Assembly: GCA_946699065.1 (NCBI GenBank)
Contig: CAMPDV010001451.1
Span: forward strand, 44,805-108,804
Reading direction: 5' to 3'
Length of the DNA: 64,000 nucleotides
From: Loxodes magnus
Lineage: Eukaryota > Ciliophora > Karyorelictea > Loxodida > Loxodidae
Shown: piece by piece, positions 1-64,000 of the stretch
Layout of the letters: every line of letters begins with the position of its first letter
Position numbering within the stretch: position 1 is the stretch's first letter
Position numbers and translations under genes: made by a program
The notes under the pieces: model-generated
What the model was told of the DNA's origin: nothing
Seen by the model: only the letters and a program-made list of their open reading frames with translations
Databases searched by the model: none

Positions 1-1498
1 ATCTTTTTCACAGACTGTATTAATGCCTTCATTTGCAAGACATTTAAATTTCTTAGCTACATTTTATATCTAACTAAATTAAATTTTAAATATAAAGACT
101 TGAAAAATTAATTTTTTTCAATCTAATTCATGTAAAAATGTTAGAAATAGTGAATATTAGTAACAATATAAACCTTTTTAATCGATATTTTCAAACATCT
201 AAAAATAGCATAAATCCACAACTATTTTACACTTTATTTTTTATTTAAAATTATTTAATTTTGCGTTATCTGAGTTTACTATTATCGGATTTGCAGTTTC
301 CTAACCTTTTTATCTATTTTAAGCTATTAATTTAATCTATTATTCTACCATTTCAATTTAATTCATCTTATAATACATTTTTACATTTTATAATTTCTTA
401 AAAAAGGAAAATAATTAAAAAACAATTAATTTAGATAAATACTTCAGACTTTAAGCAGAGACAAATAAAAAAGGCTTTTATTGTTAGTATGAATGATCCT
501 ATTTTATTGGTATTACTAGCTGCAAGTTAAACTAATAAAAGCTGTAATAATAAGGAAGAATCTTAGATTAGGCTAACTTTAAGTTATTTATCTAGTAAAT
601 TGGTTAAACTTATCTAATTTTATCTATTTTAGATACTCTAAATAATTATCTTATTTATAGATTGTTGTCATTATTTAATAAATAAATGTACAATAGTATG
701 AAAATAAATTTAAGTTTTATAAATATAAGAAATAAGCTATAATCATAAGGCCTATCTATAGCTCATATAGTACTAAGAGAGCTTTTAAAATAAGAGTTTT
801 ATAAATTCTAAAACTTAGATAACTCTAATAATTAATCATTGAAAGGCTGAGGAAAAAAGATATAATAAATATCCAGTTCAAACTAGAATTAATTTGGCAA
901 ATCGAATACAATTTGAACTAGCATTAATATATAAATTTTACTAAAAAGAGAATGCTTCTTATTAAAAGTTAAAACTATTTTGCTTTAAACTTCTAGATAA
1001 TTATAATTTAGTAATGCATCTACAAGTGAAACTTTTAAAAGTTTGTCTAAATAATCAAAATTATGATTATTAAATTTTAACTCTAGCATTGATAATTTCA
1101 GGTAGCTTTACCAATTAAAAATTATCCACTTTTTATCTTTTATATTTCCATCTATTGACGTAAATTTATTTATTTTGCTGTTTTCTATTCTTTTGTATTA
1201 TTAATCTTAAAATTGGCCAGTTTCTAAAAGTGTATTGACCATTGCTTAACTAATTTTAAGCTTTTTTATTCGATAAAACTTTAATTGTTTAATATATGCC
1301 TCATATAGATAAAATCACTTAAGAGAGTGGTTAAAGTTATAAATCTGAAAACATTTATAAAAAGCCTTTTCTTTTGTTATAAGTACTTCAATTATAACTT
1401 TTTATACTCTCAGTATAAGCTAATATTTAATTATAAAGAATCAACTTTTTATTAAAATAATTCTAATTTTCTTTATAATATAAAAAAGAAATATTTTC
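1..1498. other. AT-rich stretch without recognised feature
   Basis: No motif, repeat or RNA gene was recognised here. Because all three stop codons are sense in this genome, the lack or presence of open frames says nothing. It may be upstream sequence of the coding-like tract that follows. Confidence 0.5.
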
Positions 1499-2335
1499 AT
1501 GTTAGATACATTTACATTGAAATTAGAAGATTTTAACTAACTAGGAAAGATAAATTTTTATTTCTCTTCTTTAAGATTTCATTTATTAAATATACTTAGC
1601 AGTATTATATAAGGTTAAGAGAATAAATTAAACTTATTTAAGCATAATGTTTATAATTTAGATTTATATCTTAAGGATTAAATGCAGCAAATCAGATTAA
1701 TACCCATAAGCACTAATATTTATTATCTTTTGAAGAAAGGGAAGTGGATGATAAAAATGATTCTTCTAAACTTTAAAATATCAGAATTTCTAATCCTAAT
1801 ACCTTTTATATAAATTATATTCTTTTTAGTGCTTTAGAGTCTCAATGAAAATTGATCCTTCTAAAAATAGTAATTGTTATAATATGATTATTTTTAATAA
1901 ACAGAGAGTAATAATTAATGATAACTCGGACTCACTTAATTGAATATACTTGCAATTAGTTTATCCTAGTGATATTTAAACTTCCAATTTTATGAGATTT
2001 GAACTTTTTTTTAATAAAAAAGCTATAAAAATTGAAAAAAACTTTATTCTATTTAAGTAAATTTTAAGATTTAATTTATAAGTCCAATCTCCTATTTTAT
2101 CATAACTATAGCGCTATATAGTATTTTCTTTCTTGTGAGATTATAATACATAAAATTTATTCCTTTGATTATATAACAAAGGGCATTAATATATTGATAA
2201 TGATATCATCTCAGATTAAACTAGAACTTGTCCAATCTTTTCTTTAATTAGTTAGCTCTTCATCGTTATTTAAAATTTCCTAGTGAATATAAAGAGATTT
2301 TTTATCTTACTAGATGAAGTTTCAAAAGATTAATC
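1499..2335 (+). CDS. Possible host gene fragment, function unknown
   Basis: A plausible ATG at 1,499 opens a frame beginning MLDTFTLKLEDFN. About 180 bases later a different plus-strand frame has the stronger coding look (acidic and polar run 'SFEEREVDDKNDSSKLQN' near 1,726-1,780, then 'NPNTFYINY'), and it stays coding-like to about 2,010. The change of frame suggests a small intron or an indel between them. No family is recognised. On its right it is directly abutted by the 3' side of a minus-strand LINE ORF1, so the gene may have been interrupted by that insertion. Openness alone is not evidence in this genome; the call rests on amino-acid composition only, and strand and extent are uncertain. 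Confidence 0.3.
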
Positions 2336-2342
2336 ATTAAAA

Positions 2343-3350
2343 TAACTGTTCGCCTTCCGGCTTAATTGAAGTTTAAATGTATAAAATCTCCGTTCCTTTT
2401 CTTTTTCCTTGACTTCTCTCTTTTATATAATCTGAGTTTATAATTTTTTTTCAGATTTTTCCATTTCCCGATGGGAAGAATTCTGTCGCTCGTTACTTCA
2501 GTTGCTATTAGTTAACACCCTTCCAGATATTCATTCTTATTTTTTTTATTGGGGACATTTCCGTCATAAATATCAAGTGCTGTTGCAAATGTAGCATCTT
2601 TTTCTTGCTCTTGTAAATTTCTTTTCTTGTTTCTCTATTTCCATTGGAGTTTCCTTAAGAAGGCTTCTACAGGTTTTCTTCTATTAATTTGAGCCTAGAA
2701 TCTAATTTTACTCAGTTTTTCTCATCTTGCTCTTGCATTACTCAAAATTTATTCTCTAAACTTGCACTTTGCTCATAAACTCCAACTTTAGTTCTTCGGT
2801 CTACCGTATGGACTTCATCATCATCTTCATGATTTATAAAATTCTGACTTAATACAAACATCTCTTCCTTCTGGGAGTTTAATTCCTCTTCAAATTTTTT
2901 TATGTTTCTAATAAGTTGATGAGTCAGCTGTTTCATCTACTCCGAGTCCATTTGTTCTATTTCAGTATTGTCTAAATAAAAGGTTATAGAATCTATATTG
3001 AATTATCATACTTTACCTTCTTCGTCATTTTTTATATTTTCGTTATTGTTTATATCGATTCAGTTGAGTGGCTTCTTTTTTCAATTTTCAATGGAGGTGT
3101 TGAGAGCTATGTTAACTTTTGTTCTGAATTTTTATCTCAATTCTTACTTGTACTTTGATGGGAGAGATCCGCTTTATTTTAATTTGTAAGAGTTAGTATT
3201 TTTTATAAGTTCTTCTAATCTATTAGATAGTTCTAGCTATTTTTATTAAGAATAGCGTTAAGTTGAAGAAGACGTGATGAGAATATGTGTTTCTGGTTTT
3301 CTTTCCTATTTTGATGAGGCGGTAAAAAAACCCTTCTTGAAGCCAGCCAT
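2343..3350 (-). CDS. LINE ORF1 relic: coiled coil plus CCHC zinc knuckle
   Basis: Reads leftwards from ATG at 3,350 (MAGFKKGFFTASS). The first ~220 residues are rich in Glu, Lys, Gln and Asn and look coiled-coil, e.g. 'IRNIKKFEEELNSQKEEM'. TGA is used for Trp inside it ('ENKFWVMQEQ', 'EKNWVKL'). The motif PMEIEKQEKK and the knuckle CYICNSTWYLWRKC (2,555-2,596, C-x2-C-x4-Y-x4-C, His replaced by Tyr) follow, but in a different frame from the coiled coil, so at least one indel lies near 2,660-2,700. Such coiled-coil plus CCHC proteins are the nucleic-acid-binding ORF1 of non-LTR retrotransposons. The closest relative in the window is the ORF1 relic at 47.0-47.5 kb; the copy at 52.0-52.9 kb is similar. 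No ORF2 was recognised immediately downstream (1-2.3 kb). Confidence 0.75.
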
Positions 3351-5070
3351 TTTATATTATTAAGTTTCAAAGGAAAAAAGTAAATTTATTTAAGGTTATT
3401 TTAAATTAATTTTCTATTTATATATTCATAAAGTAATTGATGGATTTATTTAAAGGATAACAGGAGACTTTAATTGCAATTGATAGTTAAATAAATTTAC
3501 TAATAAAAAGAAAAAAAACAGATTTAGATTATAACTAAATGGTGATGAAAATAAAATTTAGGCTAAGAAAGTTTTAGCTTAGGATAAATAAAACGGCAGA
3601 ATTGTAGTAATTATAGGTTTATATTGCAAGTCTAAATATGAGCATAATAATTTGATTCATTACTATTAATAAGAAATTATTAAATAATAAAATAAACTCT
3701 ATGTTCATAAATGACGGCAAAATCATGTCTAAACATACATGCTTTCAAACTAAACTGTAAATAATGATAATCTGTAGATGGCTTATAATAAAAAAAATAG
3801 AATATGAAACTAACTGAATTGAAATTACAAAGGCAGCTAATGCTTAATAAATGCATATAAGTGATTAAGAAAAATTCTAGATAAAAATAAAGCTAAACTA
3901 TTAATTTTATCTAATTTGGAAATAGTTTACAATCTCTTTATTTAAAACTAATTTTCTAACATTTTTTAATTTTAGTTGTAGTTTTAAAAATGAGATATTA
4001 GGCTTCATTATTAATATGTAATTGATTTACCAAAATTTATAAAATAATAAATTAATTAAAGGTCGCATATATAAGTTACTTGTGAAGATGTAGATCTCTT
4101 AATAAATAATCTAAGATAATAGAAACTATTTACAAAAATTTGGTGGCTCTTTGAGATATTTAGTTTCATATTTAAAATTAAATAGCATGCTACCTTTAAA
4201 AATTTAAAACTTTATATATATTTAGTAGGTATCTCTATTTAAAAGCTTAAAAACTGTTTATTTATAAAAGAAAAAGTTTATTCACATATTGTTAAGATCC
4301 ATTACCTTTAGTTAGAAACTTATTTACAGTCAATTAAAGACTCGGGCTTTTGATTGCAAGAGTTCTATGAATTTAGTTGATGGTTCTAAGGGATAACCGA
4401 ATTGATAGTTGTAGTTAGTTTTTAATAAAATTTGATGCTCTCTAATAAATATTTAATTAATCTGCATTTTCCTATTTAAATCTAAAGAAATTTAAGACCA
4501 TTCTCAATCATTTTTATTGTTTTTAAATATAAAAAATTTCAGTATTTTATCTTTTTATAATAGTAGAAATAGAATCTTAAAATCATACCGGCAATTTTAG
4601 TCATCTTAGGGTTTACAATTAATGTTCATGAGTAAAATATAATATTGTAACAATATGCCTAGATTTAGTTATATATTTAAAAATAGTTTAAATAACAATT
4701 GAAATTAAGTATATTCTTGCTAAATAAAAAAAGATATTAACAAAGTCCATATAATGAAAAGCATCTCATGGTGATAAAGTTAAAAAAATAAAACTTAGTA
4801 CTGGTAAAACAAAATTTTTTCTGAGATGAAGCATGTTTTTAAGGATTTAAAATGAATATTATTTTAAAAGAAATTTTTTAATTTTTAAATAATTAAAAAT
4901 TTATAAATTTCCAATACAGAAAAGTTAATTCACATCTATATAAACAAAAAATAATTAAAGCAATGGAAACTTAATCGTGCTAAATTATAAACTAAATATC
5001 TTTATATAAATAAAAAGAAAAAAAACTATTTTATAACTTTTCGAATCTAAAAAAAGACTTAAAAATGAAA
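3351..5070. other. AT-rich stretch without recognised feature
   Basis: Nothing identifiable was found between the 5' end of the LINE ORF1 relic and the short tandem repeat at 5.1 kb. Poly-A and poly-T runs are frequent. It could hold degraded retrotransposon sequence beyond recognition. Confidence 0.5.
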
Positions 5071-5075
5071 AAAAA

Positions 5076-5260
5076 ACTTTCAGTTCATTCCTAAATGTTT
5101 TAGTCCGACACACTAAAATCATATAGCTAAACACAGAGCAAATAAACTTTTAAGTCCTTTCCAAAAAATTTTAGTCTTTCCACTCAAATCATCACTCAGA
5201 GCAAAAAGTATTTTAGTCTGAACCACTCAATTCAGTATAAAACTCAGAGCAAAAAAAACT
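5076..5260. repeat. Short degenerate tandem repeat, about three units
   Basis: Units of roughly 50-75 bases share the order TTTTAGTC, then CACTNAAATCA or similar, then ACTCAGAGCAAA or ACACAGAGCAAA. The 'CAGAGCAAA' element ends each unit (about 5,133, 5,195 and 5,247). It lies at the 3' side of the minus-strand LINE fragment that follows and may be its tail or a separate minisatellite. Confidence 0.6.
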
Positions 5261-5269
5261 TTCAAAAAA

Positions 5270-6190
5270 TATCTCGGTCCTTATAATATTTATATAATCT
5301 TCAAGTTAATGTTTTTTCTTATATTTTTAATTATTTATTTCAAGATTTCTCCTGCATTTTGAAAAATTTCTGCTTTGACACCATCTTTACCTTAGGATTT
5401 TCTTTTTCTAGTTTATAGATTATTTCTGAATTTCTAAGCTTGTAAAAAGAGGTAATTTTAAAAACAACTGAATTAATTGTTTGTGAATGGTTTATTTTAT
5501 ATATTTCATCCTATTTCTATTTAAAATATCAATTTCTTCTGAACTTAAGCTTGAATGCTTATCAAAAAATTGATTCTCTCAATTTTCTATAAGTTATTAT
5601 TGTTCATTATAACTAAATTTCTTTTGATTACAAATTCTTACTTTATTAGTTTTTGCTCTTTTAAACATATTTTTGGGATTTTTTATCTCAAATTATTTTC
5701 CTTTTCTTTCTATTTTTTCCATTTTTAAATTTATGAAGATAATTTTTATACATTTTATTTTGCTACTATTTTGTTTGAAACTTACTAATTATCTTAATTT
5801 GATTAAGTTATTACTCTCGCTAAAAACTTGCTAATTTGTAATAATGTTTTGAATAATTTTATTGACCAAGTACAGCTTCCGCATCCCAATAGTAAGATTT
5901 TAAATAAATTGGTACTAAAGTTCGATGTTGTTTTATCCAGCTCTATGATTGAAAATGTTAAATTCTTGTAGATTTTAAATGATTAATTCATTTGCTATTA
6001 TAAAATCTAGAAGTATTTAAGTATTTTTACTTATTCGAGATTAGTTATTACCAAATCAAGGATCTGAAGCATTAAAGTCACCATAAAGAATAGTAGCAAG
6101 AATACTAAAGGCATTTAATTATAATTTATCTTACAGATAACTAACTTAATCAGATTTCTACTAAGGTTTTTATTCTCATTCTTAGTTCAA
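5270..6190 (-). mobile_element. LINE ORF2 relic: endonuclease and start of reverse transcriptase
   Basis: Read on the minus strand, 6,047-6,092 gives 'ILYGDFNASDPWFGN', the GDFN catalytic core of the APE-type endonuclease found in non-LTR retrotransposons, with TGA giving the Trp. Farther along, 5,338-5,402 gives 'KSQGKDGVKAEIFQNAGEIL', matching the first conserved box of LINE reverse transcriptase (KxPGxDGIxxE). The two boxes are in different frames and the catalytic palm region with the YADD box is not seen, so this is a broken, truncated copy ending near the tandem repeat at 5.1-5.3 kb. It belongs to the same broad family as the ORF2 pieces at 7.0-9.6 and 49.7-51.2 kb, but is a separate copy. 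Confidence 0.75.
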
Positions 6191-6238
6191 AATTAGAAAT
6201 TAACTTTATATCATTTAGAATTATTATATTATGATAAA

Positions 6239-6975
6239 ATGGCATCTAAGAAACAATAGACTTCTTCAGCAAATCCTAATAATTAACCAGACCTTTCTAA
6301 CGATTTTTATTTGCTACAATTGGGCAATTAGAAGCAAAAAAAGAAGTTTAAGACCTTAAATAAATAACCTAATCTCTAATGGTAACAATTAACAATTTTT
6401 TAAATGAATAAAATCTTTAGAAACAATAAAAGTAGCAGACATCTTCTTAAGAGATGGAAAGATATTTTAATCAAATCGAATAGAATTTAAGACAAAAGCT
6501 TGATCAGAGGATAATTAACTTGAGTAAATCCAAATTAATTATCGATCGGATCCAGAATCAAGAGAAGGGCAAAATTCGTCTTTCTCCTATTAGAAAATAG
6601 AAAAAATATGTTAATACTGTAAAAACACAAACATAAGGTAAATTAATGCTATATATTCAAAAGAAAATAATATTGTAAAGCAAAAAGAGGAATCCAAAAT
6701 CTATTTAAGATCTATTGAACACCAAACGGAAGACTATATTAAAAAAAGATTTTAACTTTACGTAGAAGCTCCAAAGATTACATATGCACGGAGACAATTT
6801 GAGATTTGATAAGAAGGATTTGATTTCCAAGCAGTAGCAAGAGGACAAAATAGACAATTTATAAGAATTTACGATCTGGAAAAACCAGATGAATACGACA
6901 TCGAAGATTTCTTATAAGAAAAAACTTTTACAAACTCTAATTTTGTGATTAACCAAAAAAAGTTTAAATCACTTT
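6239..6975 (+). CDS. LINE ORF1 relic, MASKKQQ type, with zinc-knuckle remnant
   Basis: ATG at 6,239 starts MASKKQQTSSANPN; the ORF1 relic at 51.8 kb begins MASKKQQNFEQN, so the start is shared by two copies. A coiled-coil-like Gln and Lys-rich part follows ('QEMERYFNQIEQNLRQKLDQ'), then the knuckle-like CQYCKN near 6,612. The C-terminal part 6,710-6,960 reads as one clean frame, with 'RRQFEIWQEGFDFQAVARG' and 'IRIYDLEKPDEYDIEDFL', and TGA for Trp. Frame changes between these parts show that the copy is damaged. It is transcribed opposite to the LINE ORF2 pieces on either side and is probably a separate insertion between them. Confidence 0.65.
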
Positions 6976-6989
6976 AATAAATTATGTTA

Positions 6990-8489
6990 TGTTATATTAT
7001 ATATTTATTAATTTTAAGATTTTAACTACTTATTTATATCCAAAATCATGTTTAATTCAAGTTCTAAGTTTGCTTTCTATTAATAAACTTATAAATATAG
7101 TTATCAAGTGTGCTCTTTTTCTGGAAAATAATTATAGATATTCTAATAAAAATTATTATTATAAATGCTCCTATCTGCATATAAAAAATCATCTTCAGTT
7201 AAAGTTTTATTTGTTTTAATTATTTATTTTTTCTGATTGCCTAATAAGAAAACTTCTTAAATAAATCTGTTTAATTACTATTTTCTTCTATGTTGGTGTT
7301 GTTAATATATATAATTTATTCTTTATTTGTAGTATGATTTATAAAATATTCTGATTGTAGTTTTAGATTCTTTTTTGCAAGCTTGAAGAATTCTTATTTA
7401 TTGAGTTAATCAGAGATTTTTACTATCTCAATATATTATTAATTAACCTTTATAACACAAGATAAAATTCCTACTAACATATTTGATAAAATCTATTTTT
7501 ACACCATCTGCTCCAGATGATTTAATATTGGTTAATCTCATTATGATTCTCAAAAAAATTTTAAAATTAATAAGGTCTAATTCTTACAAATAAGAAGCCT
7601 AATATTCTTTTATAAAAGTACATCTTCTGAAAATATTATCAATCTTTAAATTGCTGTTTTTTATTTCAATAATCTTTTGCATGTCGAAAATATTAATTTC
7701 CTAATTATTTTAGCAAATTAACTAAATCCTACTTGATCCATATACATATAGTTTCTTTTTCCCGAGTTTATAATTTTTCTTGCTTATTTAAACATTTTTT
7801 AAGGAGACTATTTCATTACTTTTCTGCTTTTTATAGCCTATATTTACTTATATTATTAGCAATTACGTTTATATCTATTAAATTTTTCTTATGCTAGTTA
7901 TATTACTTCCTAATTTAGTCATCCCTACTATATAATAGCATTTTATTGCTGATTAAGCTTATTTCGCATCTTTGAAACTATTTATTATCTTTCAAGGATG
8001 TCAATTATTGTTAATATTTTAGCATACTTATCCTAGAACATAGAGAATTTGAAGAATATAGTTATATTAATATTCTAAACTATCTTCTTCAATTGCTCAA
8101 ATCAGCTAAGCATCCAATAAATTTAGCCTAATATTCTTCCCTTATAACCTTATTTTAAAGTTTCAAGATCTTAAAGTTAATTCTAGAGCGAGTATTGGTG
8201 GATTTCTATTTAAGTTTTAAATATTTAACTATAATATTATTGGAAAATGATCTGTGTCAATCCCATTTGCAGGTAAAGTTACAAAGTAAAGAATTGATTC
8301 ATTTTAATACGGTAATTGGTTATAAAACAATAGTTGCAATAAGTTCTATGATTAGCCCAGTTTCTAAAAGTATCCAAATTTGCATCATTTATTTTTTATA
8401 AATCTTTCCCTTCAATAAAATCTTGTAATCTTAAAGTATTTTCTTATTAATTTTGCTTATTATTACTACCTTAACCATCTAGAGAGCAT
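6990..8489 (-). mobile_element. LINE ORF2 relic: endonuclease C-terminus and reverse transcriptase (continues at 9,370)
   Basis: On the minus strand, 8,233-8,270 gives 'ANGIDTDHFPIIL', the SDHxPI box that closes APE endonucleases; next comes 'RSWNFKIRL', a typical post-endonuclease motif with Trp from TGA. At 7,472-7,528, 'IKSSGADGVKIDFIKYVSRN' matches the GxDG box of LINE reverse transcriptase. 'FLYADRSI' near 7,167-7,190 could be a worn YADD box. The boxes lie in more than one frame, so the copy is broken. The endonuclease N-terminal part continues on the other side of the 850-bp insertion at 8,505-9,354 ('IIMGNFYAL' spans the insertion site). Confidence 0.75.
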
Positions 8490-8504
8490 AAAAATTTCCC
8501 ATTA
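8490..8504. repeat. Left target-site duplication (15 bp)
   Basis: AAAAATTTCCCATTA occurs here and again at 9,355-9,369, exactly flanking the 850-bp ORF1 element. Read on the minus strand this target encodes the GNF/GDF core of the older LINE endonuclease. Confidence 0.85.
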
Positions 8505-9354
8505 AAAAATGGAAAATTGCGCGGTAAAAACGAAATAGTCGATTCGTCTTTCTAGAAACTAAAATAGAAAAGCCAAAAGAAAGGCGGGCAAAGAAAAATA
8601 AAAGTAGATTACTACATCAGAATCCAGTTCTTCTTCCAAAGGTAAAGTGATGGTTGGAATGTAACAAGTAGAAGAATAAAAAAATGACCCATATTAAAAA
8701 CTCTAAAATTAATTCAAGCAAATGAAAAAATAAATTTCCCGATACGAAGAAACCATATATAACCAAAGCATATAAATAAGAGAACTTATGAGTAATATAT
8801 TTTCAGGATAATGAATTAACAATCTTAAGAAAATAACTAATATAAAAATCAATTAATAACAGAAGAATAATTGTGAAGATAATCTTAATCAAATTTGCCT
8901 GATAATCGAATAATGGAATTAGAAAAAACTCCAACTTAAATAAAAAAAGCAGAAATCTCATAATTGGAAATTTAAGATCAGAATATAATAAAAAGATTAG
9001 AAAAGATAGAAAACAAGATATTTATAAAAAATTAATCGAAATAAGAACTTAAACAATGTTGATACTGCAAATCAAGATTTCGTTTATTAAGGAAATGTAT
9101 AACCTGAAAAAAACTGAACGAAAAAGAACAAAACAGAACATGAACTTAAATTAACAAACTTTGAATTACATCAAATGGAATTTATAAGAGAAAAATATTT
9201 GCTGGATAGACGGGAAATTAACAGTGGCTACCTACCACTTAATCAAGAAGGTCGTGGTATCCATCCTCGTTAAGAAAATGGCAGTAAGTACCTGGTTGAG
9301 ATCCCAGAGAATGTTAAACCCCCTTTTTACATTTAGTTTATAATTAATTAATTA
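8505..9354 (+). mobile_element. ORF1-only retroelement inserted in an older LINE
   Basis: An 850-bp insertion bounded by a 15-bp target-site duplication. ATG lies at 8,509, four bases inside the left edge: MENCAVKTKQSIRLSRNQN, then a Ser-rich and coiled-coil region ('ESSSSSKGKVMVG', 'ISRYEETIYNQSIQIRELM'). 'MELEKTP', 'IIKRLEKIENK' and the knuckle CWYCKSRFRLLRKC (9,057-9,098, His replaced by Arg) follow in a second frame. The C-terminal part reads 'NKLWITSNGIYKRK' and 'PREC'. It ends in an AT-rich tail (TTTATAATTAATTAATTA) with no ORF2. The relic at 17.6-18.4 kb is its closest relative ('EESSSSSEGKVMVG', 'FIKRLENIENK'). Probably mobilised in trans by a LINE reverse transcriptase; the absence of ORF2 could also be ordinary 5' or internal loss. 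Confidence 0.8.
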
Positions 9355-9369
9355 AAAAATTTCCCATTA
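9355..9369. repeat. Right target-site duplication (15 bp)
   Basis: Second copy of AAAAATTTCCCATTA; see 8,490-8,504. Confidence 0.85.
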
Positions 9370-9600
9370 ATATTATTCCTTTATCTTCTATAACTCTAAT
9401 GATAATTTCTAAATTTTAATATATTTATTCTTTAAAGGCATATATTTTTTATTGATTGCATATAACATGTAAAATATATGTTATCAACTCAGTAAAAGAA
9501 ATCGATCGTCTTGTTCTCCAAAATCAAGTTTCAATTTAACCAGAGTCCAGCTCATCTCTAGCAAGGAACATAATCCAGCAGTTCTTGTACTTTAAATGTA
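9370..9600 (-). mobile_element. LINE endonuclease N-terminal part, split from 6,990-8,489
   Basis: Joining across the insertion on the minus strand runs from 'IIIRVIEDKGII' directly into 'MGNFYAL', which matches the usual 'iilGDFNA' core of APE endonuclease in position. Extent to the right is uncertain; no ORF1 for this LINE was recognised upstream. Confidence 0.5.
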
Positions 9601-9929
9601 ATTTTTATAATAAGTTCTATATCCATGATTTATATTGAAATAAAGCTTTAGTTTTGTCATTTTTCATTAATAGAAAATATATCAACTTATGTTATAGAGT
9701 AAACTGTTAAATACTGAATTATTTGGTGGATATTGAGTTCATATTACAGTGAGCTAATTGTATAATATTTACATTCTATCCTCCTTTAAGTTCAGGTCAT
9801 AAAGGCAAAGAAATTTTTGACTAATTTAGATTTATTTAAGAAGTAAGTTTGGAGCTAATCGTAATGTATTTTTAAAGCATGTTATAATGAATATAGTAAA
9901 AGAATCATATTTTTATAATAATTATCTAT

Positions 9930-12100
9930 CTATTTAATTGGTACTGAATTTCATCACATTTTGCATGATTTAATCTACAAAAAAAAATAATAACCCTATT
10001 TTCTAATTTTGTGGAGATTCTGCTTTTACTTTTGTTTTGATCATAAATATTGAATAAATAAATCACTTTTAACAATATACTTCTTTAATAGTTCTTCAAT
10101 ATTAATATTTTAAAGATAAAAATTATATTATGCTGAATTAAATATGCTTTTTTATTTTATCTGCCATTTTATGTTAGTATATTCTAATTTGTAAAAAAAG
10201 GTTTAATTTAATCATTCTTTATTATAAAATCTGGTGTATCTCTATTTTAATTTTATTTTTAATCATATTGTTCACTTAATTAAATAGTCAGGCTAGCTTA
10301 ATTTTACTTTAATATTAGAAAGTTGACTGAACCACTTATTCTTCCTCCTGCTTCTAAATTTTAGATATTCTTGCCCAAGCATCAAGTTTAAATTCAATTT
10401 TGCGCTTATAATTTTTGGTTAATTAAGAATATTTAATATTCAAAATATTAGAAGTTTTTGCTTTTAAATTCCTTTTATCTTGTTTTTATGACTCTTAAAA
10501 AGAAAGATCAAGTTATTAGAAAGTAATTTTAGGTTTAATTCCACGATCATTTTTTTTAATTTTTTTCAGTTTAAATTAGCTATTAAACTTCATTAATAAA
10601 AGATTAGGAAAAGATATTTATTGTTTCTTCTTTTGATTAATTTTAATTTTATTAGCACAATTTTTCTTTAGATTCTTAATCACAAGATTAATTAAATTTT
10701 TTGCAATGTGGTTAGTTAAAGTTTAAATTTCTAGCACAAATTAAGATTTATTGAAGTTTCACTCTCTTTTTATATTTTGTATAATTTTACATTCTTTTGT
10801 AGGATATTATTCTAATTACATTCCTATTTTCTTTTTAAATGATTAATCTCTATGTAAAATATAAAATTAATTAAAAATTGTTTAAATTTGAGTCATATTA
10901 GTTTAGCTCTACTAATATTTGAACGAATGTTAAATTTTTGATTGAAACAAATTTCCTTTTAGTTATTAATTAATCTTCAATAATTTTTTCTCTAATTTTT
11001 AACTGCTGCTGATGTAATTAAGATATAATTCTTGATAATCCTACATCAGATTCAGAAAATTTTTTTATTGAAAGCTAACTTAACAATAATTATCCTTTTG
11101 ATATACTTTTATTGATTTATTGTATCATCTAAACACTAAATTTAAGTTTAATTTGTTTATCTAAATTTTTAATTCCTTTTTAATCTTATTCTTAAAAAGT
11201 TGTTTAAAATAGAGCACAAAATTCTTAGTTATTGCTCAATTAAATCAAACTAATGTATTAATTATATTCTAGCAAGCTCTTAATTATTAATTATAATTAT
11301 AAGTTTTATTCAGAGTTCTATTTACTTATATTTTCATTTTATAAGCTTAATTCTATAGCATTATTTAATAAATTCAATATTATTTAGTTAACTATTATAT
11401 TTATTGTTGTAGTTGTCTCTGATAATTGTTTTTTTAACTATGCTTCACTATTTATTTCTTAATCAGAAATATTTTTAAGTTAAAATTAATTTCTGTCTAA
11501 AGTATTGAATTACAATTCAATATAGATATTTTTAATTTAATTCTATTGATTATTTGAATATATATCTTTAGTCATCTTATATTTTCTAAGATATCTATCT
11601 CTTTAGATTATTCTATATCTTAGTCATAAATATCTTTTAAAGATATTTTTTAAATCTGAGTTAGTTATAGAGGCGGAAAATTAGTTTTTTGTTTATAGAA
11701 GTACTTCTATTATTTTAAGTTTTCTACAAATAATGTCCACGTTTTAGAACTATACTAAGTTATTTTAAAAGAATACGGAGGAATTTTTTTATTAGTTATT
11801 AGTTATAGTTCCTAAATAAATTTCTTAATAAGTTCATAATTTCTTTAACTCTCTATATTTAAAACTAGTCATATATTCCTTTAATGTATAAAATACCTGC
11901 CTATGCTAATCCTTTTAGACAGCAGCTTCTTTATTTTTAAATAAAGAAGTAATCAATAAGAATAAATTCTTGTGATTTGATTTCTTTTTCCATTTTTTTA
12001 ATTTATTTAGTTAAGATTCTTTTAGCTATTTCTTTATTTATTTCCGTTACTTTTAATTTAACTTTAATATTTTGAACTTGCTATTTACTTTATGAATAAT
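9930..12100 (-). CDS. Probable Gln-rich coiled-coil protein
   Basis: A minus-strand frame holds a strongly protein-like, charged, Gln-rich sequence for about 500 codons from ~12,050 to ~10,520, e.g. 'NKEAAVQKDQHRQVFYTLKE', 'KKFSESDVGLSRIISQLHQQ', 'LKIREKIIEDQLITKRK', 'LNQYDSNLNNF'. I checked that points at 11,740, 11,044, 11,011, 10,711 and 10,591 share the frame. From ~10,500 to ~9,935 the good sequence is in another frame ('KRKIEFKLDAWARISKIQKQ', 'MADKIKKHIQFS'), suggesting an intron or a frameshift near 10.45-10.55 kb. A possible start is the ATG reading MEKEIKSQEFILIDY near 11,990, itself in a different frame. No family is recognised; such proteins in ciliates are often cytoskeletal. The strand is also supported by purine excess on the minus strand. 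Confidence 0.5.
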
Positions 12101-13515
12101 TTAATTAATTTTATTTTAATAGATATTAAACAAAAATTAATTATTTTATTTAGAAAGCTTACTCTTTTTTAGGCTTTTATCTTTTTATAAACTCTTAACG
12201 TAAATTTTTAAAATAATAAATAATTTATGTCTTTCTTTAAAATTATTCAGATCATTAAAAAATGCCATTAATTTAATCATAAAAAGGTATTGAAACTTTT
12301 TGCATAAAATAAGCTTTTAATTCCTTTTCTATTTTTTTTAATTTTTTTAAATTTATTAATTTAATCCCTTTTTCTATTTTTAATTAATAAAAATATTTAT
12401 ATAATCCTTCTATTAAAGTGTTAAATTTTAATTTTTGTTATTTTATTAAAAATAAAAATTATTGAACATTTAAGCAAACAAATTTATAATCTTTAAAAAT
12501 TTTATTTTATTCAGTGAAGTCATTATCTCTAACACTTTAATTAGTATAATTTTAAATTTATGAGTTTTTTCTACTTAAAAGTCTTACTTTTTAAAACAAT
12601 TATTTTTGTTCTATTTAAGGTGCAATATTTAAATTTAAATAAAAAATGAAAATTGATTTTCACAGATTTAGTAAAAGTATGCTAATTTTCAAATTAATTA
12701 ATTCATATTTTATAAATATTTTAATTAAAAGAGTAAATAGATTTATACGCTTATAAAAAATTTGTAAATCTTTTTTAATTTCTAAAATACTTTTACATAT
12801 AACTATAAATTAAAATTTTACCTTTTTTGCTAAATTCGTCTTATTGTAAAATAGCATAAAAGTTATGAAAAATAAAAAATAACTTAAATTAAATTAACAA
12901 CATCTCTTTTTTATCTTAAAATATTTAAAAATTAAAAAGTTTATAAAAAGCTATAATCTTACAAAAAATATCTTTAAAAAATTTAAAATTGATTAAAATT
13001 AAAAAAACTTTTCAAAGATAAAATTAAAAAGAGAAGCTCTAAATTTATTAAACTATTATTTTTCGTAAATCTTAAAAGATTTCTTTTTCTTCCAATAGTT
13101 TTAAGAAATTAATTTCTTATTGTCTATGAAGCAGATAACTAATAAGAAAATATTTAATAACTGTGCAGTTTAATAAAAATTAAAATTTAAAGTTTAAAAA
13201 ATTAAAAGATTAAAGATATTAATGATATTAATGATATTAAATAAGCATTTTTTAATTAGTAAAAAAATAATATCTATTACTTTGGAAATAATATTAAATT
13301 ATAAAAAAATTAAAAATTACCAATATTTTCACTAAAATATTAAGGAAACAAATATTTCAACTTATTAAAAAAAATGTAATTAAAAAAAATTAAAAGATAC
13401 AAACGTCTAAACTAAATTTTTTTTATTATTTTAGTTTATTCGCCTTCAATATTTCATTTAAATTCTTTAACTTAGAATGTCACCAATTTATTCCTGCTTA
13501 TCATCTTAAAATTTT
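12101..13515. other. AT-rich spacer
   Basis: Extremely AT-rich with many A and T runs and a small 9-bp tandem repeat (AATGATATT, three units, about 13,217-13,245). No gene signal recognised. Confidence 0.5.
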
Positions 13516-13517
13516 AA

Positions 13518-14016
13518 TATTTTTAATTATATTTATTTAATTATATTTATTTAATTATATTTATTTAATTATATTTATTTAATTATATTTATTTAATTAT
13601 ATTTATTTAATTATATTTATTTAATTATATTTATTTAATTATATTTATTTAATTATATTTATTTAATTATATTTATTTAATTATATTTATTTAATTATAT
13701 TTATTTAATTATATTTATTTAATTATATTTATTTAATTATATTTATTTAATTATATTTATTTAATTATATTTATTTAATTATATTTATTTAATTATATTT
13801 ATTTAATTATATTTATTTAATTATATTTATTTAATTATATTTATTTAATTATATTTATTTAATTATATTTATTTAATTATATTTATTTAATTATATTTAT
13901 TTAATTATATTTATTTAATTATATTTATTTAATTATATTTATTTAATTATATTTATTTAAATATTTTTTAATTATATTTATTTAATTATATTTATTTAAT
14001 TATATTTATTTAATTA
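13518..14016. repeat. 14-bp satellite, about 35 units
   Basis: Near-perfect head-to-tail array of TTATATTTATTTAA with one irregular unit near 13,956-13,968 and otherwise almost no variation. It contains no G or C at all. Such a homogeneous array suggests recent expansion by slippage or unequal exchange. Confidence 0.95.
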
Positions 14017-14344
14017 TGATCTTTTAATTTTCTTTCTATAATTTTCATCTTTTTTATTTGATTAAAAATTTTATGCTTTATAATTTTTTTTTGTTTTCTA
14101 CTTTTTTTACTAGACAATTATATCAAATTTTAGCAAAAATTACGATATAGAATATAATTTTTTTAGATATTTTTATATTTCGTTTAAATAATATGATTTT
14201 GAAGCTAAAAAGACTTATAATCTTTTTAGTCTCCTTTTATATACATAAAATTTCTAGATATATTTTATTTGCCTTTTATTTAGTATTCAGTAAGAAATTT
14301 TATTTAATGTAAAAATCTTCTATAATTGATTAAAATGACTTCAC

Positions 14345-14990
14345 CTTTGTATGACTTGTCACATATTATTTTTTTAAGAGAGTCAACTCTCTATAATAAT
14401 CTTCTTCAGTATGGACTTGTATTATTTCTTGCTTTCCCTTACTTCCGCTCAGACTTGCCTGCATAAATTTCCTAGTTCAAATCTGTATAGTCCTTTGTTC
14501 CATTCTCTTACTTCTGTTACATTTAAGGTATTGTTTGTAGGATTATTGTTCTTTCTTTCTATAAAATTATGGTCAATTAGGAAGTATTCTATAATTACTT
14601 TTTTTCAGTTTTTCGTTTTGCTTTTCTTTTTCCTATAATTTCCAAAGATTCTTAGCTTATGACCTTGCTTCTTGAAGTATCAGCAGCTTACTATCGATTT
14701 TCTGCATTTTTAAATTAATGCTTAATTTATTTCTTCTTTTTCTATCTCTACATCCATGGAATCATGATCCCTCTTATTTTACAAATCTTCGTTCTTTTCA
14801 AAATTTATTCTTAATAATCTTTATCAGTCCGTTGGATTATCGAGTATATTTGCCGATCAGAATCTACTTACGATATCTTATTTTAATCCGTTATTTTCTT
14901 GCTTCAGTTAATCAATTAGTTAAATTGAACATAGATTTTCCTTGAAAGCTCTTAGATTGCCTGCTAGAGCTTAAAATTTTCGTTTTGTAG
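14345..14990 (-). CDS. LINE ORF1 relic, badly worn
   Basis: On the minus strand, parts of three frames carry ORF1 features: coiled-coil-like 'MQKIDSKLLILQEARSQAKN' and 'LWKLQEKEKQNEKLKK', the conserved start of the linker as 'MDVEIEKEEINQ', and a knuckle remnant CWYFKKQGHKLRIF (C-x2-F-x4-H-x4-I, two Cys lost). The C-terminal part 'REWNKGLYRFELGN' resembles the 'GxIYK' part of other copies. It is the most decayed of the knuckle copies apart from 18.9 kb. The right part of the endonuclease or reverse transcriptase was not found beside it. Confidence 0.6.
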
Positions 14991-15291
14991 ATGCTAAAAA
15001 TCTATTTACATTTCTTATTGCATTTATTGACCTATTTTAGAGATTGCTATTTTTTAGATGCCAATTTATATATAATACAATATAATATCAAAAATATCTT
15101 GCTATTTTTTAAATAAAATTTAAATATCAACAGTGTTTTTTTATTTATTTTTTACTAATTTTTCCTAATATGATTATTTTTTTTCTCATATTTAATTTAT
15201 TAGTTACAATTATTTCATTTTAAGTCTATTTTTTATTAAATCTAATTTACAGAAATTTTCAATTAATTTTTATTTAATTTCTGCTTTTTTC

Positions 15292-16671
15292 TATTTTTAT
15301 TTTATATAAAATTGCTTGAAAAAGGCTATAAATAATTAATATTAAGTGAATAAAAATTTTATAATTTTATGATTTTTAGATTTTTATATTTATATTTAAT
15401 TTAAATAAGATATTTATTTGCTGTTTAATCATGCTATTTTTTGAGTCAAATACTTTATGATATCCTCCCAATCTTTATTTTTAGTTTCTTAATCTTTTGC
15501 TGCAAATAGTGCAATATCAAGTAGTTCTCTTCTAAAATTACAACCAAGTTTTATAGTATAAATTCATTACAACTGATTGTAAATTCTCAATTAAAAATGC
15601 AAAAAGTCACAATATTATAAGAATTATTGTATATTTATTCATTTCCTAGTTTATAACTATTAAAAGCATCAATTTTCAGGTTTTTAAATATAAAAATGAA
15701 ATCTTTTAATCTATCTAGCTTTTCTTTTTTAGCCATAAAATAGTAAAAAATCAGTTTCATTAATGTTATTTTATTTATAAAACTAATAAAGCCAAGTTTA
15801 GTTATTTTAAAGATTTTCTCACTTTTCAAGTAAATTCGATATATAAAGTTCATCATATCCTTCTCAAAACGATCCTGAATGTATAGTTTACATTTTTTTC
15901 TAAATATATTCAAATTTTTTATTTTCAGCTCAATTAAATTTATCTGTATCATTAAAGAAAAGCTAAACATAATCTTGAGCCTTGTAAGATAATGAATAAA
16001 AGAGTAAACGTTAATTAACCTTTTCATCATAAAATTATCATTATTATTAACTTCCATAAGCATTTTTGTAGAAATGGATAAATTTATATTTATCATAAGC
16101 TGGACTTCTGAGAAATTTGCAATTTGAAAGTGCAGTATCACCATCAGTCTACAGTAATAAATCTTGGGGCTTAAAGAATAATGGGATTCATAATCTTTAG
16201 TTTTAATGTCATGATTTTTCTTCTGCCTTTTATTTAAAAGTTTTAGGTTTAGTTATATTGTAATAAACTATTTTAACCTTCCTATATTTTAGAAAATTTA
16301 AGACTCTTTGTTGCTTTTCATTTTCTCATTCTTGTAGATCATTATACTAAAAGAATACAGTGTTTCATCCACATAATTCAAAAAAAATTGTAATAAAAGG
16401 CACTGTTACTGAATAATTCGCATTACTTGCAACTGTTAAATATCTATTTTTTTAAAGAGTTTATTTTTATCACATCTCTTTAGCATCAATTGCTACACAA
16501 TTACTTTATCTGTCGTAAAATTCTAAAATTTGAGCAGGAGATTGTATTGTCTCATTTGATGTGATATTGAATTAAACTTTGAAAGTAAAATATTTACTGA
16601 AGTGTTTTAATTTTATGTTATCTTTTATTTGCTAGCTTAAAGTTAGATTTCTATTTTTATAAAAGACATAG
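15292..16671 (-). repeat. 1.4-kb repeat, copy A, with worn coding sequence
   Basis: Shared with 52,924-54,279 (direct) and 45,504-46,826 (inverted). Similarity to the inverted copy may extend outwards to about 15,240. On the minus strand it reads as a worn protein: 'LQEWENEKQQRVLNFLKYRK' in one frame of the inverted copy, 'DGDTALANFSEVQLM' in another, and 'FRRELLDIALFATKDEETKN' near the outer end. The standard-code open stretch 15,635-16,144 (minus) is part of it. I do not recognise the family; a transposase is an obvious thought for a repeat of this size, but no catalytic motif could be assigned. It could be either a short mobile element or the terminal repeat of a much larger unit. Confidence 0.7.
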
Positions 16672-17590
16672 TTTTAAATTTTGTGTTGGTTATCTTAAAA
16701 ATTCAGAAAATCAAAATCCTAATTAAGTTGATCAAGTTGCTTAAAAGATTCCTTAAAATGTTGTGTTTAGCTGCTTAAATTATTAAAGCTTGCATTTTAA
16801 ATATTTTTCTGATAAATCGAAAAAGTTTCGTTTAGTAACTTTTCTTAAGTTTAGCTATCTGTTCTAAAGGTAAAAAGGAAAGTATAAAGAAAATAAAAAA
16901 GCGTTAAAAGAAAAATAAAAGCGAAAGCTTTTTTAATCTTCATATTTATCAAGCTACAAAAATTTGAAATAAATAAAAATTACAGTAAAAATTAAATAAA
17001 ATTAAAAATTTTAACAGATAATAAAATATAAGAAGATACTATTAAACTAAAATTAAAAAATAAAAATAAAATCTAGAATTTCTTACAAAAATTATTTTTT
17101 ATAGATTTATAGTCTAATTTAGTAATAAAAAAATTTTTTTTTTCAATTAAAAATAAATAAAATAAAACTTAATAAATTTAGTAGACGGAGTTTGTATTAT
17201 TAGATTCTAAAATATAAATATCAATATTTTGGAAATTTTATAAGTTTTAATTTTTTTCTGAGTTTAAATTTGAAAAATAATTCTCAAACAACTCTAAACT
17301 TCAATTGGTTAGATTAATTGTATTTCACTAGGTTCAAGAAAATAGATGATTAATCATTCAAAATTGCTTGACTTTTTATATCATGCTAATAAAAAAAATT
17401 ATATTACTTAATTTAACTTTTTTATAAATAATATTTTCTTTAAAAATATTATGGAATGTCTTTTTATTACTTACTTTTATGCCAATAATATCAAAATTAC
17501 TTTTTAAAATTACTTTCTTCAAATAACATCATTTTAATCTCAATTATCTATAATAATAATAATAATAATAATATACTTAAAGTTAGTGCA
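16672..17590. other. AT-rich spacer in copy A
   Basis: No gene recognised. A TAA microsatellite near 17,550-17,575 has about eight units here and about five in copy B (near 55,156), a clear length difference between the copies. Confidence 0.5.
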
Positions 17591-17592
17591 GT

Positions 17593-18386
17593 TTTGCATT
17601 CTCTGGAATTGCAACCAGTTCCTGCGGACAGTTTTTTTAACGTGGGTGTGATCCACGACCTTTTTATTAAGTGGAAGGTTACCACTGTAACCGTTCAAGT
17701 GGTCTTGCAAAAAGCTTTTATTTGTAGATCCCTGTTGGAGTTATTCATAGTTTATTGAGTTGTCTCCATGTTCTTTTCTGCTCTTATTCGTTTATTTTCT
17801 TTCATTATCAACAGTTTTTTAAAACATGTTGATTTGATTTGCAACATCAACAAAGTTTGTATTATTGTCTTTATTTCGTTCTTTTTTATGATAATTTATT
17901 TTCTATATTTTCTAATCTTTTAATGAAACTTGTAGCAATCATTTCTTTTTCTGGATTCAATTCTGTTTTTAATTCTATTGGTATTTTTTCTATTTCCATT
18001 TTTGTGTGGTATTTAAAATTTTATTATGATTAAGTTCAGAGTTATTCTTCCGTTATTAATTTGCTACAAATAAGTTATCTTCTAAGTATTAGTAATTCGT
18101 TGTTCTAATCTTCTATGTTACTCATTAGTTCCCGTATTTTTTCGCCTAAGTTGTAAGTTGTTTCTTCATAATTTGAGATTACTTTTTAAATTTGGTCTAA
18201 TTAAATTTAAAGTTTTTGATTAGTTTCGTTTTTAGGTTAACTTATCTCTATTTATCCTACCATAACTTTACCTTCTGAAGAAGAGCTTGACTCCTCCTAT
18301 TGTTATTATTTTTTCTAAATTTCTTTTGCCGCTTTTCTCTTTAGGTTTCTAAGTTAATTTTTTGAGAGTCGAAGAGATTAATCCAT
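17593..18386 (-). CDS. LINE ORF1 relic with CCHC knuckle (copy A)
   Basis: ATG on the minus strand at 18,386: MDQSLRLSKNQLRNLKRKA. It is clearly related to the 8.5-kb ORF1 element: 'EESSSSSEGKVMVG', 'NYEETTYNLGEKIRELMSNI', 'MEIEKIPIELKTELNPEKEM', 'FIKRLENIENK'. The knuckle CWCCKSNQHVLKNC (near 17,820-17,860) fits C-x2-C-x4-H-x4-C fully, with Trp from TGA, but sits in a different frame from MEIEK. The C-terminal 'NKLWITPTGIYKQKLF' aligns with 'NKLWITSNGIYKRKIF' of the 8.5-kb copy. Downstream there is a TAA microsatellite rather than ORF2, so this too may be an ORF1-only insertion. It predates the duplication because both copies have it at the same place. Confidence 0.75.
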
Positions 18387-18792
18387 TTTTTTAAAATTAT
18401 TTTAATTATAATTTAGTATATTTATTAAGCTTTCAATTTATTATTTATATTATATTTATTTTTATTATTTAAATTATAGTTTATCAAAACTGTCCGCTTT
18501 ACTTTTAAGCTAGCCATAGTAGATTAGGGTGGAAAAAATTCTAGAGGATAAGTCTAACTTAATCAAGATTTCACTTACTGAAAAGTTCGAATGACTGATT
18601 CCTTCTAATCTATGATTATTAGTTCCGGATTCAAATCTTCTTTCTTCACATGTCATATAATAAGGCAGATAATACAGATGATAATACTATATCTTGGAGT
18701 AAACCTACGATTTTCTTCAATTAATATTTAATTACAGAAAATTTTTTACTTTAAAAATCAAAGATTTAAATAGATAAAAAAATTGGATTATA

Positions 18793-18823
18793 GAGCGTGT
18801 TGCACTCTCGTTGGTGCAAGCTC
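18793..18823. other. Stem-loop (copy A)
   Basis: GAGC-GTG-TTGCAC-TCTCGTTG-GTGCAA-GCTC: two stems of 4 and 6 perfect pairs with a 3-base bulge and an 8-base loop, GC-rich against a very AT-rich background. It is unchanged at 56,393-56,423. It lies just 3' of the minus-strand ORF1 relic at 18.84-19.14 kb and could be a 3' hairpin of that element, or part of a small RNA gene. Confidence 0.6.
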
Positions 18824-18839
18824 TTTAAATTAATTTTAT

Positions 18840-19140
18840 TTAATGCTGAAAAATAAAATTTAATAAATCTCTCTATCCTTGTTTTCTCTTCCAACAGTGA
18901 GTACATGCAATTTAACCTTCCAAAGCAAAGGATGCAATATGTGATTACTGGTACATCTTTTCCCCGACCTATGATGAAGAAGGTTTTCTCCTGGTATTCA
19001 GAGTTCTCCAGCTTGTCAAATCTTCCTTCTAGGAGTTTTTTGCTATTGGTTTCTCTTTCTAATATTTATCCTCCGACCGCGCTCATTTTTAGTTGCCTTT
19101 TTGGGCCTCCAAGCAGCATCTGAAGGAAGGGCTTTCCACC
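18840..19140 (-). CDS. LINE ORF1 fragment (copy A)
   Basis: One minus-strand frame reads 'MLLGGPKRQLKMSAVGGQIL', then 'LLEGRFDKLENSEYQEK' (coiled-coil-like, resembling 'RFGKIEEKLQTFKKEQ' of the 52-kb copy), then CILCFGRLNCMYSL. The latter aligns with the knuckle, keeping the first two Cys only. Only the middle third of an ORF1 is present. In copy B the same fragment is at 56,440-56,740 with a few substitutions. Called ORF1 by this resemblance, so moderate confidence. Confidence 0.5.
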
Positions 19141-19476
19141 TTATTTAAATTTAATTATTTAATAATACATAAGAATTCTCATTTGGAGAAACTAGAATGT
19201 CTTATGATTGAATCAAGAAAGGTCAAGGAAAGATTTAAGATTTTTTTAATATAAGAGAGCACTAAACATTAGTTTAAACTTAATTCGAGACAAACCAAAT
19301 CACAGTATATTATTAATTATTTTTAGCTTCTTAAGCAATTAAAAAATAGATTTAAATATTATGTTTTTAAATATAAATTATACTGAAAACTAATTTCATC
19401 ATACTAATATTAGTTTTCTATTCTAAACTGTTATAATTGTACTGTAGCTTCCTTTATTTATTTGCTTTATAATCAA

Positions 19477-20784
19477 ATGTAAGGCATCTAGTTGTGTTAA
19501 TACTGCTTATATCCATTTAACCTAACCAATGCTGTTCCTACCCTCTTACCTTGTGGACATACTTTTTGTAGTTTATGCTTAAAGACTTAGAAGTATCTAT
19601 AGGATTAAATGAGCTGCTGCATTTGTTATAAGGTGTTCAGATTTAGATTTGAAGATTTAGATATAAATGATGAATGGGTGAGTATAGTGTAATAGAATGA
19701 GGAATATAGTAATAGGTAAGTAGTATAGAAATTAGATGAAATGAAGAAGTAAATTATAGAGAAGCAAAAGAAAATAACTAAACTATAATAAATCATTACC
19801 TACTTGTTTCTAAATACTATACCATCACATACTACATACTACTAATCACTGCTACTTAACAATACACTACTATATACTATCCATCTATCATCCTTTATTT
19901 CTATCATATAGAAATACTCCTCAACCAATATCCAATTAATATACCAGAAAATATAATCTAAAATAATAGATTAGAGAAGTATTTAATAAGGATAAAAGTA
20001 AAGTAGCTAAACTTAGTAGATTTATAAGGAATCTAATTATATTCATTTCTTTTAATGGGCAGCTTAAATACTTTTATTATTTAATATAGAAACAGAAGAA
20101 ATTAGGAAAATCTAAATAAGTATAATAGTTCCAAATTTTAGTAGTAGTATTGAGTATTAAAATAAGTTATTCTTAGTTGGAGGAGAAAAAAATGAGTAAG
20201 AAGTAAAAGAAACTTGATAGTTCGACTTCGAAGGAAAAAGTAAGAAACTAAGTGATCTTAACTAAGGTAGATCTATATTTGGAATAGCAGCAGCTTAAGG
20301 TTTTATTTATGTAGTAGGAGGAAGTTTCAATAATAGTTAGAAATTAAGAACAGTAGAAAAATTAAGAATAGGAAGTGAGAGTAAATGATAATACTGTTCT
20401 TAATTTCATTTTGGAATAGCATTCTAGACATTAGTAGCAGATAAAAGAGAAGAAAATATATATTAATTTGGAGGAATAAATTAAAAAGAATAAGTTTTAA
20501 AGGATATATGAAAGTATAATATATAGAATGATACATGAAATAAGTATAGTTTCAATCTTCCTGAAGCTGTCTCTCTTCCTTTAGTATTATTAGAACCACT
20601 TATTATAGTAGGAGGATTTAAAAATGCAAAAAAGAGGAATACCTAAGGAAAATATATAAAAGAAGCAATTAATAATGATAATAAAAAGAATTTAGACATG
20701 ATTTATTTTATTTATCAGGATTAAAAAAAAGAGACAAATTTGCTTATTCTTTTATTTTTAATCGGATTGGCTTTTTTTTGTTGA
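19477..20784 (+). CDS. RING finger, coiled-coil, Kelch-repeat protein (TRIM-like), copy A
   Basis: ATG at 19,477 and one frame to a TGA at 20,782-20,784, about 435 residues. RING finger of the C3HC4 type: C7, C10, C26, H28, C31, C34, C47, C50 ('LPCGHTFCSLC', 'SCCIC'). A coiled-coil-like helix follows near residues 75-110 ('LDEMKKQIIEKQKKITK'). Four Kelch blades are marked by 'LFLVGG' (~231), 'IYVVGG' (~274), 'YQFGG' (~329) and 'LIIVGG' (~375), with the matching Trp lines 'ETWQFD', 'SKWQYC', 'DIWKYN' and 'DTWNKY', all written TGA. RING domains usually act as ubiquitin ligases and Kelch propellers bind partners, so a substrate-selecting ubiquitin ligase is the family-based expectation. The C-terminus is uncertain: an A-run near 20,725 could shift into other frames that also look coding, and the TGA chosen as stop could be Trp. 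Confidence 0.85.
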
Positions 20785-21445
20785 GAATCGATATAGAAAA
20801 TTTGAATTACAAGATTTTAAGAGTAGCAAAGATGAGTGAAGACTAATAGATTTAAATATTTAATGATTTAAAATATAAAAAATAATAATTTGATATTAAA
20901 TTATAGATAATAAATATTAATAATGTATTGTAATTTTTCTATTTATTGAATTGTTAGGAAATATTAATGATAATAGAGTTTTTATTTATATAAAAATAAG
21001 AATTATTTATAAAGCATAAATAGATAAACTGTATTTTCATTGTTAAAAAATGAAAAATAAACTATAAAATCCATCAAATGGTTATTATTTAATTGTTTAT
21101 TTTAAGTAACTTTATTTAATTTTATTTCATTTGTACTAAATAATTAAGACAAATATATTTTACACAATCGATATATTTAGTTTAAATCTATTTTACAGCT
21201 AAAAATAAAGTAAATAAAAAGCAAGAGATTGAATATTCTAAAGAATTAAAATATTAAAATTTCTAACTATATAATAATAATTCTAAATATTAGAGAACCC
21301 TAAGTTTAATTCAAGATCTTTAAGGAGACATTATTGTCAATTAATACTTTCTAATTATCTTATAATATACACTTTTAAATATTTACTTTATATTCATTAT
21401 TATTAAGATATCTATATGCTTATTACTAAGAGCTTTTCAAACCTC
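20785..21445. other. Spacer after the RING-Kelch gene
   Basis: Mostly A and T; the first 100 bases may still be part of the Kelch gene in a shifted frame ('RKFELQDFKSSKDEWRLID'). Beyond 20,890 nothing is recognised. Confidence 0.5.
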
Positions 21446-22500
21446 ATGGAGAATCAATTAAGCATATTTGTATCATCAAATCAACCTAAATAAGAAATCA
21501 AGAATTCCTTTAACAAAAATGCAAAAATGCAAAGCTGACATTTAGGATAAGAATATCTCTTACTTTGAGCTTTTAGTTTATTAATGAACCTTAGTCTAGT
21601 TTTAGAGCTTAAACCTTGGCCTTTTAATTAAATTTAGTTCATAGACAGGATTTATTTTGTCTTCGAAAAGCAATCAGCTGGCTTCTTTATCAATCACTAG
21701 ACAAAAGTTTGATTATTTTACTTATATGTCAAATAATTAATTTTAGGTGTGATTCATAATAAAGATCTTCAACTAGCATTTACATTAACTAACAATTAAA
21801 AGGTAAAATCTTTAGTTAAATCTATCGAGCCACTTTGAATACCTTATTGCTAACTAATTTTCAATATGCTAAAGTTCAGTTGTACCAAGAAAGTACTTTG
21901 AATCTAAGAATATCGTTCAATTTTGAAAGCCTTAGTAACTTAGAACAAATAATTAGAAACATAACTAAAAAGTATAAGGAAAAACATATTTAAGAGAACT
22001 AGATACTCATTTAGCTTTACTTCAAGCTTTAATTAGAGTAATTCCCTTAGTTGTTTCTATGTATTACTCTTAACTGTATATTAACAATCATTAGGTTAAG
22101 TTCTTAAATCCACAGCCAAGGTTATATTCTGAAAGAAACTACAAATATAAGAAAAGATTTCTAGCTTAAAAGAGAGAAGGAAGACTTCTTTTCTATTTTA
22201 AATGTAACTAAAAGGTTTAACTTATGTTGCTTGGAAGTATTAAATTTGGATTTAAAAGGCTAGTTATTTATAATTAAGAATGCAAAATAAGTGAAATAAA
22301 AATATCGCTGAAAGGTATAAAAATAAGACATAAAAGCTACAAATATTTGAAATTAAACAAAACACTTGAAAGGAAAATTTGAAATAAAGATATAAATAAA
22401 TTGTAATAAGACTCAAATAAGCCTTTATAAAATAAACTAAATCTATTATAATTAATTATAGTTATTATTAATTTAAGCATCTTCATAATAGATATTAGTA
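21446..22500 (+). CDS. Coding-like tract, function unknown (copy A)
   Basis: ATG at 21,446 (MENQLSIFVSSNQPKQE) opens a plus-strand frame with plausible protein composition for about 340 codons, including 'QSWHLGQEYLLLWAFSLL' and, farther on, Lys and Trp-rich 'RMQNKWNKNIAERYKNKTQ'. No family is recognised. The other strand and other frames also give passable protein, so strand and frame are not settled. Copy B has a two-base indel near 59,520, which argues against a functional frame in at least one copy. Confidence 0.25.
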
Positions 22501-24678
22501 TTCTAACAAATAATATTATTTATACAGTTTGATAGATATAAGATACTAATAACTTTAACATTTAAACTTAACTTTATTTTTATTTAATTAATTAAAAAAG
22601 GCGGGAAATTTATACACTATATTTAATAATAACATAGAATGGATTTCAAAATTAAAGAATTAGAAACTAAAAATATCTTAATTGTATTAAATTATAAACA
22701 TCTTTCTATAATTTAGTTCTTAAACAAGGCTTATTTAAAATAACTGCTAAGATATAGATAAATTTAAGTTTTATTATTTTAGCTTGTTAATAATATCTCT
22801 TTAGCCAAGTAATTATTACTAAAGCTATTTAATAGTAACTATACATATTAGAATAAATATCTTCCAATCTTTATGCATAGTTAATAAATACAATCGCAAA
22901 AATCTATTTTTTATTTACTCTTTATTATTTAATCTAGCTAAATTACTATTTCTTAAACCTTAATTGAATTTATACCTTTAACTTTATTAGCTTCCTCAAA
23001 TTTAAGGAGTGAGATTTTATTCTATTAATTCAAACTAAAGCTTTTTTGTCGCTTGATTGTTAGATTTAGCATTTTATAGAATAAATAGCCCTTATGTCTT
23101 ATTTTGAATTTTAGTACAAACAGAATTTCTGATCCAAGTTCTTTTTTAATGGAAACACATAATTTCAAATTATTGTATCAGTATTTTGGTTTAAGTTGTA
23201 TCTTCAACTTTATTATCTAACTATCTAAATGGTCTGAAGATACTGTGAGTTAAATGATAAACCTAGATATTTTTGTAAAGCATATGTTGAATCTTGTGAA
23301 CTTCTATTAAATTAAGTTCTTTTAAAATGCTCATTAGTATTTCCCTGTTATCTTTTAGTTGATACTTTTATTATGCTTAGACATTAAAAGACTCTCTACT
23401 TGAAATTTACTTAGATATTGTCTTAAGCTGACATTAATTTAATTATCTAAACCTTATTTCATTAATAATAAAAAGTTGGTAAAATAGAAGTATCAAAAGA
23501 CTGAAGAGATAGTTTCTGTTTCAGTTAGTTTGAAAGAGGTTGGAAAATATTTGAGTACTCCCTATATCGTTCCCCTTAAATCTAAAGTTGTTTACATATA
23601 AAATAGATTCTAAAAGGTGTTAGTTATTAAAATAGTGTCTAGTTAATTCCTAGGTTATATAAGTGATTTATTAATAAACTCTAAGAATGATTACTTGTTT
23701 AATATTCCAGTTACATCCTTAATTACTATCTTATTCTTAATATTGATTTAAGATATTTGATAATTACTTAATTTATATTTAAAGCTTAACTACTAAATCT
23801 AACTAACAATAGAGATATTTCTTAGTATTAATTAGTATTAATAATAAGGTAGATGATAAAGGTATATTTAAGTTAATTTTTACTAGATATGTTAGTTAAT
23901 AATGTTACTATATAACTAAATGATAGGAAAGTTAGATAAAGCTTAGATTAAATAATGGTTTATTGCTTTATTAATCTTTAGTATCTTTTACTTATTAACT
24001 ATACCTATTATTACTATTCTTTTACCTATCAAACTATTATTTATATATTACTTAGGAATCATTATAGATACTACAAAGTCAACCTCTATCACTATTATTA
24101 TATATTTCTAATCAAATACTTCTAAGTTACTTCCTCTAATCATATTCAAAACCCAAATATATCTCATACAAATTCAAACATCCACCAGTTTAGTAAGATG
24201 CTTAAATGCAACTTCAATCAGAGTTACCCAATTATGTCTTCAAAGATAAACTTTAACATTTTAAAACTTAAATAACTCCTTTAACTTCTCCATATAGTCA
24301 AGCTTTTTAAAATATAAAGCTAAATCAAGCCTAATTTTCCTTCCTAAAATACCTGAAATTATATCACTTTATTTTTATTTCAAGCAAAATAGCTAAAGAA
24401 CAATAAATTACTTGGCAGAATCTAAACACTAAAGATTTAATACATTGAAAAACTATTAGATGGCTAAGATACCTTAATTAAAAAATCCTATCAACCATCT
24501 ACAACCTAACTAAATAAAAAAGCTTCTAATTAATCATTATAACAGATACCTATATTACTAGAAGGATCAACGATATTGGATCAACCTTAGATTTATACCT
24601 ACTTTATCATATCTAAATTGTTAAAAAACTTAAGTTAAAATAAATTTTACCTGCTAAAGTCACAAATTTATAAGGACA
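22501..24678. other. Unassigned sequence inside copy A
   Basis: I could not choose between competing coding readings, e.g. plus strand 'KWSEDTVSQMINLDIFVKHM' around 23,225 and 'IVSVSVSLKEVGKYLSTPY' around 23,510. This stretch looks identical, with no indels, to 60,101-62,278 of copy B. It may hold one or more real genes. Confidence 0.4.
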
Positions 24679-25113
24679 ATGAAAAAATTCCAAGAGAAGA
24701 GCAAAGAAAGTATTGAGTGTGAATAATAAACTATGAAGTAGAAGGATAGCGATATTTAGATTCAGTTAAGAAATATCTTTATTATTAAAGAAATATAACC
24801 TGAAAACTAGGCAATGCATTTAAAGATGTATCTAAATTAGCAAAAATGTAATGAAAATTAAGACTATAAGAGATATTTTTAGAATTTTGAAAGTATATTG
24901 ATTAAAAAAGAAATTTAAAGCATCTAAATAAATTTAACTATGTTGACATCAAAGTCAGAATTCAAATTAAATTAAATTAAATTAAATTAAATTAAAAATC
25001 ACAGAAGAAATTATATATCTAGCTAGGCATAGAATTAGAATACAAAGAGGAAATAAAAATACATAAGCATATTTGCTATAAGATTTAATGTTAACTATGT
25101 TTTAGTTTAATGA
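24679..25113 (+). CDS. Small possible ORF, Gln and Lys-rich, copy A
   Basis: ATG at 24,679 (MKKFQEKSKESIECEQQTMK) runs 144 codons to TGA at 25,111. Composition is protein-like and there is a clear start, but most differences from copy B change the amino acid, and an AAATT pentamer array (24,964-24,996) has one unit fewer in copy B, changing the frame. That pattern fits a decaying or non-coding sequence better than a conserved gene. Confidence 0.25.
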
Positions 25114-27000
25114 TAATACTTTATAAATTTTGATTATACATAAGTATTGTATGCTTTATCTCAAGATATTTCTTACTAGCACTAGAGGATATTTTGATTT
25201 AGGACTTAACTATTAACATTAGCTATAAAATCTATTAAAACCAATTTGTGTCTTAGTGCATATCTATAACTTAGCTACCTTTAAATGTCTTTAACCTATT
25301 ACTACCTTCTCTATCTTAACTAACTTTTCTAAACTCTCATTATAAATCTATTTAATAATTCAAAAAAGCTTAAGATCAGATTCATTTAATCAACTGTAAG
25401 TAATATTTCAAAGCTATTTGTTAGGAGTGTAAAAGAAAAGATTGATTGAATATTTTTAAAAGTTCTAAAGATAGAAGTGAAGAATAATAATGCAATTAGT
25501 AGTTCCTAACTAAGCATATATTACTACTAAAGAGATTTAAGATGATAGTTAATAGCTAAGTTTTATTATGCTCTAAAATCTGCAATAAAAAGCTATTCTT
25601 AGATAATAGAAACTTTTAGATTTCTTTTATCTTAACAGATAATATGATTACAGCTCTATCAAAGGCTAATTTGCATTCTAAACAATCAGCATTCGATTCC
25701 TTTAGTGCATTAATATAGAAGAAAATACTTAGACACATTGGAAATACTAGTAGTATTGATGATAGTTGTTAGAACTTTATTTCAGAATAATAATTGAACA
25801 CAAAAGCCAGCTCTCATTTACAGATGGAATATATCTAATGATATAATGATGAAAGGTAAAATAAAACAGAAAGATAAAAATTAATAGTTTTATGTACTTA
25901 TAGACTATACCTAACAAGATGGAACTATTGACTCACTCAAATGCTTTAATGTAATAAGCATTGATCTAAAATATCAGACTAAAGCAGTTTGTATTAATTA
26001 AAATAAAGCTTTTCTTATTTTAGTACTAAATAGATATATTATAAGTATTTTACATTTAATTAATTATTAAAGCAAATCTATTGATTATCCTTTAATAACA
26101 TCAATCTACTTAAATAGATATTAAACTTTATTAATCTTTATTATTCTTATAATTAGCTCTTAAGTGTTAAGTCTAATTAATTACTTTTATAATAGTCACT
26201 TATTTAAATTGATATACCATGCTAAATTAAGCTTACTTAAGCTTATCATCTAAATGGTATAGTTGTAAATAGCTTGCAAATTACAATAGTTATACTTCTA
26301 TTAAAATTAGTTTTCTCTGTTAATAGCAAGCATTTCTATGATACTCACTATTAGTCTACTTATTATTTAGACTAACTACTTGTAGGTCTATTAGATATAT
26401 ATAATGTGATTACTTATAATTAAGATTATATCTTATTAACTACCTTCATAGGTTTAAAGTACTAAGCTTATTTTATTGTTACTTCTATATCATTTAAGTT
26501 AACTCTTCATTATACTCTTCAACTTCATTAAACTAAAGGATTGCTAATCTTATTTATAATTCACTCCTTTTACTTCATAATTTAACTTTAGTACACTGTT
26601 TGCTTCTAGAAGTTGAACAAACTATTTTAGTGTTATGCTTATAAAAGATAAAACTTAAACTGTTTTATGATATCAAGATAGCTAAGGTCTTCAATAGTAT
26701 TGGGCAATAATTTCTTAAAGGAAATATATAAAAGAGAAACTTTCCAAAATATTTAAAGGTATACTTAAAGATATTCAATAGACTATTACTTATAAAGCAG
26801 ATCGAAGAAAAGCTTAAATCATTAAGAAACAGGAATTAATATGCAACTATAGCCACAGAAATGTTAAATAGAATAAAATAATTTTAAAGGAATTAATAGT
26901 TATTTAATAAGTCTATTAGTAAAGTGGAAATTGTTTATATAATATATGATATTCTTAAATAAGCAAAATATAAAACTTCATTTAGTATATCATTTTACTT
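25114..27000. other. Unassigned sequence, partly coding-like
   Basis: On the plus strand, 26,600-27,060 reads well in one frame ('IEEKLKSLRNRNQYATIATE', 'MLNRIKQFQRNQQLFNKS'). Around 25,560-25,860 another plus-strand frame reads 'SIRFLQCINIEENTQTHWKY' then 'SQLSFTDGIYL'. No family recognised; the first part is duplicated at 62.7-64.0 kb. Confidence 0.35.
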
Positions 27001-28500
27001 AGACTAATTCTTAAATTTAAGCCCTAAATTATGTTCTGACATTATCTTTCCTTCAATCGACTTTTAATAGCATTATTTTAGATTCCTTTTATTATTTCGC
27101 TAATATTTCAAATTATCTTAGAGATATTTAAACCTTACTTTTTCTCTATCTGTTTGCTATTTTATCTAGTATTCTTCTTTTAGTTCTAGTACCTAGTATT
27201 ATGTTTAGCTCTTTTAAATAAAAGTCTTGCTTCTATATTAAATTAACTTTGTGAATAATCAACTGTTTCGCTTCTGATTTAATTTCTTAAGCTTAAAGTT
27301 CAGTTTCCTTATTTAAATTCCTAATACTTAAGCAGTCTTATTAGTATGGTCAATCTAAAGGCTAATTTATATGGAGCAAAATTTTGCAATGTTGCTTGTA
27401 ACTTATGCATATTTTTCCTTATATCAGTTTTCCACTCTAAGTAGCCAAGCCTTGTTTACTAACATTTGTTTCTTGTACTACTCCTTTAGCTACTATTCAG
27501 AAACTTGTATACAAAGAGATTTTTCTTCACACTAAATATATCTAAACAAAAAGTTGCTCTTAATTCTGGATAGGTGACATGAGCCTTTTTAAATCTCAAA
27601 TATGTTAGCCTAATAAATATCTCAACTTGAGATATTTTTCGGCAGAGTAATCTCCTAAAAAGAAACTTTATTAAGCAATCCTTTCCAAATCTTTCTCTTT
27701 CTTTTTCCTGTTTTATAACGTTAAACATTTCAACTTCTGTCATTGGTTTTACTGTGGATATTGGAACATCCAATTTTCTAACTTTTTCTTTTCTCTTTTA
27801 TTTAAGCATATTAGATAATATCCTGATACAATTCTATTGGTTTCATTCAAGTAGATACGGTGGAAGGATTCCTTCCTAAGCGCTTGCTAAACCTTAATAT
27901 CAGCTGATTTTTATTCTGCAAGCTTCTTTTCTCAGCTTAACCTTTTCCGTATAGTGTTCTTTATTGAAAAGTTTTGCTTCGATTCCTTTTAAGCTCTAAG
28001 CTTTTTCAGCTAAATCCTTGTGCAACCTAGCTCTCTTTTTTCTTACTTTTCTTCATGATAAAAGCATTTACCTTGAGTCTTCTGGAGTTCTTCTATATAC
28101 TCGTTTTAAGGTATTTATGATAATGCAGTTGTTAACCTCTTTTTCCTTTGCTTTGATTAACGGTAGTCATCAATCAATAAGTAGATGGCTAGTCTATCTT
28201 TGTAGTCTATAAACCCTAATCTATTGATTCTTCTTATATTATATTGGCTAAGATTATTTCCTTTAACGTCTATTTGTAGTTTATTCTCAATTTAGTAATT
28301 TTGTCAGTTTTGTAAGAAGGCAACTGATTTTTATGTTAAAGCTGTCTAAATGATACCTAATACCATTAGTCTACCGAAAAGAGCTTGCTTTGCTAAGAGG
28401 CAGCCTATTAAAGTATACTAGCTGATGTATCCATACTAAAGCTTTAAGTTTAAAGGCTTGATTCTATAATATTTTAGACTATTTATAGTGAAATCTGCTT
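27000..28500 (-). CDS. Coding-like tract, function unknown
   Basis: The plus strand is rich in T and C here, so the coding strand is more likely minus. One minus-strand frame stays protein-like for about 450 codons ('RLGFIDYKDRLAIYLLIDDY', 'RKESFHRIYLNETNRIV', 'DFYLKELNIILGTRTKRRIL'). Plus-strand readings with hydrophobic segments ('LALFFLTFLHDK') are the likely shadow, but I cannot exclude a multi-pass membrane protein on that strand. No family recognised; no second copy is available for comparison because the window ends. Confidence 0.35.
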
Positions 28501-28619
28501 AATGAAAGCTCTTTCTTTAGTTTAGCTGCTAATTGTAAGTTTCTTTTCTCCTTTTTATTATTAATTACCTTCTATATTTTTACTATACAACTTAGGTATT
28601 TAAAACTAACACTATTAAA

Positions 28620-29640
28620 CTTAAAATAGCTTAATAATAGAAAGATAAAAGATACCATTATAGGTCAGGGGAGAAACAACTAAGTCTTGAGCAGTCCTAA
28701 TATAGGAGTTACTAGCATTATATAGAATATAGCTTAGAAACTTAGTAAACTTAATGCAAGCTAAATTGCTAGTCTCTAAGAATTTTATCCCTAATCAGCA
28801 TAAAAAAGCTTTTACTAAATATTTAGTAAGCAAATTTCTAACAATATACCTACTTACTTATAACAGAAGGCCTCATTAAGTTATAATAACTTTGGAGATA
28901 AGAATAATTCAGTTAAAGGTAATTTAAGCAAGTTTAAGTCAAAAAAATAATAGTAGCAGACAATTAGAGCTAGTTAAGATACTTTTAGTGAGCTTAGTCA
29001 TTAATAGTAAAAGATACCAGAAAGAAGTTTAATTTTTTAGCTCTCCTTAAGCGTTGAGATTATAAGAATCTAAAGGAAAAATAACTGAGAAGTTTCCCAA
29101 ATTTACTACTGTCTAAATCCAAAAGAAGTATAAGTAATCTTTAGCTTTAACTTAAAAAAGATGAAAATTCTTCGAGAGGGAACAGTAGAATCTTAGTTAC
29201 TTTAAGCTAATCTACCTAGATTTGCCTTTTATATAGCTAACCTGCTCATAACTACATTCATTTATGAAATTCAATGACTAATTAAGGATCTAATGATTAA
29301 GCATACTAAGTATCAATAACTTGATATCTTATCTACTTTTGATCCAAAAGAGCTAAAAAATATAAAATGAAACACGCAATTCAGCAGAATTATCTGAGAC
29401 TTAAAATGGGCAATCTTAGCTTTTATTCCTTTAGAAGATAAGAAAAATGTCTAAGTATTAGTTCAAAGAGAAAGGGTAGTAAAATAGGTGAATTTAAGAT
29501 ATACAATTAATAAAGAATAATCCTTTTAGTAATTAATAAAGAAAAGCAGGGTAACATCTAATTCTGGTAAAAAGTTAATTCCTAAGTACCCATTTTTAGA
29601 TATTAGTAAGAGATTAAGATAAGCTAATCTTTTCTTTATC
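28620..29640 (+). CDS. Coding-like tract, function unknown
   Basis: A single plus-strand frame is strongly protein-like for about 330 codons: 'KLSKLNASQIASLQEFYPQS', 'MKILREGTVESQLLQANLP', 'LDILSTFDPKELKNIKWN', 'FIPLEDKKNVQVLVQRERVV'. Trp appears from both TGA and TGG. The start is not defined; an ATG at 29,161 is in frame but internal to the good region. A minus-strand reading beginning MEKPKKEEAKDEKKEG at 29,709 also looks like a real N-terminus and would overlap the end. No family is recognised. Confidence 0.35.
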
Positions 29641-29719
29641 TCATAATTTTTCTTTAATTACTCCTTCTTTCTTCTCATCTTTAGCTTCTTCCTTTTTTGG
29701 TTTCTCCATTTCTAGAATC

Positions 29720-31100
29720 TCAAGGTTTGTTATTTTAACTTGTTGTGAAATATTTAGATTTATAAGTGTAAATAGTGGAATTGAAAGCTCGAGAGTTGCT
29801 ATATTGTTGATGGTATAGTATGGCGTATAAATGTAAATATGATAGTAATATAGGTTTGATTTGGTTAAGCAATAAGAGATAAAATAAGTAAAGAATTGAA
29901 GTAAGTGTATATTGGTTATATGATAAGGATGTAGAATAGTTGATTAATATAAGTAAAATGAAATATAATATAGATAAATTAAAGGATTAAGTAGTTAATG
30001 TATATTATATATCATCTTTATTTTCAAATCCTTATATTATAATCATGGATCTCAGATTTTATTTCCCTTCTACATCATTCTTTTAATCAAATCTAAACTC
30101 TTGGCTTTAAGAAAATAATGCCAATCCAAGATACACACTTGAATGACGAATAATACAATTCCTGATTGACTAAAATTATTTAACCTAGGAAAGCGTAAAT
30201 AAATAGATTCTTACAAGATTTATAGAAAATAGCTATATGCAAGGAACCTTAAAAGCTTTAAACTAAAAATACAAATAGAAATCTAAGAATGCATAAATCT
30301 AATACGAAAGAGATATTTTTGATTAAATACAGCTAAACCAACAAAAATATAATACTGAGCAAAGCTAAATCAAATAGTCACAAAAGCTAAATCAAACAAT
30401 CTTATTTCACTAAAACCTTTTAGTTTTAAAATCAAACTTAGTTTTATAAAACTTCGTTTAATAGACTTAAGCTTAAATTTATTAGTCACCCTAACTTAAA
30501 AAAAATTAATACCTATAAAAAAAGAAATTAGACTAGCTTAATAACTGGTATAAAATATAAGAAAATATCATAAAAGAAAAATCAAACTTTTCAGTTTTCG
30601 TAATGAAATAGACAGAAGTTATAGATAAAGATTTGATTGGATAATTTATAAAAATAAGAGAAAGCCATTTAACTTAGAAATTAAACCAACTCTTAGTATA
30701 AGAAGATTTGTAAAAGCAATTGTTATAACTATTAAAGTGAGATTTTGGTTTTATCTAAGCTTTGCACATTTTAATTCTTAAAGACTATATGATCTTAAGT
30801 TGCTAGGAAATATCTTAATAGTGAGGAAAAATAAGTTATATCGACTGTTTTGATAATCAATAAATAATCTAAGCTATTCAGTAAAGAGAAATTTAATGAA
30901 TGAAGTAAGTAACAATAGCAGGCTTAGTTTAAAATAATGAAGCCATTATTAATGAAAGTGCATATCTCTTTGACAACTAATAAATACTATACTCTATTTC
31001 TCTTAAATAATTTATAATAGCATCTTTTCTTAATTTCTAATTAGATTAATTTTAAAATTTAGCTTTATAGGCAAAAAGATAAGATTAAGAAGATGATTAA
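29720..31100. other. Intergenic region upstream of the kinase-MORN gene
   Basis: No gene motif. 30,340-30,400 contains two close copies of AAAGCTAAATCAAA. The promoter of the kinase gene should be in the last few hundred bases, but no element is recognisable. Confidence 0.5.
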
Positions 31101-34100
31101 ATGCAACTAAGTTTATAAAAAATAGAAGTATGAAAAAAGAATAGTTAAGTAGTTAAATTAGAGTTTGAGTAAAAGCTATAGTAGGAACAGAGAGTTTATT
31201 ACTACTATCAAACACCATTTGACTTTGAAGATTATACGGATTTAAACTCTGAAGATATTTAATCGGAAGTGAAAAGCAAATATTCAGTTTATTAGGTTAT
31301 AGAAAAAATATATAGATGTCATGAATAGCATTTGTTTTGAAGTGAATAAATTCTAAGAATTTGTGAGTATAAAGATTTAAGAAATAAAATTTAGCATTTT
31401 TATGGAATTTCTATTGATGCTTGCTAAAGTAATGTCTTATTCTTCATATTAAATTAAAGCGAAAGTAATAAAACATAATATGACAGAGTTAAAGAAGAAA
31501 ATTGAATAGATCAATTAAATTAAATAAAGCAAGACTAAAACTAAATAGAGCTATTAACAACTTTACTTTTGGAAGGCTATGACTTTAAAAAAATAATATG
31601 GTCATTTACCATTCAAAAATATACAAAAATAAAGCCTATCGAATGACTTAAAAATATTTCTAACGAACGACAACTAAATTTAAAAGAAAACTAATAAATC
31701 TTAGAATTAATATAGAATAACTAGTAAAGCTAACTGGAAAATATAATAACTAAGAAGTATTTTATTAAGCAATAGTAATACAATTTGATATAAAGCATTT
31801 ACATATTAAGTAACGATACTCTATTATATACCATTTCATTTTGGGGATTTCTTATTCTTAATTTTTATTGCCATACTTAATAAAAATCTCTTAGGTTTAA
31901 TATAGCAAGTAGATTGAATAGACTGTAATAGAGCTTTACCATGGAAGATGTTTTAAGTATCTGCATTTAATAGAATCTTAGCTAAATACAGTTATCGTAA
32001 AATTAAAACCTAATACTCTACTAAAACTTTACTTAAATGGAATTACAAGTTAATCAAAAGCCAGAATGCTATGACTATTGGAGAGATGAACTTGTACAAT
32101 GCTATTAAAGAGATTAGACTTCAGATATAAACTTAGTGTTGTATTTACAAAGCGAATAAATATATCAATCAGCTAAGCAAAGATAGAAAGCTTAAATAAA
32201 TGCTTCATAGACTAATTAAAATGAATTAGAAGCAGAATTTTATAACATCTTATAATACAGACTTTGGCTAAAAATTTAAGTCTTCAAGTAAAATTAAAAT
32301 ATTATCAAACTAGCACTAGAAGAAGAAATCTAAAAGTCTTAAAACTAAATTAATGAAAGCTTTTACTAAAATATACTGAGCAATGTTATTGAAAGGATAG
32401 AAATAAATTAGCCTATTAAACAACTGGAAGGTGAAAAAATATAACTAGCTTAAGAGTTTTTATTTGCTTTTTAAGAAATTAATTAAGCTTTAAAAAAGAA
32501 ATCTTAAGAATAGAAGTAAGCAACCTTATTTAAGAAAAACCAATCAATAATAAAAGTCTATTAATTACTAAATGATATAATCCACTATAATTCATAAGCA
32601 TAGGAATAGGAACTATAAATGACTAATTTTGAGATGGCTTTAAGTGATCTAACTAGCAAGCATTTTGAAGATTCATTAATTTAATTTGCAATTACTTAGA
32701 TATTCATGACTAATGCATAATAGCCCTCAACATTTGGCTTTTAAATATTTAAGAAAGTAAAAGAAGAAAGAAATTGGGAATATTTTTTAAGAATGTCCAA
32801 CAAAGAGATTATTTAACTATGTGAAGAGAATCTTTAAAGCTTGAAAGAAATTAATAAATTTCCTCAAAATCCTAATTTATTTTAAGCTTTATAAACCGTT
32901 TTTGAACTATTTTTTTATAATATTAAAGACTTATCAAAACTGATGTTTGCTTTAGATAAGTTATATAGTTTTAAATATAAATAGAATGAGACGTAAGGAA
33001 TAGCCTAATAATAAATAAATGATGGAGAAGCATTTTTGGAAGGATTGAAAGCAGCTTTGAAAGAAAACAAGAAAACTGTTGATTATCTTTTTTTCATTGA
33101 TGACTAATAATTTTTGTACTGGATATAAATAGATTAGAAAAATAGAAGACTAATATCACCTTTCCTTTTAGGATAAAATAATAACTAAATTCTATTTTAA
33201 CTCTAAGAAGAAAAGGATTTCAAATGAAAAAATATAATTATTTAGTTTCATAATATGAAATAAGATAAGTTTAGTAAACTAAATGCCTTAGGGTCTCTTC
33301 TGAACATTTCACATGAAGTTTATTTTAGTAAATTCCAAAAAAAATAAAACAATGATTTATGAAACTTTCAGCGTAAATTTCCTGGCTATTGACTACTTGA
33401 AAAAATTTATGTAAATAAAACAGGAGATGTTATAATAATAAAGGCTGAGAATATGTGGAGCTAAGCAAGGATAATAAAAATAGTAAAGTAAAATGTAAAA
33501 CATTTAGAGTAAATAATACTTAAGTTATGAACTAGAAAATAGCTATATACCAAATATTGTTGTGAAATATATAAATATGATATCAACACTCTAGACAATG
33601 TTGCTTGGAGTTTAATGGAGTATTATGGAAAAGGAAATTTATAAAATTTAATATAGAGTAGAAAAGGTTAGTACTTTGATTTTATTAGACTAATCTAATT
33701 TGCTGAATTCTTAATAGAAGGCTTTGCTTTTCTTTAAGATATGGAAATATATCATTCAGACATAAAGCCTTCCAATATCTTTGTTGATGATAATGAGAAT
33801 CTTAAAATCGCTGATTTTGATTTTTCAGTTTCATAGAAGTAGATTTATCCATAGAAAGAGTTTGCATATACAGAAGGATACTAATCTCCACAAATAGTTT
33901 AAAACTAGTAATACAATCCTTATAAATCAGATGCTTTTTCATTAGGAATTACTCTACTTGAAGTAGCTACTTTATAAAATCAATAGCATCTGTAATTAAA
34001 CCGGCAATAAAGAACGGAGAAGGAGCTCCTTAAATTAATAGCAGATAAAATCTCACATTATTAACGTTATCAATAGTTTAAAAACTTATAGCAACTTCTA

Positions 34101-37100
34101 TTTACTATGCTTTAGTGAGATGAAGACCAAAGATGTGATTTTAAGGAATTAAAAGATAAAAAACTAAGAAATCTAGCTATAAATCAACATTCTTCAGAAG
34201 TATAGATACCATATCATTAGTCTTAGATACTTCAATAATTACCAGTAAACGAAAGTGAAATTATTATTTAAAGCCAACATTAGACTTAAATAACATCTTC
34301 TGCTTAAAAACAAAATGATCAAAATTAATTTTCTTATGCAGCTAAAACAGGTTCTTACGATAAACAAATGACCTAGCAATAGAAAACTTAGACATAGACT
34401 AAAATGGATAATACATAACTAGAAGATAATCTTAATAAGTAAAATAACTATTCCAAGTAGGATAAACTTAACTCAATTTAAATTTAGAATGAAACAAATC
34501 AGTCTAAAGGCTCTTCAGGAATCATTAAATCTGGCTCAATTTCTAAATAAGATGAATGTAGTTAGCCTTCTGTAATTATAGCCAGCTTAAAATCTTAGTA
34601 AGCAGATGCCAACATATAAGAGTTCTTTTTCAGATATTAAGCATCTTAGTCAATAAAGTTACTTTCTTGGTTTTCAAAATCTTATAAATAAACTTTTATG
34701 CTTTAACTAGATGAAAATGAAAAATAGCAAATAAAAAAGCTAGCAAGATAAGAAATCATGCCTTACATGGAATTGAACTAAATTGAATAGAAATACTAAA
34801 ATAATGCTTACTTAATTGTTATTATGTAATAAGAGCTGTTTACTCACTTGAATGTTAAATACTTAATACATTAATAAGTTAATAATAGCAATAAGACTTA
34901 TATAGGATAAGTCAATGATTAATTATTTCCAGATGGCTTTGGAAGATTATTATAGAATTAATTATACTACGAGGGAGAGTTCAAAAACGGATTAAAACAT
35001 TAGAACGGAATTTTAATAAATCTAAAAGAAAAAATAATTGAGAAGGCTTATTTTTAGAATGATAGGAAAATATCTTCGTAAATAATTTGAAAAAGTGACT
35101 TAATTTAGTAGAGTTTAGCCTAAGAAAGCATTACAAACTAACTTTAAAGTTAGTTATAAGACTAGCATTTAAAAGAAATGATAGTTAAGATATCATAAAT
35201 TATAAAAAGCATTTAAGTTATAAATTAAGAAAGTTAATATTCAGTTATTCAAAAAGAAGAGTATATAACTTATGAAGGATAAATCGATAAGAACTTTAAT
35301 TTTCATGGATATGGAATCATTCTTTATTAAAAAGATAAATTTTGCTTTATAGGACGTTTTGCTTGTGGAAAAAAACATGGAAAAGGAATTGTTTTCGATC
35401 TGAAATAGTAAGAATGTTATTTGTCAATTTATAACTACGATCTCATTCAAGTAAAACTACCTACAAAAGTATTGAAGTAAAATTTAAACGAATTGTCTAA
35501 TTTTAGTGAAAGTATCTGGTTTAAATGAATCTTTATTCCTTATAAAAAGTATTAAAAGTAGACTAATAATAGCTAATTAAAGTATCCTACTAGCATAGAG
35601 TAGATAAAGTTTAGCTTGCAAATATATAAAGATGAACTAATTTAGATATTAATTAGAAATATAAAAGGGATCTATTTTACAAACTTTAATAGCAGTTCTT
35701 AGCTATAAACTCCTTTCCTTGTATAACATCAGTTTTGAAAGCTAATGTTTAATAACCTCTTATAAGAGAAAATTAAATAGAATAAAGAGGAAATGGATTA
35801 AATAGTAAAGATTAAGGAATCTTGTCTAGCTTCTTATAATAAAGAGAACAGATTAGAGCGCTTATATATCTTCAAACTTAATTTACTTAATCAAGTCATT
35901 TAAAGGGAATTTAATTACTATAACTGATTAAATCATTTTTATCTATATTTCGAAAGTTGGCATGATTGAGAAGTTTATTAGTTTGAAGTTAAAGATATAT
36001 ATTATGGAAAATATTTACAAAATATGAAGCATGGATTTGGAACTTATTATTATGCCTAAGGCGATATTTATGAAGGAGAATGACTCTTTAATAAAAAGCA
36101 TGGAAAAGGAAAGTTCAAATATATTAATGGATCAGAATACGATGGCTAGTATGTAGAAGATAAACGATAAGGAAAAGGAAGGTGCCAATTAGTTAATGGA
36201 AACATTTATGAAGGAGATTGATATAATGATTAACGAACTGGCTATGGAATATTTAATTATAAAGATGGATCTAAATACGAAGGAAATTTTGTCAATAATT
36301 TAAAATAAGGAAAAGGAATTTGCTATTTTTTGCATGGCGACTAATACGAAGGTGATTGATATTAAGATTAGTAGCATGGAATAGGAATATTTAGGTATGG
36401 AGACTAAAGTACATATGAAGGATAGTTTGAGTAAAGTAAAAAGCATGGATAAGGAAAATACATATTTAAAGATGGAACCATCTATAAGGGTTAATTCTAG
36501 AAGAATGTTAGATAAGGTTATGGAATTTGCAAATACTAAGATGGACGAAGTTATTAAGGAAATTGATTCAATGATGTAAAGCATGGGTAAGGTGTTTTAA
36601 GATATAATGACGGAAGTTTGTATAAAGGTAATTTTGAAAAAAATAGAATTAAAGGTTATGGAATTTGTTTCTATAGTGATGGAAATTAATATGAAGGAGA
36701 ATGAAAAAATGATTTAAGAGATGGATATGGAATTCTAAGATATTTTGATGGAACTATATATAAAGGATAATTTGAATAAAATATTAGATAAGGTAAAGGA
36801 ACTTGTAGCTTTGTAAAGAAAGGAAGATATGAAGGCGATTGGTATTAAAATAAAATACATGGATAAGGAAAGTTTTATTTCAAGGATGGAAATGTTTATG
36901 AAGGTTAATTTGTAGAAAATTTTATGTAAGGAAAAGGAATTTTTTATTACTAAGATGGTAAAATATATGAAGGATATTGAATAAAAGGTTAATAATAAGG
37001 AAAATGTATTTTAAGATATTTGGATGGAAGTAAATACGAAGGCGATTGAAGTTTTGGCAAAAAAAATGGATATGGTGTCTTATAATTTATAAATGACGAC

Positions 37101-37466
37101 AAGTATGAAGGACATTTCGTTGATGATTTAATGCAAGGTTAAGGTTCTTTTTAATATACTAATGGAGATTTTTATCAGGGTTATTTTGAATAAAATAAAA
37201 GATAAGGAAAGGGAATTTATGTTTATAGGGAAGGAAATTTTGTTTTAAATAAAAGGTAAGGATAAGGAATTTATTATTATAAATAAAAACAATTTTATTA
37301 GGGAGATTGGTATAACAATTTTCAACATGGAACTGGAAGGATTTAATATGAAAATAAGAGTTTTCAATTTGGTTAATGAAAATACAATAAACTTGCAAGT
37401 TAAATAAACTACACGGATAGAAATGGAAATGAAAAGAAGATTTCTCGAAACATTTCTTTCATTTGA
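31101..37466 (+). CDS. Large protein kinase with MORN repeats
   Basis: One uninterrupted frame of 2,121 codons plus a probable TGA stop at 37,464. It reads from ATG 31,101 (MQLSLQKIEVWKK) if TAA and TAG are Gln and TGA is Trp; more than 20 internal TGA fall where Trp fits. Residues 1-750: no known domain, helical and Gln-rich. Kinase domain about 760-1018: catalytic loop HSDIKPSN (885), metal loop DFD (905) instead of DFG, 'EGYQSPQIV', and 'MLQWDEDQRCDF' near 1003. Gln-rich linker, then MORN-like units near 1264 and 1391 and an array of about 18 units of 23 residues at 1634-2084 ('YEGDWYQDQQHGIGIF'). MORN repeats commonly bind membranes or scaffold proteins, so a membrane- or cytoskeleton-anchored kinase is likely. 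Asp, Lys and Asn of the catalytic loop are present, so activity is plausible despite HSD and DFD. No intron is needed. An earlier stop at 37,377 is possible. Confidence 0.93.
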
Positions 37467-38546
37467 GACTTTAAAAAATTTAAAAATAATAATAAAAATA
37501 TTAAATGCTTAAGTAAATATAATTATATACTACCCATTTATATTATATTCTAATTTTTCTTTTAATTTCTTATATTAAAGTCACTTAAAATTTATAATTG
37601 TATTAATTTAATGGATTAAATAACATGAACATCTTCATCATTGTAGCAAAGACAATAAATTTTGGAGACAAATCTGTTGAGATATTATTGATAGATCAAA
37701 TATATATAAGATTTAAATACATTTAAAACCTTACTTAGGTATATAAGCAGTCCTGAGTCCAAATATAAAACAGTACTCCTACGATTTTTATAGCTCTTAA
37801 ATTTTTCTTATTTGATATTTGAGTATACACCTATAAGTTTATCTTCAATAATATACAAGTGACCTTTGTTCCAATAATATATTTCTAACTTTTATCTAGT
37901 TTTCACTTTCGATTAAAATGTCTATCAAAATCAAAAACTGTATATAATATCCGGTAGAACTAGATGTATCTATTGTACTGTTTTTATCTCATACGAAATC
38001 AAATTTTCAAATTAAGAAGTTTTGTGATCTTTATAATTATTTCTTTTTCGGCTTAAATATATTGAAGGGACCTTTATAATTAAATATTTAATTTTTAAAA
38101 ACTTATCTAAATAGATACTTAACTTAATTATTCTTTCCATTAGTTTTAAACTTTACATTTCTAAGTTTATTTTCATGAAAACCTCAGAATTAATTCTCTA
38201 CTAAATTGAAAAGTTTAACTATTAGAAAATACTTAAATTTTAGAATGAAAATATTTAAATAAATTATTTTAATTATCTTCTAGTTCTAAAATCTTAGAAT
38301 ACTTTCCTAACTAATATTCTTCTTTATTATCAAGGTATAAAAGTCACTAATTCAGATTTGCTTTGTGAGATATTTATTCATTAAGCTATTTTAACAAAAA
38401 ATTGTATTACTATAGATTCAATTTTAATATATAATATCATTAAATACATCAAATATCATCAATTCTTAAGTAATCCCTCAGATAATTTTACCAGTATATA
38501 ATAGAATAATAGACCTGACTTAATTTCTTAATTTAATAAAACAAAA
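37467..38546. other. Spacer after the kinase-MORN gene
   Basis: AT-rich with no motif recognised; should hold the 3' UTR and polyadenylation region of the kinase gene. Confidence 0.5.
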
Positions 38547-40100
38547 ATGGATAATTTAAGTAAAATAATAACAATCTTTTATAAAGAGAAACTAACCTAA
38601 GCAAAGAACTAAAATAGTTAAATTAAAATATAACAATAAAAATACAAAAAAATATGAAAAACAATAAAGAAGAAAATTAAAGTATTAAATAGTAAATTAG
38701 TTATACATAATTAAGTGTTATTGTCTTTAGAGGCTATCTAAAATATGAGTTAAGCTAACAATCTTAAAAAATATAAAGAAAAGATATGCAATTTAGTACA
38801 TTAAATTTATATTTCTTTCATTCTTATCCATTAACTATATCTAATAAACTAATGAAAATTAACTATAAAACCTTTTTTAAATGAAGAAAAATTATTTAAA
38901 GTTGAGTAATTTTTTGTTTTTCCTTTTCCAGAAAATAAACAAAATTAAATATGAAAAATAACTAATTAATAAATAATAAGATTATCTTTTTAAACTTAAT
39001 TAGACAAATAAAAGTTAAAAATAAGTTGAAATTTTATATCTTTTGAATTTTAAAATAAAATATTTAAAATAAAATGAAGATATAATTATTATTTTGCTAA
39101 ACCAAAATGACTTCACTACTAAGGGAAAATATCTTTAAACTTAGAGAAACTTTAATGTAACTAAGGAAATGAAATTCTATTTTGTTAAGCATACATCTTC
39201 AAAAGAGCAATTTGATTAAATTTAAATAAAAAACAATCAATTAACTGCTATGTTCTAGGTTTTTAAAGTGATCTATAGTTAGTTTATCTATTAAACTTAA
39301 TACGTTCAAAATTTCTTCCGATAAAAATGACGAAGTGAATGAATATAGAAGATATGAAGAAATCTAACGGTAAATTATCTATAAAATTATACAGTTATAT
39401 TATGCAAAAAGTGATAATAATAAATACTTATATCTGGTAATGCTAAAATAAGAGGCACAAGAATGTTTAATGTTAGAAAAAATAGATTAAAATTGAAATA
39501 ATCCTGATAGATTGATAATTTTGAGATTTAAAAATTAAAAAAAAGCCTGATGTCAAAGTAAGTATTAAATATAGAAAAATAAAATGTATAATATTATATC
39601 AAATTTTGGATTAGTTTTATTATTTCTTCATAATCAAATTTAGTTAAATTTGTTGGATTGATTCATAAACCTTTGAGTTAATTTGCACTGAATAAGTTAT
39701 CACAACATTACGCATTTTATTTAAAAAATCTATCATAATTTTCCTAATTCTTTAAAGAGATTCTAATAATTCTCATAACGATAAGCTTTTAATAATATCA
39801 TATTACGAGAGTCTAAAAGAAATATTTAATCAAGTCTATCAAGAAAGTTGCATTTTAATTGAAGGAATTGGCAAAACAAATTTAAGCGAAATGAAAACTA
39901 AGTTACCCGCTCATAATATAGTTTATTCATCTCTTACTTCAAACAGCAAATTCTTATTATTACCAGTAGTAGCTGCAAATTTTAACTCCGAAATAATTTA
40001 AATACTTTGATGATTCATTTCTTCAGAGAAATGTTTACATTTTTCCTCACAAATCTATTTAGCTATAAAAATTTGCATTAAGAGTTTAAAAACCACAGGT
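38547..40100 (+). CDS. Hypothetical gene, probably with an intron
   Basis: Two blocks look clearly coding. Block 1 (ATG 39,107 MTSLLRENIFKLRETLM; best part 39,310-39,560) reads 'SSDKNDEVNEYRRYEEIQRQ', 'YLYLVMLKQEAQECLMLEK' and 'IDQNWNNPDRL', with TGA for Trp. Block 2 (about 39,770-40,010) reads 'YYESLKEIFNQVYQESCILI' and 'EGIGKTNLSEMKTKLPAHN' in a different frame. Between them lie about 200 very AT-rich bases, which fits an intron. An earlier ATG at 38,547 (MDNLSKIITIFYKEKLTQA) is in the frame of block 2 and may be the true start of a first exon. No family recognised. Confidence 0.45.
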
Positions 40101-42680
40101 TTTTACCTACACCTTTCTAAATTTAAGTACAAATAATTAAGTTAAAAATAAATTAACTTTTAATATATAAAACTAAATTTGTATTTATTGTTATCCTTTT
40201 AAGTTTATTTGCTAATTAGTTAGATATTTTCCAATTTTACCGTTTATAATAAAATATTGTTTGCATTATTTTCCATAAAATATATAATATAAAGAATATT
40301 TTCAGTTAATATAAAAAGTTTCAATAGCTAATTTAAAATAAAAACTAATATTATATAATCAAAATATTACCTAATAAAATTACATTCTAAGCCATTTATA
40401 CAAAATTATGAATGAGAAAATTAAAAATTAGAAAGTGAATAAATTTAAAATATTTATAGTATAATAATTCGCATTCACTAATAAGAGTTATTTTTTTATT
40501 TTTAAGAAGTTATTTAAGCAAATTATTCTAAATTAGTTTCAAATTTATAGTTATAAAAATTTTAATTGAAACTTTAAATTATAAAATTTTTGAGGATAAC
40601 TGATTAAATATAAGTATAAATTAAAAAGATTATTTTTCTATATATTATTAATAGTTCTCCTATTTTAGCTTTTAAAATGTCTATTTATTAAAAGAAATTT
40701 GAAATGTTACTAAAATAAAATAATTATAATTTGTTGTAAATTTACTTATTAGCAATATTTCTCATAGTTAAGAATTTTTATTATCTATTTTTAGTTTTCC
40801 TCATTATTATGTAAAAACACCAATCTTAATTTTTTAGTCCAAATATTGAATAGTTACTATAATTAAAATTATTTAAATTTAAAATTAGTTTCTAATTAGT
40901 AATGTAAAATGATATTTTTTAAAAGAAGAAAAGTAATAGTTATTGAAAATAAAAGCTTTAACTGATAAAATATAAAAGAAATGTAACTATTTCATTAAGA
41001 AAATGGAAGAATTTAGAAAATAATTAAAAATTTGAAACTAAGTTAAATCTTAATTTAATAAGATTATAAAGTATATTATCTTAAAATTAAATCTCTAGTA
41101 ATATCAAAAAAACGTAAGAGAGAATTGCATGGCTTGATGTTTAGGACTATAAAATTTAATAAATTTGCTAATAATTAAAAAGAAGAATTTACTAAATCTT
41201 AGTTTCCCAAAAATATTCCGCATTTTCTAGTAAATTAAAGAGAGATTAAACTAAATAAAATTTTCTTTCATAGATATTCCATTTAATTAGATCTAAATGA
41301 TATTAAATAATATACAATACATCTTTAAATAAAATGTAAGCTAAATATTAATTTAAAAATTAAATAAGTTTCTTATTTTAAATTTTATTTTATTAAAGAA
41401 TATCATCTAAGAATTATTAGTTTTAAGATTATGTAATCAATTAGCATTTTGATATGAAGTTACATTTTAAGAAATAAGGTACAAAATTAACATGAAATAA
41501 AAAATTAAGAATTAAGAAACTTTTTTATTAAAGACTTTTTGGTTTCAAGACTAGCAATGATTAAATTACTTAAGATATTGAATGAATAAATTATAGTAAA
41601 ACTAGAATAAACAAATTTAATAAAACTGGTTTAAGATTACAATTTTTTAAATATTTAAAGTTTAAAGTTTAATGTAAAAAGATATATACATAAAAATAAT
41701 TATCTCATGTCTTTTGATAAATTTTTATGGGTTTGCAATTAATATATAATTTAGATTCTTTTTAAAGATAGCCAAACAAATTCCATTTTTTCAAAAATAA
41801 AAAAAGACAAATAAAAAAAAAAGTAGTCAGTATATTATAAAATTGAAGCTATTTTTCTGTAACTTAATTAATTAGAAACAATAAAATTATATGATCATCT
41901 AAAGAAAATTAATCTGATAAAATATTTTTATAAAATGAACTTATATTTAAGCTAATATTTTTACAAAAATTTGCTTAATATTTTAAAGTTCTATAGACAT
42001 TATTATTGTAATAAATATAAAATAGCTTATTAAAGAAAAATTAAATAAATATAATTTAAGTAATTAATAATTTCTATTATTTTATCATTCTTATTCATAA
42101 CTTACTTAACTTACTATTAAAAAAGTATCTAAATTAGCATACTAAAATTAAATGATATTAATTAATATCTAGTGGTGATATTTAAATTTTAAATTTAAAT
42201 AAGTTTTGTTTGATATTAAAACTATAAAGTTAAAATTACAAAAAGTATAGATTTAATCTTTAAGAAATTTAAATACTATAGTTTAAATATTAAAGCAAAG
42301 ATTAGAATTAGCTCATATTATATTAATTTTTAGATTAAAATAAATTAAGTTAATTCTAATTTTAGATAGATACTTACTTTATCTTTATTAATCATTAATT
42401 TTTATAGTATTCACGATAGTTTTGCGTTTTTTTAATGCATCATTTGTAAACTGAATGAAAATAAATTTAGCTTTCAAAATTAGTTTACTTTTTCTTTCTG
42501 TATATAAAATATAAAAAATAGAAATAAATGTTTAATTTGTATATAAATAGAATTATCTAGATATCAATAAGGAATAAAATAACCATTCAAATTATTAATT
42601 AGTTATCACTTAAATATATTATAAATATAAAGCTAAATATGCTAAAAGGCATAAGAAACTAAATTTCTTATTAGAAAATT
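40101..42680. other. Long AT-rich stretch without recognised feature
   Basis: Dominated by A and T runs with very few G or C. No motif, repeat or RNA gene seen on either strand. Confidence 0.55.
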
Positions 42681-42689
42681 ACAAAATTC

Positions 42690-43120
42690 TATTCAAATCA
42701 GCATGAAAATATTTTGGTAGTGTATAAGTATTATTAAATAATAGAAAGTCTAAGGAAAAATAAAATTTATAAGAATAATAGAACAATAGAGAAAAAAGCA
42801 AGATTTAACTGAATTTATTGCAGCTAGAACGGAGATATTTACAAAATAAATAAAGATGTGATAAAACCAAGGTTGTCAAATAAAAGAAGTTTTAAAGGAA
42901 AAGAATAATAAGAAGATTTCTATGAAAAGTGAAGAAGAAAAGTAAGAAAAAGAGTCTGAAGATCAGTTTCACTAAAATAAAGGAAAACCTGGAGAGCCCG
43001 AGTTTCTAATCTCACTAAAATTGGTGGTTACAAACATTTTTATTAAAAAGAGAGCATGAGTTGCTACTTTCCAGATGGAGTTGAAATATCTCATAATGGA
43101 AATTAAATTTAAATAGTATT
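42690..43120 (+). CDS. LINE ORF1 C-terminal relic
   Basis: One frame reads 'FNWIYCSQNGDIYKINKD' and later 'RKTWRARVSNLTKIGGYK'. The ORF1 at 52 kb has 'MYCNPDGSIYKIK' and 'GRKTWRNP', and in an adjoining frame 'GETRVPNLAKIG', so the two are homologous; nucleotide similarity is plain over AGGAAAACCTGGAGA and CTAAAATTGG. The N-terminal part and knuckle are not recognisable. It lies head-to-head with a minus-strand ORF1 relic at 43.3-43.9 kb. Confidence 0.65.
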
Positions 43121-43289
43121 GGCAGTATATAATTATAAGCAAAACTTTTAATATATAATTAAAATTTTAAATCATAAAAAACATAACATAAATTATTAAA
43201 GTGATAACACAGTTAAAAGGTTTATCAATGGTTAGTTTGTAAATTTTTTATAAGATCATAGGATCATTCCAATCTTCATTAGGAATAAT

Positions 43290-43860
43290 TTCTTCTATTA
43301 CATAGCGGTTTGAACAAATTTAACTCTAATGACTACAGGAACTATCTCCAATCTCATTTAGGCCCGAACAGTTATCTTTTTCTTTTTTTTTGAGTATTTA
43401 CTATACCTAATAGTAATTAGTCTCCACATTATATTTTTCTTTTAGAGTTTCCTTTTGGAAAGCATTAAAATAAATAAAAATACAAACATCTATTAAAAAT
43501 ATGTAGATTTTTTTAACAGTAGAAGCATCTTGTTTTCATTCATTTGAGCCTTAAGCTATTTTTAGACATTTTTGCATTTTTAATTATTTAGAATTTTTCT
43601 GATTCAAAAAAGTTTTTGGATTTTGTTGTTCTATTATCGTAGAATTATTATTTGGATTGTGAAGAAAAAGAATTTATACATAATTATTTGGTTTATTAAT
43701 TTCTACTATTTTTTATTTCGTTTTTTCCAGTTCTCAGTTAACTGTGATATTATAAACCTTAGTACTAATATTCATTTTTAATTATTGATTTTCATTTTAT
43801 TTTTATTGTAAAGTATAAGTTAGAAAAATAGATTCATTAATTTAAGTCTAAGAAATTCTG
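43290..43860 (-). CDS. LINE ORF1 relic with intact CCHC knuckle
   Basis: On the minus strand, CFYCQKNLHIFNRC (about 43,490-43,535) fits C-x2-C-x4-H-x4-C exactly. Downstream is 'RYVIEEIIPNEDWNDPMIL', similar in kind to the acidic tail of the 6.2-kb copy ('DLEKPDEYDIEDFL'). The coiled-coil part upstream is short and frame changes are present. No ORF2 was found next to it. Confidence 0.6.
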
Positions 43861-44329
43861 TTACATTTTTTTTGCTGCTTTTTGGGAATAAATTTCAATG
43901 AGAGAATTTTATTAATCGATGTCCTGTTAATTCTTCTAGGATTATTTTTTAGGAGCCTTTTTATTATATAATATTTTAAAACATTTTATTTGATTGCTTA
44001 AAATTTAGTCTAAGTTTTTATTATTGAAGATCAATATCTTAATTAATTTTAGTTTAATAAAAATTAGATTTTCAAGATATTATGAAAAATATAAATTACT
44101 TAAAAGTAAATTATCAATTAAATAAAATGTTAATTTTAGTTTTTATATGATTAATATATTATATCTAAATCAATTTATTTAATTTTTTATTATTATTTAC
44201 ATTTTAATATCGAAACGTTTAAAATTCCTTCCTATTCAAATAACTTATTAATTTAGTTTATTACAACAATCTAACTTTTTATAATATTAATCCTTTTAGT
44301 AATAAAAGTTAATTATAATATAATAATAA

Positions 44330-44760
44330 TTTATTAGCGTGATTCCTCCTTTAATAGGATCATAATTGTTCAAGATAAGTCTCGCTAAAGCAATGCCTAA
44401 AAAACTTCTTTGCTACTTTTGAAATCGCTAGTAGTTCTTCCTATTATTTTTCTTCAGCTCAGTCTTCATCTTGCTCTTATAATCAATCTTTTTCTCTTTT
44501 AGAATTATGCGTCTTGTAGTTCATTTTACATTTTCCTCCTCATTATATTATTTACTTCCGTTATTAATTCATATTATTCCATTCCTTAATACAATTTTCT
44601 TCAAAAGTTTTACTTTCTTGCGTGCAATATATTTGGCTCAGTTTTCTCCAAAGTTTTTTTTCCTCTATTCTTTACTTTATTTTAAACTTTTAAAATTATC
44701 TTATCAGATATACTATTTAATATTTTAAATTTTATACTTTTCATTAATAAATAAAATTTT
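44330..44760 (-). CDS. Probable LINE ORF1 relic
   Basis: A minus-strand frame reads 'NFGENWAKYIARKKVKLLKK', 'NEEENVKWTTRRIILKEKK' and ends 'LARLILNNYDPIKGGITLI'. The composition, size and TGA-coded Trp resemble the C-terminal part of the ORF1 copies, but no knuckle is visible, so the assignment is tentative. The standard-code open stretch on the plus strand here (44,507-44,728) is its shadow. Confidence 0.4.
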
Positions 44761-45503
44761 TAGAAACATAAGATGTAATACTAAGAAATAAAATAAATTA
44801 CATTAAATAATAAACTTGAAATTAGTTTTAAATATATAATTTGCTAAAGAGTAAAAAAGTAGAAATTATAATTTAATTTTTTAATAAATTGTATTAATTT
44901 CAATTTTATCAATTATAGTATTAACCAAAAGTAAAATATATAAACATAAAAACTTAGATACAAAGATAAAGGATAGAAAGTAATAATAACTAATATATTA
45001 TTTTAAATTCTAAAATATTTAAAAAGCTAAATTATTTCTATTAAAATTGCTATTATTGTAATGCGATTTTTAATTCTTTATATTTATTCTTTTTTAAAAT
45101 TGATATAGAAATTATCTAAAAAAGATTGAATACATAAAAAGTTAATAAGTTAAGTTAAAATTTCTAAAAATATCAAAAGTCTTATTAAAAATTGAAATCA
45201 ATAATGTTCAAAAATTTAAAATTTAAAGAGTATAAGAAACTCAATTAATAGATAATTATTAAGTATGATAAATTCGAAAATAATTTTTCTGAGGTTGATG
45301 AAAGAATATTAATTTTTCATCAAAGAGAAACTTTAAATTGAAAGAAAAAATAAGTAAATATATATAAAAAAAATTAATTTAAAGCGATAAATCATTATAT
45401 AAAGTAATAATTATTAATTTTAAAAAAAAAGTTAAGTTTCAACATTTCTTTTTTACTTTTATACATATATTTTTAAAATAATTTTTATTAATTTTTCAAT
45501 ACT

Positions 45504-46826
45504 CTATGTCTTTTATAAAAATAGAAATCTAACTTTAAGCTAGCAAATAAAAGATAACATAAAATTAAAACACTTCAGTAAATATTTTACTTTCAAAGTT
45601 TAATTCAATATCACATCAAATGAGACAATAAAATCTCCTGTTTAGATTTTAGAATTTTATGACAGATAAAGTAATTGTGTAGCAATTGATGCTAAAGAGA
45701 TGTGATAAAAATAAACTCTTTAAAAAATAGATATTTAACAGTTGCAAGTAATGCGAATTATTCGGTGACAGTGCCTTTTATTACAATTTTTTTTGAATTA
45801 TGTGGATGAAACACTGTATTCTTTTAGTATAATGATCTACAAGAATGAGAAAATGAAAAGCAACAAAGAGTCTTAAATTTTCTAAAATATAGAAAGGTTA
45901 AAATAGTTTATTACAATATAACTAAACCTAAAACTTTTAAATCAAAGGCAGAATAAAAATCATGACATTAAAACTAAAAATTATGAATCCCATTATTCTT
46001 TAAGCCACAAGATTTATTACTTTAAACTGATGGTGATACTGCACTTGCAAATTTCTCAGAAGTCCAGCTTATGATAAATATAAGTTTTTCCATTTCTATA
46101 AAAATGCTTATGGAAGTTAATAATAATGATAATTTTACGATGAAAAGGTTAATTAACGACTACTCTTTTATTCCTTATCTTACAAGGCTCAAGATTATGT
46201 TTAACTTTTCTTTAATGATACAGATAAATTTAATTGAGCTGAAAATATCAAATTTGAATATATTTAGAAAAACATGTAAACTATACATTCAGGACCATCT
46301 TGAGAAGGATATGATGAGGTTTATACGTCGAGTTTACTTGAAAAGTGAGAAAATCTTGAAAATACTAAACTTGGCTTTATTAGTTTTATAAATAAAATAA
46401 CATTAATGAAACTGATTAATTACTATTTTATGGCTAAAAAAGAAGAAATAAATTGACTTATAGATTTAATTTTTATATTTAAAAACCTACAAATTGATGC
46501 TTTTAATAGTTATAAATTAGGAAATGAATAAATATACAATAATTTTTATTATATTGTGATTTCTTGCATTTTTAATTGAGTATTTACAATCAATTGTAAT
46601 GAATTTATACTATAAAACTTGGTTGTAATTTTAGAAGAGAATTACTTGATATTGCTTTATTTGCAACAAAAGATGAAGAAACTAAAAATAAAGATTGGGA
46701 GGATATCGTAAAGTATTTGACTCGAAAATAACATGATTAAACAGCAAATAAATATCTTATTTAAATTAAATGTAAATATAAAAATCTAAAAACCATAAAA
46801 TCATAAAATTTTTATTCATCTAATAT
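45504..46826 (+). repeat. 1.4-kb repeat, inverted copy C
   Basis: Reverse complement of 15,292-16,671 and 52,924-54,279; the inner limit is sharp at CTATGTC (45,504-45,510). On the outer side weak similarity to the flank of copy A may go on to about 46,960. Plus-strand coding remnants are 'NRYLTVASNANYSVTVPF', 'LQEWENEKQQRVLNFLKYRK', 'DGDTALANFSEVQLM' and 'FRRELLDIALFATKDEETKN'. Together with copy A it would bracket 31.5 kb as inverted terminal repeats; with copy B it forms an inverted pair separated by 6.1 kb. Confidence 0.8.
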
Positions 46827-47039
46827 TAATTATTTAAAGCATCTACAAATAAATTTATTTAATTTTAAATAAAATAAAAACTAAAAATGAAAAAATCAAT
46901 TATTTATGGAAAATAAAAACAGAAAAAATTATATTAAAAATTAAAAAAAAATTTTCTGTTAGAATCTTAATTATATTTATTCAATATTTTAGTTTAAATA
47001 AAGTTTGCTTTCAGGCTAGAAATTTAAATTTTTTTTTAA

Positions 47040-47480
47040 GTTTGTAGGGGTTTTCTTTTTCTAATAGTATTCAAGTTCCCTTCCAGTTATTCTTGTTTTT
47101 TTCTGTCACTCGATGGAAAGAAAATTATTCCTTTGTCAGATCTATCTCCAGATTACTCTTCATATTTTCTTTTGCTGAGGAAATTTCCGTCACAGATGCC
47201 ATTGATTTTGAAATATTGTGCAGTTTTCTAAATTCTTTTGGCTTTATTTATACTTGCTCATTTATTTTCTCTATTTCCATTGGAATAAAACCACTCTATT
47301 AGGATTCTTGTCAGAATTATTCCAGTTTTTTTTCATTCTCTGTATTAAATTAATCTTGCCATACTCAGTTTTTCAAATTTTTTTTGAAAAATTGATGCTG
47401 TTTTTCATTTTCTGAACTCTTTTTCTTACCATTTGCTTCCCTGTGATGTTTCTATATTGTAGTATGAAAATTAATCAATA
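47040..47480 (-). CDS. LINE ORF1 relic (knuckle and C-terminal part)
   Basis: Minus strand: linker 'IPMEIEKINEQ', then CTIFQNQWHLWRKF, the knuckle with two Cys replaced by Phe but the Trp-His and Arg-Lys positions kept, as in CYICNSTWYLWRKC of the 2.6-kb copy. Downstream sequence is similar to that copy too (CTGGAGATAG... TCCATCGAGTGACAG against TCCCATCGGG and CGAGCGACAG). Frame changes are present. Sits immediately outside the inverted repeat C. Confidence 0.65.
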
Positions 47481-49690
47481 TCAAGAATAACGAGAAATAA
47501 AAATAAAAAAGAGATAAATTTTCAATAAATAATATAATATCAAGCTTAATCGTTAAACTAGGAAGTGATAAAGGAAAAAGAAAAATTTCATACTATATTA
47601 AAAACTTTCAAAAAGAAATACACATTTTTAGTAGATACTAGCATCTGTGAAAAATTGCAAACAAAACAAAAAAATTCTCAAAATAATTAAAGGACTTACT
47701 ATTTTTGACTGACTTATTATAGAAAATTATGAAGGAATAAGATCTAACTACAGAAGTAGCAATATCCTGCAAGTGAGCAGATTTTAAATTAGAAATAAAA
47801 GACTTACTAGCTATTTGAGGGATAAAATTTTATAAAGAAGCGATATCTTTTATTAAAAGCATTTTAATTTATTAATATAATATAAATAATCTAAAATTAT
47901 TTTTTAACTTGCTTAAAATAATATTTTTTAAACCTTATATTATATTTTTTTATTTTTTTATATTAAAGCGTTTTGTTCTTTTTATTTTATTTATAAGTAA
48001 ATAGGAATAAATATATCTACAATTTATATCTTTCTATTTTATTATTTATTTAATATTTTATATAATCCATTTATATTTGGAGAACAGCAAATTTATTTCT
48101 AACAAATTTTTTGTCAAAGTATTTATTAAAAAATAATATTATATTTATGTAGTTTAAAAGAAACTAAAAATTTCATTAATATATTTTATTTTTTTAAATT
48201 GAAAATATATTCTTAATTATTTTTGATTTTTATAATTTAAAATTAATCTTTATTTAAATTAAAATGCTTATTATACAAATTTTAAAGATAATAAAATTTT
48301 TATTTTAGAGTTTAATTTATGAAAAATCAATTTTTATCTAAAGAAATATTGCTTTCTTATTGTTTTATGTTATCATCTTTTTAATAACTATAAATGCAAA
48401 AGAATTTTTCTTTTTTATCTATAGTTTCATCATTTTTTATTGCTTTAAGATTGAGGGAGAGAAGCTAATAATAAATTTCATAACGTCAATCGCACTAACG
48501 TAAAAACATACGCTTAAATGTCTTTTTGTAATTTTAATATTATTAAAAAAATTTTAAATTTTTACTATTATTTACAAATAAAATTAGTTAAAAATAAGGG
48601 AAACTTAATTTATAGTTTTATGTTATGTTTAATTAGTTAAAATTGAAATTTATTTCAATATATTAAAAGAATTAAGCATAACTTAATAATTTTATAAAAT
48701 TATTTAAACATTACAATTATATCTTATTAATTAAATCAAATTAAAAAAACTAAATGTAAATACATAAAATCAAAAAAGTATAATCTCTTTTACTTTCTTT
48801 TATAATGTTAAAAATATCAATTTTGTAAATAGAATTATATTAGCATAAAATGAAGATAATAAAATTATAGATATAAATCATCATGATTATCATAAATAAA
48901 TAAAAAAGATCTTATTTTTATAATTATATCCAAGAAATACTCTAATAAATTAAATAAATAACAATGAAGTCATATTAAATTTAATCATATATAAAAAATT
49001 AATCAAAAATACAAATTTTTACTTATTCAAAAATTACTTTAAGATATTAAAAAAAAGTTTATTTTTATTATCATTTTTATTATCAGATATATTTTTAGAT
49101 TTTATTTAATGATTAAATATGCAAGCAATTTGCTATATTTGCTATAAAAATATTAAATTTCAATAGTAGTTTGATTTCGTATATTTTAAACTTAGGAATA
49201 TAAAGTTTTAAAGATTTATAGTCTCAAAAAATATTTCTATAAGATTAATTTTCCGTATTTTTCTAGTTTTTGAAATCAATTTTTTTATTTTTTCAAAAGT
49301 TTAATTTCAACTTTCAATTTTAAGTTATTTTACGATGATTTTTAAAGTAATTTCACATTTAATTGCTTCCATTTTTTTAATAAAAATGTTTCAAATTTTG
49401 TACCTTTAATAAAATTCATTTATTATTATGATTTTTAATAATTTTTCTCCGACTCATTTAATTGTTATTAATTCTTTTTGAAGCTTAAATTTAATTATTT
49501 TAACTTAATTTTTATATACCTTTTTTTAATAAAAAAGCATTTGCTACTTTGTAATTTGTTAAATTAAAATTATTTTTATAATTTATAAATTTTATTAATT
49601 TTAAAAATGAGTTGTTATCTATAAATTTTTAAATTTTATAATAATAATATAAATTAATATTCCTATACTATATTTTGATAATGGTAATAA
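47481..49690. other. AT-rich stretch without recognised feature
   Basis: No gene motif recognised on either strand. It separates the 47-kb ORF1 relic from the LINE relics that begin at about 49.7 kb. Confidence 0.5.
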
Positions 49691-49699
49691 ACTGTTTAT

Positions 49700-51200
49700 T
49701 TGAATTTCATTCATTAGTCCTAATTTACTTACTGCTCATATTTAACTTCTTCTTCTGTTTCTACTACTTCAGATTTGTCCAGATCATTCTATCATTGTAG
49801 TAGTTCACCATTTCGTTCGAGAATTCCAATTCTTCTTCAATGTAACTTTTTGTGAAAGTTTTATATCTCTAAAATCAATTTCTTTAAATTATTTTCAAGT
49901 AGGAAATTTAAGACTAAGATAATTTTGATTGTATGCTAACATCTTTAGTAAATCATAATTTTTTAATTCTTGAAGTCTTAAATAAGATCTTGTAGACCTT
50001 CACAGGATTAAGCATGTACAAAGCTATCTAAATCTCCATCGATTCAAATCTTAGAGCGATTAATTTTGAAGTGTCTTTACTATAAGCTATATTTGAAATT
50101 ATATGATAAGGTTAAAAAATGTAAATAGAAATATTTGTCTAGTCATAAATCTATTTAATTTAGTATAAGCATAAATAGGAAATTATCTTAAATCATTATC
50201 AACATCTTCAAAATAAAATTATGAAGTTTGCAATTATTTTATATTATCTGTAGCATCTTAAAATAGCTTTACTTTTTTATCATAAAATTTGTTCAATAAT
50301 TTTTTAAGGCGTTTAATTTCTTGCTACTTTTCTTTAAATGGTGTGTATATATTTCTTTATTTTTCTAATGCTACGTAGAATTGTTTCTCATGGAAAAATT
50401 TCTGAGCCATACTCTGCTTTAGGGATTAAAGAGACTTGAAAATTCTATTAAAATTTTAAGGAGTGATATTCTAATATTTTGTCAACTTTAATTTGAGTTC
50501 ATTAGCACATTCCTTATATTTGTAAAATATTTCTTAGCTATGAATTTATAATATTCGTATTCATGAAAAGTATATCCCAAGTAAACTACCTTCTTATCTT
50601 TTAATTTCTTAATTGTTCAAGCTAATGCAAATTTTAATGTCTTCTTTTTTTTAATTTTTAGTTCTAAAGCATACATACTCACACTTATTAACATTAATTT
50701 TCAAATTTACTTATCCGAACACTTTACATGTTATTCTTGACAATAAATTCTTATGATCTTCATTAGAAATCGGTAGCAAATTATCTGTGCAAACTTTATT
50801 TACAAAAGAAAGTCAGCAGATTTTTAAAGGCAAATAATTTTTAATCAATTTTCAAATACCTGACAACAATATCATAGAAGACAATAGCTATAACAGGACC
50901 TTGTAAGTTTCCTTACAATACTTCATTACTATATAAAACAGTTAAAAGTTAAAAAGCTTTGTTAAAGCCTTAGTAGTCAGCCATCTGACCTATTCTATCA
51001 GCTTGTCTCCATTAGTTTGTTATGAATTCCTACTAGGCTTATTTAGGCGGTATAGCCCTTCATTAGTGCACCATCCTTTAATATTCTGAATAGCTTTAGT
51101 CTTGCATGTAGCGTTCCTAATTATTTATCCTAGGATTAAGATTTGAATTAAAGAATTTTTTTCTATAAATTTTTCCGCTTTATGTTGGATATATCCTATA
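49700..51200 (-). mobile_element. LINE ORF2 relic: reverse transcriptase
   Basis: Minus strand, in order: 'EVLQGNLQGPVIAIVFYD' (about 50,930-50,870), corresponding to the 'GvLQGDpiSPlLF' box; 'VCTDNLLPIS' (about 50,800), the altered YADD box, where the second Asp is Asn; and 'LKINVNKCEYVCF' (about 50,700-50,660), the 'LxINxxKCExxxF' box. These are the three landmark boxes of non-LTR reverse transcriptase in correct order and spacing. They lie in more than one frame and the active-site Asp is lost, so it is a dead copy. The endonuclease upstream is not recognised; an ORF1 relic (51.25-51.8 kb) is directly upstream instead. Confidence 0.8.
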
Positions 51201-51249
51201 GTTTTTAAAAATATCTTATTTATTCTTTCTTTAAATTTCACTTAGTTAG

Positions 51250-51794
51250 TAACAGTATTTTCATTTTCGTTATTTACTGCACATGTAACATTTTATTATT
51301 CTTTTAAACTATTATTCCTGTAACACTTTTTTAATTTAAATTTACTTATTATTTTAAATTAATGTTTACTGTTTATTTTAATTTGAGGCTTCATTTTCTA
51401 TTTCCATAGGATCTGACTAATTCTGTTAAAACGAAAATGGTGTTAACTTAATTTATTATTAAATTTAAAGAATTCTTTGTTCCAGTTTGTTTATATTTCT
51501 TATGATGATTAATATTGTTTCTCAAGCAAAGATGTTATTAGTTTTTCTACTTTATCAGTGAGGTATCTATTTTTGAATATAAACTCTTTTAATGACTTAG
51601 ATAATATTTCTGTTTGAGTTTGTGTCAGAAGTTTTTTAATTCTGGATTTCCAAGTGGTAAATGTTCGTCATATCAATCATATTTCTCACTTTCACTCATC
51701 GTAATTATTTCGCTTTTTTATTTTTTTAGAGAATTTTCCTGTTTAAATGTTTTGTTCAAAGTTCTGTTATTTCTTAGAAGCCATTTTATGAATT
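51250..51794 (-). CDS. LINE ORF1 relic, MASKKQQ type
   Basis: ATG on the minus strand at 51,794: MASKKQQNFEQNIQTGKFSK, the same start as the 6.2-kb copy. One clean frame of about 130 codons follows, with seven or more Trp (many from TGA), 'LTDKVEKLITSLLEKQYQSS' and 'QTNWNKEFFKFNNKL'. Near 51,280 CYMCSKQRKWKYC is a worn knuckle. The region upstream of the reverse transcriptase relic makes this the likely ORF1 of that LINE. Confidence 0.65.
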
Positions 51795-51965
51795 AATATA
51801 TAATAAATCTCTTTAAAATGTATCATCTAAAAAACTAATATCTAAATTATGCTAAAATTATTCAAAGCAGCTTATTAAGATGAATGGCAGTTTTACTTTA
51901 CTCAAGTGATTCATCAAAAACCTTGCTTCATTAATTTAATAATAATAATATTAATTTTAAATTTT

Positions 51966-52898
51966 CCGTTTTAGGGATTTCCAACCCCGTTAGGAGGACA
52001 GCAGTTCATGCTCCCTGCTGTTAAATATAAATATTTAGGACGTCCAATTTTAGCGAGATTGGGAACTCGGGTTTCTCCAGGTTTTCCTTCCTTTTACTTG
52101 ATATGGTTCCATCTTGATCTTGTATATTGAACCATCCGGGTTACAATACATTCTTTTCATTCTTGCTTCTTCTTTTTTCTTCTTTTGTTGTTCTTTTTTC
52201 CAATAGTTTCTTTATTTCTATTAGAATTTCTAACACTTCCGATAAAAATGTCATACGCTTCCACAGCAGAAACATTTTTTTTATTTTGAATTATTTTCCT
52301 TGATTTTTTTGCTCTTTCTAGGCTTCGATTTCCATTTGTATAACTCCAGTTTCGCTTTACTCCTTCTTAAAAGTTTACAATTTCTCTTCTATTTTTCCGA
52401 ATCTGTTATCCAGTTTAGTCTGTTTCTAAAGCTAATTTTAGGATTCGTTAGTCTGACTTTGTGAGATATTCCAAAAGGCGTTAAGATCTCTTTCTTAGGA
52501 TATAAGTCTTGACTCAATTCATTCTGCTAGGTCCAGCTTTGCCATCAGTATATCATTGTTCTTCTTCAATCTCTTGACATCTTCCTGGAGGTTCAGTACC
52601 ACTTTGATGAGCTACTCAATGCTCATCTGGCCAGAAGGGTTGAACTCTGATACCTCCTGGTGGAGAACAGAATTCATCTGTTTCCTCGGTTTCTCGCTTA
52701 AGGTTGGAGTTTCCGTGTGTATATTCTTCAAGGTTGGCTTTCATTCGTTTTGTTAGTCTCCAAGTTGTTAGTTCAGTGTTGGTTAAGGTTGTGATAGAGT
52801 AGATTGTTAAGATTATTAAGACTTGGTTTCTTGCTTCCTCCCTTCCTTTTTTGTTTAGGAAGAGGTGGTATAGAACCTGACTTGAAACCTTCGACCAT
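51966..52898 (-). CDS. LINE ORF1 with coiled coil and CCHC knuckle
   Basis: ATG on the minus strand at 52,898: MVEGFKSGSIPPLPKQKRKG. A typical ORF1 coiled coil follows: 'SIEQLIKVVLNLQEDVKRLK', 'KNNDILMAKLDLAEWIESRL', 'LDNRFGKIEEKLQTFKKEQ', then 'QMEIEAQKEQ'. The knuckle CFCCGSVWHFYRKC (about 52,275-52,235) fits C-x2-C-x4-H-x4-C. The C-terminal part has 'MYCNPDGSIYKIK' and 'GETRVPNLAKIG'. Early, knuckle and C-terminal parts need frame changes, so it is not intact, but it is the best kept and most GC-rich ORF1 here and so probably the youngest. Its 5' end lies about 25 bases from the edge of duplication copy B. Confidence 0.8.
51998..52021. other. Stem-loop at the 3' end of the 52-kb ORF1
   Basis: ACAGCAG and CTGCTGT form a perfect 7-bp stem with a 10-base loop. 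It overlaps the C-terminal codons of ORF1 and is not preserved in the related relic at 43.0 kb. Confidence 0.4.
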
Positions 52899-52923
52899 TT
52901 TTTAATCAGGAATTTTATGATTA

Positions 52924-54279
52924 TATTTTTATTTTATATAAAATTGCTTGAAAAAGGCTATAAATTATTAATATTAAGTGAATAAAAATTTTATAATTTT
53001 ATGATTTTTAGATTTATATTTAATCTAATAAGATATTTATTTGCTGTTTAATCATGTTATTTTTTGAGTTAAATACTTTATGATATCCTCCCAATCTTTA
53101 TTTTTAGTTTCTTCATCTTTTGTTGCAAATAAAGCAATATCAAGTAATTCTCTTCTAAAATTACAACCAAGTTTTATAGTATAAATTCATTACAATTGAT
53201 TGTAAATACTCAATTAAAAATGCAAGAAATCACAATATAATAAAAATTATTGTATATTTATTCATTTCCTAATTTATAACTATTAAAAGCATCAATTTGT
53301 AGGTTTTTAAATATAAAAATGAAATCTATAAGTCAATTTATTTCTTCTTTTTTAGCCATAAAATAGTAATTAATCAGTTTCATTAATGTTATTTTATTTA
53401 TAAAACTAATAAAGCCAAGTTTAGTATTTTCAAGATTTTCTCACTTTTCAAGTAAACTCGACGTATAAACCTCATCCCTTCTCAAGATGGTCCTGAATGT
53501 ATAGTTTACATGTTTTTCTAAATATATTCAAATTTTTTATTTTCAGCTCAATTAAATTTATCTGTATCATTAAAGAAAAGTTAAACATAATCTTGAGCCT
53601 TGTAAGATAAGGAATAAAAGAGTAGTTGTTAATTAACCTTTTCATCATAAAATTATCATTATTATTAACTTCCATAAGCATTTTTATAGAAATGGAAAAA
53701 CTTATATTTATCATAAGCTGGACTTCTGAGAAATTTGCAAGTGCAGTATCACCATCAGTTTAAAGTAATAAATCTTGTGGCTTAAAGAATAATGGAATTC
53801 ATAATTTTTAGTTTTAATGTCATGATTTTTATTCTGCCTTTGATTTAAAAGTTTTAGGTTTAGTTATATTGTAATAAACTATTTTAACCTTTCTATATTT
53901 TAGAAAATTTAAGACTCTTTGTTGCTTTTCATTTTCTCATTTTTGTAGATCATTATACTAAAAGAATACAGTGTTTCATCCACATAATTCAAAAAAAATT
54001 GTAATAAAAGGCACTGTCACCGAATAATTCGCATTACTTGCAACTGTTAAATATCTATTTTTTAAAGAGTTGATCTTTATCACATCTCTTTAGCATCAAT
54101 TGCTACACAGATACTTTAGTTATCATAATTCTAAAATCTAAACAGGAGATTGTATTGTCTCATTTGATGTGATATTGAATTAAACTTTGAAAGTAAAATA
54201 TTTACTGAAGTGTTTTAATTTTATGTTATCTTTTATTTGCTAGCTTAAAGTTAGATTTCTATTTTTATAAAAGACATAG
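52924..54279 (-). repeat. 1.4-kb repeat, copy B, with worn coding sequence
   Basis: As copy A (15,292-16,671). The related standard-code open stretch is 53,472-53,714 on the minus strand. Relative to copies A and C it has its own small indels, so none of the three is a simple recent copy of another. Confidence 0.7.
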
Positions 54280-55192
54280 TTTTAAATTTTGTGTTGGTTA
54301 TCTTAAAAATAAAAAAAATAAAAATCCTAATTAAGTTGATCAAGTTGCTAAAAAGATTCCTTAAAATGTTGTGTTTAGCTGCTTAAATTATTAAAGCTTG
54401 CATTTAAAATATTTTTCTGATAAATCGAAAAAGTTTCGTTTAGTAACTTTTCTTAAGTTTAGCTATCTGTTCTAAAGGTAAAAAGGAAAGTATAAAGAAA
54501 ATAAAAAAGCGTTAAAAGAAAAATAAAAGCGAAAACTTTTTTAATCTTCATATTTATCAAGCTATAAAAATTTGAAATAAATTAAAATTACAGCCAAAAT
54601 TAAATAAAATTAAAAATTTTAACAGATAATAAAATATAAGAAGATACTATTAAACTAAAATTAAAAAATAAAAATAAAATCTAAAATTTCTTACAAAAAT
54701 TATTTTTTATAGATTTATAGTTTAATTTAGTAATAAAAAAATTTTTTTTTTCAATTAAAAATAAATAAAATAAAACTTAATAAATTTAGTAGACGGAGTT
54801 TGTATTACTAGATTCTAAAATATAAATATCAATATTTTGGAAATTTTATAAGTTTTGATTTTTTTCTGAGTTTAAATTTGAAAAATAATTCTCAAACAAC
54901 TCTAAACTTCAATTGGTTAGATTAATTGTATTTCACTAGGTTCAATTAAATAGATGATTAATCATTCAAAATTGCTTGACTTTTTATATCATGCTAATAA
55001 AAAATAAAAAAATTATATTACTTAATTTTTATAAATAATATTTTCTTTAAAAATATTATGGAATGTCTTTTTATTACAACTTTTATGCCAATAATATCAA
55101 AATTACTTTTTAAAATTACTTTCTTCAAATAACATCATTTTAATCTCAATTATCTATAATAATAATAATAATATACTTAAAGTTAGTAGAGT

Positions 55193-55986
55193 TTTGCATT
55201 CTCTGGAATTGCAACCAGTTCCTGCAGACAGTTTTTTTAACGTGGGTGTGATCCACGGCCTTTTTATTAAGTGGAAGGTTACCACTGTAACCGTTCAAGT
55301 GGTCTTGCAAAAAGCTTTTATTTGTAGATCCCTGTTGGAGTTATTCATAGTTTATTGAGTTGTCTCCATGTTCTTTTCTGCTCTTATTCGTTTATTTTCT
55401 TTCATTATCAACAGTTTTTTAAAATATGTTGATTTGATTTGCAACATCAACAAAGTTTGTATTATTGTCTTTATTTCGTTCTTTTTTATGATAATTTATT
55501 TTCTATATTTTCTAATCTTTTAATGAAACTTGTAGCAATCATTTCTTTTTCTGGATTCAATTCTGTTTTTAATTCTATTGGTATTTTTTCTATTTCCATT
55601 TTTGTGTCGTATTTAAAATTTTATTATGATTAAGTTCAGAGTTATTCTTCCGTTATTAATTTGCTACAAATAAGTTATCTTCTAAGTATTAGTAATTCGT
55701 TGTTCTAATCTTCTATGTTACTCATTAGTTCCCTTATTTTTTCGCCTAAGTTGTAAGTTGTTTCTTCATAATTTGAGATTACTTTTTAAATTTGGTCTAA
55801 TTAAATTTAAAGTTTTTGATTAGTTTCGTTTTTAGGTTAACTTATCTCTATTTATCCTACCATAACTTTACCTTCTGAAGAAGAGCTTGACTCCTCCTAT
55901 TGTTATTATTTTTTCTACATTTCTTTTGCCGCTTTTCTCTTTAGGTTTCTAAGTTAATTTTTTGAGAGTCGAAGAGATTAATCCAT
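55193..55986 (-). CDS. LINE ORF1 relic with CCHC knuckle (copy B)
   Basis: Counterpart of 17,593-18,386, ATG on the minus strand at 55,986, with only scattered substitutions. The knuckle CWCCKSNQHVLK is kept. Same remarks as for copy A. Confidence 0.75.
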
Positions 55987-56392
55987 TTTTTTAAAATTAT
56001 TTTAATTATAATTTAGTATATTTATTAAGCTTTCAATTTATTATTTATATTATATTTATTTTTATTATTTAAATTATAGTTTTTCAAAACTGTCCGCTTT
56101 ACTTTTAAGCTAGCCACAGTAGATTAGGGTGAAAAAAATTCTAGAGGATAAGTCTAACTTAATCAAAATTTCACTTACTGAAAAATTCGAATGACTGATT
56201 GCTTCTAATCTATGATTATTGGTTCCGGATTCAAATCTTCTTTCTTCACATGTCATATAATAAGGCAGATAATACAGATGATAATACTATATCTTGGAGT
56301 AAATCTACGATTTTCTTCAATTAATATTTAATTACAGAAAATTTTTTACTTTAAAAATCAAAGATTTAAATAGATAAAAAAATTGGATTATA

Positions 56393-56423
56393 GAGCGTGT
56401 TGCACTCTCGTTGGTGCAAGCTC
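56393..56423. other. Stem-loop (copy B)
   Basis: Identical to 18,793-18,823. Confidence 0.6.
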
Positions 56424-56439
56424 TTTAAATTAATTTTAT

Positions 56440-56740
56440 TTAATGCTGAAAAATAAAATTTAATAAATCTCTCTATCCTTGTTTTCTCTTCCAACAGTGA
56501 GTACATGCAATTTAACCTTCCAAAGCAAAGGATGCAATATGTGATTACTGGTACATCTTTTCCCCGACCTATGATGAAGAAGGTTTTCTCCTGGTATTCA
56601 GAGTTCTCCAGCTTGTCAAATCTTCCTTCTAGGAGTTTTTTGCTATCGGTTTCTCTTTCTAATATTTATCCTCCGACCGCGCTCATTTTTAGTTGCCTTG
56701 TTGGGCCTCCAAGCAGCTTCCGAAGGAAGGGCTTTCCACC
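56440..56740 (-). CDS. LINE ORF1 fragment (copy B)
   Basis: Counterpart of 18,840-19,140 with a few substitutions (e.g. at about 56,646, 56,700, 56,718 and 56,721). Confidence 0.5.
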
Positions 56741-57076
56741 TTATTTAAATTTAATTATTTAATAATACATAAGAATTCTCATTTGGAGAAACTAGAATGT
56801 CTTATGATTGAATCAAGAAAGGTCAAGGAAAGATTTAAGATTTTTTTAATATAAGAGAGCACTAAACATTAGTTTAAACTTAATTCGAGACAAACCAAAT
56901 CACAGTATATTATTAATTATTTTTAGCTTCTTAAGCAATTAAAAAATAGATTTAAATATTATGTTTTTAAATATAAATTATACTGAAAACTAATTTCATC
57001 ATACTAATATTAGTTTTCTATTCTAAACTGTTATAATTGTACTGTAGCTTCCTTTATTTATTTGCTTTATAATCAA

Positions 57077-58382
57077 ATGTAAGGCATCTAGTTGTGTTAA
57101 TACTGCTTATATCCATTTAACCTAACCAATGCTGTTCCTACCCTCTTACCTTGTGGACATACTTTTTGTAGTTTATGCTTAAAGACTTAGAAGTATCTAT
57201 AGGATTAAATGAGCTGCTGCATTTGTTATAAGGTGTTCAGATTTAGATTTGAAGATTTAGATATAAATGATGAATGGGTGAGTATAGTGTAATAGAATGA
57301 GGAATATAGTAATAGGTAAGTAGTATAGAAATTAGATGAAATGAAGAAGTAAATTATAGAGAAGCAAAAGAAAATAACTAAACTATAATAAATCATTACC
57401 TACTTGTTTCTAAATACTATACCATCACATACTACATACTACTAATCACTGCTACTTAACAATACACTACTATATACTATCCATCTATCATCCTTTATTT
57501 CTATCATATAGAAATACTCCTCAACCAATATCCAATTAATATACCAGAAAATATAATCTAAAATAATAGATTAGAGAAGTATTTAATAAGGATAAAAGTA
57601 AAGTAGCTAAACTTAGTAGATTTATAAGGAATCTAATTATATTCATTTCTTTTAATGGGCAGCTTAAATACTTTGATTATTTAATATAGAAACAGAAGAA
57701 ATTAGGAAAATCTAAATAAGTATAATAGTTCCATATTTTAGTAGTAGTATTGAGTATTAAAATAAGTTATTCTTAGTTGGAGGAGAAAAAAATGAGTAAG
57801 AAGTAAAAGAAACTTGATAGTTCGACTTCGAAGGAAATAGTAAGAAATCGAATAATCTTAACTAAGGTAGATCTATATTTGGAATAGCAGCAGCTTAAGA
57901 TTTTATTTATGTAGTAGGTGGATTTAATAATAGTTAGAAATTAAGAACAGTAGAAAAATTAAGAATAGGAAGTGAGAGTAAATGATAATACTGTTCTTAA
58001 TTTCATTTTGGAATATCATGATAGACATTAGTAGCAGATAAAAGAGAAGAAAATATATACTAATTTGGAGGAATAAATTAAAAAGAATAAGTTTTAAAGG
58101 ATATATGAAAGTATAATATATAGAATGATACATGAAATAAGTATAGTTTCAATCTTCCTGAAGCTGTCTCTCTTCCTTTAGTATTATTAGAACCACTTAT
58201 TATAATAGGAAGATTTAAAAACGCTGGAAAAGAGGAATACCTAAGGAAAATATATAAAAGAAGCAATTAATAATGATAATAAAAAGAATTTAGACATGAT
58301 TTTTTTTATTTATCAGGATTAAAAAAAAGAGATAGATTTACTTATTCTTTTATTTTTAATCAGATTGGCTTTTTTTTGTTGA
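57077..58382 (+). CDS. RING finger, coiled-coil, Kelch-repeat protein, copy B
   Basis: ATG at 57,077. The RING finger and coiled coil appear identical to copy A. In the Kelch part copy B has a 3-base in-frame deletion at the second blade ('YVVGGF' instead of 'YVVGGSF'), several amino-acid changes ('FGIS' for 'FGIA', 'LIIIGRF' for 'LIIVGGF', losing one of the two Gly of the last blade), and one extra base near 58,222, which moves the last ~50 codons into another frame relative to copy A. A 2-base deletion lies near 58,422. Copy A looks the better gene, copy B a diverging or decaying paralogue. Where each copy stops is unsure because TGA can also be Trp. Confidence 0.75.
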
Positions 58383-59042
58383 GAATCGATATAGAAAATT
58401 TGAATTACAAGACTTTAAGAGTGCAAAGATGAGTGAAGACTAATAGATTTAAATATTTAATGATTTAAAATATAAAAAATAATAATTTGATATTAAATTA
58501 TAGATAATAAATATTAATAATGTATTGTAATTTTTCTATTTATTGAATTGTTAGGAAATATTAATGATAATAGAGTTTTTATTTATATAAAAATAAGAAT
58601 TATTTATAAAGCATAAATAGATAAACTGTATTTTCATTGTTAAAAAATGAAAAATAAACTATAAAATCCATCAAATGGTTATTATTTAATTGTTTATTTT
58701 AAGTAACTTTATTTAATTTTATTTCATTTGTACTAAATAATTAAGACAAATATATTTTACACAATCGATATATTTAGTTTAAATCTATTTTACAGCTAAA
58801 AATAAAGTAAATAAAAAGCAAGAGATTGAATATTCTAAAGAATTAAAATATTAAAATTTCTAACTATATAATAATAATTCTAAATATTAGAGAACCCTAA
58901 GTTTAATTCAAGATCTTTAAGGAGACATTATTGTCAATTAATACTTTCTAATTATCTTATAATATACACTTTTAAATATTTACTTTATATTCATTATTAT
59001 TAAGATATCTATATGCTTATTACTAAGAGCTTTTCAAACCTC

Positions 59043-62000
59043 ATGGAGAATCAATTAAGCATATTTGTATCATCAAATCAACCTAAATAAGAAATCAAGA
59101 ATTCCTTTAACAAAAATGCAAAAATGCAAAGCTGACATTTAGGATAAGAATATCTATTACTTTGAGCTTTTAGTTTATTAATGAACCTTAGTCTAGTTTT
59201 TAGAGCTTAAACCTTGGCCTTTTAATTAAATTTAGTTCATAGACAGGATTTATTTTGTCTTCGAAAAGCAATCAGCTGGCTTCTTTATCAATTACTAGAC
59301 AAAAGTTTGATTATTTTACTTATATGTCAAATAATTAATTTTAGGTGTGATTCATAATAAAGATCTTCAACTAGCATTTACATTAACTAACAATTAAAAG
59401 GTAAAATCTTTAGTTAAATCTATCGAGCCACTTTGAATACCTTATTGCTAACTAATTTTCAATATGCTAAAGTTCAGTTGTACCAAGAAAGAACTTTGAA
59501 TCTAAGAATATCGTTCAATTTTTTGAAAGCCTTAGTATCTTAGAACAAATAATTAGAAAAATAACTAAAAAGTATAAGGAAAAACATATTTAAGAGAACT
59601 AGATACTCATTTAGCTTTACTTCAAGCTTTAATTAGAGTAATTCCCTTAGTTGTTTCTATGTATTACTCTTAACTGTATATTAACAATCATTAGGTTAAG
59701 TTCTTTAATCCACAGCCAAGGTTATATTCTGAAAGAAACTATAAATATAAGAAAAGATTTCTAGCTTAAAAGAGAGAAGGAAGACTTCTTTTCTATTTTA
59801 AATGTAACTAAAAGGTTTAACTTATGTTGCTTGGAAGTATTAAATTTGGATTTAAAAGGCTAGTTATTTATAATTAAGAATGCAAAATAAGTGAAATAAA
59901 AATATCGCTGAAAGGTATAAAAATAAGACATAAAAGCTACAAATATTTGAAATTAAACAAAACACTTGAAAGGAAAATTTGAAATAAAGATATAAATAAA
60001 TTGTAATAAGACTCAAATAAGCCTTTATAAAATAAACTAAATCTATTATAATTAATTATAGTTATTATTAATTTAAGCATCTTCATAATAGATATTAGTA
60101 TTCTAACAAATAATATTATTTATACAGTTTGATAGATATAAGATACTAATAACTTTAACATTTAAACTTAACTTTATTTTTATTTAATTAATTAAAAAAG
60201 GCGGGAAATTTATACACTATATTTAATAATAACATAGAATGGATTTCAAAATTAAAGAATTAGAAACTAAAAATATCTTAATTGTATTAAATTATAAACA
60301 TCTTTCTATAATTTAGTTCTTAAACAAGGCTTATTTAAAATAACTGCTAAGATATAGATAAATTTAAGTTTTATTATTTTAGCTTGTTAATAATATCTCT
60401 TTAGCCAAGTAATTATTACTAAAGCTATTTAATAGTAACTATACATATTAGAATAAATATCTTCCAATCTTTATGCATAGTTAATAAATACAATCGCAAA
60501 AATCTATTTTTTATTTACTCTTTATTATTTAATCTAGCTAAATTACTATTTCTTAAACCTTAATTGAATTTATACCTTTAACTTTATTAGCTTCCTCAAA
60601 TTTAAGGAGTGAGATTTTATTCTATTAATTCAAACTAAAGCTTTTTTGTCGCTTGATTGTTAGATTTAGCATTTTATAGAATAAATAGCCCTTATGTCTT
60701 ATTTTGAATTTTAGTACAAACAGAATTTCTGATCCAAGTTCTTTTTTAATGGAAACACATAATTTCAAATTATTGTATCAGTATTTTGGTTTAAGTTGTA
60801 TCTTCAACTTTATTATCTAACTATCTAAATGGTCTGAAGATACTGTGAGTTAAATGATAAACCTAGATATTTTTGTAAAGCATATGTTGAATCTTGTGAA
60901 CTTCTATTAAATTAAGTTCTTTTAAAATGCTCATTAGTATTTCCCTGTTATCTTTTAGTTGATACTTTTATTATGCTTAGACATTAAAAGACTCTCTACT
61001 TGAAATTTACTTAGATATTGTCTTAAGCTGACATTAATTTAATTATCTAAACCTTATTTCATTAATAATAAAAAGTTGGTAAAATAGAAGTATCAAAAGA
61101 CTGAAGAGATAGTTTCTGTTTCAGTTAGTTTGAAAGAGGTTGGAAAATATTTGAGTACTCCCTATATCGTTCCCCTTAAATCTAAAGTTGTTTACATATA
61201 AAATAGATTCTAAAAGGTGTTAGTTATTAAAATAGTGTCTAGTTAATTCCTAGGTTATATAAGTGATTTATTAATAAACTCTAAGAATGATTACTTGTTT
61301 AATATTCCAGTTACATCCTTAATTACTATCTTATTCTTAATATTGATTTAAGATATTTGATAATTACTTAATTTATATTTAAAGCTTAACTACTAAATCT
61401 AACTAACAATAGAGATATTTCTTAGTATTAATTAGTATTAATAATAAGGTAGATGATAAAGGTATATTTAAGTTAATTTTTACTAGATATGTTAGTTAAT
61501 AATGTTACTATATAACTAAATGATAGGAAAGTTAGATAAAGCTTAGATTAAATAATGGTTTATTGCTTTATTAATCTTTAGTATCTTTTACTTATTAACT
61601 ATACCTATTATTACTATTCTTTTACCTATCAAACTATTATTTATATATTACTTAGGAATCATTATAGATACTACAAAGTCAACCTCTATCACTATTATTA
61701 TATATTTCTAATCAAATACTTCTAAGTTACTTCCTCTAATCATATTCAAAACCCAAATATATCTCATACAAATTCAAACATCCACCAGTTTAGTAAGATG
61801 CTTAAATGCAACTTCAATCAGAGTTACCCAATTATGTCTTCAAAGATAAACTTTAACATTTTAAAACTTAAATAACTCCTTTAACTTCTCCATATAGTCA
61901 AGCTTTTTAAAATATAAAGCTAAATCAAGCCTAATTTTCCTTCCTAAAATACCTGAAATTATATCACTTTATTTTTATTTCAAGCAAAATAGCTAAAGAA

Positions 62001-62278
62001 CAATAAATTACTTGGCAGAATCTAAACACTAAAGATTTAATACATTGAAAAACTATTAGATGGCTAAGATACCTTAATTAAAAAATCCTATCAACCATCT
62101 ACAACCTAACTAAATAAAAAAGCTTCTAATTAATCATTATAACAGATACCTATATTACTAGAAGGATCAACGATATTGGATCAACCTTAGATTTATACCT
62201 ACTTTATCATATCTAAATTGTTAGAAAACTTAAGTTAAAATAAATTTTACCTGCTAAAGTCACAAATTTATAAGGACA
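59043..62278. other. Unassigned sequence, counterpart of 21,446-24,678
   Basis: Same comments as for copy A. Differences cluster before about 59,745; from there to about 62,220 I noticed none. Confidence 0.4.
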
Positions 62279-64000
62279 ATGAAAAAATTCCAAGAGAAGA
62301 GCAAAGAAAGCATTGAGTGTGAATAATAAACTATAAAGTAGAAGGATAGCGATATTGAGATTCAGTTAAGAAATATCTTTATTATTAAAGAAATGTAACC
62401 TGAAAACTAGGCAGTGCATTTAAAGATGTATCTAAATTAGCAAAAATATAATGAAACTTAAGACTATAAGAGATATTTTTAGAATTTTGAAAGTATATTG
62501 ATTAAAACAGAAATTTAAAGCATCTAAATAAATTTAACTATGTTGACATCAAAGTCAGAATTCAAATTAAATTAAATTAAATTAAATTAAAAATCACAGA
62601 AGAAATTATATATCTAACTAGGCATTGAATTAGAATACAAAGAGGAAATAAAAATACATAAGTATATTTGCTATAAGATTTAATGTTTAACTATGTTTTA
62701 GTTTAATACTATTACTTTATAAATTTTGATTATAGCATAATTATTGTATGCTTTATCTATTTTTTACTAGCACTAGAGGATATTTTGATTTAGGACTTAG
62801 CTATTAACATTAGCTATAAAATCTATTAAAACCAATTAGTGTCTTAGTGCATATCTATAACTTAGCTACCTTTAAATGTCTTTAACCTATTACTACCTTC
62901 TCTATCTTAACTAACTTTTCTAAACTCTCATTATAAATCTATTTAATAATTCAAAAAAGCTTAAAATCAGAATCATTTAATCAACTTTAAGTAATATTTC
63001 AAAGCTACTTGTTAGGAATGTAAAAGAAAAGATTGATTGAATATTTTTAAAAGTTCTAAAGATAGAAGTGAAGAATAATAATGCAATTAGTAGTTCCTAA
63101 CTAAGCATATATTACTACTAAAGAGATTTAAGATGATAGTTAATAGCTAAGTTTTATTATGCTCTAAAATCTGCAATAAAAAGCTATTCTTAGATAATAG
63201 AAACTTTTAGATTTCTTTTGTCTTAACAGATAATATGATTACAGCTCTATCAGAGGCTAATTTGCATTCTAAACAAGCAGCATTCGATTCCTTTAGAGCA
63301 TTAATATAGAAGAAAATACTTAGATACATTGGAAATACTAGTATTATTAATGATAGTTGTTAGAACTTTATTTCAGAATAATAATTGAACACAAAAGCCA
63401 GCTCTCATTTACAGATGGAATATATCTAATGATATAATGATGTAAGGTAAAATAAAACAGAAAGATAAAAATTAATAGTTTTATACTTATAGACTATACC
63501 TAACAAGATGGAACTATTGACTCACTCAAATGCTTTAATGTAATAAGCATTGATCTAAAATATCAGACTAAAGCAGTTTGTATTAATTAAAATAAAGCTT
63601 TTCTTATTTTAGTACTAAATAGATATATTATAAGTATTTTACATTTAATTAATTATTAAAGCAAATCTATTGATTATCCTTTAATAACATCAATCTACTT
63701 AAATAGATATTAAACTTTATTAATCTTTATTATTCTTATAATTAGCTCTTAAGTGTTAAGTCTAATTAATTACTTTTATAATAGTCACTTATTTAAATTG
63801 ATATACCATGCTAAATTAAGCTTACTTAAGCTTATCATCTAAATGGTATAGTTGTAAATAGCTTGCAAATTACAATAGTTATACTTCTATTAAAATTAGT
63901 TTTCTCTGTTAATAGCAAGCATTTCTATGATACTCACTATTAGTCTACTTATTATTTAGACTAACTACTTGTAGGTCTATTAGATATATATAATGTGATT
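62279..64000. other. Unassigned sequence, counterpart of 24,679-26,411
   Basis: Carries the more diverged counterpart of the small ORF at 24,679 (ATG at 62,279) and further unassigned sequence. Substitutions and small indels are again common here (e.g. a missing AAATT unit near 62,590). Confidence 0.4.

Follow-up and report, generated by a model that had tools for sequence, protein, structure and literature searches.

The window analysed here, meaning the whole 64-kb stretch of DNA, belongs with high confidence to the macronuclear genome of Loxodes magnus and is read with NCBI genetic code table 27: TAA and TAG encode glutamine, and TGA serves both as a second tryptophan codon and as the stop at gene ends. 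Alongside this code, the genome has genes for UUA and CUA tRNAs in many copies and arrays of tRNA-Trp(CCA) genes with a 4-bp stem, plus one place with the 5-bp form. All three standard stop codons had been predicted to act as sense codons in the large kinase-MORN reading frame of the window, and the placement of these codons, together with domain matches obtained with every stop codon masked, confirms it. A context-dependent genetic code is thus detectable from raw sequence, and the code that applies to other findings in this window is TAA and TAG as Gln, and TGA as Trp or stop.

The use of stop codons as sense codons in Loxodes has already been published and is not new. Karyorelicts are reported to use table 27, with UGA as the sole stop and, at a distance from the poly(A) tail, as a Trp codon too (PMC11441545). 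For L. magnus, the same source gives a mean 3'-UTR length of 53 bp and a modal intron length of 17 bp, and it finds UGA and UAA, but not UAG, to be depleted ahead of the stop. The original prediction also warned that standard gene finders would miss nearly every gene of such a genome, a need already addressed by the gene finder Pogigwasc, made for the table 27 code (PMC11441545).

Kinase-MORN reading frame

The frame at 31101–37466 of the forward strand begins with ATG and ends with TGA, comprising 2121 codons and the terminal TGA (2122 in total). It stays open only when each of TAA, TAG and TGA is taken as a residue. The frame contains 161 TAA, 68 TAG and 23 TGA codons, of which 22 TGA are internal, together with 41 CAA, 6 CAG and 13 TGG. 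These tallies prove little, because the local GC content is 23–25%: 80–141 TAA and 19–83 TGA occur in each of the five alternative frames here. The in-frame stop tally was dropped as evidence for sense use, all six frames being full of stops. The number of stop codons in the frame is not above chance; their positions are far beyond it.

Translated with Gln, Gln and Trp at TAA, TAG and TGA, the protein matches the Pfam families MORN (E-value 6.2e-86) and Pkinase (1.9e-28). With X at every stop codon of the kinase and MORN stretches, the matches persist (1.2e-53 and 6.8e-27, respectively), and the identification of both parts is therefore independent of the assumed code. The protein kinase domain (PF00069; 33537–34160, forward strand) covers residues 813–1020 of the frame and profile positions 53–260. 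By eye, HSD replaces the HRD motif and DFD replaces DFG, and the kinase may be inactive, judging from these residues. Further downstream, 17 in-register MORN units of 23 residues each (36054–37226, forward strand) carry TGA at their aromatic position in seven cases and TGG in one. An ordinary kinase-MORN gene is the best explanation of this frame.

TGA as a second tryptophan codon

The MORN units had been singled out as places where TGA stands for Trp, and this was borne out. Within codons 1650–2121, seven of the eight TGA fall at one position modulo 23, where one of the two TGG is found as well; random placement, repeated 100,000 times, never brought seven TGA into phase. The aromatic position across the 17 units is occupied by F in eight, TGA in seven, Y in one and W in one. 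A second example, the presumed Trp of ‘MLQWDEDQR’ in the kinase domain, did not hold: the alignment column of this codon (1006) is not Trp in 48 other kinases (K in 14, T in 7, and others).

The Pkinase profile was searched against the genome (705,730,643 bases in 7843 contigs), and 136 places were scored from 5592 candidates. All but one of these places carry in-frame TAA, TAG or TGA. The best 48 of the 136 places and the domain of the window were aligned with six codons masked, giving 49 domains. TGA columns are enriched most strongly in Trp (log2 6.01, n = 39), and the value for TGG is nearly the same (Trp, log2 6.16, n = 89). Three Trp columns hold 28 of the 39 TGA and 65 of the 89 TGG, and none of the 1489 AGA, GGA, TTA, TGT, TGC or CGA codons; the remaining 11 TGA and 24 TGG lie outside them. 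Columns shared by TGA and TGG, in agreement with the phase of the MORN repeats, bear out the predicted use of TGA as a Trp codon beside TGG. Inside genes, TGA acts as a tryptophan codon, as in table 27.

TAA and TAG as glutamine codons

The same codon alignment, a check proposed along with the original prediction, gives Gln as the most enriched residue in the columns of both TAA (log2 2.09, n = 228) and TAG (log2 2.11, n = 126); for the standard Gln codons the enrichment is 2.97 (CAA) and 2.68 (CAG). Gln columns are weak in kinases, and most TAA lie in columns led by other residues. The commonest residue in the TAA columns is K, followed by E, exactly as for CAA.

Independent evidence comes from eRF1 and from histones. 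Two eRF1 genes, L040 and L041, are located on one contig (C196) at 19.7 and 54.6 kb, 35 kb apart. Each has 436 codons and is free of in-frame TGA up to its end, with 20 and 21 TAA/TAG, respectively; over the 436 codons they differ at 19 amino acids and 64 bases. When all stop codons of L040 are translated as X, 9 of the 20 X align with Gln of human eRF1 (7 of 13 TAA and 2 of 7 TAG, counted from the alignment), among them the Gln in the catalytic GGQ motif, and the other 11 masked codons are not opposite a human Gln. Between the two copies there is one CAA/TAA swap and one TAG/TAA swap. In the histone H3 gene L043 (C317), residues 5 and 15 are encoded by TAA, and in its sister L044 both are standard Gln codons. 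The kinase columns, eRF1 including its GGQ motif, and the H3 pair all agree with the predicted Gln-like places of TAA and TAG, which behave as Gln codons, as table 27 has them.

Gene ends

Gene ends were examined in the two eRF1 genes and in 30 of the 31 histone places listed in the genome. A TGA lies within 53 codons past the Pfam domain in 29 of the 30 histone loci. It directly follows RGERT in all five canonical H3 genes, and it stands at an identical distance of 37 codons in all five H2A-like genes (L065–L069; type names assigned by eye). Both eRF1 copies also terminate at TGA. At no histone or eRF1 end examined is TAG required, and TAA is possibly required at one of the 30 histone loci. 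TGA is thus the likely stop codon, as in table 27, with two possible TAA exceptions discussed below.

With TGA as the likely stop, the most probable end of the kinase-MORN gene is the TGA at 37464–37466 (forward strand), 29 codons downstream of the last internal TGA (codon 2093).

The 20 codons before each of 31 stops (29 histones and 2 eRF1, related copies included) were compared with the upstream parts of the same genes. The 620 stop-proximal codons include no TGA, 5 TAA, 6 TAG, 8 CAA and 5 CAG, and the 3862 upstream codons include 3 TGA, 96 TAA, 70 TAG, 67 CAA and 17 CAG. These counts do not establish a fall in sense TGA before the stops (0 of 620 versus 3 of 3862), and the depletion of TAA relative to the other Gln codons before these 31 stops is not significant (Fisher p = 0.12). 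The original prediction held that stops are told from sense codons by their place near the transcript end. Such a distinction would concern TGA; TAA and TAG are ordinary Gln codons, again with two possible TAA exceptions. Because TGA is the only published stop and ends 29 of the 30 histone genes and both eRF1 genes, it is only TGA that needs to be told apart by place.

Possible termination at UAA

Two genes may depart from this rule. The first is a histone H3 variant (L050; C327, bases 1855–2200), which reads ...RGEKHLTDM and then runs into TAA TAA TAA. The next in-frame TGA is 519 nt past RGEK, and the nearest TGA in the other frames are at 148 and 236 nt. Within 144 nt after RGEK, no GT-AG stretch of 15–40 nt begins. 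Strong purifying selection acts on its H3 core (pN/pS 0.023 over 96 codons in comparison with the sister gene L048), and the GC content drops from 34.8% to 18–27% past the end of H3. At the place homologous to this TAA, L048 has TGA; another sister, L047, has TAA there with a TGA five codons later.

The second gene (L039; C2, reverse strand, bases 2553–3070 of the reverse complement) surfaced in the eRF1_1 profile search and was named pelota-like by eye. Its acidic tail is followed by AFMI and then TAA, and the first in-frame TGA is 522 nt from AFMI. A TGA in another frame lies 7 nt from AFMI, and upstream there are GT-AG stretches whose length would change the frame. One intron-like GT-AG stretch upstream is 17 nt long, the modal intron length published for L. 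magnus (PMC11441545).

Relative to human eRF1, both Loxodes copies share the changes E55A, T58R, S60Q, S70A, L124F, Y125F and E134Q (numbering from the human alignment). According to Table 1 of PMC4698671, where the values are marked as private communication, human eRF1 with E55Q keeps 75% of UAA release and 35% of UAG release, and with Y125F it keeps 100% and 34%, respectively; the Loxodes change at position 55 is E55A.

Taken together, these observations tentatively suggest that UAA could be a second, rare and place-dependent stop, which would make the code intermediate between table 27 and that of Condylostoma (table 28), with an eRF1 that has mainly lost the response to UAG. The tandem TAA of the selected H3 core, the distance of the pelota-like gene from its next in-frame TGA, the eRF1 changes at positions where human substitutions spare UAA release more than UAG release, and the published depletion of UAA, not of UAG, ahead of L. 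magnus stops (PMC11441545) all point this way. On the other hand, TGA ends 29 of the 30 histone loci and both eRF1 genes, L047 has the homologous TAA and yet a TGA five codons on, the depletion of TAA before the 31 ends is not significant, the pelota-like gene could reach the nearby TGA by a change of frame, and the published code has UGA as its only stop (PMC11441545). Table 27 remains the preferred reading.

A broader scheme that joins these points with the tRNA genes described below is likewise possible, though somewhat doubtful. The code would then not be strictly UGA-only. The eRF1 would have lost UAG and would still answer UAA near the mRNA end, so that a few genes, such as the H3 variant on C327 and the pelota-like gene on C2, stop at a UAA read as Gln elsewhere. 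Trp decoding would be split between the amplified 4-bp-stem tRNA-Trp for UGA and the 5-bp form for UGG. The abstract of a 2022 study by Seah et al. reportedly states that UAA may serve as the stop in a small minority of karyorelict transcripts; a search of open-access papers turned up nothing on stop-UAA in karyorelicts. Should UAA stops prove real, the genes named above and the residues of eRF1 would be what is new. Any remaining use of UAA as a stop would be informative on how stop codons come to be read as sense.

tRNA genes

No tRNA was detected within the 64-kb window by ARAGORN, and tRNA genes were searched for by patterns in the whole genome. One pattern, built on a single UUA tRNA and permitting the anticodons UUG, CUG, UUA and CUA, gave 272 matches (none in the reversed control). 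The 100 matches listed all have TTA without a mismatch, and all three loci checked with ARAGORN fold as tRNAs with the TTA anticodon. A CUA pattern gave 80 matches (8 in the control), and three of the four loci checked fold with CTA; a narrower CUA pattern had no matches in the genome. ARAGORN labels these tRNAs by anticodon alone, as ‘Stop’ and ‘Pyl’, respectively. The tRNAs with UUA and CUA anticodons looked for on the basis of the prediction are thus both present in many copies, and codon use suggests that they carry Gln.

The pattern for tRNA-Trp, which permitted both CCA and TCA, had 136 matches (17 in the control). Among the 100 matches listed, 92 are one sequence, 48 of them on C67 and 44 on C148. 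The 27:43 pair is broken in all seven copies read on these contigs (A.C in three on C67, T.C in four on C148), and it is intact (T-A) in a copy on C110, which has the full 5-bp stem. ARAGORN calls all eight tRNA-Trp(CCA). A tryptophan tRNA able to read UGA had been expected; tRNA-Trp(CCA) genes of the 4-bp-stem form were indeed found, and the reading of UGA by them would be their probable role. In reporter tests, such tRNAs increase readthrough of UGA, and they have been reported from Condylostoma, Blastocrithidia, Blepharisma and Loxodes (PMC13092985).

An unlikely alternative is that a dedicated tRNA-Trp(UCA), or anticodon editing, accounts for the reading of UGA as Trp, and not the 4-bp-stem tRNA-Trp(CCA). 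The pattern fixed one form of the T loop, 100 of its 136 places were listed, and three of these have TCA in the loop (one on C14 and two on C64), which leaves some room for such a gene. However, TCA was permitted by the pattern, and no tRNA-Trp(UCA) was found among the loci run through ARAGORN. The first four loci checked were three tRNA-Trp(CCA) genes and a place on C12 that ARAGORN does not call a tRNA, five further ones were CCA, and L072, with TCA in its loop, was likewise not called a tRNA. Decoding of UGA by the 4-bp-stem tRNA-Trp(CCA) is retained as the preferred reading.

The tRNA genes found fit a scheme of default translation and readthrough. Under the model that Swart et al. put forward in 2016 (PMC4967479), translation occurs by default, and eRF1 is favoured at transcript ends. 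In Loxodes, the UUA and CUA tRNAs, charged with Gln, would read UAA and UAG, and the 4-bp-stem tRNA-Trp would read internal UGA. Only near the 3' end of the mRNA would eRF1 outcompete this tRNA at UGA, a mechanism already suggested for Condylostoma and Parduczia.

The tRNA-Trp(CCA) genes with the broken 27:43 pair form tandem arrays at 482–491 kb of C67 and 155–167 kb of C148, with a spacing of about 187 and 241 bases. The tRNA-Lys, UUA tRNA and CUA tRNA genes also occur in arrays; nothing on tRNA arrays in Loxodes was found in open-access papers. A copy of the UUA tRNA on C1668 (L079, 1470–1542) has one additional A in its anticodon loop and, according to ARAGORN, the four-base anticodon ttaa; it is a variant or decayed copy. 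Two other routes to the wanted tRNAs were abandoned. The 30 loci examined with RF00005 were all centred on tRNA-Lys copies. The sites hit by the first patterns were not recognised as tRNAs by ARAGORN or, for Gln, were only variant copies plus one place not called a tRNA, because the usual copy is one base shorter between the anticodon loop and the T loop than assumed.

Comparison with other genetic codes

The code agrees with table 27 of Loxodes magnus and Parduczia, in which UAA and UAG are Gln and UGA is Trp or stop, and no difference from it is established, except that two genes here may end at UAA. In Blepharisma, UAA and UAG are still stop codons. UGA is Trp there as well, and a 4-bp-stem tRNA-Trp has been reported (PMC13092985). 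In Blastocrithidia, too, all three stop codons are reassigned, with UGA read as Trp via a 4-bp-stem tRNA-Trp(CCA). However, UAR is Glu and UAA is the stop in Blastocrithidia (PMC12153298), while UAR is Gln and UGA is the stop in Loxodes. The position of human eRF1 Ser70 is Gly in Blastocrithidia (PMC12153298) and Ala in Loxodes.

Condylostoma magnum (table 28) has the same Gln, Gln and Trp sense use and also a 4-bp-stem tRNA-Trp(CCA) (PMC13092985). In this ciliate all three codons are also stops (PMC4967479), whereas the Loxodes ends are TGA save for the two candidates. The original prediction had placed the code with those of both karyorelicts and Condylostoma; the karyorelict type was upheld, and the notion of all three codons as place-dependent stops proved too broad. 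A full Condylostoma-type code, with all three codons commonly both stop and sense, would account for TAA, TAG and TGA being used as sense codons; it is nevertheless very improbable, given that TAG is needed at no histone or eRF1 end examined, TAA possibly at one of the 30 histone loci, and that the code published for L. magnus is table 27 (PMC11441545). That the frame at 31101–37466 is a pseudogene or no gene at all, its stops being marks of decay, is hardly credible: its stop tallies do resemble those of the other five frames, but the kinase and MORN parts are matched with X at all stops, TGA keeps the MORN phase, and in-frame stops occur in eRF1, histone and Kelch genes and, with a single exception, at each of the 136 kinase places.

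Other genes of the window

Coding potential was scanned along the window solely for choosing stretches for Pfam searches. Apart from Kelch and RING, the six-frame Pfam scans matched S8e, DUF3440 and Epimerase_2, the last two being weak and below the cut-off. LINEs with the same code had been predicted, and this was not borne out: no reverse transcriptase or other LINE domain was found at E 0.001 in six frames of about 44 of the 64 kb, the rest being covered in single frames at most, a search that could miss decayed or frame-shifted copies.

A ribosomal S8e-family stretch on the reverse strand (27519–28007; Pfam E-value 2.3e-4, below the cut-off) looks NSA2-like by eye. It contains several frame shifts and was dropped as a test of the code within the window; the frame changes are introns or signs of a decayed copy.

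The predicted use of the same code in the RING-Kelch gene holds. Two copies are present on the forward strand: the first at 19495–20649 (RING 19495–19629, Kelch 20068–20649) and the second at 57095–58261 (RING 57095–57229, Kelch 57665–58261), both with in-frame TAA and TAG, and with TGA in the Kelch part. A Kelch stretch of 194 codons contains 11 TAA, 4 TAG and 4 TGA, and no CAA, CAG or TGG. Two of these TGA lie in ‘DI-TGA-KYN..NDT-TGA-NKY’, at the usual Trp place of Kelch repeats. The surrounding 5-kb stretch occurs twice in the window (18001–23000 and 55601–60600), with 98.9% identity over the whole 5-kb query, so that the duplicated segment may extend beyond it in either direction.
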